DNA of 45,010 nt from Minisyncoccota bacterium (lineage in GTDB: Bacteria > Patescibacteriota > Minisyncoccia > Phycocordibacterales > JACZSL01), in the NCBI GenBank assembly GCA_028280145.1, contig JANQMM010000048.1:1-45010 (forward strand), read 5' to 3'. The notes below the pieces were generated by a model. The model had not been told where the DNA came from and did not search any database. It saw only the letters and a program-made list of their open reading frames with translations. The position numbers were made by a program, and so were the translations under genes. Of this stretch, positions 1 through 45,010 are shown piece after piece. Position 1 is the stretch's first letter, and every line of letters begins with the position of its first letter.

Positions 1-3000
1 CTGCCCTCCCTGGAATGAAAGGATGTTTCCATAGGTTGCACCGGTGGTGTCCACATCAGAAAGATCAGAGATGGCGGAGACCGATGAGCCGCCAAGACAA
101 GTGCCGTTTACAGCAACACAACCGCCGGTCAGGTTAATACCATTTGCAAATGTAGACGTCGCCGTCGTTGAGCTAACTGTTAGGTAGTTACTTATAACAA
201 CTTCGCCGGTACTGTTTAATCGAAGATACGCATTCGCGACATATTCCGGTTGGTTAGCATGTCTTCCAATGGTGAAAAAGTCCGATGCACTTCCACCATT
301 ATATGGAACACCCGCCCACCATTCAGCATTTCCAGATTGTGTTCCTTGTATACGAATACCTCCCCCACGAGCGGTATCTGTCCGATCGATTCTCAGTTCT
401 GCTCGCGTCGAACCAGAGCCACCGCCGCCGTAGAGTCGCGCTGTCACATTGCCGCTATCGTTTACCACATCTAGTGTTTGGGTTGGTGTTCCTGTACCAA
501 CACCAAGTCTCCCGGAGGAATCAATGGTGAATATATTTCCTTCACTGCCACCATCTGCGGTTATGTTTAGATAATCAGCGGCTTGTGAGGCAACACCCTG
601 AAGATTAAGTAGATCGACATTACCTGTTGCATCATCTGGCTGAACATGCAACAGAGCCGTTGGTACGGACAGACTACTATAATGTTCATTTGAAATAATT
701 GTACCTGTTGCAGTGATACCAAAACGATCCAAAACGACACCATTATTTCCCGTAAAGAAACCTGATCCGGCGCTCAACTGGAAAAATCCACTTCTTTGGT
801 TATCGATCCAGGAATTATTGTAGTTAAGAAGTCGCAAAATACGGTCAGTATCGTTTTCAAATATAAGCGCACTTTCATCGCTACCGTGTACCCGCAAACC
901 ACTATTACCACTGTTGAAGGCAATAAAACCATCATTTATTTCAATGGCATCAGTGTCACTTGGTGTATTGATCTCCAAGGGACCAGCAAATGTGCTTGTT
1001 GCTGTTCCTTCAACCACAAGGTTTCCGCTCGTTGTCGCAATTCCATCTACTGTTAATCCCCCGTCAATTGTAGATGAGGCTTGAGACACAAAACCTGATT
1101 CAAATGTAGAAACACCCGTTGCCGTTAAAGCCGCAAGATTCACATCGTCGAAAAGAGAAGAGCCTTGCACTTCGAACACATCTCCAACCGACGTTGTTGA
1201 AAATCCTCCGATCAAAACAACGCGACTTGTTGAAATCGGGTACTGTAATAAATCATCTGTGGATGTTGCCCACACTCCCGCTCCACCGGCACCGGTTACG
1301 TCAGGGCCACAAACCCACCCACCAGCTCCGTCAGAGCGTGCAAGCTGATCGAGCGGACACGAAATATTAACAATAGTAGAGCTCGCATTAATGACGCTTT
1401 CAACCCGCGCATCTGTATAAAAAAGATTTGATCCTTCCACAAGATCACCTGTATTGATCGCAAGAGAACTTGTTGCTGTATCTACCCAATTTGCCCCATC
1501 CCAAGTAAGCACATTTCCGTACGCAGCTCCAGTCGTATCAACATCTGCCAGATCAGTGATCGAAGACGCACTTATTCCACCAATACATGCACCACCAATT
1601 GAAAAACATCCATTAGCTAGATTGATCCCGTTTGCAAAGGTGCTTGTCGCAATTGTTGAAGTAACGGCAAGGTTCCCTGCAATGGTTGTTGTCCCTTGGT
1701 TTGAAACAGAAAAGAGTGTTGTTCCATCAGAGTCAGCAAGTTGAAGCAGATCAATTCCTGAATCAGTTGAACTTGCTTGAACCACAAACTTACCGCCGGG
1801 AGTTGTTGTGCTCACACCAATCCTACCACCACTTGTTATACGAAAACGTTCAAACGCATTGTCGTACCCGTTAGTGGTTCCCGTTTCAAATGTAATACCT
1901 CCCTGGCTTCCAATACTGTTTCGAAGTCGAAGTGTATTATGACCGTGTTCAATGGCACTTTGTCGGATGCCACCGTCTTGTTCAAAAATAATAACTGGAT
2001 TATCGTCTTCGTTATCGTTATCACGGTCAGCAACGAGAATGAGTTCTGCATCCCCATCTAATCCAGCGTCAATGTGTAGTTGTCCAAGTGGTGTAGTAGT
2101 ACCAATACCAAGCCGACCATTTACCTCGTCAAAAACAAAATTTGCATTCTGCGAAATTACAGTACCACCACTATTTGCATATTGAATGGCATTTGCAGTT
2201 AGACTTCCCGGTGTGTCGGTAAGTGCGGTATACACACTCACTGCATCCGGATTAATACAGGTACCATTTATGGAAACACATCCTCCAGTGAGGTCAATGC
2301 CGTTTGCAAAGGTGCTTGTCGCATTTATTGCCGTAATGTTCAAAAGATTTGCCTCTACGCCTCCGGCAAATGTAGAGGTTGCAGTTGTTGTCGCAACATA
2401 ACTTGCCGCAACAACATCTCCTACCACTGACAGCGTTGCATACGGAGTTGATGTGCCGATACCAACATTGCCGTCCTCAGTGATCGTGAAGAGACTAACG
2501 GCCGCTTCTGTAATAACATCAAAAACGTTTGCCACTTGGCCTGCAATCCGGCGCACCACAAGCCCGACTGCAGAAGTGCTTGTTGCCTCTACTGTAAGCG
2601 ACGCATTAGCAGCAGATGTAGTACCGATCGCCGACTGCCCCGCTCCCCAGACACTTCCGGAGTTAATGGCATAACCGGACGAAAGTATTCTTTGTCTTGG
2701 GCTTAGATTCTCATAACTCTCATCACCACCGCCACACGAACCACCTACCTGAGTTGCAACCTCAATATTCAAATACACCGTGTCATCAGTAAAATTAAAA
2801 TCAAGAGCATCACCACCGGCGGCAACATCACCGATGCCGATAGTAAAGACCCCGTTTAACACCTGTGCGGTCATGTCCTGTGGTGTGCTGGCCGGCCATA
2901 GTTGCGTATCAGGAGCACCTACGGTCTCATCGCTATAAAAACTCAACCTGAAACAATAATCGGTTCCGGTTCCGCCAAGAAGATTTCCATTCACATCAAG

Positions 3001-3141
3001 AAGCCTGCCTTGATAATGCAGAATTGCCGGAACTCCGGGTGCGGCATATACCACCGGTGAAGCGCTCATCAATAAAAAAAGGATGAGCGCCCCGAGGAGA
3101 GCTCTCTTCGTTTTTAGGAAATGTAGGTATGAGTAACTCAT
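1..3141 (-). CDS. Large secreted fibre/adhesin-like repeat protein (partial, C-terminus outside window)
   Basis: The frame is open from the ATG at 3139-3141 to the window edge (1047 codons, no stop). The N-terminus is a signal peptide: Lys/Arg residues, a hydrophobic stretch near residues 13-31, then a VYA-A cleavage site. The rest is Ser/Thr/Asn/Gly-rich. It carries GIGTxTP-type motifs, typical of phage tail-fibre and chaperone-tailed fibre proteins, near residues 224, 345, 443 and 883, and a SNLFYTDARV motif near residue 577. A unit beginning TSTFANGI with a Cys pair about 8 residues apart recurs near residues 275, 500 and 1000; the last two copies also share a DVDTTGA-YGN tail. The gene starts 4 bp after the HTH membrane protein at the end of the pilus operon. 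I infer a surface fibre or adhesin. Whether the C-terminus has an S74-type autocleaving chaperone cannot be seen here. Confidence 0.85.
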   Translation of the reverse strand, partial: MSYSYLHFLKTKRALLGALILFLLMSASPVVYAAPGVPAILHYQGRLLDVNGNLLGGTGTDYCFRLSFYSDETVGAPDTQLWPASTPQDMTAQVLNGVFTIGIGDVAAGGDALDFNFTDDTVYLNIEVATQVGGSCGGGDESYENLSPRQRILSSGYAINSGSVWGAGQSAIGTTSAANASLTVEATSTSAVGLVVRRIAGQVANVFDVITEAAVSLFTITEDGNVGIGTSTPYATLSVVGDVVAASYVATTTATSTFAGGVEANLLNITAINATSTFANGIDLTGGCVSINGTCINPDAVSVYTALTDTPGSLTANAIQYANSGGTVISQNANFVFDEVNGRLGIGTTTPLGQLHIDAGLDGDAELILVADRDNDNEDDNPVIIFEQDGGIRQSAIEHGHNTLRLRNSIGSQGGITFETGTTNGYDNAFERFRITSGGRIGVSTTTPGGKFVVQASSTDSGIDLLQLADSDGTTLFSVSNQGTTTIAGNLAVTSTIATSTFANGINLANGCFSIGGACIGGISASSITDLADVDTTGAAYGNVLTWDGANWVDTATSSLAINTGDLVEGSNLFYTDARVESVINASSTIVNISCPLDQLARSDGAGGWVCGPDVTGAGGAGVWATSTDDLLQYPISTSRVVLIGGFSTTSVGDVFEVQGSSLFDDVNLAALTATGVSTFESGFVSQASSTIDGGLTVDGIATTSGNLVVEGTATSTFAGPLEINTPSDTDAIEINDGFIAFNSGNSGLRVHGSDESALIFENDTDRILRLLNYNNSWIDNQRSGFFQLSAGSGFFTGNNGVVLDRFGITATGTIISNEHYSSLSVPTALLHVQPDDATGNVDLLNLQGVASQAADYLNITADGGSEGNIFTIDSSGRLGVGTGTPTQTLDVVNDSGNVTARLYGGGGSGSTRAELRIDRTDTARGGGIRIQGTQSGNAEWWAGVPYNGGSASDFFTIGRHANQPEYVANAYLRLNSTGEVVISNYLTVSSTTATSTFANGINLTGGCVAVNGTCLGGSSVSAISDLSDVDTTGATYGNILSFQGGQ

Positions 3142-3145
3142 CTAA

Positions 3146-3586
3146 CTATAGTGGTACTTGCGGCACATCTGGAGTTTGCTGTGGCGAGATTGTAGACGCC
3201 CGTTCCACAGCTTTTTCCGTAGCTCGTTTTTCAAGATAATCCTCCAGGTTGATAGAGAGGATATAAAAGAGAAAAAGAGCAAACAGTACTCCAATTACAA
3301 TAAGCACACGAAGTAGTGCTTTATATAAACGCCGGAACCCTTCACTTTTCCCGATACCCTTAAACAAAAAAGAAGCAGACTTGTCCGCTTTAGTCTTGCT
3401 TCCTTTTTTTGACCGATGCATGTACCCACGGATAGCTTCCTCTGTTGTCACCCACGCGACATTAGAGAATACCTGTTTGCCTTCAAGCTTACCCGAACGG
3501 ATGAGCTGTCCGACATAATCAGGTGCATACCCAGAGATTTCTGCGGCCTCCTTAAGAGTGATGTACTTGTCCTTTGATTTGCTCAT
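3146..3586 (-). CDS. Membrane-anchored helix-turn-helix protein
   Basis: 146 aa. Residues about 8-60 form a MerR/excisionase-like helix-turn-helix: ITLKEAAEISG, then a turn and a YVGQLIRSGKL recognition-like helix, then an IRGYM segment. A basic linker follows, then one hydrophobic segment near residues 90-112 and a short Pro/Gln-rich tail. It therefore looks like a DNA-binding domain tethered to the membrane. The gene lies between the pilin gene and the fibre gene, only 4 bp before the latter, so the two are probably co-transcribed. Three copies of a 15-bp element lie upstream and may be its operators (inference). The binding target is unknown. Confidence 0.8.
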   Translation of the reverse strand: MSKSKDKYITLKEAAEISGYAPDYVGQLIRSGKLEGKQVFSNVAWVTTEEAIRGYMHRSKKGSKTKADKSASFLFKGIGKSEGFRRLYKALLRVLIVIGVLFALFLFYILSINLEDYLEKRATEKAVERASTISPQQTPDVPQVPL

Positions 3587-3605
3587 ATCGCCAAAAATAT
3601 GAGGG

Positions 3606-3788
3606 TCTCGAGGGTCAAGATTTGGGAAACTGGGAAATTTCGAGTAATCTCGAGGGTCAAGACCGGCGTCTACACTATTTATTGTAGATATATATCCCTT
3701 GAAAACAAAGTACCAAGTAAGTCAACCTGTTGATAACTCTTACCTGCTCCAAAAAACGGCTTATTCTAAGGCATCTCGAGGGTCAAGA
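3606..3788. repeat. Three copies of 15-bp repeat TCTCGAGGGTCAAGA
   Basis: Exact copies lie at 3606-3620, 3648-3662 and 3774-3788, all in the same orientation. Start-to-start spacings are 42 and 126 bp, i.e. one and three times 42 bp, or about 4 and 12 helical turns. They flank a candidate minus-strand promoter at 3681-3708 in front of the HTH gene. Candidate operator sites. Confidence 0.75.
3681..3708 (-). promoter_or_regulatory. Candidate promoter for HTH/fibre genes
   Basis: Reading the minus strand, TTGTTT (3703-3708) is followed after 16 bp by TACAAT (3681-3686), about 95 bp before the HTH start codon. Two of the 15-bp repeats lie downstream and one upstream. Confidence 0.5.
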
Positions 3789-3835
3789 TATACCAATATT
3801 TGTCATTTTTACTGTTTTAAGAGCATCTTATCAGC

Positions 3836-3860
3836 AAAAAAGAGCCAAGTCGGCTCTTTT
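3836..3860 (-). terminator. Rho-independent terminator after pilin gene
   Basis: Nine-bp perfect stem, AAAAGAGCC (3838-3846) with GGCTCTTTT (3852-3860), and a 5-nt loop. On the minus strand it ends in a run of T, 26 bp past the pilin stop codon. Confidence 0.8.
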
Positions 3861-3885
3861 CACTTATTTCTAATATGCAAGAGGA

Positions 3886-4356
3886 CTACCGTATAACTTC
3901 GATCGGAGTGGTAACCTCAGCACCATCTGCAGTCACCTGTACGCGCCCATTTGTATTAAATTCGATGAGATACCCTGTACCGTTAGTGTCACAACTGCCG
4001 TCATCGCCTACACAAGACGGATCAATGGGTATGGAAATAAGATATAATCCACTGTTGGTCAACACAGAGAGATCAGCCAAACCCGACGAGCTACAGGTCG
4101 ATGCACTAACACCTGTTCGACAAATTTCAGTTGCGCTACCAGTAATACCTGAAGGTAACGTGCCGTTGTTATCCACCGAATATTGGTGCACCGCATTTAA
4201 GATCGTGTTGACATCAGCCCAACGATTCGCATCCCTTGCCTGTTGATATTGACGAGCCGGATTGATGGCCACGATCACAATCGAAGCTAGTATAGCGATG
4301 AGCCCGATAACAAGCAATATCTCGATTAATGTGAATCCTTTTTTCATACTTCTCAT
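3886..4356 (-). CDS. pilA: Type IV major pilin-like protein
   Basis: 156 aa prepilin. The N-terminus has the class III signal MKKG-FTLIEILLVIGLIAILASIV, with prepilin peptidase cleavage expected after the Gly and a Glu at mature position 5. The hydrophobic helix continues to about residue 30. The C-terminal domain has a Cys pair (ICRTG and ASTCSS) and another (SCVGDDGSCD) that could close a D-loop. It is the last pilus gene before a terminator and is larger in its globular part than the minor pilins, so I call it the major pilin (inference). The start could be the ATG at 4354-4356 or the one three codons later; neither has a clear SD. Confidence 0.85.
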   Translation of the reverse strand: MRSMKKGFTLIEILLVIGLIAILASIVIVAINPARQYQQARDANRWADVNTILNAVHQYSVDNNGTLPSGITGSATEICRTGVSASTCSSSGLADLSVLTNSGLYLISIPIDPSCVGDDGSCDTNGTGYLIEFNTNGRVQVTADGAEVTTPIEVIR

Positions 4357-4452
4357 AATAATTAATTATATATCATAATAAGATAAATGTGGTGTACTCA
4401 TTTGGTATAAGAGGGTTTGTGCGTATTGTTTTCCACTACTCATGTATAACTG

Positions 4453-5676
4453 TCATAAGAAATGCGCCAACACCAAAACAAGGGCAATTATTGCGATTAC
4501 GGCAAATGTGATGCTTCCATATTCTCTCCAATTCTCTCTCTTGAACTCAAACCTTTGTCTTTCGAGCTGCTTTTTGCGTTGTTGTTGCGAGGCTTCAGCT
4601 CGACAACGCTGACATGCCTCAAGCAGATTAATCGCCGGCACATCATCAACCCTTCCACGAAGTGCAAGTCCGATCACATTTGCAAAGAAAACGGGTGGCG
4701 CAGTTTCGTCGAATACATGATCGTCCTTAAGTCGCACAAATGGATTCGCAACACTTGTGGAAATCCCGCTCAATTCTTCTATGCGAACTAGCATGTAGGG
4801 AAGTAAAGCCGTGCCACCAGTCAAGATGATATTCTTTACATCAATTTTTGTGCGTCTTTTAAAGTGTACGGCAACTCTATCAACTTCAGTCATAAGTTCC
4901 TCCGTTACATCCTTTACAACCGCTAATACGTCTTCCGCATATTCTTTTGATAATTCTCTGTTTGTTTTCAGTCGTTCTGCCTCCAAAACATTGACACCGA
5001 GCTTCTCTGCAAGTGTTTCGGTAATATACTCGCCTCCAAACGAAAGAGTAACAGATAGGCGCACAACGCCATCCTTATCGAAAACACCGATATCTGTTGT
5101 GCGTGCACCCATGTCAACAATAATGGTTCCGCTTTTTCTATGCTCTTCAGTAAGTAGAGCGCGTCCAAGTGAAAACAATTCTCCTCCCAGAAAAATTGGT
5201 TCAATGTGAATTCGTTCAAGAGACTCAACATATTTGTCAACGACATCTCTTTCCGCGCCGACAAAAATGGCATCTCGAATATCGCCTCCATCAATGAAAA
5301 GATAGTCCCAGTACATTCTCTCAAGCTCGAAAGGAATGAGCTGAGATGCTTCCCGCTCTACATACTTACGAATATGTTCGTTGCTGACCGACGCGGGAAT
5401 GTTGAAATAGTATGTAATGAGACGTGATTCAGGAAGACTGATGATGGCTTTTAAAGGTTCACTTTCCTTTCTTAGTTTTGTGGGTTTCGTATGATGCAAA
5501 ACCTTACTAAGCTTCTCTGAAAATCTTTCATTGTCCAAAATGAAACCATTTTGGACAACTCCTTTTTGTAATTTCCCGCGACCGTATGCTTTTACGCGTA
5601 AATCATCGCTAAGAAGCAATACCTTCACGGATCGATCACTGATATCTATGCTAATTGTATGTTCTTTATTTTTCAT
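4453..5676 (-). CDS. pilM: PilM-like actin-fold ATPase with PilN-like membrane tail
   Basis: 407 aa. Residues 1 to about 345 match PilM, the actin/FtsA-like cytoplasmic ring protein of type IV pili: a TISIDISDRSVKVLLL start, an IIVDMGARTTDIGVF phosphate-binding motif near residue 190, and ILTGGTALLPYM near residue 285. The last 60 residues are unlike a plain PilM. An INLLEACQR segment, resembling the INLLP motif at the cytoplasmic N-terminus of PilN that docks on PilM, is followed by a basic helix and a terminal membrane helix (AVIAIIALVLVLAHFL). No separate pilN or pilO is present. The fusion would fix PilM at the membrane (inference). Confidence 0.87.
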   Translation of the reverse strand: MKNKEHTISIDISDRSVKVLLLSDDLRVKAYGRGKLQKGVVQNGFILDNERFSEKLSKVLHHTKPTKLRKESEPLKAIISLPESRLITYYFNIPASVSNEHIRKYVEREASQLIPFELERMYWDYLFIDGGDIRDAIFVGAERDVVDKYVESLERIHIEPIFLGGELFSLGRALLTEEHRKSGTIIVDMGARTTDIGVFDKDGVVRLSVTLSFGGEYITETLAEKLGVNVLEAERLKTNRELSKEYAEDVLAVVKDVTEELMTEVDRVAVHFKRRTKIDVKNIILTGGTALLPYMLVRIEELSGISTSVANPFVRLKDDHVFDETAPPVFFANVIGLALRGRVDDVPAINLLEACQRCRAEASQQQRKKQLERQRFEFKRENWREYGSITFAVIAIIALVLVLAHFL

Positions 5677-5678
5677 GG

Positions 5679-6071
5679 TTAGAATGTTGAAACATATTCT
5701 CGTGACTCTATGGTCACAGTGGGGCTAATTTGCGAAAGCGTAACCTCTGTCCGATACACATATTCGGAACTCGTACTATGAATTCTTACTATGCGATTAT
5801 CGTTACCACTTCCCTCGATTGGTAGTACACTACATGCTCCTTGACCAAAAACGATTTCTTCATTGCCTGCATAATCAAGTACACGCTGTAATTTCAACAG
5901 TGTGTGTTCGAGACATGCTTGGCTAAGCACGCGAGCGTTATGCGAAGAATGCATCCCGGCACTGATCGTCGTCTCTCCTATGGATCGAGATGAAAGGCTC
6001 AGGGTTACTGAAAGTAATATCGCGCTAATGATCAGTACTGATGTTATGGCAATGAAACCTCTTTTCTTCAT
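5679..6071 (-). CDS. PilX-like minor pseudopilin
   Basis: 130 aa. It begins MKKRGFIAITSVLIISAILLSV, a short basic leader and a hydrophobic helix as in PilX-type minor pilins, but without the usual Glu5. The region after the helix carries Ser-rich and SHNARVLSQACLEH segments common in this family. It starts 2 bp before pilM (stop 5679, pilM start 5676) and follows a PilW-like gene, the normal place for a pilus-tip protein. Exact role is inferred. Confidence 0.7.
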   Translation of the reverse strand: MKKRGFIAITSVLIISAILLSVTLSLSSRSIGETTISAGMHSSHNARVLSQACLEHTLLKLQRVLDYAGNEEIVFGQGACSVLPIEGSGNDNRIVRIHSTSSEYVYRTEVTLSQISPTVTIESREYVSTF

Positions 6072-6072
6072 A

Positions 6073-6585
6073 TTATTTTAATGTTTGCGTTATAAAGATC
6101 GTTTCCTCTGCGCCACGTTCACCAATTTGCTCTGCGTCATCTGATCTGATTGACATTTCTATGCGAACTACTCCCGAAGCATTAGGAGGTGAGATGTTTG
6201 AAACAACAAAATCCGAAATGATGGCACCTCCCATGGAAATGGGAATTGCCGCCTCAGTCCCTTCTTTCATATACAATGTTCCTGTTGCAACATAAATGAG
6301 TGTTGGGTCTTTTGTTATGTCTGCACTTGCCAAAGAAAGTATGCTTGAGGTTGCTCCCGCCGTATTGTTTACGCTTTCGGCTTCCTGTATTAGATTGATC
6401 ACTTTGGTGCTTGCAAAATACGAGGAAAAGGCAACCTCCTCTAAGGCCTGTCCTTTAGCTTTTGCAAACAACACATTGAGACCAATATTTCCAAGCAACA
6501 CAACCATAACGGAGACAAGAGTCATATATAACAATATCTCTACGAGCGTAAATCCTTTCTTTTGTCTTGTCTTAAAGTGGTTCAT
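6073..6585 (-). CDS. PilW/GspJ-like minor pseudopilin
   Basis: 170 aa with a clear prepilin signal, QKKG-FTLVEILLYMTLVSVMVVLLGNIG, near residues 8-35, followed by a globular domain of about 135 residues. Glu5 of the mature protein is present. It sits between the PilV-like and PilX-like genes with 1-2 bp spacings, so it belongs to the minor-pilin set that primes pilus assembly. Assignment to PilW rather than another minor pilin rests on gene order. Confidence 0.78.
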   Translation of the reverse strand: MNHFKTRQKKGFTLVEILLYMTLVSVMVVLLGNIGLNVLFAKAKGQALEEVAFSSYFASTKVINLIQEAESVNNTAGATSSILSLASADITKDPTLIYVATGTLYMKEGTEAAIPISMGGAIISDFVVSNISPPNASGVVRIEMSIRSDDAEQIGERGAEETIFITQTLK

Positions 6586-6586
6586 G

Positions 6587-7417
6587 TTAAATCTCTATTA
6601 ACACATGTTTTCTGCTACCGTCATTTAGCACAAACGTAACAATGAAATCAGTTCCGGAGACAGGAGCAGAGAAGGTGATGTTGTCTATTGTTTTTTCTCC
6701 CGCACCGAACGCAAGCGTATAGTCTGAAATATTAAAATCTTCTCCTGACACAACAGATGTAGAGGTAGAAACAGTGAAAACGAGAGTGCCATCAATGGTT
6801 ACGCTCTCCAGGGTCGCAAGACCATTCCACTGTACCTGCATATCTGTGATCGTAATATCCTGAGGGCCAACATTCTCAAACTGGATAGAAGAAAGTGCCG
6901 TGCTTGAGGAGGCTAGGGTGGCTTCGTCGATAGTAATCGCCATATACATGCTCTCTCCATCACTTTGTTTCCAGTCGGTAATATATCCGCTCATCGTTGT
7001 ACTCGCCGTACGTGATCCACGAACAGTCCACGAAACAGTGCTTGTCACTTCTTTGGTTTTGTCATCAACATCCACGATCGACACTGCACGCGAAAACTTT
7101 CCGACCATATCGCTTGATGATGCAAGAGCCACTACCCCGCCTTCAAAGACAATCCCATGCACTCCTGCCACGAGATTATCAAAATTACCATCACGAAGTC
7201 CGTAGAGAGCCTCAATGCCCTCTTGAGCAAGCAATGACGCTTTGGCCATTTCAATGCTAAAACGCAGTGATGTTTGTGAATCAATGAGTAAAAAGCCAAC
7301 GGTGAAGACGCCGATGATAAATATTGCGATCGCAAATAACACTTCAACAAGAGACTGTCCTCTCGAAATATTCCGCCTATGATATATTTCTTTTTTATTC
7401 AATATTTCCATTTTCAT
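6587..7417 (-). CDS. PilV-like minor pseudopilin
   Basis: 276 aa with the start chosen at 7417. An ATG 11 codons upstream also fits but overlaps the previous gene more. The prepilin signal is SRG-QSLVEVLFAIAIFIIGVFTVGFLL, with Gln replacing the usual Phe/Met at mature position 1, as in some PilV proteins, and Glu5 kept. A long Ser/Thr/Val-rich beta domain follows and ends in a motif-poor C-terminus. The 23-bp overlap with the upstream GspH-like gene suggests translational coupling. Confidence 0.78.
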   Translation of the reverse strand: MKMEILNKKEIYHRRNISRGQSLVEVLFAIAIFIIGVFTVGFLLIDSQTSLRFSIEMAKASLLAQEGIEALYGLRDGNFDNLVAGVHGIVFEGGVVALASSSDMVGKFSRAVSIVDVDDKTKEVTSTVSWTVRGSRTASTTMSGYITDWKQSDGESMYMAITIDEATLASSSTALSSIQFENVGPQDITITDMQVQWNGLATLESVTIDGTLVFTVSTSTSVVSGEDFNISDYTLAFGAGEKTIDNITFSAPVSGTDFIVTFVLNDGSRKHVLIEI

Positions 7418-7823
7418 AAATAGTGATTGTTTCCGAGGCATCCGTAGCACTCAACAAAATTGTCCCTGTTGCGTTTGGAGTACCGCTTTGTTGCAAAAAT
7501 ACGATCTCATTTGGCCCGCCGCTAACAGTGACATGCCCGGCAAATGCAAAGACCTGATCAATATCTTGTTTGCGAGTCGCATAGCTATCACCTTCAAATA
7601 AGACATAATTATTAGAGAATATTTTCACTCCGTATGAATCATCATTCTTTTGAAAAAACGCGTAGGCTTGTGCAAGTCGAAGTGTATGTTTCAGATCACC
7701 TGCAACATCGTTCAACGTTTGCGTTTGCAAAAATGAAATCCCCGTAGGAACCGTAAGCACAGCGATCAAAGCGATAATTCCAAGGACGATAAGTAATTCC
7801 GGTAATGTAAATCCTCGCGTCAT
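7395..7823 (-). CDS. GspH/FimT-like minor pseudopilin
   Basis: 142 aa from the ATG at 7821-7823, chosen because it gives a short leader, MTRG-FTLPELLIVLGIIALIAVLTV, and starts 10 bp after the pilC stop. A longer form overlaps pilC. Pro at mature position 4 and Glu5 are typical. The region after the helix (DLKHTLRLAQAYAFFQKNDDSYGVK) resembles GspH/FimT proteins. Part of the minor-pilin block. Confidence 0.8.
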   Translation of the reverse strand: MTRGFTLPELLIVLGIIALIAVLTVPTGISFLQTQTLNDVAGDLKHTLRLAQAYAFFQKNDDSYGVKIFSNNYVLFEGDSYATRKQDIDQVFAFAGHVTVSGGPNEIVFLQQSGTPNATGTILLSATDASETITIYENGNIE

Positions 7824-7833
7824 ACGTTTTCTA

Positions 7834-8886
7834 TCAAGCGATGCTCCCGGTAAGTTCATAAATTGGCATAATGATGGCAAGCGCAATGAAACCAACGGTC
7901 ACTGCGATAAACCCAAGAAGTAAGGGTTCGATGATTGTGGGAAGTTTTTTTGCCTGGGCGTTGACTTCTTTCGTATAAAACTCTGCCAGATAACTAAAAG
8001 AGTCGCTCAAGGTGCCGCTTTTCTCCCCAACCAACACGATGTTAGTGACCATTTTTGGAAACAGAAATGTATTCTTTTCCATGGAAGTCGAAAGTTTCAC
8101 GCCTTCCTCGATGTCTCTTTGCATCTGTTCCATCGCTTTTTCGTACAATGCGTTGGTCACAGAATTCCTGACAATTTCTACCGAACGATTGATGGTAAGA
8201 CCGCTTCTAAGAAGCGTCGTGTATAGTTCTGTGATAAGTGCCAGTTGATAATTTTTCAGCATATTACCAAGTAGTGGTGTTCGCAGATACACAGTATGTA
8301 CGGTATATCTAATACGAGGAATACGAATCATGTACATGTATCCTAAGAAAAGGGCGACAATTAACAAAAGAAACAAAAACCAATAAGCCTGAACAAACGT
8401 AGACACCGATAGTAGTAACCTTGTCATAAGTGGTAATTCCACCTGAAGCTGACCGAAGACCGGCACCAGTTTTGGCAAAATGAATATGACCAACGCACCA
8501 CCAAGAAACAGCGTGGCAGTAAAGATGAGCTTTGGATACATGGTCGCAGCGCTTACTTCACGTTTTAGGTCGGCACTTCGCTCAAACCATTGCGCAAGAA
8601 AGTGTAAATTCTTCTGAAGTGTCCCGCTTGTCTCACCTGCCTGAATGAGACTTATAAATACTGATCCGAAATAATTCTTTCTTTTTTTGAACGCCGAGGA
8701 GAGTAGTGTGCCGCTCTCGATATCATCACGAAGAGTATAAATAACCGATTGAAATTTACGCGAGCGTGCTTGATCGCCAAGTGCACTTAGGGCAACGTTG
8801 ATCGCAATACCACTTTTTAACATTACCGAGAGATTTTTTGCAAAATCAACTTTATCTTGTTCAGTAATAGGTGATAAAAGTGACAT
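7834..8886 (-). CDS. pilC: Type IV pilus inner-membrane platform protein PilC/GspF
   Basis: 350 aa. Two related cytoplasmic T2SF domains (about residues 12-130 and 215-335) each carry the family signature: GETSGTLQKNLHFLA in the first and GEKSGTLSDSFSYLA in the second. Membrane helices lie near residues 115-140, 165-190 and 320-345. PilC sits in the inner membrane and couples PilB to pilin polymerisation. It starts 3 bp after the pilB stop and ends TGA TAG (double stop). Confidence 0.93.
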   Translation of the reverse strand: MSLLSPITEQDKVDFAKNLSVMLKSGIAINVALSALGDQARSRKFQSVIYTLRDDIESGTLLSSAFKKRKNYFGSVFISLIQAGETSGTLQKNLHFLAQWFERSADLKREVSAATMYPKLIFTATLFLGGALVIFILPKLVPVFGQLQVELPLMTRLLLSVSTFVQAYWFLFLLLIVALFLGYMYMIRIPRIRYTVHTVYLRTPLLGNMLKNYQLALITELYTTLLRSGLTINRSVEIVRNSVTNALYEKAMEQMQRDIEEGVKLSTSMEKNTFLFPKMVTNIVLVGEKSGTLSDSFSYLAEFYTKEVNAQAKKLPTIIEPLLLGFIAVTVGFIALAIIMPIYELTGSIA

Positions 8887-8889
8887 ACG

Positions 8890-10569
8890 TTATATCTTTG
8901 ATGCTTTTATTACCTCCTCCAGCGTTGTGATGCCGTTTACAACTTTTTTAAGCCCGTCATTAAGAAGTGGTGTCATGCCAAGTTCACACGCTTTCTTGTA
9001 GATAGCAGAAGCAGAAGCTTTTTCCACAACAAGTGAACGTATCTCCTCATTCACTTGAAGCACTTCAAAAATACCGACTCTGCCACTAAAACCTGTTAAG
9101 CCACATACTTTGCATCCCGCCCCCGCGTATAAACGCATTTTTGAAAGATTTTGTACACCACTTATTTCTTTTAGCCGTTCTTTAATGAGCGGATCCATTC
9201 TAAGTGCTGACCGTTCGTTCTTGTTCAACAAATGACTCTTCTTGCAATGAGTACAGATCTTTCTAACAAGACGTTGCGATATCACCACGTTTACGGAGGA
9301 GGCAACAAGAAAAGATTCCATGCCCATTTCAAGTAATCTGGGAAATGTGGTTGGGGCATCGTTGGTATGAAGTGTAGAGAGTAAAAGATGGCCGGTCATT
9401 GCTGCATTCACTGCAATATCGGCGGTTTCTTCATCCCTGATTTCACCCACCATAATAATGTCCGGATCTTGTCGAACAATAGAACGCAGTCCTGTTGCAA
9501 ATGTAAGACCCTTTTTCTGGTTGACCTGTGTTTGTTGCACACGACTCATATCGTACTCAACCGGATCCTCTATGGTCATGATATTTACCTCCGGCCTGTT
9601 AAGAAAGCGTAAAATAGTGTACAGCGTTGTTGTCTTCCCCGAACCAGTTGGACCAACTGCTAATACCATGCCGTGCGGCTTATGTGACGCCTCCACTATC
9701 TTTTCGTAATCATTTTCATCGAGACCAATGTTTTGAAGTGAAAAGCGCTTATTGTGAGAAGCAAGCAATCGCATCACCACGTTTTCGCCCCGCGTGATCG
9801 GAATGATCGACACACGAACATCAAACGCTGTATCGTCAACCTCATACTCAAACCGGCCGTCTTGGGCAGCGGCATGCTCATCTGTTTGCAGGCGAGACAT
9901 AATCTTGATTCGAAACACCACTTTTTCATGCAAATTCATTGGATACGTAGCCGCTTCATGCAAGATTCCGTCAATACGAAATCTAATGAGTATTTTGTCT
10001 GTAAGTGGTTCAATATGAATATCTGAAGCACGGCTGTCGTGAGCATACTCCAGAAGAAGGTTCACTAACTCAACAATATCTCCTTCATCTCCTTCCCTGA
10101 CACAACATTGTATAAACTCCTCAACTTTCTCGCGAAGATCCCCTTTGTAGTATTTAAGTGCCTCTTGAATGCTGGCGTTTGTAGCATAATATATTTCTAT
10201 TTTCTTTCCTGTCTTTTTCTCTAAGAGTTTAATGAATTCATAATTATCTGTATTTGATGTGGCAAGCTTGAGGCAGTTGTTTTCTTCTCCAAAAAAGATT
10301 GCTTGTTGGGCATATGCGACAACTTCAGGAATAATATCCAAAAATGTTTTTGCGATCTGATACTGGCTGAGATCAACGAAATGGTAATTCAAATAGTCGG
10401 CAACGGTTTTACCAAAATTTTCATCAGATATCAATCCTTCGGAAACAAAGAATTCTTCAGGTGGAATGTTGTGCTTTTTCGCTGATTCTAAGGCAGATTT
10501 AAATTGCTTTGCTGCTACATGTCCCGGTGTTACAAGCAGTTTCTTTAATGTTTTTTCATCAATCTTCAT
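8890..10569 (-). CDS. pilB: Type IV pilus assembly ATPase PilB/GspE
   Basis: 559 aa from the ATG at 10567-10569. The N-terminal domain (residues about 1-140) is of the GspE-N type. The ATPase core has Walker A GPTGSGKTT near residue 306, an Asp box, Walker B DIIMVGEIRDEE near residue 370 and a His box TGHLLLSTLHTND near 393. A four-Cys zinc site follows (CTHC near 439 and CKVC near 486), as in PilB/GspE. It powers pilus extension at the inner membrane and heads the operon. A longer start at 10677 sits directly after AAGGAGG with no spacer; I prefer the shorter one because the family N-terminus begins there. No retraction ATPase (pilT) or prepilin peptidase gene is in the window. Confidence 0.94.
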   Translation of the reverse strand: MKIDEKTLKKLLVTPGHVAAKQFKSALESAKKHNIPPEEFFVSEGLISDENFGKTVADYLNYHFVDLSQYQIAKTFLDIIPEVVAYAQQAIFFGEENNCLKLATSNTDNYEFIKLLEKKTGKKIEIYYATNASIQEALKYYKGDLREKVEEFIQCCVREGDEGDIVELVNLLLEYAHDSRASDIHIEPLTDKILIRFRIDGILHEAATYPMNLHEKVVFRIKIMSRLQTDEHAAAQDGRFEYEVDDTAFDVRVSIIPITRGENVVMRLLASHNKRFSLQNIGLDENDYEKIVEASHKPHGMVLAVGPTGSGKTTTLYTILRFLNRPEVNIMTIEDPVEYDMSRVQQTQVNQKKGLTFATGLRSIVRQDPDIIMVGEIRDEETADIAVNAAMTGHLLLSTLHTNDAPTTFPRLLEMGMESFLVASSVNVVISQRLVRKICTHCKKSHLLNKNERSALRMDPLIKERLKEISGVQNLSKMRLYAGAGCKVCGLTGFSGRVGIFEVLQVNEEIRSLVVEKASASAIYKKACELGMTPLLNDGLKKVVNGITTLEEVIKASKI

Positions 10570-10880
10570 AATTGAAATCCCAACGTTACTCTCTTGATGA
10601 ATTCCCTTAACACGACCGTCTTTCTGTCTTAACAACAGAAGTGAGCACGATGACGAAAATATCTCTCGTGCAATCATCCTCCTTGAACGAGGAATACTGT
10701 TCCGTTATCCGATAAGAGGTGTGTACAGACCCAAAGAAAATGGGTTCCGGTTCTATCTTCCTTGCCTTTTCAACGACTTTTTCGCCGCTATGCGCTTTTC
10801 TGCAAATATTCCATGCGCCATTGATGGAGTTAGAAATTTTTATTCATATTTCCAACCATCATAATAATCCCAGAAATAAG

Positions 10881-10900
10881 ATGAAATTTTTATGAAATTT
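10881..10900. promoter_or_regulatory. Direct repeat ATGAAATTT x2, 11-bp spacing
   Basis: ATGAAATTT occurs at 10881-10889 and 10892-10900, one helical turn apart. This is the arrangement bound by OmpR/PhoB-type regulators. It lies in the 468-bp divergent region between pilB and the response-regulator gene, about 40 bp upstream of the latter's candidate -35 box. Apart from this repeat and the candidate promoter, I see no feature in the region. Confidence 0.45.
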
Positions 10901-10937
10901 ATCTCATAAAAAAATAAAAAGGCTAGAATAAGGGTGG

Positions 10938-10966
10938 TTGGGTGCCCAAAAAATGTCTTGTATACT
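10938..10966 (+). promoter_or_regulatory. Candidate promoter of response-regulator gene
   Basis: TTGGGT (10938-10943), 17 bp, then TATACT (10961-10966). The -35 box is weak and the -10 good. It is 72 bp before the start codon. Confidence 0.5.
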
Positions 10967-11037
10967 TAGACAAAGGAGAGATAAAGAAAAAGTGAAGAAA
11001 TGTTAATTTTTTTCAAAAATGTTCACAAAATAGAAAG

Positions 11038-11703
11038 ATGAAGATTTTAGTAGTCGATGACGATAAGGCAATACGTGATTTTCTCAAAAAATCATTAGAG
11101 GCGGAATATTTCGCCGTTGATACAGCAGAGGATGGAGAAGAAGCCTTGGCTCTCGCCCGTATCAGTAATTATGATCTCATTAGTCTTGACTGGAATCTGC
11201 CCAAAATGAGTGGTCGAGAAGTGTGCGAGACACTCCGACGAGATGGCTCTACTGTGCCAATAATTGTACTTTCGGTCAGGACAGATACGAGTTCGAAAGC
11301 TGAAATATTGAACATAGGAGCGGACGACTATCTAAGTAAGCCCTTTTCGTTTGAAGAATTCATCGCACGAGTCCGTGCACTACTTCGAAGACCCGGCCAC
11401 ATAGAAGGAGAGATACTTGAGGTGAAGAACGTACAACTTGATACGAAGAAGATGACAGTGACATGCAACAAGAAGGAAATATATTTAACCAGAAAAGAGT
11501 TCATGCTTCTTGAATATTTATTGCGAAACAAAGGCTCGGTAATGTCTCGAGGAATGATTATGGAACATGTTTGGGATATGAATGCAGACCCTTTCTCAAA
11601 CACGATTGAATCACACATCATGAGCTTGCGTAGAAAAATTGATCAGTCGGGGAAAAATAAAATCATTCAAACAATTCCGGGAAGAGGATATAAGATCGAA
11701 TAA
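11038..11703 (+). CDS. OmpR/PhoB-family response regulator
   Basis: 221 aa. Receiver domain residues 1-120: acidic pocket D7-D9, phospho-acceptor D51 (ISLDWNLPKMSG), a Ser at 79 in place of the usual Thr (IIVLS), and K101 before P102. A winged-helix domain occupies about residues 128-221, with TRKEFMLLEYLLRNKGSVMSR and a C-terminal IIQTIPGRGYKIE hairpin. It is a DNA-binding transcription regulator switched by phosphorylation. The likely partner kinase is encoded 1.9 kb downstream, with two unrelated genes in between. A PhoB-like direct repeat upstream suggests autoregulation or control of the divergent pil operon (inference). Confidence 0.95.
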   Translation: MKILVVDDDKAIRDFLKKSLEAEYFAVDTAEDGEEALALARISNYDLISLDWNLPKMSGREVCETLRRDGSTVPIIVLSVRTDTSSKAEILNIGADDYLSKPFSFEEFIARVRALLRRPGHIEGEILEVKNVQLDTKKMTVTCNKKEIYLTRKEFMLLEYLLRNKGSVMSRGMIMEHVWDMNADPFSNTIESHIMSLRRKIDQSGKNKIIQTIPGRGYKIE

Positions 11704-11863
11704 AGAATCTGTTGTAAAAAAATATGTATGTAAAGGTCATGAATATTTTTTTGTGATCTTTTTTGCATTTTTATTTAAACTTTAATTTATCAAAAATACA
11801 TGCTCAAAAAGGTATTTTTAGAAATGGACATACGTACTTTAAAATACACAGGAGGAATGAAAA

Positions 11864-12853
11864 ATGTCCGAACTACTTCATACAGTAACGCGTAGTACCC
11901 TACCCGATAACGCCGACCTCAATACGGTGTATCGACTTACCCCCATAGATCCGGACGAAGCCTACTACCAGGAAAGAACTGATAGAAATATCGGCTGGAT
12001 CACCAAAGAAGAACAGCAGATGCTCAAAGGTGCAGTTGTCGGTATCGCTGGTTGTGGCGGAATGGGCGGTACATTGGCTCAGATATTTGTCCGACTCGGT
12101 GTCGGCGAAGTTCGTATTGCGGATTGCGAGGAATTCGATCCGTCGAATATAAACCGACAATTTGCCGCAAGAAGAAATACCGTCGGCGTTTCCAAGGCCA
12201 TCGCAACTGCAAGAGCGGTGCGGGATATCAGTGACGATACCACCCTCGTCGTATATCCTCAGGGAATTGTGGAAGAAACGGTTGAAAGCTTTGTCACCGG
12301 TTGCGATGTCATTTGTGACGAGATCGAATTTTGGGCAATTGGATCTCGCATTCTTCTACATCAGTACGCAAGAATGATCGGCGTTTCCTCGTTTGTCTGT
12401 AGCACAGTCGGTTTTGGCACAAGGTTGATGAAATTCAATCCAAGCGGCCATACCATGGAGTCGTGCGTTTCACTTTCACTTGAAGATGCATTGATTATCC
12501 AAAACAAAATACAGACGAGGACCGCCAACAGTGAGGATGTTAGAAGCATTATGACAAAACTCACCACAGGTCTTGTCCCCAATGTGCACGGCTATACACT
12601 ACCCCATCACTCCTTCGATGACCATGCGCTGGTGCTTGAACGGCTGGAAAAAGAAAATAGTGCTTCTATTCTATCCACCAACCCAAGTATGGCATCAGGC
12701 TTTCTCGCCGATCATGTATTACTTCACCTCTTGAATGGCTCACGTTCAAGAGATGTGGTGGAGCCGCCGGAGCCGCCGGGTTACCTATATTTCGATGCCG
12801 CACGAATGGATGCGCGAGTTGTCACACCAGGCGAGGTGAGAGATGAAAACTAG
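11864..12853 (+). CDS. ThiF/E1-like adenylyltransferase-fold protein
   Basis: 329 aa. The Rossmann core has the ATP loop VGIAGCGGMGGT (residues 59-70), D87 in RIADCEEFDPSNINRQF with the N97/R98/Q99 signature of ThiF/MoeB/E1 enzymes, and K111. These proteins adenylate the C-terminus of a ubiquitin-like or small carrier protein, or a peptide. I see no zinc-binding CxxC pairs and no adjacent ubiquitin-like or ThiS gene. C179 and C201 are the best candidates for a thioester Cys. The C-terminal third is not recognised. Good SD (GGAGG 11851-11855). The stop overlaps the next start by 11 bp, so the two proteins probably act together. Substrate unknown. Confidence 0.85.
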   Translation: MSELLHTVTRSTLPDNADLNTVYRLTPIDPDEAYYQERTDRNIGWITKEEQQMLKGAVVGIAGCGGMGGTLAQIFVRLGVGEVRIADCEEFDPSNINRQFAARRNTVGVSKAIATARAVRDISDDTTLVVYPQGIVEETVESFVTGCDVICDEIEFWAIGSRILLHQYARMIGVSSFVCSTVGFGTRLMKFNPSGHTMESCVSLSLEDALIIQNKIQTRTANSEDVRSIMTKLTTGLVPNVHGYTLPHHSFDDHALVLERLEKENSASILSTNPSMASGFLADHVLLHLLNGSRSRDVVEPPEPPGYLYFDAARMDARVVTPGEVRDEN

Positions 12854-13448
12854 ATCTCAACTGAGTGTTAGCATTGTCACCGAACAGAGAGAAAAAGAAG
12901 GTGTTCTAAAACATGTAGAGCACGTGTATATGGAACACTTTGACGTTAAACCTCCTCCCATAGAGGTTATTTTTGTCGCCAGAGAAAACTCAAAGATCGT
13001 GGGAACGTTGGGGTTTGACTATTGTAACGGTGACGGTGAGATGCCGCTTGAAGAAATCTTTGCATTCGATAAAAACAAAACTCCGTTGACATATGATCCG
13101 CGCAGATCAATCCAATTCAGTCGATGGACCGCCGAGAACCCGAAAATTTCCATAGTGCTTATCTACGCTTCAACGCTGTATGCCTTAAACAGAGGGATGT
13201 GTTACGGGTGGAGCGAACAAAAGGAGAAAGCCGCAAAGTCGGCTATACGAGCCGGAGTGCAGCTACATGAAGTATGCGACGCCGTGATCAGAACAAATTC
13301 AATTCCCCGAGAGATAAGACGATTCTACACGACTAAGCCCGCGCCCAAGCTCTACATGGTTGAGCTTGGACAAATGTTACGCGCAGCCTCAAAACGAACA
13401 TCTTTATTGATAAGTAGTGGGGTGTTGCATTTGGAGAAAAGTGCCTAG
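12843..13448 (+). CDS. GNAT/LuxI-like N-acyltransferase (putative)
   Basis: 201 aa. The pattern is that of LuxI/FeeM/thermostable-hemolysin type N-acyltransferases: VIFVARENSKIVGTLGFDY (an oxidised-substrate strand pair near residues 43-61), an acidic PLEEIF segment, IQFSRWTAE near residues 90-97 in the position of the family's E-x-GRLAV-like strand, then an ALNRGMCYGW helix-turn. I infer transfer of an acyl group to an amine. The start overlaps the ThiF-like gene by 11 bp and has its own SD (GAGGTG, spacing 4). The final 30 residues are unassigned. Remote assignment: a general GNAT is the safe reading. Confidence 0.6.
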   Translation: MKTRSQLSVSIVTEQREKEGVLKHVEHVYMEHFDVKPPPIEVIFVARENSKIVGTLGFDYCNGDGEMPLEEIFAFDKNKTPLTYDPRRSIQFSRWTAENPKISIVLIYASTLYALNRGMCYGWSEQKEKAAKSAIRAGVQLHEVCDAVIRTNSIPREIRRFYTTKPAPKLYMVELGQMLRAASKRTSLLISSGVLHLEKSA

Positions 13449-13481
13449 GAAAAAAGGTGTCTACTCGAGCCTTGATTTGAG

Positions 13482-13520
13482 CCTCAAGTCTCTCAGAAAT
13501 GTTTGACTTGAGGTTTTTTT
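13482..13520 (+). terminator. Terminator after acyltransferase gene
   Basis: CCTCAAGTC (13482-13490) pairs with GACTTGAGG (13505-13513); loop 14 nt; then seven T. It closes the ThiF/acyltransferase unit. Confidence 0.8.
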
Positions 13521-13521
13521 A

Positions 13522-13527
13522 TATAAT
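13522..13527 (+). promoter_or_regulatory. Candidate -10 box of kinase gene
   Basis: A perfect TATAAT lies directly behind the terminator T-run, 22 bp before the probable original kinase start at 13550. No good -35 is present at 16-18 bp; TTGACT lies at 13 bp. Confidence 0.35.
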
Positions 13528-13549
13528 GAGTTTGAGGGCATGTAATTCT

Positions 13550-13624
13550 ATGACGCCACCACTGTTTCTATTTAGTGTTATATCAATTCTTGTTTTTTTG
13601 GTTGGTTTTTATGTTTTCTTATAA
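13550..13624 (+). pseudogene. N-terminal fragment of the histidine kinase, cut by TAA
   Basis: ATG at 13550 opens a 24-codon stretch reading MTPPLFLFSVISILVFLVGF and so on, a first membrane helix typical of sensor kinases with a multi-helix N-terminus. It ends at TAA (13622-13624). The same frame continues without another stop into the kinase gene, and the codons just after the TAA (reading NQKGVVHRVFFLFSLG) fit the expected loop and second helix. AAA (Lys) to TAA would explain it. Confidence 0.65.
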
Positions 13625-13666
13625 AATCAAAAAGGGGTTGTTCATCGTGTTTTTTTCTTATTCTCT

Positions 13667-15517
13667 TTGGGTGTAACTACGTGGGTCGCGAGTTTTGTGT
13701 TTCTTGCTTTAACAGAACTGCCAGTATTCGCAAAACTCATACTTCTTGGCGGAACTCTCGTTGTCGGAACACTTTATGTACTTTCATATATATTCCCACA
13801 AAAAGACAAGGTTCCCGCAAGAGTTTTGTTAGCACTGTTGCCACTATACACTACGGCCATAATTATTTCATTTTCACCACTAATTATACAAGGAGCAATC
13901 GTACACCAAGACGGCCACCTTGAACCAATAAACGGACCTCTGTTTCCTTTGTTTGCGGTAATTTTCATCGTATATATCGTTGCCACGATAGTGCAATTTT
14001 TAAAAAGTTACCGTTCCTCTGCAGGACGTGCGCGTTTGCAAATAAGATACTTTTTCATGGGGCTGGGTATTTTTATAGTAGCAGCGGTTATTTTTGATGT
14101 GATACTCCCCTGGATTGGAATAACGGAACTCAATGTGCTTGGCCCCATGGCCTCACTAATATTTGTAGGATCTACTGGTTACGCTATTGTTCGACATCAA
14201 CTACTTGACATCAGGATCGTCATCCAACGAGGTATTATTTACACGACATTGTTTGTCCTGATTATCGGATTGTACCTCTCACTTATAGCTTCTCTTGGTT
14301 ACCTGGCACACATCACCGCAGATTTAGCAGCGATTATTGCTGCAGGTATTACCACAATCATAGGTATTTTCACTACCCCGACGATTGATCGCTATCTGCG
14401 AAAAATTACCGATGCGTTTTTATTTAAAGATAGATATGATTATTCTGAAGCATTGTATGAGCTGAGTAAAATACTAAACCATAACGTTGACGTTGACACC
14501 ATAACGAATGAATCTGAAGAAGCGTTGCGGAACATACTTCGCGTATCAAGAATAGAGATTTTTTCAAATAGTAAATTTAAAAATTCCAAACATATAAAAA
14601 AGGAAGAAGGCGAATTGCTAGTACCAATCAGTTATAAAAATCAGGTACGAGGATGCATTATTGTAGGATTGAAACGTTCCGGCGACCCTTTTACCAAAAA
14701 AGACCAATCGCTTTTGAACACCTTTGCCGAGCAAGCGGGCATTGCACTTGAAAAGGCAAGTCTTTTTAGAGAAGTGGAAAGTTATTCGCATAAACTTGAA
14801 GAAAAAGTTCGAAATAGAACCGCAAAAATAGAAAAGCTACAAAAAGACCAGGAACAAATGATAATTGATATATCTCACCAACTCCAAGATCCGCTGACTA
14901 TCGCAAAACTTGAAATTGAGACGATCAAAGAAGAACCTTCGCAAGGCAAAATCGTCACCACACTTGAAAAATCACTTGATGACATTTCAGACTTCACTTA
15001 TCGTTTAATACGACTTGCAAGACTAACCCACTCACCCGCAAAAATTGAAAAAGAGATGCTTAGTATGAGTGACATGCTTAAAGAGACAGTTGAATATTTC
15101 GAGATAATAGCGCAGGAAAAAAGAATAACCGTCATGTACTACATAGAACCGGATCTATACATGTATGGGAATAGAAAGAGTCTACAGGAAGTAGTAACCA
15201 ACCTGCTTTCCAACGCCATAAAATACAACGTACGAGATATAAAGGATAAGAGAATATATGTTGGTTTATTTGAGAAAGACGACAACATTGTATTAACCGT
15301 GCAGGATACCGGTATCGGCATCGCTACAGAAGAGCTTCCTTTGATATTTAATAGATTTCACAAAGTAAAAAAGGACCCTGCCTTAAACATCAAAAGTGTT
15401 GGTTTGGGACTTTCCATTGTAAAGCGCATTGTCGACCTTCACGGTGGAAATATAGATGTTTTAAGCGCTATAAGTAAAGGTGCGACATTTACCCTCTCGT
15501 TTCCCAAAAAGAGCTGA
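13667..15517 (+). CDS. Membrane sensor histidine kinase (N-terminus interrupted)
   Basis: 616 aa as an open frame from a TTG at 13667. It has about seven remaining hydrophobic helices (residues 1-240), a GAF-like domain (about 255-365), a coiled linker, then HisKA with DISHQLQDP and phospho-acceptor H404. The HATPase domain has N box TNLLSNAIKY (511-520), G1 DTGIG (547-551) and G2 VGLGLS (578-583). It is a complete catalytic kinase and likely partner of the response regulator at 11038. An in-frame TAA 43 bp upstream separates it from its probable first membrane helix, so either translation restarts at a non-ATG codon or the gene is newly broken. Confidence 0.88.
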   Translation: MGVTTWVASFVFLALTELPVFAKLILLGGTLVVGTLYVLSYIFPQKDKVPARVLLALLPLYTTAIIISFSPLIIQGAIVHQDGHLEPINGPLFPLFAVIFIVYIVATIVQFLKSYRSSAGRARLQIRYFFMGLGIFIVAAVIFDVILPWIGITELNVLGPMASLIFVGSTGYAIVRHQLLDIRIVIQRGIIYTTLFVLIIGLYLSLIASLGYLAHITADLAAIIAAGITTIIGIFTTPTIDRYLRKITDAFLFKDRYDYSEALYELSKILNHNVDVDTITNESEEALRNILRVSRIEIFSNSKFKNSKHIKKEEGELLVPISYKNQVRGCIIVGLKRSGDPFTKKDQSLLNTFAEQAGIALEKASLFREVESYSHKLEEKVRNRTAKIEKLQKDQEQMIIDISHQLQDPLTIAKLEIETIKEEPSQGKIVTTLEKSLDDISDFTYRLIRLARLTHSPAKIEKEMLSMSDMLKETVEYFEIIAQEKRITVMYYIEPDLYMYGNRKSLQEVVTNLLSNAIKYNVRDIKDKRIYVGLFEKDDNIVLTVQDTGIGIATEELPLIFNRFHKVKKDPALNIKSVGLGLSIVKRIVDLHGGNIDVLSAISKGATFTLSFPKKS

Positions 15518-15522
15518 ATATA

Positions 15523-15551
15523 TTGCTGAAAAGGCGTTCCTGTGGTATATT
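15523..15551 (+). promoter_or_regulatory. Promoter of infC-rpmI-rplT
   Basis: TTGCTG (15523-15528), 17 bp, TATATT (15546-15551), with an extended TGG just before the -10. Predicted start near 15558. A 7-bp stem-loop, CTTGCGT (15560-15566) with ACGCGAG (15573-15579), would form the very 5' end of the mRNA. Confidence 0.65.
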
Positions 15552-15592
15552 TTACGTCACTTGCGTGCTAATACGCGAGTATTTAAGCCATT

Positions 15593-16204
15593 TTGAAAGA
15601 ACGAGTACTTATAAACGAAAGCATCACAGCTCCGGAATTGCGAGTGGTGGGTGTTGATGGAGAAAATATTGGTGTTGTCTCAAACGCAGAGGCCCAAAAG
15701 CTTGCAAAAGAAGCGGCATTGGATCTCATCATTATCTCTCCTAAAGCCAAACCGCCAGTTGCAAAAATTGTGGACTATGGTAAATTTCAGTACGATCAAA
15801 AGAAAAAGCAGCGTGAGATAAAGCAAAAAGCTCACGTTACTGAGACAAAAATCATCCAAATCAAGATAGGAACGGGAGAACACGACCTCAACCTGAAAAA
15901 GAAACGAATCGAGGAATGGCTCGAAGAGGGGCATCGCATAAAGGTTGATCTCTTCCTTAAAGGACGGTACAAGTACATGGAGTTCGATTTCCTTAAGGGA
16001 AAGTTGGAAGATTTCCTTGAGATCATAATGATACCCTTTAAAATAGCCGATCCGATCAAGAAAAGTCCAAAAGGACTCTCTTGTACCATAGAGCGAGGGG
16101 CAAAAGTGAAAGTTCAGTCGGCACGTGACAACAGAAAACAAACACCAAAAGCACAAGAAACAAAATCTGAAGATTCGAAAGAGTCTTCGAAAGCTAAAGA
16201 CTAA
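15593..16204 (+). CDS. infC: Translation initiation factor IF-3
   Basis: 203 aa. N-domain: INESITAPELRVVGVDGENIGVVSNAEAQKLAKEAALDLIIISPKAKPPVAKIVDYGKFQYDQKKK. C-domain includes EHDLNLKKKRIEEWLEEGHRIKVDLFLKGR. A Lys/Ser-rich tail of about 30 residues is extra. IF-3 binds the 30S subunit and proofreads start codons. No ATG is available: upstream of the TTG at 15593 the only in-frame codons before a TAA (15584-15586) are GCC and ATT (15590). The start is therefore TTG or ATT, and no SD is visible. E. coli infC also uses AUU, for autoregulation. First gene of the infC-rpmI-rplT operon. Confidence 0.95.
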   Translation: MKERVLINESITAPELRVVGVDGENIGVVSNAEAQKLAKEAALDLIIISPKAKPPVAKIVDYGKFQYDQKKKQREIKQKAHVTETKIIQIKIGTGEHDLNLKKKRIEEWLEEGHRIKVDLFLKGRYKYMEFDFLKGKLEDFLEIIMIPFKIADPIKKSPKGLSCTIERGAKVKVQSARDNRKQTPKAQETKSEDSKESSKAKD

Positions 16205-16221
16205 GTGCTATACGTTGCACT

Positions 16222-16407
16222 ATGAAAACAAATAAATCATACAAAAAAAGACTAAAGGTGACAAAAAACGGAAAAGTTCTGGCTCGAAAGACAGGACAGA
16301 ATCATTTTAATGCGAAAGCAAGTGGCACTGATCGTCTTGCAAAGAAAAATAGTGCTCCTGTTGCAATGACCTCGAAAGCGAAGGCTCGCTTCATAACGAC
16401 AAAATAA
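16222..16407 (+). CDS. rpmI: Ribosomal protein bL35
   Basis: 61 aa, very basic, starting MKTNKSYKKRLKVTKNGKVLARKTGQNHFNAK, which fits L35. Located in the conserved infC-rpmI-rplT order. It starts 18 bp after infC and is a structural 50S protein. Normal length for the family. Confidence 0.95.
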   Translation: MKTNKSYKKRLKVTKNGKVLARKTGQNHFNAKASGTDRLAKKNSAPVAMTSKAKARFITTK

Positions 16408-16426
16408 TCTTCTAAGAAAACATATT

Positions 16427-16774
16427 ATGGCACGAGTTAAAAGAGGAACAACAAAAGCAAGACATAGACGAAGTGTTCTTAAGCTTGCGAAAGGATATCG
16501 ATTTGGACGTCGAAGCAAAGAAAAGCAAGCAAAAGAGGCTATTCGACACGCAGGAGTGCACGCATTCAATCATCGCAGGCGGAAAAAGGCTGATTTTCGA
16601 AGGCTTTTTACTGTCCGACTTAATGCAGCAGTACGAAATTTTGACATAAACTACAGCACATTCATCAATGCCCTCAAGAAAAAGGAAATTGCACTTGATC
16701 GAAAGGTGCTCTCTCAGATCGCAGATGAACACCCGGAAACATTTGAACGAATCGTAAATCAAATAAAAGCTTAA
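16427..16774 (+). CDS. rplT: Ribosomal protein bL20
   Basis: 115 aa. It starts MARVKRGTTKARHRRSVLKLAKGYRFGRRSK and includes NHRRRKKADFRRLFTVRLNAA, both typical of L20. It is a 50S assembly protein that in some bacteria also represses its own operon by binding the mRNA. Usual length. Last gene of the operon, followed at once by a strong terminator. Confidence 0.97.
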   Translation: MARVKRGTTKARHRRSVLKLAKGYRFGRRSKEKQAKEAIRHAGVHAFNHRRRKKADFRRLFTVRLNAAVRNFDINYSTFINALKKKEIALDRKVLSQIADEHPETFERIVNQIKA

Positions 16775-16779
16775 AAATC

Positions 16780-16805
16780 AAAAAACCGCTTCTAAGCGGT
16801 TTTTT
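16780..16805 (+). terminator. Terminator of infC operon
   Basis: AAAAAACCGCTT pairs with AAGCGGTTTTTT around a CT loop, five bp after the rplT stop. Symmetric, so it may also work on the other strand. Confidence 0.88.
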
Positions 16806-16952
16806 GGTCGGCAACAACAACCACCATATACTTTCCCCTTTGTAGTGATCATAGACTACATGTGTTTTTAGGTCGTCTGGTTTCATGAAATTATTATACA
16901 CATATTTCAAAATACCAATTATGTTATCATGAAATGTCACTAGTACGCCCAC

Positions 16953-18218
16953 ATGAAGAAAGAAAAGATCGAACGTGAAAATAAGAACATCTGCCTCGAC
17001 TGCAAAAGCAGAATTGAGGAGCTTTCATCGTCTTTTGAGCTTAGCAAAAGTGAGATAGCATTACTCAACCAGCCAAAACGAGTTTTTACATTCAGTGTCC
17101 CACTAAGACGCGATGATGGCTCAACAAAGATCTATAACGCATATCGCGTACAATATAATGATGCACTCGGCCCGACAAAGGGGGGTATTCGGTATCATCC
17201 CGATGTCGATATAGAAGAAGTAAAGACACTTGCTTTTCTTATGGCACTTAAATGCTCTCTTGTGAAACTTCCGCTTGGAGGTGCGAAGGGAGGGATTGAT
17301 GTAGATCCCGGAGATCTTTCAAAAGATGAACTCAAGCGACTGACCAAAGGGTTTGTGCGTGAGATCCATAAATTCATTGGACCAGACGTTGATATTCCGG
17401 CACCTGATGTAAATACCAATGCAGAGATCATGCGATGGATTGTTGAAGAATATTCGACACTCAAAGGCGTATTCACCCCCGCAGTCATAACCGGAAAACC
17501 GTTAGACATCGGTGGGTCACTCGGAAGAGACAGTGCAACCGGGCTTGGAGGTGCGTTTGTGCTTCATCATTACTTTGAAAAAACGCTACGTAAAAAAGCA
17601 GTAACTGTTGCCATTCAAGGGTTTGGGAATGTTGGCGGTCATATCGCACACTTCCTTCACAAATGGGGATATACAGTCGTGGCCGTAAGTGATGCAAAAG
17701 GCGGTTTGTATAAGAAAGAAGGGCTTCCCATTCCCGCTATGTTGAAAGCGCGAGGCACAACACCGGGTATTCGAGGATGTGTCCAATGTGATTCGATCAC
17801 AAACAAAGAGTTATTGGAGCTCGACGTCGATATACTTATCCCGGCGGCTCTCTCACACCAGATCACAAAAGAAAACGCCTCAGACATAAAAGCATCTGTC
17901 ATTTTAGAGATGGCAAACGCGCCTGTGACACAAGAAGCTGATGTTCTTCTAGAGGAAAGAAATGTCACAATTATTCGGGACATCCTTGCAAACGCCGGAG
18001 GAGTGATCGTAAGTTATTACGAATGGGTGCAAAATAATGAAGGAGTCTGTTGGGATGAGGATAAGGTACATAAAAAACTTAAAAAGAAGATATTACACGC
18101 ATTCGACGCTCTCCTAAGTGCGTCTCAAAATTCGAGCCAAAGCATGCGAGACGTTGCATATAAAATGGCAATTGACCGTATCCTCAAAGCAGAGAAGAAG
18201 CGAGGAACACTCGCCTAA
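16953..18218 (+). CDS. gdhA: Glutamate dehydrogenase family (Glu/Leu/Phe/Val dehydrogenase)
   Basis: 421 aa. The N-terminal substrate domain has GPTKGGIRYHPDVDIEEVKTLAFLMALKCSLVKLPLGGAKGGI, with the conserved lysines, including the catalytic Lys in PLGGAKGG. DVNTNAEIMRWI follows. The Rossmann domain has VAIQGFGNVGGHIA. ANAPVT and NAGGVIVSYYEWVQN are typical of GDH. It interconverts glutamate with 2-oxoglutarate and ammonia using NAD(P). Glutamate is the most likely substrate, but the motif set alone does not exclude another amino acid. The N-terminus has a short CLDC motif of unknown use. Upstream a TCATGAAAT element occurs twice, at 16883 and 16927. Confidence 0.93.
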   Translation: MKKEKIERENKNICLDCKSRIEELSSSFELSKSEIALLNQPKRVFTFSVPLRRDDGSTKIYNAYRVQYNDALGPTKGGIRYHPDVDIEEVKTLAFLMALKCSLVKLPLGGAKGGIDVDPGDLSKDELKRLTKGFVREIHKFIGPDVDIPAPDVNTNAEIMRWIVEEYSTLKGVFTPAVITGKPLDIGGSLGRDSATGLGGAFVLHHYFEKTLRKKAVTVAIQGFGNVGGHIAHFLHKWGYTVVAVSDAKGGLYKKEGLPIPAMLKARGTTPGIRGCVQCDSITNKELLELDVDILIPAALSHQITKENASDIKASVILEMANAPVTQEADVLLEERNVTIIRDILANAGGVIVSYYEWVQNNEGVCWDEDKVHKKLKKKILHAFDALLSASQNSSQSMRDVAYKMAIDRILKAEKKRGTLA

Positions 18219-18232
18219 AGAATACACCAGAC

Positions 18233-18580
18233 ATGCTTCCCGTTTTAAATACGACACTCGAGCAACTGTTTGATTTGCTGGGATATACCGTGCAAACAAA
18301 AAAAGATATCGTGCGTTCTATAGCGAAAGAAATCGAGCAAGAGGCTCTAAAAGAGGCTAAAAATGGTGTGGGGGAAAATATCGCTATTGAATCACTCAAT
18401 AAAGTACAAAAAATATTGGGCAAAAGAGAGACGTTCCATATCCTTGAGGCAGTCGCGGCGCGAGTGCTTGTGAATTTTTTTGCAGAGCACAAAAGAAATT
18501 ATAGTGAACAGCAGAAAGAGGTTTTCTTGACGTTTTTGCTTACCAACAAACTGAAGCGCGAACTGGAAAAATCGCTTTGA
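18233..18580 (+). CDS. Hypothetical helical protein
   Basis: 115 aa, not recognised. It is predicted mostly alpha-helical with many Lys/Glu residues; no membrane segment, Cys pair or signal peptide. It starts 14 bp after the GDH gene on the same strand, so it is probably co-transcribed. The start ATG is preceded by CACCAGAC with no clear SD. It runs tail-to-tail into the zinc-site gene with 3 bp between stops. Confidence 0.6.
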   Translation: MLPVLNTTLEQLFDLLGYTVQTKKDIVRSIAKEIEQEALKEAKNGVGENIAIESLNKVQKILGKRETFHILEAVAARVLVNFFAEHKRNYSEQQKEVFLTFLLTNKLKRELEKSL

Positions 18581-18583
18581 AAC

Positions 18584-19225
18584 TTACGATGCAACTGGAT
18601 GACAAGTCGGTTCAGTATCCATGTCGATCTCACACGGATCACATGAGATATATACCCCCTCAAATCCGGTGAAATATTTATTTCGCTCATAATACTCCAG
18701 GCAACTCTTGCAGAGGATCATTTCATCGAGCTCACGTAAGGGTGAAAGAAAGTTACTGTCCCGATGACATTTCTGGCAGACATTGAGATCGCCGGTAAGA
18801 TGCTCTCTAAAGGCTGTTAGTCTCGCTTTTCGTTTTGCAAAAAGTGCATGTACGTACTGTTCTTCATCTTCTCTGCTGGCAGGCACCAGGTCACATTTGA
18901 TCTTTTCAAAGTCGTCTTTATCCAAAGAGCCACAGACATATTTTTTCCCGAGCACGACACCGGTCGTATTGCCCATTGTCATAAGATCATCCGTGATCTC
19001 TTCCATGCGAGCCGCAAGTTGGAGAAAAGTGTCAGAATCAATAAGTCCGCGTCGGTATTGACTGACCAAAGCTCGTTTTATTTTCATTTTATTGCGCCGC
19101 ACCGCCCGAGCCTCATTCATAGTATCCATACGAGCAAGTCGTACTTTTTCTTCCATCGACAAACGCACCCCCTTAATGCGTGGTTCAACAGATGTATAAC
19201 GATTAGTAGAAGTAAGCCATCCCAT
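18584..19225 (-). CDS. Hypothetical protein with zinc-ribbon-like Cys pairs
   Basis: 213 aa, family not recognised. The N-terminal half is basic and helical (RRNKMKIKRALVSQYRRG). The C-terminal half has C150-x2-C153 and C172-x2-C175, spaced as in a zinc ribbon, then another C195-x2-C198 and C208. A DksA/TraR-like zinc protein acting on RNA polymerase is one possible reading of the LDEMILCKSCLEYYERN segment, but the DksA signature is not clear. An alternative ATG is at codon 24. A promoter with an extended -10 box lies upstream, right after the beta-CASP gene. Confidence 0.65.
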   Translation of the reverse strand: MGWLTSTNRYTSVEPRIKGVRLSMEEKVRLARMDTMNEARAVRRNKMKIKRALVSQYRRGLIDSDTFLQLAARMEEITDDLMTMGNTTGVVLGKKYVCGSLDKDDFEKIKCDLVPASREDEEQYVHALFAKRKARLTAFREHLTGDLNVCQKCHRDSNFLSPLRELDEMILCKSCLEYYERNKYFTGFEGVYISCDPCEIDMDTEPTCHPVAS

Positions 19226-19298
19226 AAGCCGTATCTTTTAATTCCAGCCAATAGGACCCCTGGACCAGTGCCAAAGCCAACCAGTCGCCTATGGATTA

Positions 19299-19326
19299 AC
19301 TATACCACACTTTCTGAAAAAACAAA
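19299..19326 (-). promoter_or_regulatory. Candidate promoter of the zinc-site gene
   Basis: TTTGTT (19321-19326), 16 bp, TATAGT (19299-19304) preceded by TGTGG, the same extended -10 as in the infC promoter. The leader of about 65 nt is GC-rich with imperfect self-pairing (CCATAGG with CCTATTGG). Confidence 0.5.
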
Positions 19327-19344
19327 CTTCTTTATCGCAAAAAG

Positions 19345-20721
19345 TTAAAAATCTATCTCAAAACTTTGGTCTTGCGTCGGCACTATTGCGTCAATTTCAT
19401 GATAATCGCGAAGTCGTTGCGCAAGAAACAAAGAGGCCTTGGGCTCTCCCATTGCAAGAAATACTTTTTCCACTGTTTCAGAAATAGGTTCAATGAACCG
19501 AATAAGGTTATCCGAATCCTTGTGAGCTGAAAACCCTGTGATCGTTTCAACGTGGGCACGTACTTTTACACTTTTGCCAAAAATATCTACCGTTTTGTTT
19601 CCATCTTGGATTTGTCTTCCTAAGGTCCCCGGCACCTGATAGCCTACGAAGCAAATGGTATTCTTTGGATCCCCTAAATATATCTTTTGATGGAACATGA
19701 TACGCCCACCATGACTCATGCCGCTTCCTGCAAGAATTATCTTGGGACCCTTTTTATAGATAATATCCTTTGACTCTTCCCGGGTAATGGTCAACTTTAG
19801 TTTTGGGAAATCAAAGATGTCATCACCGGTTTGTATCTCCTCTTGCACGTGCTTCTTAAAGTTGTGTATGTAATTGCGATAGATATCAGTTACTTTTATT
19901 GCAAGTGGGGAATCCAGATATACCGGCACTGATTCGACCTGACCTCCTTCGATCATGTGGTTGAGCTCATGAAGTATGATCTGTGTACGTTCGATAGAAA
20001 AAACAGGAATCATCAGTGTGCCGCCCCGAGCAATCGATTCTGCAACAACGCGCTTGAAAGCGTCTGATCGTTCTTTCATGGTTGTTTCGTGATTCCGATC
20101 ACCATATACCGATTCCATAACGACATAGTGTACGTCCTGAGAAAGCGGTTCCGTATCTTTAAGCAGAGGTGTCGGACTATTTCCCAAATCGCCCGTAAAC
20201 GCGATTTTACGGCTTCCCGAAGGTCTTCTGTGACGTATTTCAAAGATACTGGAACCCAAAATATGCCCGGCATCTTTAGCGTAGACAGTATATCCAGGTG
20301 CTAATTCAAATTCCGTTCGGTAGGGTATATCCTTCCACAAACGCATTGTCCTCTCCACATCTTTTTCAGTATAAAGCGCCTCCTTTCCTTCAAATGTAGC
20401 TTCTCTTCTCATAAGGGAAAGTCCGCTATGGAACATGGTCTGAGCAATTTCTCTTGTAGATGGCGTTGAGTAAATGACGCCACTAAAACCATCGTGTACA
20501 AGTTTTGGAACACGTCCGATATGATCAAGATGAGCGTGCGTTACCAAAAGAACATCAATGGTCTTCGGGTCATATTTGAAATCATCATAGTTACACCCAT
20601 GACACACACGCCGATCTTGAACCAAACCGCAATCAACCAGGATGCGCATATCGGTCGTTTCAAGCAAAAAATTTGCTCCGGTAACAGTTCCCGCGCCGCC
20701 AAAAAACGTTAACTTACTCAT
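19345..20721 (-). CDS. Metallo-beta-lactamase/beta-CASP RNase-like protein
   Basis: 458 aa. Zinc motif VTHAHLDHIGR at residues 61-70 (H62, H64, D66, H67), then DAGHILGSSIFEIR, FTGDLG, a beta-CASP insert (GTLMIPVFSIERTQIILHEL) and C-terminal GSGMSHGGRIMFH and ITGFSAHKD motifs. This is the CPSF73/YSH1-like branch of MBL-fold exonuclease/endonucleases, found in bacteria alongside RNase J. Likely RNA processing or decay (family knowledge). Its start overlaps the preceding membrane-protein gene by 8 bp. Confidence 0.93.
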   Translation of the reverse strand: MSKLTFFGGAGTVTGANFLLETTDMRILVDCGLVQDRRVCHGCNYDDFKYDPKTIDVLLVTHAHLDHIGRVPKLVHDGFSGVIYSTPSTREIAQTMFHSGLSLMRREATFEGKEALYTEKDVERTMRLWKDIPYRTEFELAPGYTVYAKDAGHILGSSIFEIRHRRPSGSRKIAFTGDLGNSPTPLLKDTEPLSQDVHYVVMESVYGDRNHETTMKERSDAFKRVVAESIARGGTLMIPVFSIERTQIILHELNHMIEGGQVESVPVYLDSPLAIKVTDIYRNYIHNFKKHVQEEIQTGDDIFDFPKLKLTITREESKDIIYKKGPKIILAGSGMSHGGRIMFHQKIYLGDPKNTICFVGYQVPGTLGRQIQDGNKTVDIFGKSVKVRAHVETITGFSAHKDSDNLIRFIEPISETVEKVFLAMGEPKASLFLAQRLRDYHEIDAIVPTQDQSFEIDF

Positions 20722-21130
20722 GTGAAGAAGATTTTTTAAATAAACCGGATATATAGATAAGATAAAATCCGAAGACAGCGCCCATTATGCCCATTAAAAA
20801 ATCAATAATAGTATCAATGATGTATTCAACCGGATCATGTAGTACCAACTTAAACATAAATTCAAAAGATTCCCATAACAAACTTATAATAAACACAAAG
20901 AGGATCACATCAAATAAAAGAATGGCTTTTGGTCGTGCATTAGTGATCAAATTGCATCTTTCGGCAAACCACAATCCAAAAAGGGAAGCAAGTAATCCAC
21001 CGAGAAAGTGCATAACAATATCCAGCCACGGAAAGTGCCAATACAAAAAATTGTTGAGCGCGTACCCATGCAACACTGCTACAACAATACCCAGTACAAC
21101 AATTGAAAGCGGAAGCGCAAGTTTTGTCAT
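20714..21130 (-). CDS. Small integral membrane protein (YjdF/DUF2238- or VanZ-like)
   Basis: 138 aa with four predicted membrane helices (about 5-27, 38-56, 70-88, 106-128). Conserved-looking acidic and His residues sit at helix ends: WLDIVMHFLGG, LLWESFEFMF and DTIIDFLMGIMGAVFG, a pattern seen in YjdF-type proteins. Function unknown. It overlaps the RNase-like gene downstream by 8 bp. A TATAAT sits only 9 bp before the ATG, so the mRNA may be almost leaderless. Confidence 0.7.
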   Translation of the reverse strand: MTKLALPLSIVVLGIVVAVLHGYALNNFLYWHFPWLDIVMHFLGGLLASLFGLWFAERCNLITNARPKAILLFDVILFVFIISLLWESFEFMFKLVLHDPVEYIIDTIIDFLMGIMGAVFGFYLIYISGLFKKSSSHE

Positions 21131-21138
21131 GTGTTTCT

Positions 21139-21144
21139 ATTATA
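21139..21144 (-). promoter_or_regulatory. Perfect -10 box almost at the start codon
   Basis: Minus-strand TATAAT preceded by CTTG. The ATG is at 21128-21130, so a start 6-7 nt downstream leaves a leader of one or two bases. The -35 at 17 bp (GAGGTG) is poor. Confidence 0.4.
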
Positions 21145-21467
21145 CAAGCAGGTGTTAAAAACACCTCATTCATACGCACCAAGCGCCCGAGGCGAGAGCA
21201 CCCGGGCACTTGGTAAGGCAAGGTTGATAACTAATATAACCTGGTACACCCAGGTGGGATTCCTCAACACATCCTTCTCTGAAATCCTCGTCAGATTCTC
21301 ATTGAAGAAGTGCAATTCGGACTCCCCATAATTTTCATTAAGTGGTTATTAGTTATAACCTTAGGTACATTGTACACATATTTCGATCAATTTGTGTAGC
21401 ATTTCGTGTGAAGAAAAAATGTGGTGCAAAACGAGGTTTTTTGGTGACACATCGCCAAGAGAATATT
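21145..21467. other. Gene-free region with several inverted repeats
   Basis: No credible gene is seen. Inverted repeats: 21179-21213 (CCAAG-GCCCG with CGGGC-CTTGG, one mismatch, 13-nt loop); 21240-21254 (CCTGG/CCAGG); 21344-21360 (GGTTAT/ATAACC); 21443-21456. ATAACTAATATAACC (21227-21241) can also pair with GGTTATTAGTTAT (21344-21356), enclosing about 100 nt. It matches no RNA family I recognise (not tRNA, tmRNA, SRP RNA or RNase P). Confidence 0.5.
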
Positions 21468-22073
21468 CTATTCAAGAATGCCGTCCAAATTTACATCGTA
21501 TAGTATTTCCTCCTGGAAAAGCCTGTAGTCAATGAGTTCGTCTTTGTCAAACCAAAGCTCAATCTCCCGCTCTGCCTCTTCAGCGGAATCACTGCAGTGA
21601 ATAAGATTACGTACCGCCCGATCGTCAAGTGAACAGATCGCATACGAATCAAGAGTGAAGTCTCCACGAATTGTTCCAACATCCGATGTTGATGGCTCTG
21701 TTTCTCCCACCAACTTCTTCACTACAGCAGCAGCCTGATTGCCTTCCAACACCATCATGAGCACCGGCCCTGCGGTCATGAACGTCACCAGCGCCTGCAC
21801 GATATCGCGTCCGTATTCTATAGCCTCTTTTTCAACAGGCAGTCCGGATTTCTTTCTATCCTCAACGATACGTTTTCCTTTTTCCAGAAACCATGCTTCG
21901 TCCTTGTTATAGTGTTTCCATAATTTCTTTGTATCAGCTATACCAAAACGAAGAGCAACAATCTTTAGACCGACACGTTCAAAGCGCTTTATGATCTCTC
22001 CAATAAGTGAACGTTGTACGCCATCGGGCTTAATGATGACAAATGATCGTGCGCGTTTATGATGTTTTTCCAT
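21468..22073 (-). CDS. ndk: Nucleoside diphosphate kinase, enlarged form
   Basis: 201 aa from the ATG at 22071-22073, chosen over a longer frame because the family starts just before RSFVIIKPDGVQRSLIGEI. It transfers phosphate between nucleoside tri- and diphosphates through a phospho-His: here H159 in NLIHCSDS (family NxxHGSDS). GTIRGDF is present. Bacterial Ndk is about 140 aa; this one has about 30 extra residues (65-95) before ALVTFMTAGPV and a C-terminal extension of about 20. It occupies the place after map where many bacteria have infA. Confidence 0.93.
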   Translation of the reverse strand: MEKHHKRARSFVIIKPDGVQRSLIGEIIKRFERVGLKIVALRFGIADTKKLWKHYNKDEAWFLEKGKRIVEDRKKSGLPVEKEAIEYGRDIVQALVTFMTAGPVLMMVLEGNQAAAVVKKLVGETEPSTSDVGTIRGDFTLDSYAICSLDDRAVRNLIHCSDSAEEAEREIELWFDKDELIDYRLFQEEILYDVNLDGILE

Positions 22074-22135
22074 GATGTTCTTATGACAAAAATAAATCAG
22101 TCCGATTATACAAAGACTTACCCTATTAAACAATA

Positions 22136-22909
22136 TTAAGAAGATTGTGTCAGAATTTCGGGGTCTCCCTCCGTAACAAGAACAGTGTGTTCAAAATGGG
22201 CACTTTGTTTTCCATCCTTTGTCTTGAACGTATACCCGTCATCGGCAAGAATAATATCTTTACTACCCAGATTCAACATCGGCTCAATGGCAATGACCAT
22301 ACCGGAAAGAAGTTCTGTTCCTGTTCCCCGTGTTCCAAAATTTGGGATCGTTGGCTCTTCATGTACATGCCAACCCACACCGTGCCCGCCCAACTCTTCG
22401 ACAATGCCGAAGCGACCGGCAACAAATTCTTCGATTGCCGCGCCAATATCCCCCGTTTTGTTACCTGCGCGCACCTCTCTTATACCAACGGCAAGGGCTT
22501 TTTTTGTCACTGCAAGCAGTTCCTGTATCTCCTCCGAGATTTTGCCGACCGGTACCGTTACCGCGCTATCTGTAATAAGTCCCTTGTGTGTCACTCCAAG
22601 ATCAATACCCACGATATCTCCTTCTGCGAGTATTTTCGGGTCTTCATTTGGAATACCGTGCACGATTTCATCATTTACCGATACACACACGGCCGCAGGA
22701 AAAGGTCTGTTTGCTCCCTGGGGGGTGTAATTTTTAAACGACGCCGTATCTCCCTTTTCTGCAATCAGCTTATTTGCAAGGTCTTCAATATCTTGTGTTG
22801 AAACGCCGGGTTTGATGCTTGCAGCAAGAGCATTGCGAACAGAAGCAAGACGCTTGCCACACTCTTTTAAAATCTCTATATCTTCTGAACTTTTTACCAA
22901 ATGTTTCAT
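22136..22909 (-). CDS. map: Methionine aminopeptidase type I
   Basis: 257 aa. Metal ligands D103 (VGIDLGV), D114 (LITDSAV), H176 (GGHGVGWHVHEEP), E209 (AIEPML) and E240 (AHFEHT), plus H84 in EIVHGIPNE, match type I MetAP. It removes the initiator Met from new proteins. It follows adk directly (0 bp between stop and start), the usual secY-adk-map order. Confidence 0.97.
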   Translation of the reverse strand: MKHLVKSSEDIEILKECGKRLASVRNALAASIKPGVSTQDIEDLANKLIAEKGDTASFKNYTPQGANRPFPAAVCVSVNDEIVHGIPNEDPKILAEGDIVGIDLGVTHKGLITDSAVTVPVGKISEEIQELLAVTKKALAVGIREVRAGNKTGDIGAAIEEFVAGRFGIVEELGGHGVGWHVHEEPTIPNFGTRGTGTELLSGMVIAIEPMLNLGSKDIILADDGYTFKTKDGKQSAHFEHTVLVTEGDPEILTQSS

Positions 22910-23485
22910 TTACAGTTTCTTTAGTTCTGTCATGATATCCTCATGAACCTGCTCCGGCGTCTGCATACCATTGATCTCGATCAATTTCCCCTTATCTTTG
23001 AAGTGCTTAACTGAAGCCGCGGTGTGTGTGTTGTATTCTTCAAATCTTTTTTTGATAGCCTCGGGGTCGTCATCCGAACGCCCTTCTTTTTTCGCACGAA
23101 TCTGAAGGCGTTCAATTATCTTGTCTTCGTCAACATCTAAATAAATAGCTCTATAAGGGCGATCCAGCCATTCCATCACTTCACAAAAAAGCTCAGCCTC
23201 AGGTAACTTCCTTCCGGGACCTTCAAACACAATACCTGTATCGTGCGGGGTGTGAAACGCTTTATGTTCGAACCAATATGACGCAAACCAATGTGGCATA
23301 AGTAAGCCCTGATCATACTCTCCCTTTACTTTTTTCCCCAAAAAAGTGTCTTCTTCTCGCAGAGCACGAAATGCGCCACCGCTTGAGAAAAAATCGTAGT
23401 TGAGAGTTTCGGCAAGAAGCTTAGCCTGAGTACCTTTGCCGGAACCCGGCTTTCCCATCATTGCAATTGTAGTAATACTTGTCAT
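22910..23485 (-). CDS. adk: Adenylate kinase
   Basis: 191 aa. P-loop GKPGSGKGTQ at residues 11-20. An NMP-binding region follows with FSSGGAFRALREE. The core resembles Adk but the LID region (RAKKEGRSDDDPEAIKKRFEEYNTHTA) is short and has no zinc Cys residues. It converts AMP and ATP to two ADP. The gene order secY-adk-map supports adenylate rather than another nucleotide as substrate. Confidence 0.93.
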   Translation of the reverse strand: MTSITTIAMMGKPGSGKGTQAKLLAETLNYDFFSSGGAFRALREEDTFLGKKVKGEYDQGLLMPHWFASYWFEHKAFHTPHDTGIVFEGPGRKLPEAELFCEVMEWLDRPYRAIYLDVDEDKIIERLQIRAKKEGRSDDDPEAIKKRFEEYNTHTAASVKHFKDKGKLIEINGMQTPEQVHEDIMTELKKL

Positions 23486-23505
23486 TTAGATCCAAATAGT
23501 TAACT

Positions 23506-23538
23506 AAAAAAGCGCCTATTGGCGGCTTGAGTATACCA
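23506..23538 (-). terminator. Hairpin between secY and adk
   Basis: On the minus strand AAGCCGCC-AATA-GGCGC is followed by six T. It may end the secY transcript. An extended -10 (TGG-TATACT, 23530-23538) lies just in front, so the hairpin could instead open the adk transcript. Confidence 0.55.
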
Positions 23539-23592
23539 TTCTTACACATTCCAGACTATAGCAGAGCGCCTTCAAAGATGGTTTGTTATCAC

Positions 23593-24867
23593 CTAATACT
23601 CCCTGATCGAAAGTTGACTATCAATACGTCGTACAAGGTCGAGGATCACGGAAACAGCGATCAAAAGTGCCGTACCACCAATTGCAAACGCAGTGACGTT
23701 TGTCGCGGCTTGCATCCCAAGAGGAAGCACCGCAATAAGACCAAGGAAGATAGCGCCCACAAGTGTGAGTCTGGTGAGGATGTTCCCTATATACTCTGAG
23801 GTATTCTGCCCGGGACGCACTCCGGGGATGAATGCTCCTGATTTCTGCAGATTCTTAGAGATCTGATTTGGGTCAAACGTGACCGCAGTATAGAAATAAG
23901 TGAAGAGAAATACCAAAACAAAGTAAAATGCCGAGTATACCCACCCATTATTAAGAACGGCAAGCACTGCATTTGAAAGCGTTTGCACGATACCACTATC
24001 AGTTCCTGCAAAGAATGAGAGTATCATTTGCGGGAAAAGAAGAATGGAAAGTGCAAAAATGATCGGCATCACACCAGCCTGGTTAACTCGAAGCGGAAGG
24101 TATGTGGAAATACCACCATACGTTTTCATGCCACGCACTCGACGTGCATACGTGATCGGGATCGGCCGTTCCGCCTCCGTTACAATAACAACACCGGCGG
24201 TTATCAATATGGCAGCAACCGTAAAGCCAAGATAGAGCGGGATCTGTGAGGGTTCAAACGTGAAAATAAGCTGTTGTATGGTGGTTGGCAGTCCCGCAAC
24301 GATTCCGGCAAAAATAATAAGCGAAACACCATTTCCGATACCAAATTCGGTTATCAACTCGCCGATCCACATGAGAAGGATCGAGCCGGCGGTTACGATA
24401 AGAATATTCAAAATCAGCTCAAAAAGCCCGAGATCAATCAAGATACCCTGTCGTTGTAAGATCATAAGAAATCCGAATGATTGCATGAGCGCAAGCGGAA
24501 CAGTAAGCAGGCGCGAATATTGCGTGAACTTTTTCTTACCGAGTTCTCCTTCCTCCGAATAGAGCGCCTTCAGTTTTGGCACCATCACGGTAAGTAGCTG
24601 CATGATGATCGCCGCGGTAATATATGGCGCAACACCAAGCATCACTATGGAAAGGTTTGCGAGTCCGCCTCCCGAGAAAATATTGAGAAGGCCGAGAAAT
24701 TGATTATTCGAGAAAAACTCTTCAAGACGAAAAGCGTCTACTCCGGGAATCGGAATAGCGGCAAGTGCACGAAATAGAATAAGTGCAAAAAAGATAAAAA
24801 GTATGCGTTTTCGCAAAGTCTCGTCTTTTGCAATTTGCGATATTTTTGTGGTGATCTCCGCAAGCAT
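23593..24867 (-). CDS. secY: Preprotein translocase subunit SecY
   Basis: 424 aa with about ten membrane helices, the family size. It starts MLAEITTKISQIAKDETLRKRILFIFFALILFRALAAIPIPG. The plug region (LGLLNIFSGGGLANLSIVMLGVAPYITAAIIMQLL) and the cytoplasmic loop with AERPIPITYARRVRG are clear. It forms the Sec protein channel in the inner membrane. Start is 2 bp from the rplO stop. Confidence 0.97.
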   Translation of the reverse strand: MLAEITTKISQIAKDETLRKRILFIFFALILFRALAAIPIPGVDAFRLEEFFSNNQFLGLLNIFSGGGLANLSIVMLGVAPYITAAIIMQLLTVMVPKLKALYSEEGELGKKKFTQYSRLLTVPLALMQSFGFLMILQRQGILIDLGLFELILNILIVTAGSILLMWIGELITEFGIGNGVSLIIFAGIVAGLPTTIQQLIFTFEPSQIPLYLGFTVAAILITAGVVIVTEAERPIPITYARRVRGMKTYGGISTYLPLRVNQAGVMPIIFALSILLFPQMILSFFAGTDSGIVQTLSNAVLAVLNNGWVYSAFYFVLVFLFTYFYTAVTFDPNQISKNLQKSGAFIPGVRPGQNTSEYIGNILTRLTLVGAIFLGLIAVLPLGMQAATNVTAFAIGGTALLIAVSVILDLVRRIDSQLSIREY

Positions 24868-24869
24868 AT

Positions 24870-25319
24870 TTATGTTACATTTCCTCCGGCTTTCTCGATC
24901 TTCTCAAGAGCGGACTTAGAAACGGTGCAGTCGGAGACAATAAGCTTTTTTGAAAGATCTCCCAATCCAAGAATTTTGACCGGTTGCACAGTGCCTTTTT
25001 TAAGACGAATGACCTTCTTCTCTTTAAGCGTTTGTGGTGAGACTATGTCCCCGGCATCAAAAGCACGCTCCAATGCGGAAAGGTTTACCGGAATTGCAAA
25101 TTGTCGAGCATCGTTGACTGTTCGCGCCCGATTCTTTCCGTGTCCACGACGTTTCGGGAGCTTTTTGATAACATCCCGCATAGCCGGCCGGATACCATGT
25201 CCGCCGTGTTGCTTCTGTCCTTTATGTCCGCGACCTGAGGTCTTACCCCGGGTTCCGCCACGCCCAATCCGTACTTTTGCTTTATTTTTTGTATCTCTTT
25301 GTAATTCGTGTAATTGCAT
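24870..25319 (-). CDS. rplO: Ribosomal protein uL15
   Basis: 149 aa. Starts MQLHELQRDTKNKAKVRIGRGGTRGKTSGRGHKGQKQHGG, the glycine-rich L15 signature. It lies directly after rpsE, with only 9 bp between them, so rpmD (uL30), normally between these genes, is missing. Full length for L15. 50S structural protein. Confidence 0.97.
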   Translation of the reverse strand: MQLHELQRDTKNKAKVRIGRGGTRGKTSGRGHKGQKQHGGHGIRPAMRDVIKKLPKRRGHGKNRARTVNDARQFAIPVNLSALERAFDAGDIVSPQTLKEKKVIRLKKGTVQPVKILGLGDLSKKLIVSDCTVSKSALEKIEKAGGNVT

Positions 25320-25328
25320 GATCTCTTT

Positions 25329-25949
25329 TTATGTAAGTTTTGACAGTGCGTTGACGGCAGCTCGGGCGTTGTTGATCTGGTTTTTGCTTCGTGAGAAGAT
25401 CTTTGCGGTCACATCAGTTACTCCTCCAAGTTCAAGCACATTACGGACGGATGAGCCTGCAACGATACCGCGCCCTTTTGCAGGAAGAATTTGTACACGT
25501 GCAGCACAATATTTTGATGAAACATCATGTCGAATGCTGTTATTCTTGGTACGTTTGACCGTGATCATGTTCTTCTTTGCATCTCTAATCGATTTTTCGA
25601 TCGCAAGTGCCGTGTCACCGGCTTTTCCAATCCCGACACCAACGCGCCCCTTTCGATCCCCGATCACCATTGACACTGAAAAGGCAAAACGTCGTCCTCC
25701 TGCCATCACACGAGTTACTCGTCGAATTGAAATGATCTTTTGATCAAATTCTCTTCGCTCACGCGGTTTTCTTCCTCGACGTGGTCTGCGTGGTCGCTCA
25801 TTTTTCTTAAAGACCCGTTTTTCCTTTTTTTCTCCACTTTGAGGCGCAGTATTTGCCTTCGCCGTTTCTTTCGGCGCTTCTGTCTTTGCCTCCTTTTTAG
25901 AGGAATCAGTCACTGTATCTGTTTTTTTTGTTTCTTTTTCTTCTGACAT
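25329..25949 (-). CDS. rpsE: Ribosomal protein uS5
   Basis: 206 aa, about 40 longer than E. coli S5 because of a Glu/Lys/Thr-rich tail at the N-terminus (residues 1-60). The double-stranded RNA-binding domain starts at FDQKIISIRRVTRVMAGGRRFAFSVSMVIGD, followed by GVGIGKAGDTALAIEKSI and a C-terminal GRGIVAGSSVRNVLELGG. 30S protein of the decoding-accuracy region. Confidence 0.97.
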   Translation of the reverse strand: MSEEKETKKTDTVTDSSKKEAKTEAPKETAKANTAPQSGEKKEKRVFKKNERPRRPRRGRKPRERREFDQKIISIRRVTRVMAGGRRFAFSVSMVIGDRKGRVGVGIGKAGDTALAIEKSIRDAKKNMITVKRTKNNSIRHDVSSKYCAARVQILPAKGRGIVAGSSVRNVLELGGVTDVTAKIFSRSKNQINNARAAVNALSKLT

Positions 25950-25950
25950 A

Positions 25951-26301
25951 TTAAAATTTCAATCCGCCCTCTCGAGCCGCCTCCGCAATTGCTTGAATCT
26001 TTCCCTTGTACTCGTACCCACCGCGATCAAACACCACTTCTGTGATCTTTTTCTCTTGTGCCAGTTTTGCAATTTGAGCACCCGTCTCCTTTGCTCTTTC
26101 AAGCGGTGTTTTTGCGCTACTCTTTCGCGTATCAGTCGCGCAAAGTGTCACTCTTTTCTCATCATCAATGACTTGCGCATAGACACCCTTTGTTGACTTA
26201 TAAATAGAAAGTCGGGGGCGCGTGCCGGTACCGGAAACCTTTGAGCGAATCCGCGCATGTCGTCGTACTTTTCGTGCTTTTGTTGCCTTGGTCTGATCCA
26301 T
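25951..26301 (-). CDS. rplR: Ribosomal protein uL18
   Basis: 116 aa, basic N-terminus, RPRLSIYKSTKGVYAQVIDDEKRVTLCATDT and VVFDRGGYEYKGKIQAIAEAAREGGLKF are L18 hallmarks. 5S rRNA-binding 50S protein. Gaps to its neighbours are 1 and 4 bp. Confidence 0.97.
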   Translation of the reverse strand: MDQTKATKARKVRRHARIRSKVSGTGTRPRLSIYKSTKGVYAQVIDDEKRVTLCATDTRKSSAKTPLERAKETGAQIAKLAQEKKITEVVFDRGGYEYKGKIQAIAEAAREGGLKF

Positions 26302-26305
26302 AGTA

Positions 26306-26839
26306 CTATACTGCTTTCTTACCTTGCTTTCGGCGTATCACTTCATCTTCGTAGCGAATGCCCTTTCCTTTGTACGGTTCGGGCTTGCGTACTGCGCGAA
26401 TATTTGCCGCAAATTCTCCCACGTGATCCTTATTAATGCCCTTCACCCCGATGACATTCTTTTCAACCGAAACTTCAACCCCTTCAGGTGCTACAAGTTC
26501 TACCGGATGTGAATAGCCCACATTGAGTACGATCTTATTTCCCTGTGCTTCTGCCCGATATCCAACACCTTCAACTATCAATTTCTTTTCAAATGGTGTA
26601 TTTACCCCTTTCACCATATTGCTTACATGTGCTGCGTATGTTCCCCAAAGAGACCTTGCAAACTTCGACTTTCGTGTGGGAGTAATTACCACTTCGCCAT
26701 CCTTCACCTCAATCTTCACCTCTGAGCGAAGAGGTCTTTCAAGTGCACCAAGCGGCCCTTTAACGGATAGGGTATCAGCCGTAACAGTTACTTCTGTTTT
26801 CTCCGGAATAGTGATGGGTTGTTTTCCTAGACGACTCAT
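26306..26839 (-). CDS. rplF: Ribosomal protein uL6
   Basis: 177 aa. Starts MSRLGKQPITIPEKTEVTVTADTLSVKGPLG. The C-terminal half ends with the L6 signature PEPYKGKGIRYEDEVIRRKQGK. Family length. 50S protein near the sarcin-ricin loop. Confidence 0.97.
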   Translation of the reverse strand: MSRLGKQPITIPEKTEVTVTADTLSVKGPLGALERPLRSEVKIEVKDGEVVITPTRKSKFARSLWGTYAAHVSNMVKGVNTPFEKKLIVEGVGYRAEAQGNKIVLNVGYSHPVELVAPEGVEVSVEKNVIGVKGINKDHVGEFAANIRAVRKPEPYKGKGIRYEDEVIRRKQGKKAV

Positions 26840-26863
26840 GTTGGTTAATTGGTGCTCAATTTG

Positions 26864-27259
26864 TTACCAGATCTTGAATAATGCTTCTCCGCCGACATTC
26901 TCTTTCCGCGCCTCTTTATCTGTGAGTACTCCTTTTGGAGTGGAGAGAATAAGCGCTCCCTTCCCATATTTAACACTTTGAACTGTATCTGCTCGCTCAT
27001 ACACCCGCCGTGAAGGCTTTGACACGCGTTTAACGCCATGAATTCGTGGGGTACCGCCCTCTGTATACAAAATCTTTACTTCAACACATTTTCGAGTTTT
27101 CTTTCCGCGCTTGGTGACATCTTGTACATACCCTGCATCCTTAAGTTTATGTGCTACCGCGTACTTAAATTTCGAAAACGGCACGGATACAACCTCGCGC
27201 TTTGCCGCTCCGGCATTCTTCAGTTGATTTATGAAATCTGCAATTGGGTCTACTACCAT
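26864..27259 (-). CDS. rpsH: Ribosomal protein uS8
   Basis: 131 aa from the ATG at 27257-27259, chosen because S8 begins with VVDPIADFINQLKNA. A frame six codons longer exists. The C-terminal motif here reads KGALILSTPKGVLTDKEARKENVGGEALFKIW. 30S primary assembly protein. Confidence 0.96.
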   Translation of the reverse strand: MVVDPIADFINQLKNAGAAKREVVSVPFSKFKYAVAHKLKDAGYVQDVTKRGKKTRKCVEVKILYTEGGTPRIHGVKRVSKPSRRVYERADTVQSVKYGKGALILSTPKGVLTDKEARKENVGGEALFKIW

Positions 27260-27283
27260 GATATACAAAACTAACACCTGTCC

Positions 27284-27469
27284 CTACCAAGAACTCTTTT
27301 TAATTCCGGGGATCAAACCTTCGTTGGCAAGCTCACGAAAACAAATGCGACACATATCAAAATCTCGCATGTATCCCTGCTTCCGTCCACAACGAAAACA
27401 TCGTCGTACGACTCGTGATTTAAATTTTGGTGCACGCTGTGATCGCGCAATGATTGATTTTTTTGCCAT
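27284..27469 (-). CDS. rpsN: Ribosomal protein uS14, zinc-binding type
   Basis: 61 aa. Four Cys residues as CFRCGR and CRICFREL make a zinc site, the short (type Z) S14. It starts one base after the stop of a 21-codon open frame that has a strong SD (27471-27536), so its translation may depend on that frame. In most bacteria rpsN follows rplE directly; here a 640-bp unit with its own promoter separates them. Confidence 0.97.
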
Positions 27470-27470
27470 A

Positions 27471-27536
27471 CTATTTCAAGATCAGTTTTCCAACCATTTT
27501 CATAACAGCGGGAACTTGATCCTCTTTTTTGTTCAT
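27471..27536 (-). CDS. 21-codon small ORF coupled to rpsN
   Basis: ATG at 27534-27536, stop TAG at 27471-27473, one base before the rpsN ATG. The peptide starts [17 protein letters not shown]. An SD-like GGAGGG sits 5 bases before the ATG, whereas rpsN has none. It could be a leader peptide that brings ribosomes to rpsN, or a tiny protein. No homologue is recognised. Confidence 0.5.
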
Positions 27537-27617
27537 AAGACCCTCCACTCGATAACCGATCTGCTCGGTTTTCTATCTATATCCAATCGGATATAAAAAA
27601 GAGCCTCAAAAAGCTTG
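27537..27617 (-). promoter_or_regulatory. Folded rpsN leader
   Basis: Predicted transcript start near 27617. Hairpin TATATCC/GGATATA (27578-27595) and hairpin AACCGA/TCGGTT (27554-27570) precede the SD of the 21-codon frame. Confidence 0.5.
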
Positions 27618-27623
27618 TGCCCC

Positions 27624-27652
27624 ATATTAGCAATAGAGCCATATGTTGTCAA
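27624..27652 (-). promoter_or_regulatory. Promoter of rpsN-rpsH-rplF operon
   Basis: Consensus TTGACA (27647-27652), 17 bp, TAATAT (27624-27629) on the minus strand. It restarts ribosomal-gene transcription after the inserted unit. Confidence 0.72.
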
Positions 27653-27725
27653 TGTTTTTGGTACTCTGGATACTTTGTTGTATCTCCTACAAGATAGTAT
27701 CGGGAATATAGATATCCAAATACGC

Positions 27726-27753
27726 AAAAGCCTCCGACCAAACAGCCGGAGGC
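27726..27753 (-). terminator. Terminator of the small membrane-protein unit
   Basis: GCCTCCG (27730-27736) pairs with CGGAGGC (27747-27753), 10-nt loop, followed on the minus strand by TTTT. Confidence 0.75.
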
Positions 27754-27794
27754 CCATATTTTGTGCAACGAAGCCGAAGATCAGCTGGCGAAGA

Positions 27795-27914
27795 TCATCG
27801 GAGGATCATCGGTAGCGCAAACACCAGAAGGAGAAGCGCCAGTGTAAACGCCCCGCCAAAAGTGACCGCTCTATGGACAATTCGTTCCAGAGAGCCCATT
27901 TTTCTTAGCATCAT
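27795..27914 (-). CDS. Small membrane protein inserted between rplE and rpsN
   Basis: 39 aa from the first of two adjacent ATGs, with purine-rich AAAGGAAAGGG as SD. Basic N-terminal part, then one hydrophobic helix (about residues 17-36: AVTFGGAFTLALLLLVFALP) to the C-terminus. Not recognised. It has its own promoter (28058-28085) and terminator (27726-27753), so it is a separate unit inside the spc operon. Its 137-nt leader is GC-rich with no clear feature. Confidence 0.55.
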   Translation of the reverse strand: MMLRKMGSLERIVHRAVTFGGAFTLALLLLVFALPMILR

Positions 27915-28057
27915 ATCCCTTTCCTTTATGGTGTATTCGATAAACAGCCGCGCATGCGACCAACATGAGTGCGGATACAAGTATCAGCCCGCACGTAACC
28001 CCGCCCCAAGACCCTTGTCCCTAGGCACTGTTCTGCTTCTTCACTCTACCCTGCACC

Positions 28058-28085
28058 AGTATACAGATAAAAGAAGAATAATCAA
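28058..28085 (-). promoter_or_regulatory. Promoter of the small membrane-protein unit
   Basis: TTGATT (28080-28085), 16 bp, TATACT (28058-28063), minus strand. The -35 box uses the end of the rplE terminator T-run. Confidence 0.6.
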
Positions 28086-28111
28086 AAAAACGTCCTTTAC
28101 CGACGTTTTTT
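28084..28111 (-). terminator. Terminator after rplE
   Basis: AAAAAAACGTC with GACGTTTTTT, loop of 7, two bp after the rplE stop. An intrinsic terminator inside the spc operon is unusual. Confidence 0.82.
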
Positions 28112-28113
28112 GA

Positions 28114-28662
28114 TCACTTCTTCTCTTCCTCTTTTTTGAGAGGAAATCCGAGATGCTCCAGAAAGGCAAGGGTTTCTTTTTGGTCTTGTGAAGTGGTCAC
28201 GATTGTTACCGCAAGTCCAAAGACATCTTTGAGCTCCTCATCGGATGTTTCGGGAAAAATAGTATGCTCCTTAATGCCTATTGTTGCATTCCCCATCTCA
28301 TCAACAACAGTCCTTTTGATACCACGAAAGTCACGCGTTCGTGGAAGCACAACATGAACCAATTTATCGAGAAACATATCCATTCTTTTACCTCGAAGCG
28401 TTACCTGATACCCAATCACGTCACCTTCTCGAAGTTTAAATGAGGCAATACTTTTTCGGGCCTGTCGTGCCGCTGGCTTTTGACCAGTTATCTTTCCAAG
28501 CCGATCTTCGATCAGTTTAATCTTATTTTTATCTTTTATCGAACCGATACCTGTTGAAACGATCACCTTCAAAATACGTGGTGCCTCCATCGGATTGGTA
28601 TATCCAAAGTCACCTCTTAGTGCTTCAAGCGCTTTATTTTGTTTTTCTTTTACGATTGCCAT
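28114..28662 (-). CDS. rplE: Ribosomal protein uL5
   Basis: 182 aa. Contains NPMEAPRILKVIVSTGIGS, LIEDRLGKITGQKPAARQARKSIASFKLREGDVIGYQVTLRG and DFRGIK, all L5 motifs. Binds 5S rRNA. Followed by a strong terminator, so this gene ends its transcription unit instead of reading into rpsN. Confidence 0.97.
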   Translation of the reverse strand: MAIVKEKQNKALEALRGDFGYTNPMEAPRILKVIVSTGIGSIKDKNKIKLIEDRLGKITGQKPAARQARKSIASFKLREGDVIGYQVTLRGKRMDMFLDKLVHVVLPRTRDFRGIKRTVVDEMGNATIGIKEHTIFPETSDEELKDVFGLAVTIVTTSQDQKETLAFLEHLGFPLKKEEEKK

Positions 28663-28713
28663 GATACTTTTGGTCTTTTAGTCATTCGCTCTTGCTAAAG
28701 CTACGTGCCGGCT

Positions 28714-29025
28714 TTAACTAGCCAATTCAGTTTTACTTTTAACCGCAACACGCACTTTCTTTCCTTTCTTATATTCATAGCGTACACGTGTCGGTTTGTT
28801 TTCCTTCGGATCAACCAATTGCACATTTGAAATGTGGATCGGGTTTGCTTTATCAATAATCTGTCCGTGCTGACCGCTCTTGGTTGGTCGTCTGTGTCGC
28901 TTTTTCATATTGACACCCTCTACGATCAAGGATTCAATCTTTGGGTATGCATGCAACACCTTGCCGACAAGACCTTTGTCTTTCCCTGCAATAACTATTA
29001 CTTTGTCTCCTTTTCGAATTTTCAT
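28714..29025 (-). CDS. rplX: Ribosomal protein uL24
   Basis: 103 aa. KOW motif at the N-terminus (KIRKGDKVIVIAGKDKGLVGKVL), then LIVEGVNMKKRHRRPTKSGQHGQIIDKANPIHISNVQLVDP. Family length. 50S assembly initiator. 51 bp separate it from rplE. Confidence 0.97.
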   Translation of the reverse strand: MKIRKGDKVIVIAGKDKGLVGKVLHAYPKIESLIVEGVNMKKRHRRPTKSGQHGQIIDKANPIHISNVQLVDPKENKPTRVRYEYKKGKKVRVAVKSKTELAS

Positions 29026-29034
29026 ATTACGTAA

Positions 29035-29406
29035 CTACACAACTTCAGGTGCAAGTGATGCGATCTTCTGATACCCCGCCTCAGCAATTTCTCGAGGAAT
29101 CGGACCGAAAATACGTCCCGCTTTAGGCTCCTGTTTCCCCTTCTCAAGAATAACCACTGAATTCTCGTCAAACCGAATGTATGAGCCGTCTCTTCGTCGA
29201 TATGGTTGCCGTTGCCGAACCACAACAGCATGCACAACGTCCTTTTTTTTCACCAGCTTTCTTGGTTCTGCGGTTTGAATAGAAGCCACCACAACATCTC
29301 CAAGGCGCGCATACCGCTTCTTTGAACCACCAAGCACCTTGAATACACGTGCTATCTTTGCGCCGGAGTTATCAGTTACTTTCACTAATGTTTGTGGCTG
29401 GATCAT
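29035..29406 (-). CDS. rplN: Ribosomal protein uL14
   Basis: 123 aa, the family length. Starts MIQPQTLVKVTDNSGAKIARVFKVLGG and contains RRDGSYIRFDENSVVILEKG and RIFGPIPREIAEAGYQKIASLAPEVV. 50S subunit-interface protein. Confidence 0.98.
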   Translation of the reverse strand: MIQPQTLVKVTDNSGAKIARVFKVLGGSKKRYARLGDVVVASIQTAEPRKLVKKKDVVHAVVVRQRQPYRRRDGSYIRFDENSVVILEKGKQEPKAGRIFGPIPREIAEAGYQKIASLAPEVV

Positions 29407-29410
29407 GGTC

Positions 29411-29701
29411 TTACTGTTTTCCTATTACTTCAAAACGCTTCATCTTCGAGTACGGTTTCGCTTCGCGAATTTCTACCTTATCACCAATTTCAAAATTGTT
29501 CCCTTTATCGTGAGCATGATACTTCTTTACGTGCTTCAGATACTTTTTATATTTCGGATGCTTCACGTATCGTGAAACCGCAACAACAACCGTGTCTTGC
29601 ATCTTGTCAGAAACCACCACCCCGCGAAGCACACGCTTTGCGCTTTGTTTTGCTTTAGCGGATTCAATTGTCTTTTCTGTTTTCTTTGCTTTTTCACTCA
29701 T
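29411..29701 (-). CDS. rpsQ: Ribosomal protein uS17
   Basis: 96 aa from the ATG at 29699-29701; a longer frame overlaps rpmC. A Lys/Ala-rich N-terminal tail of about 20 residues precedes the OB-fold core (LRGVVVSDKMQDTVVVAVSRYVKHPKYKKYLKHVKKYHAHDKGNNFEIGDKVEIREAKPYSKMKRFEV). 30S protein. Confidence 0.96.
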   Translation of the reverse strand: MSEKAKKTEKTIESAKAKQSAKRVLRGVVVSDKMQDTVVVAVSRYVKHPKYKKYLKHVKKYHAHDKGNNFEIGDKVEIREAKPYSKMKRFEVIGKQ

Positions 29702-29705
29702 GTTT

Positions 29706-29918
29706 TTATGTATTCTTTTGTTCCTGCTTCGACTTGATAAGGCGTGCATTTTTCTCCGTTAAGATTCGCGCAATATCCTTTCGTAGATTCTTTCCCGTTT
29801 TCACATCACGTACCTTTGAACCGGCAATACCAAATCGAAATCCTCGAAGCTCTTCTTTTCGCTCCACAAGCAGTTTGTCCAAATCTTTATCGTTCTTTTT
29901 ACTGTATTGTTCTGCCAT
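29706..29918 (-). CDS. rpmC: Ribosomal protein uL29
   Basis: 70 aa, helical and charged. LDKLLVERKEELRGFRFGIAGSKVRDVKTGKNLRKDIARILTEKNAR fits L29 in its normal place between rplP and rpsQ. It lies near the 50S exit tunnel. Gaps to neighbours are 4 bp. Confidence 0.95.
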   Translation of the reverse strand: MAEQYSKKNDKDLDKLLVERKEELRGFRFGIAGSKVRDVKTGKNLRKDIARILTEKNARLIKSKQEQKNT

Positions 29919-29922
29919 GATC

Positions 29923-30348
29923 TTATATTAATTCTCGTGAGACGATTACCGACTTTAGAGGAAGTTTCGTTCCCGCTTTACGCAACGCTTCACGCGCAAC
30001 AGCTTCCGAAACCCCATCCACTTCAAACATGATCCGTCCGGGAAGTACTTCGCACTCGAATCCACTGGGTTCCCCTTTACCTTTACCCATACCTACTTCC
30101 GCAGCCTTCCGGGTAAACGGTCGATCGGGAAAAATACGAATCCAGATCTTACCCGTTTTTCCGCTTGTTCGCGAGATGCATCGACGTGCCGCCTCGATCT
30201 GATTACTCTTTACCCGTGCATACGTCGTCGCCTTAAGACCGTACGAGCCAAAACTTACCTTGTTCCCACGGCTAGCCACGCCAATTTTATTTGGATTCTT
30301 TCGCTTCGTATGCCACTTTCTAAACTTTACTTTCTTGGGAAATTGCAT
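29923..30348 (-). CDS. rplP: Ribosomal protein uL16
   Basis: 141 aa. KVKFRKWHTKRKNPNKIGVASRGNKVSFGSYGLKAT and KTGKIWIRIFPDRPFTRKAAEVGMGKGKGEPSGFECEVLPGRIMFEVDG are L16 signatures. 50S protein close to the A site. Family length. Confidence 0.97.
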   Translation of the reverse strand: MQFPKKVKFRKWHTKRKNPNKIGVASRGNKVSFGSYGLKATTYARVKSNQIEAARRCISRTSGKTGKIWIRIFPDRPFTRKAAEVGMGKGKGEPSGFECEVLPGRIMFEVDGVSEAVAREALRKAGTKLPLKSVIVSRELI

Positions 30349-30355
30349 GTTCTAC

Positions 30356-31027
30356 TTATTTACTTTTCTTGTCATCAAATATATCGCCTTTGTAGATCCA
30401 AACCTTAATACCAATGACTCCGTATGGAAGATAAGCCTTTTCACGAGCATAATCAATATCCGCTCTGAATGTCTGAAGTGGGATGCGCCCTTTCTTTATC
30501 TGTTCTGTTCGTGCCATTTCCGCCCCCCCAAGACGTCCCGCAACTGAAACACGAACTCCCAATACATCACGATTCGCCATAACCTTTTCAACCGTTTGCT
30601 TAAGCACGCGTCGAAACGGCATTCGCTTCTCAAGACCTTCTGCAACCATATAACCGACAATTGCAGCATTGCTCTCCGGTGAACGCACCTCTTCGATGTC
30701 AACTTTTAGCTCCGGATTCTCTGAAAGACCAAGTTTATTAATCTGCTTTTGAATGTCAGCCTTGAGTTGTTTTGCTCCTTCACCGCTTCGGCCAATGATA
30801 AGACCGGGGCGAGATGTCTGCACCACGACGCGAAGCACTCCCGCATTTCGCTCAACGATCACATCAGCAACATAAAAACCGCGAAGTCGCTTAGTGAGAT
30901 ACTCACGAATGGCCGTATCACACTTCATGAACTCTCGATATTGTTTTGGATCATTCGTAAACCAACGTGACTTCCAGTCACGAAGAATGCCGAGTCTGTG
31001 TGAATATGGATGTGCTTGATGTGTCAT
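30356..31027 (-). CDS. rpsC: Ribosomal protein uS3
   Basis: 223 aa from the ATG at 31025-31027, 4 bp after the rplV stop. It opens MTHQAHPYSHRLGILRDWKSRWF. KH domain with VQTSRPGLIIGRSGEGAKQL, and the C-terminal S3 signature GRLGGAEMARTEQIKKGRIPLQTFRADIDYA. 30S mRNA-entry protein. Confidence 0.97.
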   Translation of the reverse strand: MTHQAHPYSHRLGILRDWKSRWFTNDPKQYREFMKCDTAIREYLTKRLRGFYVADVIVERNAGVLRVVVQTSRPGLIIGRSGEGAKQLKADIQKQINKLGLSENPELKVDIEEVRSPESNAAIVGYMVAEGLEKRMPFRRVLKQTVEKVMANRDVLGVRVSVAGRLGGAEMARTEQIKKGRIPLQTFRADIDYAREKAYLPYGVIGIKVWIYKGDIFDDKKSK

Positions 31028-31031
31028 AAAA

Positions 31032-31355
31032 TTATTTTCCCTCCAACTCAACCTTTATATGGCTGGTGTGTTTGTTAATTCGAGCAGCGCGCCCCCGAGC
31101 TCGTGCCCGGTATCGCTTGAAGGTAAACCCTTTGTCCACCTGCACTTTGCCCACTTTTAATGATCCCTCGCTAACACCTTCCTCTTTTGCATTTGCAACA
31201 GCACTTTTAATGAGCTTTGCAAACGGTTCTGCCGCTCGTTTTGGTGTATGTTTTAATATCTCAAGTGCATCAGATACACGTTTGCCACGCACGAGATTTG
31301 CAATAAGTCGTACTTTCCTTGGTGCTTGTCGATAATTTGATACTGATGCTTTCAT
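31032..31355 (-). CDS. rplV: Ribosomal protein uL22
   Basis: 107 aa. VSNYRQAPRKVRLIANLVRGKRVSDALEILKHTPKRAAEPFAKLIKSAVANA and the C-terminal beta-hairpin FKRYRARARGRAARINKHTSHIKVEL are typical L22. Lines the 50S exit tunnel. Confidence 0.97.
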   Translation of the reverse strand: MKASVSNYRQAPRKVRLIANLVRGKRVSDALEILKHTPKRAAEPFAKLIKSAVANAKEEGVSEGSLKVGKVQVDKGFTFKRYRARARGRAARINKHTSHIKVELEGK

Positions 31356-31394
31356 GTTCTTGCTCTGTGTATGAAAAGAGATCGGCTCCCGATA

Positions 31395-31724
31395 TTATCC
31401 GGCCGCTCGTGCCGCTTTTGCTGCTGCGATCTCAGCCTCCTTTTTCTTCTGTTCGAGTTCTTTTTGCATCTTACCTCCGTGCCTTCGGAATGTTTTTGTT
31501 GGTGAGAATTCGCCGAGTCGATGCCCTACCATATCTTCTGAAACGACAACTTCGATATGCTCGCGGCCGTTGTGCACACCAAACGTAAACCCGACCATGT
31601 CCGGTGATATCATGCTTGCCCGCGCCCACGTCTTAATAACCCCTGTATCCTGAGGCTTCTTTCCTGCTATTTTCTTAAGTAGTTTTTCATCTACGTAAGG
31701 TCCTTTTTTCAGTGATCGAGTCAT
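31395..31724 (-). CDS. rpsS: Ribosomal protein uS19
   Basis: 109 aa, slightly long because of a Glu/Lys/Ala-rich C-terminal tail. Core: [73 protein letters not shown]. 30S head protein. It begins a new transcription unit here, because four unrelated genes separate it from rplB. Confidence 0.97.
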
Positions 31725-31844
31725 TAAAAATGCTGGTTTTTAATCCCGGACTCCCTAGCGTATAGGGGTGCCTCGAGAAACGATATAATCAAGGCCTACC
31801 AATGCACTTCTTGAATAAAAAAGCGCCCTGATGAGCTTTCGCAC

Positions 31845-31872
31845 ATACTATCAGAAAGGAAATATATGTCAA
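31845..31872 (-). promoter_or_regulatory. Promoter of rpsS-rplE operon
   Basis: TTGACA (31867-31872), 16 bp, TAGTAT (31845-31850), minus strand, immediately behind a terminator. The transcript would start with an AAAGC/GCTTT stem and a T-run. A second small hairpin, CCCTA/TAGGG, lies in the leader. Confidence 0.68.
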
Positions 31873-31873
31873 C

Positions 31874-31899
31874 AAAAAGCCGCCCCGGTGTGGGGCGGC
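31874..31899 (-). terminator. Terminator of the lipoprotein unit
   Basis: GCCGCCCC (31879-31886) with GGGGCGGC (31892-31899), 5-nt loop, then TTTTT on the minus strand. Confidence 0.85.
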
Positions 31900-31934
31900 G
31901 ACAGTTCCAGGCGCTTGAAGCGCTCTGGCACTGT

Positions 31935-32348
31935 TCAGTCTGAGCTCAGTGCAAGACTCCAGCGGCGTTCGTGATTGTCCTTGCTTGTGACGACCATGTC
32001 GCTTGCCTCGATGGCTTGCATGAGATCGACCATCGCGCACATATTGGTGTCTTCGCGGCACAGCGTCCAGGAGCGGCGACGCTCGATCTCATGCAAGCCA
32101 TCGGAGCGGACGGTGATGAAGCGCTCCCGCTCATCCACGTCGACGATCTCGTTGGCACGAGCCTTCAGGTTATCGATCAGGCTTTCTTTTGAGCCGAAAT
32201 CTTTGTCGAGGTCGATGGTCTCCGTTACTCCGGTTGTGATGTCGCTGACATTCCAGATACGACCATCTTCTTCCGAGGATGGCAGGGTCGTGTCGGTTGC
32301 GGCACACCCCAACAAAAGGACGGCCAAAAAAGGAACAAGTGTTTTCAT
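31935..32348 (-). CDS. Small lipoprotein inserted between rplB and rpsS
   Basis: 137 aa from the ATG at 32346-32348 (SD GGGAGAG, spacing about 7). Signal MKTLVPFLAVLLLGC with a lipobox ending at C15, so a lipid-anchored exported protein. The mature part is acidic with two further Cys (LCREDTNMC). No family is recognised. GC content is clearly higher than in the neighbouring ribosomal genes, which suggests a different origin. A 21-bp perfect inverted repeat lies inside the coding region (32009-32029 and 32083-32103). Own promoter and terminator. Confidence 0.7.
   Translation of the reverse strand: MKTLVPFLAVLLLGCAATDTTLPSSEEDGRIWNVSDITTGVTETIDLDKDFGSKESLIDNLKARANEIVDVDERERFITVRSDGLHEIERRRSWTLCREDTNMCAMVDLMQAIEASDMVVTSKDNHERRWSLALSSD
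32009..32103. repeat. 21-bp perfect inverted repeat inside the lipoprotein gene
   Basis: Arms 32009-32029 and 32083-32103 are exact reverse complements (arm begins CGATGGCTTGCATGAG), separated by 53 bp. Both arms are translated (DGLHEIE and VDLMQAIE). Confidence 0.9.
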
Positions 32349-32396
32349 TGCGGACTCTCCCGAGTAGATAGAAACACGAAATGAAATGCGGTGAAA

Positions 32397-32425
32397 AAGA
32401 TACCATTTGTAACAGGTTTTGTCAA
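32397..32425 (-). promoter_or_regulatory. Promoter of the lipoprotein gene
   Basis: TTGACA (32420-32425), 17 bp, TATCTT (32397-32402) with TGG before it, minus strand; leader about 42 nt. Confidence 0.65.
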
Positions 32426-32482
32426 ATTCCACCATCTACGAGGGCTAAAAACCCCTCTTTCCCGCCATTTAAGAAGCTAAAG

Positions 32483-32504
32483 AAAAAAGCCGTCTTCTGA
32501 CGAC
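32483..32504 (-). terminator. Terminator of the 64-aa membrane-protein gene
   Basis: GTCGTC-AGAA-GACGGC stem (minus strand) followed by six T. Confidence 0.72.
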
Positions 32505-32545
32505 TCTCTCAAGTAGGGGAACTTCACCGCCTATTATACGGGCTT

Positions 32546-32740
32546 TTATTCTTGTGTTCTGGTCTCTGCCACCTCAGTTTCATCGATCGCCTCCTCTGCC
32601 TGAGATGACGAAATGTATGCATACCCTGTTGGTATAGCCACCATCACTACAACGGCCAGGAAAAAAACCCATGAGTGATACTCAGAGGCACCATCCTCGG
32701 GCTCGTCTCCCAAAGTTGCAAACTTAATGCTCTTGGGCAT
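32546..32740 (-). CDS. Small single-pass membrane protein
   Basis: 64 aa from the ATG at 32738-32740; AAAGGGG upstream is the likely SD. Residues about 1-22 are cytoplasm-like (MPKSIKFATLGDEPEDGAS), one helix SWVFFLAVVVMVAIPTGYAYI (about 23-43), then a Glu/Ala-rich acidic tail. No family is recognised. Own promoter, near-identical to that of the neighbouring 81-aa gene, and own terminator. Confidence 0.6.
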   Translation of the reverse strand: MPKSIKFATLGDEPEDGASEYHSWVFFLAVVVMVAIPTGYAYISSSQAEEAIDETEVAETRTQE

Positions 32741-32766
32741 TACTCTAACCCCTTTGTTGCGGATCA

Positions 32767-32795
32767 CCTGTTTATGTTATAGCACAAGCCCCAAC
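32767..32795 (-). promoter_or_regulatory. Promoter module A (shared with 33073-33103)
   Basis: Minus strand: extended -10 TTGTGC-TATAAC, with TATAAC at 32776-32781. Sequence from CCTGTTT to GCCC-AAC is largely the same as at 33073-33103. Leader about 29 nt. No good -35 at the normal distance. Confidence 0.5.
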
Positions 32796-32801
32796 GTCAA
32801 T

Positions 32802-33047
32802 TCAAATCAAAGCTGTGTCTAATTGAATCGAAAACCTCCTTGATATACAATCTTCGAACGCCAAATCCTCCTTGCGTATTTCGATGCCTTTGGCATATGT
32901 CGGTGTCTTATCAGAGTCATATCGCAATAACTCAGGATTCCGCAAGTGATTCACCATAAAAAATACCGCCACGGTAATAATTGCCATCACAACAAGCAGA
33001 AGAAGATTTTCAAAAGACTTTGAACCCTTCCTACCTTCGACAGTCAC
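32802..33047 (-). CDS. Small single-pass membrane protein (GTG start)
   Basis: 81 aa from GTG at 33045-33047, chosen because AAGGAG lies 8 bases upstream. Longer in-frame starts exist but overlap the promoter. Basic first 15 residues, one helix (FENLLLLVVMAIITVAVFFMV, about residues 13-32), then a charged soluble domain with one Cys. Not recognised. Part of the four-gene block between rplB and rpsS. Confidence 0.58.
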   Translation of the reverse strand: MTVEGRKGSKSFENLLLLVVMAIITVAVFFMVNHLRNPELLRYDSDKTPTYAKGIEIRKEDLAFEDCISRRFSIQLDTALI

Positions 33048-33072
33048 GGTCTTCTCTCCTTCATCTACACAC

Positions 33073-33103
33073 CCTGTTTTCGTTATAGCACAAACAGGCC
33101 CAA
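33073..33103 (-). promoter_or_regulatory. Promoter module B (copy of 32767-32795)
   Basis: Minus-strand TTGTGC-TATAAC (TATAAC at 33082-33087), leader about 28 nt, same module as upstream of the neighbouring 64-aa gene. Confidence 0.5.
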
Positions 33104-33210
33104 CCAAAAAAGACCTATGCACGACTTATTCGATCTTAAAGGTTAAAACGTTTTTCCAACAAGCAAGAAGACCGCGTAGTGCGCGGCCTTCGTCGAAGGA
33201 GATAAAGACT

Positions 33211-33456
33211 TCATGAAGACTTTACCACAAAGAAGAGGGTTGTCGCCAGAACGATCACGATTCCCCACAAAATTGCGTTTGTCGTGTTGCGAGGAGGCGT
33301 TTCGTAATATCCACGACGTCTCTGCCAATAAGGATCTGACAAGTCGATGTGATGTCGTGGGCCACCGCCAATTCTTGCATCAAATTCATTGATGGATTGC
33401 GGACTGCCGTCGTAGCTCCCTCCACGATAATCATCGTCGCGAAATGAAATACGCAT
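33211..33456 (-). CDS. Small tail-anchored membrane protein
   Basis: 81 aa, SD AGGAG six bases before the ATG. The first 58 residues are hydrophilic, rich in Arg, Asp, Gly and Tyr (MRISFRDDDYRGGSYDGS, WQRRRGYYETPPRN). The last 20 are a membrane helix (AILWGIVIVLATTLFFVV), so it is tail-anchored. Not recognised. A good promoter lies upstream. Downstream a CCGCG/CGCGG hairpin (about 33171-33190) is a possible weak terminator. Confidence 0.62.
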   Translation of the reverse strand: MRISFRDDDYRGGSYDGSPQSINEFDARIGGGPRHHIDLSDPYWQRRRGYYETPPRNTTNAILWGIVIVLATTLFFVVKSS

Positions 33457-33487
33457 GTCAAACTCCTATGCCATTTATCTGTGAGCT

Positions 33488-33516
33488 ATTATATGCTGTT
33501 GGATGTTTAACAACAA
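33488..33516 (-). promoter_or_regulatory. Promoter of the tail-anchored protein gene
   Basis: TTGTTG (33511-33516), 17 bp, TATAAT (33488-33493), minus strand, leader about 25 nt. Confidence 0.68.
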
Positions 33517-33557
33517 GGAAAAAGGCTTGCATCATACATCCACAAGGCCGAAGAATT

Positions 33558-33581
33558 TGAAAACCGGCCATATGGCCGGTT
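33558..33581 (-). terminator. Terminator after rplB
   Basis: Perfect AACCGGCC-ATAT-GGCCGGTT stem (33562-33581) followed by TT on the minus strand, four bp past the rplB stop. It ends the rplC-rplB transcript. Confidence 0.75.
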
Positions 33582-33585
33582 CTTC

Positions 33586-34428
33586 CTATCGTCTTTTGCC
33601 GACTTTTCGTCTTCGAACAATGAGATTGTTGGAGTACTTCTTTGGCTTGCGTGTTTTTTGTCCTTTTCCTGCAGGCTTGCCCCATTTGGTTCGCTGTCGC
33701 CTGTGCCCTCGCCCGGCTCGTCCTTCACCACCACCGTGCGGGTGGTCAACAGGGTTCATTGCCGCCCCACGCACCACCGGTCGTCGCCCCATCCAACGCT
33801 TTCGGCCTGCTTTACCAATATTTACCAGTTTATGCTCATCATTTGACGCTTCCCCGACACTTGCCCACGCTAATGTTGATACTTTTCGCACTTCCGTTGA
33901 TGGCATCTTGAGCGTTGCAAATCCTCCGTCGTGTGCAATCACTTCTGCGGCATTTCCCGCACTTCGTGCGATTTTTGCTCCACCCCCCTCTTTGATCTCA
34001 ACATTATAGACAAAAGTACCAACCGGAATATCCTTAAGCTGTAATCTATTTCCAAGTGCTACCTTTGCTTTCGTCGAGACAACGAACGTATCACCTACTT
34101 TCATGCTTTTTGGTGCAACAATATACCGACGCTCTCCATCTCTGTAACAGACAAGCGCAATAAAGGCTGTTCGATTGGGATCATATTCAATACTTTCAAC
34201 CTTCGCCTCAATATCGAACTTGTTGTATGCAAAATCAATTTCGCGATACTTTCTCTTATGTCCGCCTCCTCGATGTCGAGTAGTCAAACGACCCTGCGAG
34301 TTTCGTCCCACGTCCCGCTTACCGCCTTTTGTAAGAGGTTTGTGTGGCTTGCTCCGAGTCAAATATTTCTTGAACGACACAACCGACATGCCGCGACGTC
34401 CTGGTGTTGTTGGTTTAAAGATTTTCAT
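33586..34428 (-). CDS. rplB: Ribosomal protein uL2
   Basis: 280 aa, family length. MKIFKPTTPGRRGMSVVSFKKYLTRSKPHKPLTKGGKRDVGRNSQGRLTTRHRGGGHKRKYREIDF and the C-terminal GVAMNPVDHPHGGGEG-like motif (here GAAMNPVDHPHGGGEGRAG) are clear. Supports the peptidyl-transferase centre. Confidence 0.98.
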   Translation of the reverse strand: MKIFKPTTPGRRGMSVVSFKKYLTRSKPHKPLTKGGKRDVGRNSQGRLTTRHRGGGHKRKYREIDFAYNKFDIEAKVESIEYDPNRTAFIALVCYRDGERRYIVAPKSMKVGDTFVVSTKAKVALGNRLQLKDIPVGTFVYNVEIKEGGGAKIARSAGNAAEVIAHDGGFATLKMPSTEVRKVSTLAWASVGEASNDEHKLVNIGKAGRKRWMGRRPVVRGAAMNPVDHPHGGGEGRAGRGHRRQRTKWGKPAGKGQKTRKPKKYSNNLIVRRRKVGKRR

Positions 34429-34437
34429 GATCGATTT

Positions 34438-34899
34438 CTATACAAATTCTATTGTGTCACCATCTTTCAGATACACATACGCTTTTTTCCCGAGGCTCGA
34501 CATACCAGCTTTTCGCGTTCTTCTGTTCATTCGCTTTTTTCGTGGAATCTTTACAAGATTAACCTTTCGAGGGGTCACTTTGTAATATTCCTTTACAGCA
34601 TTTTCGACATCTTTTTTTGTTGCATGTACCGCTACTTCAAACACATACGTTCGACTTGCCGTTACGTCAGTGGCTTTTTCTGTGATACGCGGTCGGATAA
34701 GGACTTTGTCCAGGTTATCTGTGTACCGCGTGGTCGTGGTTTGTCGACGTCCTTTTCTTTTTGAAACGGTAAATGGCTGTTTTTCTTTCTTTGCAGACAC
34801 AGTTTCAGTCTGTGCAGTTTTTTCTGCTTTCTTCTCCACCACCTTTTCCTCCGGTGTTGTGGTCTTCTCTTCTTTTTTGTCTTTTCCAAACAGAGCCAT
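34438..34899 (-). CDS. rplW: Ribosomal protein uL23
   Basis: 153 aa, about 50 longer than usual because of a Lys/Glu/Thr-rich N-terminal tail (MALFGKDKKEEKTTTPEEKVVEKKAEK). Core: LIRPRITEKATDVTASRTYVFEVAVHATKKDVENAVKEYYKVTPRKVNLVKIPRKKR. Exit-tunnel rim protein where SRP and trigger factor dock. Confidence 0.96.
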   Translation of the reverse strand: MALFGKDKKEEKTTTPEEKVVEKKAEKTAQTETVSAKKEKQPFTVSKRKGRRQTTTTRYTDNLDKVLIRPRITEKATDVTASRTYVFEVAVHATKKDVENAVKEYYKVTPRKVNLVKIPRKKRMNRRTRKAGMSSLGKKAYVYLKDGDTIEFV

Positions 34900-34900
34900 A

Positions 34901-35734
34901 TTACTTATTTATTTTTGCTTCAAGAAAACTTATTGCTTTTTTAGGGTCTTCAATTACCACATATTTATATGAAAGAAGGTTCAACGGATTCATATTTCGC
35001 ACTTCTTCAACATACAGATTTTCAATATTTCGAAAACTTTTTGCAGTATTCAACTTTCTATCCGAAAGAAGAATGAGTGCGGCGTTTTTCGGCTTTGTGA
35101 CAAGTTTTTCAAGACCTTTATTCTTAGCAAGTGCTGAGATAATACCGATTGCATCTTTCGTCTTCGGATCCGCAATCTCAAGAGAGTCAACAAACACCAG
35201 TTCTCCGTCGCGAAGTTTTCGTGAAAGAACCGTGTAAAGCGCTTTGGTTCTCATTTTCTTGTTAACCTTCTTAGTGTAATTCTTTTCTTTTCGCGGACCA
35301 AAAGTAATACCTCCTCCACGCCATATTGGAGAACGGTTCGAGCCGTGCCGTGCTCGCCCGGTCCCTTTTTGTCGCCACGGCTTTCGTCCGCCGCCACGAA
35401 CCTCACTTCGATCCTTGGTGTGCGCATATGGAACACGTGCGTTTGATTGCATTGATACCACCACTTGGTGTACCAGATCACCATTCCATTTTAGGCCAAA
35501 AATAGTCTCCGGAAGTAGAATTGAATCCTTTTTCTTTCCTTTCGCATCAAAAACTTGTGCGTCCATAGAAACAATCTTTCTGACCGCCTTCTTTGTTGCC
35601 GTCTTTTTGGCTGGAACTTTTTTCGTTGCGGCTTTTCTTGCAGGCGTTTTCTTCGTTGCTTGCTTCGGCTCGGCCTGTTTTGCTACACCGGAACGAATAT
35701 TCTTTTTTGTCGCTGTCTTTACTTCCATGATCAT
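34901..35734 (-). CDS. rplD: Ribosomal protein uL4
   Basis: 277 aa with an Ala/Lys-rich N-terminal tail of about 50 residues (repeats of KKTATKK and KKVPAKK type). The core starts at VFDAKGKKKDSILLPETIFGLKWNGDLVHQVVVSMQSNAR and includes RSEVRGGGRKPWRQKGTGRARHGSNRSPIWRGGGITFGP. The ATG overlaps the rplC stop as ATGA; a second ATG is two codons later. In E. coli L4 also controls the S10 operon leader. Confidence 0.96.
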   Translation of the reverse strand: MIMEVKTATKKNIRSGVAKQAEPKQATKKTPARKAATKKVPAKKTATKKAVRKIVSMDAQVFDAKGKKKDSILLPETIFGLKWNGDLVHQVVVSMQSNARVPYAHTKDRSEVRGGGRKPWRQKGTGRARHGSNRSPIWRGGGITFGPRKEKNYTKKVNKKMRTKALYTVLSRKLRDGELVFVDSLEIADPKTKDAIGIISALAKNKGLEKLVTKPKNAALILLSDRKLNTAKSFRNIENLYVEEVRNMNPLNLLSYKYVVIEDPKKAISFLEAKINK

Positions 35735-36333
35735 GCGTTCTTACTCCGGATCTCAACAAGTGTCCCTCGATGTCCCGGAATTGCACCTGAGATCACCAAA
35801 AGATTCTCGTCCTTGTTTACCTGCAACACCTTGAGATTCTTAACCGTAACCCGATCAGCCCCCATGCGCCCGGCCATTTTCTTTCCTTTAAACACTCTCT
35901 GCGGACCTGTCGCTCCGATCGAGCCGGGTGCTCGTTCGTGATGTTTATTTCCGTGACTTCTCCTGCCTCCTTTAAAACCGTGCCGCTTCACACCGCCCTG
36001 AAATCCTTTTCCTTTTGAAATAGCCGATACCTCAATGATGTCACCTACTTCAAAAGAAGAAACATCGATCTTGTCACCAAGTTTCCAATCCAAATCTCCA
36101 CGTACTTCACGTATGAATTCAAAGAGCCCTTTTGGTCGTTGCGCTCTGTGTACATTCTTTTCTCTGCGTGTGCCGTAACCCACCTGGGTTGCGTTATATC
36201 CATCCTTCTCAGCATCTTTTATCTGCGTTACTTCAATGGGACCTGCCGAGACAACGGTTGCAGGAAACACCCGTCCGTCATCATTCCAGATCTGAGTCAT
36301 TTTCTGCTTTTTTCCGAGTATGAATTTTGTCAT
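35731..36333 (-). CDS. rplC: Ribosomal protein uL3
   Basis: 200 aa from the ATG at 36331-36333, where the L3 family starts (MTKFILGKKQKMTQIWNDDGRVFPATVVSAGP). The core loop GKGFQGGVKRHGFKGGRRSHGNKHHERAPGSIGATGPQRVFKGKKMAGRMG is intact. First gene of its transcription unit here, with a folded leader and no SD. Confidence 0.97.
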   Translation of the reverse strand: MTKFILGKKQKMTQIWNDDGRVFPATVVSAGPIEVTQIKDAEKDGYNATQVGYGTRREKNVHRAQRPKGLFEFIREVRGDLDWKLGDKIDVSSFEVGDIIEVSAISKGKGFQGGVKRHGFKGGRRSHGNKHHERAPGSIGATGPQRVFKGKKMAGRMGADRVTVKNLKVLQVNKDENLLVISGAIPGHRGTLVEIRSKNA

Positions 36334-36410
36334 AGCTACGTAATGAAAATCACTACCAAGAAAGGTAGTGTTCCTCTCCCAGTGGTCCCTGTGGGGACGT
36401 AGATTCAATG
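36334..36410 (-). promoter_or_regulatory. Folded leader of rplC
   Basis: Minus-strand RNA: hairpin GTCCC/GGGAC (36385-36398) and hairpin CACTACC/GGTAGTG (36351-36370). An outer stem CTACGT (36397-36402) with ACGTAG (36336-36341) would close the domain two bases before the start codon. Confidence 0.5.
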
Positions 36411-36416
36411 AGTAGT

Positions 36417-36444
36417 ACTATACAGGAATGTGTATATTTTGCAA
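36417..36444 (-). promoter_or_regulatory. Promoter of rplC operon
   Basis: TTGCAA (36439-36444), 16 bp, TATAGT (36417-36422), minus strand. Confidence 0.6.
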
Positions 36445-36455
36445 GAAATCAAGTT

Positions 36456-36600
36456 AAAAGACCGCCCCAAAAGGGGCGGTTGAAGCAGGCGAGTGATCAG
36501 AAATGTATTGGGAGAGAGTATAAGACCACTCGCTCTCCGTGCGTACCGAGTTGGTACATCTCCATCTTAGCATAAAAACGCCGGCCACATGTGTGGTCGA
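36456..36600 (-). ncRNA. Candidate small structured RNA between rpsJ and rplC
   Basis: On the minus strand the segment ends in a strong terminator, ACCGCCCC-TTTT-GGGGCGGT then TTTT (36456-36480). Upstream, GCGAGTG pairs perfectly with CACTCGC (36489-36495 and 36527-36533). GGAGAG/CTCTCC pairs as an alternative, and GTACC/GGTAC forms a small hairpin. Possible short frames (22 and 39 codons) have no proper SD. No clear promoter, so this is tentative. Confidence 0.35.
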
Positions 36601-36603
36601 AAA

Positions 36604-36635
36604 AACAAAAACCGCTCCCCAGAGAACGGTTTTTG
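36604..36635 (-). terminator. Terminator after rpsJ
   Basis: AAAAACCG (36608-36615) pairs with CGGTTTTT (36628-36635), 12-nt loop. On the minus strand it reads into TTTTTG then TTTTTT. A second palindrome, CCACA-CATG-TGTGG, follows at about 36582-36600. Confidence 0.75.
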
Positions 36636-36660
36636 TCGAATCTTCATATCTTATTCTAAC

Positions 36661-37113
36661 CTAGACCATCTTCACGTCAATGTTTACTCCTGAAGGAAGG
36701 TTTAGGTTTGTAAGTGCTTCAATCACCTTCGGCGATGGATTCTGTATATCAATGAGTCGCTTATGCACTCGCATTTCGAACTGTTCTCGCGCATCTTTAA
36801 ACACGAATGAAGAACGGTTCACGGTATACTTCTTCATCTCCGTCGGAAGCGGAATGGGACCAAGAATATCAGCATCAAAACGAAGTGCTGTATCTATGAT
36901 CTGTTTTACCGAACTATCAAGCACCTTATGCTCGTATGCACGAACTTTGATGCGAAGCTTCGGCACTGCATCACCCTTTTTCTTCTTGCCTGCTTTGCGT
37001 TTTGGTGATGAAGTGGTAGATGTTTTTTTGCTTGCCACCTTCTTCCCGCTTGCTTTAGTGGAGCGAGCGGGTGCAGGTGCTTTCGCTTTTGTTGTTTCGT
37101 CTTTGGTTGCCAT
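36661..37113 (-). CDS. rpsJ: Ribosomal protein uS10
   Basis: 150 aa from the ATG at 37111-37113. The first 50 residues are a Lys/Ala/Ser/Thr-rich tail absent from typical S10 (about 103 aa). The core is KLRIKVRAYEHKVLDSSVKQIIDTALRFDADILGPIPLPTEMKKYTVNRSSFVFKDAREQFEMRVHKRLIDI. Follows tuf after 102 bp containing TTATCAA/TTGATAA and GCTCT/AGAGC hairpins. Confidence 0.96.
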   Translation of the reverse strand: MATKDETTKAKAPAPARSTKASGKKVASKKTSTTSSPKRKAGKKKKGDAVPKLRIKVRAYEHKVLDSSVKQIIDTALRFDADILGPIPLPTEMKKYTVNRSSFVFKDAREQFEMRVHKRLIDIQNPSPKVIEALTNLNLPSGVNIDVKMV

Positions 37114-37215
37114 AGTAAGTTTGGTACTTGTGTGTGCTCTTGAGAGCAAATGCGGCCTTTTTATCAATTACTGCTATGTTCTTGATAACAAGGCGGCTAT
37201 ATCACCGAAGACTGT

Positions 37216-38409
37216 CTACGCAACAATCTTGGTAACAACACCAGCACCAACTGTCTTACCTCCCTCTCGAACGGCAAATCGTTGCTGTTCTTCAAGAGCA
37301 ATTGGTGATACAAGTTTTACTTTAAAGGTAATAGTATCTCCAGGCATAACCATTTCAGTTCCGTCTGGAAGTGTTACGTCTCCGGTTACATCAGTCGTTC
37401 GAATGTAGAACTGAGGCTTGTAACCTGAGAAGAATGGTGTGTGTCGTCCGCCTTCATCCTTTGAAAGCACATATACTTCTGCTTCAAATTCCGTGTGCGG
37501 CGTTACTGTTCCCGGTGCAGCAAGCACTTGTCCTCGATGGATTTCTTCTTTCTTAACACCTCGAAGAAGGATGCCGGCGTTGTCACCAGCTTGACCTGAC
37601 TCGAGTTGTTTGTTGAACATTTCAACACCGGTAACAGTTGTTTTCTCCGTATCCTTGATACCGACAATCTCAACCTCTTCACCAACTTTCACGACACCTC
37701 GATCGATCTTTCCGGTCACCACAGTACCGCGACCTTCAATAGAGAAGATGTCCTCAATTGGCATAAGGAACGGTTTATCGGTATCTCGATCAGGTACCGG
37801 AATGTACTCATCAAGAGCTTTGGTAAGCTCAAGCACCTTCTGTACCCACTCATCATCCTTGCTTGTTCCTTCAAGAGCCTTAAGGCCCGAGCCTCGGATA
37901 ATTGGAGCTTTTTCTCCATCAAATTCGTACTTCGTAAGAAGTTCGCGAATTTCCTCTTCCACCAAGTCCACAAGGTCCGGATCATCAACCATATCAACCT
38001 TGTTAATGAACACGATGATCCTTGGAACACCAACCTGCCTTGCAAGAAGGATGTGTTCACGCGTCTGTGGCATAACACCGTCTGTAGCGGCAACCACAAG
38101 AACCGCGCCATCCATCTGTGCCGCACCGGTGATCATGTTCTTGATGTAGTCGGCGTGGCCTGGCGCATCAATGTGCGCATAGTGTCGAGTCTCCGTTTCG
38201 TACTCATTGTGTGAAAGCGCAATAGTAATACCGCGTGCCTTTTCTTCAGGCGCGCCGTCGATATCATCGACTTTCTTCATCTTCACTTTTTGACCTGCAA
38301 GATCAAGCGAGTGAAGGATCGCCGCCGTCAAAGTAGTCTTTCCGTGGTCAACGTGACCGATGGTTCCCACGTTTACGTGCGGCTTTGAGCGATCATATGT
38401 ATCTGCCAT
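37216..38409 (-). CDS. tuf: Elongation factor Tu
   Basis: 397 aa, family length. G motifs: [27 protein letters not shown], and SGLKALEG near the G5 position. Domains 2 and 3 are intact, ending [19 protein letters not shown]. Delivers aminoacyl-tRNA to the ribosome as a GTPase. It has its own strong promoter 236 bp upstream and a long folded leader, with AAGTACTAAGAA 10 nt before the ATG. Confidence 0.98.
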
Positions 38410-38638
38410 ATTAATCTAGTTCTTAGTACTTAGCGCTTGGCGCCTATGTACATATTAATAAATCGTCCCTGTTGCACTGAGAGAATAGAGCGCGAGAATG
38501 GCCTATTCTCTCAGAACAATCCATTGTTTGCATTTTTTATGCAAGCATAAAAAATGGCCTTTCTTATCCAAAAGGCTCTTTCAATAACAAAAATTTGTTG
38601 CAACTCTGTTGCGCATTGAAAAGAACCTGTATGAATGT
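38410..38638 (-). promoter_or_regulatory. Long folded leader of tuf mRNA
   Basis: Minus-strand RNA of about 229 nt with successive stems: TTTCAAT/ATTGAAA (38579-38621) enclosing GCAAC/GTTGC and AACAA/TTGTT hairpins; GCCTTT/AAAGGC (38557-38576); an 11-bp stem 38531-38556; and a 12-bp stem 38477-38514 (CTGAGAGAATAG with CTATTCTCTCAG). AAGTACTAAGAA (38420-38431) ends 10 nt before the ATG. No open frame or SD. Confidence 0.6.
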
Positions 38639-38644
38639 GTGCAT

Positions 38645-38673
38645 ATAGTACAGAAATGAGTTTTGAGAGTCAA
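38645..38673 (-). promoter_or_regulatory. Promoter of tuf
   Basis: TTGACT (38668-38673), 17 bp, TACTAT (38645-38650), minus strand. Confidence 0.65.
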
Positions 38674-38699
38674 GTAGACACCAGACCACTTTTATCTGT

Positions 38700-38728
38700 T
38701 TGCTCACCTGTTGCGATTCGTGTATGGT
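38700..38728 (+). promoter_or_regulatory. Weak candidate promoter of the 112-aa gene
   Basis: TTGCTC (38700-38705), 17 bp, TATGGT (38723-38728). It faces away from the tuf promoter. Confidence 0.4.
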
Positions 38729-38757
38729 ATGTGGAGTTAAATTGTAAGGAGGATGTC

Positions 38758-39096
38758 ATGACAACATCTTTCGAGAAAAACATCAGACTCCTTCAGATAA
38801 AAATCGATGAGTTTGCGCTTGACCGCGAGGATATGAGCACTGAGAAAATGTTCCACGACCTGCTGCACATATGCATCAGTATTTACCGTTGCGCAGGTGA
38901 CGCCAGGTCCCCACACGATTTTGAGTGCCTGCATCCTCTGATCGAAAGTGTCAGTCAGTTTCAAGAAGAGTTGCACAAAGTCGAGTTGTTCAATCTGTGG
39001 CAATTGCTGTCACTAAGCGTGATCAATAAATACAATCATCGATACACCAATACTGTTCTTATTCATGCAAGGAGACAAGCAAAGAAGCTAAACTGA
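38758..39096 (+). CDS. Hypothetical helical protein between fusA and tuf, opposite strand
   Basis: 112 aa, start fixed by a perfect SD (AAGGAGG 38746-38752, spacing 5). Predicted all-helical, with Leu, His and Cys scattered and no membrane segment or signal. Not recognised. It runs against the surrounding translation genes, and ends at a shared bidirectional terminator (39139-39168). Confidence 0.65.
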   Translation: MTTSFEKNIRLLQIKIDEFALDREDMSTEKMFHDLLHICISIYRCAGDARSPHDFECLHPLIESVSQFQEELHKVELFNLWQLLSLSVINKYNHRYTNTVLIHARRQAKKLN

Positions 39097-39138
39097 CAAA
39101 CGACTTTAGAAGTTTGATTCCGGAGAAATGAATAACCG

Positions 39139-39168
39139 AAAAGCCGGCGCGCAGGGCACCGGCTTTTT
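39139..39168 (+). terminator. Bidirectional terminator
   Basis: AAAAGCCGG (39139-39147) and CCGGCTTTTT (39159-39168), 11-nt loop. It serves the 112-aa gene on the plus strand and fusA on the minus strand. Confidence 0.85.
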
Positions 39169-39204
39169 CAAATTTTTCTTATTTTCAAGATCTCTCTCTT
39201 CTTT

Positions 39205-41361
39205 CTATTCAGCTGATGCCGGTACACCCCGCATCTTCTTGATCTCATCTGCTACGTTCTGTGGCACAACTGCATAGTGATCAAATTCCATAACCGCATT
39301 AGCCCGCCCCTCGGTCATCGAACGAAGCGTTGTGGTATAGCCAAACATCTCTGAAAGTGGCACTTTCGCTGAAATCTTCTTTCCGCCCATGCCGTCATCA
39401 TCCATACTTTCAACTTGTCCACGTTTTGAGGAGATATTGCCGTTAATGTCTCCCATGAATTGTTCCGGTGTATTGACCTCAACTTTCATGATCGGCTCAA
39501 GAATGACCGGCTTCGCACGCTTTGCGGCATCCTGAAACGCCTGACTTCCTGCAATTTTGAATGCCACTTCCGATGAGTCAACATCGTGATAACTTCCATC
39601 ATAGAGCTCTGCCGAAATATCCACCATTTTATAACCCGCAACAATACCGCGCTCCATCGCTTCTTTGATACCTTTTCGCACAGCAGGGATATACTCCTGT
39701 GGCACAACTCCCCCCTTGATCGAGTCAATGAACTCGTATCCTTCTTCTCGCGTTACATTCTTTGGAGTATCCTCATCGGCATCCGGTTTTGGAAACGGCT
39801 TCAATCGAATTTTTACGTGACCATACTGACCGCGTCCACCTGACTGCTTTACATACTTACACTCAGCTTCTGACTCGTTCTTGATCGTTTCTTTATATGC
39901 CACCTGCGGTTTTCCGATATCCGCCTCAACGCTAAACTCTCTCTTCATTCGATCAACAATGATGTCGAGGTGAAGTTCTCCCATACCCGAGATGATCGTC
40001 TCAAGTGTCTCATCATCAGTTGAAACCTTAAAGGTCGGGTCTTCGTCTGAGAGCTTGGCAAGAGCAATGCCCATCTTTTCCTGATCGCCCTTGGTCTTTG
40101 GTTCGATACGAACCGAGACCACCGGTTCAGGAAACGTCATTTCTTCAAGAATGATCGGGTTGTCCTGGTCACACAGTGTGTGTCCGATCTTTGCCTCCTT
40201 CATTCCGACCATTGCGGCAATTTCTCCTGTTGAGACCTCTTCTACCTCCTCTCGTTTATCAGCCTGCAATCGGACAATTCGTCCCACACGCTCTTTCTTT
40301 CCCGTGATCACGTTATAAACATAGCTTCCGGCAGTTACTTTCCCCGAATACACACGGAAAAATGACAGTTGTCCGACAAATGGATCAGTTTGCAGTTTGA
40401 AGACAAGAGCTGAGAATGGTTCAGTTTCATCTGCTTTTCGTTCAAGTTCGTCTCCCGTATCAGGATGTGTCCCTTTTGCCGGCGGAAGGTCAAGTGGTGA
40501 CGGCAAATAATCCACCACCGCATCAAGTACTTTTTGTACACCCTTGTTTTTCAACGCTGATCCACAAAGAACCGGAAAGATATCGTTTCCAATAACTGCT
40601 TTTCGAAGTGTTTTTTTCAAATCTTCAAGCGACGGCTCGTTTCCTTCAAGAAAGGCCTCCATCATCGTCTCGTCATGTTCGACGATACGTTCAACAAGTT
40701 CATCGTGGTACTTGTCAACATCAGCTTTAAGATTCTCCGGGACATCGATTTCTTTTACATCAATTCCCATTTCTCCTTCAAAAGCAAAAGCTTTCTTCTC
40801 AAGCACATCAACCACGCCGTCATGCCCGTCCTCCTCTCCAATCGGAATCTGAAGACGACAAGCTTTCTTTGAAAGACGATTTAGAATTGATTGATATGAA
40901 CGCTCAAAACTTGCCCCTGTCCGGTCAAGTTTGTTGATGAAACAAAGACGCGGCACTGAGGCCTCTTCCGCGTAACGCCAGTTTGTTTCACTTTGTGGCT
41001 CTACGCCTGCAACACCATCAAAGACCACAACAGCACCGTCAAGCACGCGCATAGAGCGTTTCACTTCGGAAGTAAAGTCAATGTGTCCCGGCGTATCAAT
41101 AATATTAAATCGAGTTGAGTTTTCGGGTGTTTTCTCCGCCCCTGTTTTGTACCACTGGCACGTGATAGCTGCGGCGGTGATCGTAATACCACGCTCACGC
41201 TCCTGATCCATCCAGTCAGTTACTGTCGCACCATCGTGCACTTCACCAATCTTGTGACTCATGCCGGTATAGAAAAGAATACGCTCCGATGTGGTCGTCT
41301 TCCCGGCATCAACGTGTGCAACGATACCAAAGTTTCGAGTTTTCTGTAGGTCTATACTCAT
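39205..41361 (-). CDS. fusA: Elongation factor G
   Basis: 718 aa from the ATG at 41359-41361, where the family starts (MSIDLQKTRNFGIVAHVDAGKTTTSERILFYTG). Motifs include DTPGHIDFT, INKLDRTG and a domain IV with GGRGQYGHVKIRLKP. It is a GTPase that moves tRNAs and mRNA after each peptide bond. It has its own promoter and a folded leader with AAGTACTAAGAA 10 nt before the ATG, as in tuf. In most str operons it is co-transcribed with rpsG; here an inserted gene on the opposite strand separates them. Confidence 0.98.
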   Translation of the reverse strand: MSIDLQKTRNFGIVAHVDAGKTTTSERILFYTGMSHKIGEVHDGATVTDWMDQERERGITITAAAITCQWYKTGAEKTPENSTRFNIIDTPGHIDFTSEVKRSMRVLDGAVVVFDGVAGVEPQSETNWRYAEEASVPRLCFINKLDRTGASFERSYQSILNRLSKKACRLQIPIGEEDGHDGVVDVLEKKAFAFEGEMGIDVKEIDVPENLKADVDKYHDELVERIVEHDETMMEAFLEGNEPSLEDLKKTLRKAVIGNDIFPVLCGSALKNKGVQKVLDAVVDYLPSPLDLPPAKGTHPDTGDELERKADETEPFSALVFKLQTDPFVGQLSFFRVYSGKVTAGSYVYNVITGKKERVGRIVRLQADKREEVEEVSTGEIAAMVGMKEAKIGHTLCDQDNPIILEEMTFPEPVVSVRIEPKTKGDQEKMGIALAKLSDEDPTFKVSTDDETLETIISGMGELHLDIIVDRMKREFSVEADIGKPQVAYKETIKNESEAECKYVKQSGGRGQYGHVKIRLKPFPKPDADEDTPKNVTREEGYEFIDSIKGGVVPQEYIPAVRKGIKEAMERGIVAGYKMVDISAELYDGSYHDVDSSEVAFKIAGSQAFQDAAKRAKPVILEPIMKVEVNTPEQFMGDINGNISSKRGQVESMDDDGMGGKKISAKVPLSEMFGYTTTLRSMTEGRANAVMEFDHYAVVPQNVADEIKKMRGVPASAE

Positions 41362-41480
41362 AATAGTTTGATTCTTAGTACTTGGTTCCTGGTGCTTGAA
41401 AATATATAAACGCCGTAGCCAAGTCACTAAGCACCGGGTCACTGAGCTACTAATTAAAAAAGTTGGCTGGGCCAACAAGT
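41362..41480 (-). promoter_or_regulatory. fusA leader with alternative stems and 5' terminator-like hairpin
   Basis: Near the predicted start lies GTTGGC-CCA-GCCAAC (41462-41476, minus strand) followed by six T. Next, CTTAGTGACTTGG (41419-41431) can pair with CCAAGTACTAAG (41374-41385), one bulge. GGTGCTT (41429-41435) can instead pair with AAGCACC (41391-41397). The two pairings share three bases and exclude each other. Confidence 0.6.
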
Positions 41481-41486
41481 GCCACT

Positions 41487-41515
41487 ACTATATATGAAAT
41501 AGATATGATATGCAA
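41487..41515 (-). promoter_or_regulatory. Promoter of fusA
   Basis: TTGCAT (41510-41515), 17 bp, TATAGT (41487-41492), minus strand. Confidence 0.6.
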
Positions 41516-41614
41516 TCACCCGCACAAACAACATATACGAATTTGAGGCACCATTCGTCTCTAATCTTTCTTCGAACATTCCACCTCTTCCGTGCCTGAA
41601 TGTTTGTGATCAAA

Positions 41615-41643
41615 TTGACACTACTCTACTTGCAGTATATAAC
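41615..41643 (+). promoter_or_regulatory. Promoter of the kinase-like gene
   Basis: Consensus TTGACA (41615-41620), 17 bp, TATAAC (41638-41643), plus strand. Confidence 0.68.
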
Positions 41644-41685
41644 CCTGTTAGAGAAGTTTACATATTGCAAGGGAGTACTCTGCTT

Positions 41686-42294
41686 ATGAGTGCACAAACT
41701 CACAGAACGACCGATACCATGCCTCTTCTTGTTATGCTGGCAGGGCCGACAGGAAGCGGGAAAACCACCGCAAGAAGATTCCTGGAAGAAAAATACCAGG
41801 CATTTGGTGCTCGTTTCTCGGATACCCTTCGAGCAAAACTGAGGGCAGAAGGTGTCGAAGAAACAAAAGCGAACCTTCAGGAACGCTCTACAAAAGAACG
41901 GGAGCGTCACGGAGACACCTATCTCGCTCGATTGATGTACGACCATCTGCACGAGCACGATATGGCTGAGGAGTTCATGGTAGTCGAAGGAATACGCATG
42001 CCGCACGACGTCGAAATGTTGCGCACGTTTGCAAGAGAAACGTCTCGCGTGTTCATACCGATCTACATCGACGCTCCATCGAACGTCCGCTTTACAAGAA
42101 GAGACCTGCAACTGCACATGACAGGCCAGAACAGACCGAGTTGGGAAGAATTCGAAGAAAGTGAGCGAAACGAATGCGAAGCCCGGCTTGATGCGGTAAG
42201 AAGCATGTGTGATGTTGTTATCGAAAACAAGTGGATATTGCCAGAAGAAGGTTTTCTGAAAAGAATCGATGACGAGATTCGACCTTCCCTCTAA
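41686..42294 (+). CDS. P-loop nucleotide-kinase-like protein between rpsG and fusA
   Basis: 202 aa. Walker A GPTGSGKTT near residues 20-28. Then FSDTLRAKLRAEGVEETKANLQERSTKERERHGDTYLARLM, a pattern like UPF0200/dephospho-CoA-kinase-like and AAA_33 proteins, a VVEGIRMPHDVEML segment and FIPIYIDAPSNVRFTRR. Likely phosphorylates a small metabolite or nucleotide; the substrate is not predictable. Opposite to the surrounding genes, more GC-rich than they are, with its own promoter and terminator. The start ATG has a distant SD (GGGAG, spacing 10); an ATG near codon 12 is possible. Confidence 0.78.
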   Translation: MSAQTHRTTDTMPLLVMLAGPTGSGKTTARRFLEEKYQAFGARFSDTLRAKLRAEGVEETKANLQERSTKERERHGDTYLARLMYDHLHEHDMAEEFMVVEGIRMPHDVEMLRTFARETSRVFIPIYIDAPSNVRFTRRDLQLHMTGQNRPSWEEFEESERNECEARLDAVRSMCDVVIENKWILPEEGFLKRIDDEIRPSL

Positions 42295-42304
42295 GCAAGA
42301 CCAC

Positions 42305-42333
42305 AAAACCCGGCGTCAAGGACGCCGGGTTTT
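42305..42333 (+). terminator. Bidirectional terminator
   Basis: AAAACCCGGCGTC-AAG-GACGCCGGGTTTT, 13-bp perfect stem. Ends the kinase-like gene on the plus strand and the rpsL-rpsG transcript on the minus strand. Confidence 0.9.
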
Positions 42334-42371
42334 CGTATGCAGTTGTTTATGAAAAAGTGATTAGGCTCTTT

Positions 42372-42839
42372 CTACCAAGCGAAGTGTGCGAATGCTCTGT
42401 TTGCCTCTGCCATTTTGTGTACGTTTTCTCTCTTCTTGGCTGCCTCCCCTTCATTTTTTGATGCAAGAATGATCTCATCTGCAAGTCGTTTTTCCATCGC
42501 ACTTCCTTTGCCTGAACGCGCTGCCTGGATGATCCAGTTCATGGCAAGAAACTGCTTTCGTTCTTGTCGTACTTCTCGCGGCACCTGATAGTTTGCGCCA
42601 CCAACTCGTCGTGATCGTACCTCCATATTGGGTCCAACGTTCTTGAGTGCTGTTTCAAAGAGTACCATCGGGTCGGTCTTTTCTTTTTCTTTGATGATAT
42701 CAAAGGCATCGTAAACGACACGTCGAGCAGCCCACTTCTTGCCGTCAAGCATGACATAGTTAATGAACTTTGCCACGAGTAGTGAATCGTATCGTGTATC
42801 CGGTTCTGTATTAAAATTTCGCTTTACTTTTCGGCGCAT
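42372..42839 (-). CDS. rpsG: Ribosomal protein uS7
   Basis: 155 aa, family length. Starts MRRKVKRNFNTEPDTRYDSLLVAKFINYVMLDGKKWAARRVVYDAFDII. The core has GPNMEVRSRRVGGANYQVPREVRQERKQFLAMNWIIQAAR. 30S assembly protein and, in E. coli, repressor of the str operon. Ends its transcription unit here. Confidence 0.98.
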   Translation of the reverse strand: MRRKVKRNFNTEPDTRYDSLLVAKFINYVMLDGKKWAARRVVYDAFDIIKEKEKTDPMVLFETALKNVGPNMEVRSRRVGGANYQVPREVRQERKQFLAMNWIIQAARSGKGSAMEKRLADEIILASKNEGEAAKKRENVHKMAEANRAFAHFAW

Positions 42840-42850
42840 GTCCTTGTTGC

Positions 42851-43270
42851 TTAGCTACCACCGCCTTTAGGCTTCTTTGTACCATATCGACTACGTCCTT
42901 TCTTTCGTCCTTCCACCCCTTCGGCATCAAGACGACCTCGTACAATAGTGTAACGAACCCCGATATCTTTCACACGACCTCCTCGTACAAGCACTACCGA
43001 GTGTTCCTGGAGGTTATGTTGCATGCCCGGAATGTATGCAGTGATCTCCATTTGATTGGTGAGACGAACGCGGGCAATTTTTCGAATTGCTGAGTTTGGT
43101 TTTCGCGGTGTTTTAGTTGTCACCTTCGTACACACACCTCGTTTAAACGGTGACGCGTAGAACATTGGTCTGTTTTTAAGCGTATTAAAGCCACGTTGAA
43201 GAGCCACGGTTTTTACTTTCCGCACTCGATTCTTTCTTTTTTTTCGTACCAATTGATTGATCGTTGGCAT
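42851..43270 (-). CDS. rpsL: Ribosomal protein uS12
   Basis: 139 aa. [107 protein letters not shown]. The decoding loop (KTPRKPNSA) is of the sensitive type, with Lys at the streptomycin position. First gene of the str unit, with its own promoter. Confidence 0.98.
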
Positions 43271-43304
43271 ATCAACTAAAAAACCGCAACAATACGGTAG
43301 GCAT

Positions 43305-43333
43305 AATGTACTATGAGTCCGTCAAAAAAGCAA
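43305..43333 (-). promoter_or_regulatory. Promoter of rpsL-rpsG
   Basis: TTGCTT (43328-43333), 17 bp, TACATT (43305-43310), minus strand. The transcript would begin with an ACCG/CGGT hairpin followed by TTTTTT, directly before the ATG. Confidence 0.55.
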
Positions 43334-43354
43334 CAGTTTTGGGAGAATTTTAGC

Positions 43355-44017
43355 CTACCCGCACAGCATGGGAGAGATCTCGCAAATACCCGAGCCGGTG
43401 ATAAGTGAAAATACAGAGACAAGTACGGCACTAAATGGTGCCCATAAAATACTAATGAACAAAAAGATGAATATAAAGGTAACGATGAAGCCATACTGCA
43501 TAATACCCTGCATTAATCCCTCGTATTTGTACGCCATATTATAAGGTAAAAATGCTTTGAGCACCTTTGAACCGTCAAGCGGTGGAATTGGTATGAGATT
43601 GAAAATAGCAAGTAGTATGTTGATGAAAACAACATAGCCGGCAAGTTCAACAAAATCTGCCGGGAGACCGGAGCCGAAACGAATAAGCAACCCGAAAAAA
43701 AGAGCAATGAAGAGATTTGTCGCAGGGCCTGCTCCGGCAACAATGGCCTCGCCCCATTTCGCATTTCGCAAATTGAACGGATTATACGGCACGGGTTTAG
43801 CCCACCCGATCAGAAAATTTGCATTCGTAAGCACCAGTATCGCCGGGATGATCACCGAGCCGAGCGGATCAATGTGCTTTACGGGATTTAACGTAAGTCT
43901 TCCTGCAATGCGCGCAGTCGGGTCACCAAGCATCTGAGCGGCATAACCGTGTGATACTTCATGAATCACGACCGATAAAATCAGGACGAGAATAACGAAT
44001 ATAAGAAATGGATCCAT
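43355..44017 (-). CDS. Site-2 protease family membrane metalloprotease (M50)
   Basis: 220 aa, about six membrane helices. Zinc motif HEVSHG (residues 19-24, HExxH) in the first helix and the second ligand motif NLIPIPPLDGSK near residues 140-151 (the NPDG-like site). GWAKPVPYNP fits the short S2P family without a PDZ domain. It cleaves membrane proteins within the bilayer. The gene lies upstream of rpmB, which is transcribed the other way. Confidence 0.92.
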   Translation of the reverse strand: MDPFLIFVILVLILSVVIHEVSHGYAAQMLGDPTARIAGRLTLNPVKHIDPLGSVIIPAILVLTNANFLIGWAKPVPYNPFNLRNAKWGEAIVAGAGPATNLFIALFFGLLIRFGSGLPADFVELAGYVVFINILLAIFNLIPIPPLDGSKVLKAFLPYNMAYKYEGLMQGIMQYGFIVTFIFIFLFISILWAPFSAVLVSVFSLITGSGICEISPMLCG

Positions 44018-44120
44018 AGATACTAATCTGTCAGATCAGAGATGCATCAGCTTATCATCAACTTGTGCTATTCCAAAAACCGTTGCATTCTGTCTGCATT
44101 ATGATAGCATAGTGTCCAAC

Positions 44121-44363
44121 ATGTCAAAACAATGTGCAGTTACAGGTAAAAATTCCAAGGTTGCAGGACGATACAGCAACCGGACTCGTGCTACCGAATT
44201 CAATCCGTGCGGAAAGGTACGACGAAAGGCAAACCTCCAGAAAAAGAGGATCTTTGTTCCTGAACTCAACAAGACACTTACCCTGACGCTTTCAACAAAG
44301 GCAATTCGTACCATTAACAAAAATGGTGCTTATAAGACACTCAAAAAAGCAGGTATCATCTAA
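44121..44363 (+). CDS. rpmB: Ribosomal protein bL28
   Basis: 80 aa from the ATG at 44121; a GTG three codons earlier is open but less likely. MSKQCAVTGKNSKVAGRYSNRTRATEFNPCGKVRRKANLQKKRIFVPELNKTLTLTLSTKAIRTI fits L28. It is slightly Cys-poor: C5 and C29 remain, and no full four-Cys zinc site is present. The stop overlaps the end of the ComEC-like gene by 4 bp, tail to tail. Confidence 0.95.
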   Translation: MSKQCAVTGKNSKVAGRYSNRTRATEFNPCGKVRRKANLQKKRIFVPELNKTLTLTLSTKAIRTINKNGAYKTLKKAGII

Positions 44364-45010
44364 TCTTGGCGCTTTGTAAGAGATGCACCGTCGGAGAGGA
44401 ACAGTATGGTTCCTTTTTTTGTTTCTGAAATATTGATATGAAACGAGTCTAATGTATCGATCACCTCAGCGTGGGGATGTCCATACCAATTGCTGTCTCC
44501 GGCAGAGATCACTGCATACGTCGGAGCAACGGTTTGCACGAACAGCGCGTCACTTGATGTCTTTGACCCGTGATGTCCCACCTTGAGAACATCACTTTGA
44601 AGTTTTGTGCCATATTTTGCCACCAAGTATCGTTCAATGCTTTTGGGTATATCTCCGGTAAGAAGAAAAGAATGATGACCATACGTTACTTGCATTACGA
44701 GTGAAGCCGTATTCTTCTCAATTTCCGTAGCTACTCTGTCAGGAAAAAGAATGTCGAAGCGCACTCCATCAACAACAAATGACAAGGGACTGTTTACAAC
44801 AATATGGCGCGACCCTTCATATTTCACCGATTCTTGAAGAGAATGGTATATACCACCGTCGTCTTCAACACTTGATTCAATGTATGTACCTACTTCAAAA
44901 CGTTTGAATACATCCGGCAACCCGCCGATATGATCCTTGTCGGGATGTGTCGCTATCACGATGTCGATCGAACGATCATAAAATGGCATCACGCGATGCA
45001 GTTGTCGCAA
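44360..45010 (-). CDS. comEC: ComEC-like metallo-beta-lactamase domain (partial, 5' end outside)
   Basis: At least 216 aa, open to the window edge. Contains ATHPDKDHIGGLP (THxDxDHxGG-type zinc motif), SLVMQVTYGHHSFLLTGDIP, LKVGHHGSKTSS and a C-terminal AVISAGDSNWYGHPHAEVIDTL. This arrangement matches the C-terminal MBL domain of ComEC/Rec2 DNA-uptake proteins. Stand-alone MBL relatives exist, and the membrane part is not in the window, so the call is likely but not proven. With type IV pili nearby it would fit competence (inference). Confidence 0.8.
   Translation of the reverse strand: MRQLHRVMPFYDRSIDIVIATHPDKDHIGGLPDVFKRFEVGTYIESSVEDDGGIYHSLQESVKYEGSRHIVVNSPLSFVVDGVRFDILFPDRVATEIEKNTASLVMQVTYGHHSFLLTGDIPKSIERYLVAKYGTKLQSDVLKVGHHGSKTSSDALFVQTVAPTYAVISAGDSNWYGHPHAEVIDTLDSFHINISETKKGTILFLSDGASLTKRQD

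Follow-up and report, generated by a model that had tools for sequence, protein, structure and literature searches.

A probable signal-synthase/receptor cassette in Patescibacteria that combines an E1-like enzyme with a LuxI/FeeM-fold acyltransferase

In the 45,010-nucleotide stretch of Minisyncoccota DNA analysed here (contig JANQMM010000048.1, hereafter the window), a ThiF/E1-like gene and an acyltransferase gene stand between the gene of a response regulator and that of a histidine kinase. We propose that the four genes probably form a signal-synthase/receptor module, in which N-acylation and E1-like ring closure give a product that is read by the adjacent kinase. The initial annotation of this DNA singled out the enzyme pair and was silent on its flanks; the flanking two-component system, overlooked there, is the most informative feature of the locus. 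The elements of the unit are the following:

11038..11703, + strand: OmpR/PhoB-type response regulator, 221 aa, with receiver and winged-helix DNA-binding domain (PF00072 E 1.6e-30, PF00486 E 1.8e-25); the orthologue lies directly upstream of ThiF in Patescibacteria relatives
11850..11855, + strand: Shine-Dalgarno sequence AGGAGG of the ThiF gene, read in the sequence
11864..12853, + strand: ThiF/E1-like adenylyltransferase, 329 aa, proposed ATP-dependent cyclase of an N-acyl amino acid (PF00899 E 1.5e-30)
12832..12837, + strand: Shine-Dalgarno-like GAGGTG of the acyltransferase gene, within the ThiF gene, read in the sequence
12843..13448, + strand: LuxI/FeeM-fold N-acyltransferase of the GNAT superfamily, 201 aa (predicted structure, PDB matches)
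13479..13516, + strand: terminator-like hairpin followed by seven T, between acyltransferase and kinase (-18.8 kcal/mol, z -4.4)
13550..13624, + strand: first transmembrane segment of the kinase, closed by an in-frame TAA at 13622-13624 (MTPPLFLFSVISILVFLVGFYVFL*NQKGVVHRVFFLFSLG...; the frame is that of the 13667-15517 ORF)
13667..15517, + strand: remaining histidine kinase ORF, 616 aa, with the rest of the membrane sensor, GAF-like, HisKA and HATPase_c parts (PF02518 E 1.9e-25, HisKA 2.3e-5, GAF_2 9.5e-7)

Both open reading frames of the enzyme pair are present and their genes overlap by 11 bp, as had been described. The strong Shine-Dalgarno sequence claimed for each gene holds for ThiF, where the consensus AGGAGG lies 8 nt before the ATG, but not for the acyltransferase, whose weaker GAGGTG lies 4 nt before the ATG. 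By eye, the ORF list of the window agrees with the earlier statement that no ThiS/MoaD, JAB or thiamine gene is nearby; it contains type IV pilus genes, two-component genes, infC/rpmI/rplT-like genes and a glutamate dehydrogenase gene as neighbours. Rfam and tRNA scans of the window returned no matches, and a search for a promoter excess found none. The enzyme pair (window 12001-13500) has a GC content of about 0.47, compared with 0.38-0.39 in the regulator and kinase stretches on either side, which may reflect a separate replacement of the synthase genes.

The kinase reading starts at ATG 13550 and meets the TAA inside its first transmembrane segment, a region that several relatives read through with a basic residue at or beside that site. 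The window kinase may represent a broken gene, a gene with a later translation start or an assembly error, and may be inactive. In the relatives, the kinases carry an N-terminal 7TM domain (PF16927). A similar hairpin and T run between acyltransferase and kinase was seen by eye at five loci (L016, L018, L022, L023, L026). Right before the ThiF start, a TTTTCTYTTAACAATTTAAAA-like stretch lacking a clear Shine-Dalgarno sequence is common to one subgroup (L018 5875-5997, L023 5844-5967, L028 5871-5997, L029 5855-5949).

The enzyme pair and its characterised relatives

The first protein scores 106.6 bits against the PF00899 cut-off of 28.1, which bears out its description as a ThiF/E1-like adenylating enzyme. 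The adenylation motif of the superfamily (GxGGxG, D, N-x-x-RQ, K, D) is kept, residues G63, G65, G66, G68, N95, R98, Q99, K111 and D152 being identical in 16/16 members of the clade and D87 in 15/16; judged from these residues, the adenylation site is intact. The nearest NCBIfam models are PRK08223 (137 bits), PRK14851 (114) and PRK14852 (75). TcdA and ThiF are found among the best PDB sequence matches, as they would be if the protein were a cofactor or tRNA enzyme (ThiF, MoeB, TcdA) encoded beside an ordinary GNAT acetyltransferase. We consider this extremely unlikely, since the scores lie far under the NCBIfam equivalog cut-offs (75 of 275 bits for ThiF, 55 of 449 for MoeB, 38 of 304 for TcdA) and the canonical ThiF rows fall outside the window clade in the ThiF tree.

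Structurally, the ThiF domain best matches AclA of Tenacibaculum discolor (PDB 9egb), which, like MccB, PaaA and TcdA, is an enzyme of the ThiF fold, although its identity to the window protein is only about 18%; AclA is presumably linked to N-acyl cyclolysine. The fold neighbours MccB, PaaA and ThiF recall that ThiF/E1 proteins commonly adenylate the C termini of proteins or peptides, and the substrate of the pair could therefore be a protein or peptide whose C terminus ThiF activates, for ubiquitin-like tagging, for lipidation or to form a peptide signal. This reading is improbable, given that the window shows no evident gene for a carrier protein, an E2, a protease or a precursor peptide, that a conserved cysteine at position 179 is absent from the ThiF clade alignment and that close relatives are paired with acyl-, formyl- and carbamoyl-transferases. 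The protein tag that had been suggested as one possible outcome of the pair is unlikely on the first two of these grounds. An E1-E2 or Cap2-type anti-phage system was rejected as well: by eye, the cassette has no E2 or JAB gene, and the PADLOC E1-E2 models gave cross-matches to the Rossmann part of the window ThiF only.

For the second protein, the GNAT-type, LuxI/FeeM-like fold originally proposed proved right by structure prediction and PDB matches. The AlphaFold model, built from an alignment of 14 sequences, has a pLDDT of 92.8 and a pTM of 0.88, and Foldseek matches place it in the LuxI/FeeM structural superfamily (E 4e-7 to LasI, 4e-5 to FeeM). AHL synthases (LasI, BjaI, RpaI, MesI, TofI) take the first nine places among its PDB matches, the CoA-dependent BjaI, RpaI and MesI included, and EsaI and FeeM rank lower. 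Profile searches reached no Pfam cut-off for this protein, giving 11.9 bits (E 0.2) against a cut-off of 27 for the FeeM profile PF21926 and no match at E 1 for the LuxI autoinducer synthase profile PF00765, but by structure the fold is that of an acyltransferase, so the objection that the initial annotation had foreseen, a second protein outside this fold, does not apply. PF00765 matched weakly in distant modules only. The protein in the same cassette position at L026 (genome G304) scores 34.4 bits with PF21926 (cut-off 27), and the QFSRW motif of the window acyltransferase occupies the site of E-x-[ST]-R in FeeM-type relatives. A locus search with the acyltransferase sequence alone returned no relatives, probably because the sequence is too divergent, and a search of plasmids found no relative of it. 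Modelling of a fused ThiF-acyltransferase protein gave a pTM of 0.62, a score at which the mutual placement of the active sites is not interpretable; in the joint alignment of fused and separate proteins, three rows read through a stop and serve as an alignment anchor only.

Acyltransferases that work with a ThiF cyclase to make N-acyl oxazolones are known from OxzAB of Pseudoalteromonas rubra, and from TyzABC and TrzAS of mycobacteria (PMC10404671, PMC12856293), and the pathway, first put forward as an undescribed one, is thus not wholly so. N-acyl tyrazolone is produced by TyzA, a CoA-dependent N-acyltransferase whose closest structures are FeeM and BjaI, together with the ThiF homologue TyzB, an ATP-dependent cyclase, and TyzC, a desaturase of the nitroreductase family (PMC10404671), while tryptazolone is made by TrzA/TrzS and requires the aspartate of the ThiF adenylation motif (PMC12856293). 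Acylation precedes activation in these oxazolone precedents (PMC10404671, PMC12856293), and N-acylation followed by ThiF activation would, as we read it, be the pattern common to the ThiF-pair precedents. The window resembles Oxz/Tyz/Trz in that the gene of an AHL-synthase-fold N-acyltransferase adjoins that of a ThiF-like enzyme, in the window a putative ATP-dependent cyclase. It differs from them in phylum, in that a regulator and a 7TM kinase belong to the conserved unit, and in the absence of the nitroreductase desaturase from both the pair and its genome. In this genome (93% complete), PF00881 had 0 matches, compared with 14/14 positive control genomes, which suggests a product without desaturation; the same genome also yielded no acyl carrier protein, which makes acyl-CoA the likely donor.

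Conservation of the cassette and co-variation of synthase and sensor

Within the order, ThiF relatives at E < 1e-30 occur in 6 of 397 genomes, that of the window counted, so the module is rare there; in all six, the four genes follow one another on a single strand, from the regulator through ThiF and acyltransferase to the kinase. Scanning GTDB contigs yielded 18 loci, and the full cassette is present in the same order in 12/12 Patescibacteria contigs long enough to judge (window included), which come from distant families. ThiF and acyltransferase are fused in one of the 12 (L018; a single 544-aa protein in G003). The check for a conserved neighbourhood that accompanied the original proposal thus has a clear answer: the ThiF-acyltransferase pair recurs in every complete Patescibacteria relative found, and because of this recurrence the pairing is not chance. 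A small signal-like product, among those suggested at the outset, stands as the best reading, with the E1-like and LuxI/FeeM-fold enzymes coupled in a conserved unit.

Two-component genes commonly adjoin many operons, and in the window the terminator-like hairpin parts the acyltransferase from the kinase, as might be seen if regulator and kinase stood beside a metabolic gene pair by happenstance, without a functional link. There is very little to be said for such a coincidence, however, when the order of the four genes is unchanged across 12/12 contigs that represent distant families, when a 7TM kinase adjoins ThiF in 11/13 more distant loci too, and when most cassette genomes have a single 7TM kinase of this type.

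Three loci lie outside the Patescibacteria (L020, L021, L025). Two-component genes are lacking beside the ThiF-acyltransferase pair of Legionella norrlandica, where an alpha/beta hydrolase gene follows, and beside that of a gammaproteobacterium; in a Rickettsiales MAG, ThiF was the sole member recognised. The ThiF proteins of these lineages nest inside the Patescibacteria cassette clade with a support of 100/99 in the ThiF tree, which suggests horizontal transfer between Patescibacteria and those proteobacterial lineages, in either direction.

Across the 12 cassettes, acyltransferase distances correlate with those of the kinase 7TM domain (Spearman r 0.77, Mantel p 0.0002; as the Mantel permutation ignores shared ancestry, the contrast between domains weighs more than the p value), but show no such relation to ThiF (0.17), to the regulator (-0.07) or, within the sensor protein itself, to the kinase domain (-0.08). 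Regulator and kinase domain correlate with each other, as they should (0.57, p 0.0002). The correlation of acyltransferase and 7TM domain is 0.62 (p 0.002) without the FeeM-type loci, and the partial r is 0.74 (p 0.0002) with ThiF and kinase domain controlled. With seven distant modules added, the values are 0.62 and, for the partial correlation, 0.58 (p 0.0002); within these seven modules alone, the relation is inseparable from general divergence (partial r 0.10, p 0.36). The acyltransferase thus tracks the sensor and not the kinase domain, a pattern that a synthase and its receptor would be expected to show.

This co-variation bears on a further explanation, in which an N-acyl amino acid or oxazolone is the end product (an envelope lipid, an antimicrobial or a stress compound) and the two-component system controls its production on another cue. 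Such an arrangement would accord with the fact that the characterised relatives have no known signalling role, that N-acyl tyrosine derivatives can be antimicrobial (PMC12856293), that ThiF-acyltransferase pairs without a kinase exist and that an MFS transporter lies beside related plasmid genes. An acyltransferase that co-varies with the sensor, and not with the kinase domain or the regulator, would nevertheless be unexpected if the kinase sensed something unrelated, and we regard an end product of this kind as unlikely.

ThiF genes and 7TM kinases in the phylum, and the proposed signal

More distant ThiF relatives are found in 14/380 genomes of the phylum, that of the window included, and 11 of 13 such loci have ThiF directly before a 7TM-type kinase, together with a FeeM/GNAT acyltransferase or a methyltransferase; the acyltransferase is once an N-terminal fusion. 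HisKA_7TM kinases are present in 97/240 sampled genomes. In the phylum survey, for which genes were called by a simple longest-ORF rule, a same-strand ThiF gene lies at most four genes upstream of 30/77 7TM kinase loci, and ThiF accounts for 25 of the 150 genes at positions -1/-2 versus none of the 87 at -5 or farther upstream (Fisher p 5e-6). Position -1 is most commonly occupied by a ThiF, methyltransferase, nitroreductase or FeeM/autoinducer synthase gene; more distant genes are chiefly housekeeping, regulator or dehydrogenase genes.

Several further arrangements were observed. A variant module of ThiF, methyltransferase and 7TM kinase occurs at L053, L054, L055 and L057 (G525, G546, G454, G496), with an extra GNAT-like gene and a small membrane protein upstream in G525 and G496. 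Small-molecule enzymes often precede the 7TM kinases at L059-L088 and L093-L172 (ThiF, nitroreductase, methyltransferases, FeeM/autoinducer synthase, DDAH-like, DUF362). At L093-L172, 5/72 control genes upstream of 7TM kinases encode a Glu/Leu/Phe/Val dehydrogenase and one an aromatic amino acid lyase, for which precursor supply is a possible role. On plasmids of Staphylococcus epidermidis, Limosilactobacillus and Corynebacterium (L089, L090, L091), ThiF is paired with a carbamoyl- or formyltransferase, beside an MFS transporter in two of the three, and this plasmid group is the sister of the window clade in the ThiF tree. On a Nitratidesulfovibrio plasmid, within a PEP-CTERM region, a triple fusion joins FeeM, ThiF and nitroreductase (L092:5080-8004), a further precedent for the acyltransferase-ThiF pairing.

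We infer that the LuxI/FeeM-fold enzyme would move an acyl group, probably from acyl-CoA, onto the amino group of an amino acid or amine, and that the E1-like enzyme would adenylate the free carboxylate of the N-acyl amino acid and close a ring (azlactone/oxazolone, lactone or lactam) in the manner of TyzB and TrzS, minus the desaturation step. The product would then reach the neighbouring 7TM histidine kinase, leading to phosphorylation of the OmpR-type regulator encoded upstream. In this way the module would report its own product, and the conserved modular synthase-sensor cassette most likely serves signalling, either quorum-sensing-like or directed at a host.

The window acyltransferase shares its predicted fold with LuxI-type AHL synthases (BjaI, RpaI, MesI), and most of its relatives have at the same site an [EQ]-x-[STG]-R motif as found in these enzymes. 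Unlike them, it has no PF00765 match, would leave ring closure to a separate ThiF and would have a kinase instead of LuxR as its receptor. In CqsA/CqsS, LqsA/LqsS and AinS/LuxN, the signal synthase gene adjoins the gene of a multi-transmembrane sensor kinase; a synthase gene is likewise linked to a membrane sensor kinase and a regulator in 12/12 cassettes, whereas the synthases of those systems belong to other families and are not known to work with an E1-like enzyme. A 2020 paper that predicted quorum sensing in CPR/DPANN reported 18 LuxI homologues from CPR genomes next to a sensory kinase (PMC7567580); its main text makes no mention of ThiF, FeeM, a four-gene cassette or sensor-synthase co-variation. 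A literature search for ThiF or FeeM in CPR/Patescibacteria found nothing. The E1-like partner in a four-gene cassette, the phylum-wide extent and the sensor-specific co-variation appear to be new.

More tentatively, this type of signalling may be widespread in Patescibacteria: an E1-like enzyme, working with a LuxI/FeeM-fold acyltransferase or with another partner such as a methyltransferase or nitroreductase, would give a cyclised signal for a cognate 7TM kinase of its own unit, and some two fifths of the 7TM kinases in the phylum sample would be receptors of ThiF-made signals. Patescibacteria are thought to make few metabolites, and the cassette is kept whole in them despite this. The role of ThiF-made N-acyl ring compounds in mycobacteria has been called a "major unresolved question" (PMC12856293). 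If our proposal is true, it would provide a concrete receptor for this class of compounds, as well as a genetically defined communication system, open to testing, in a largely uncultured group of organisms.
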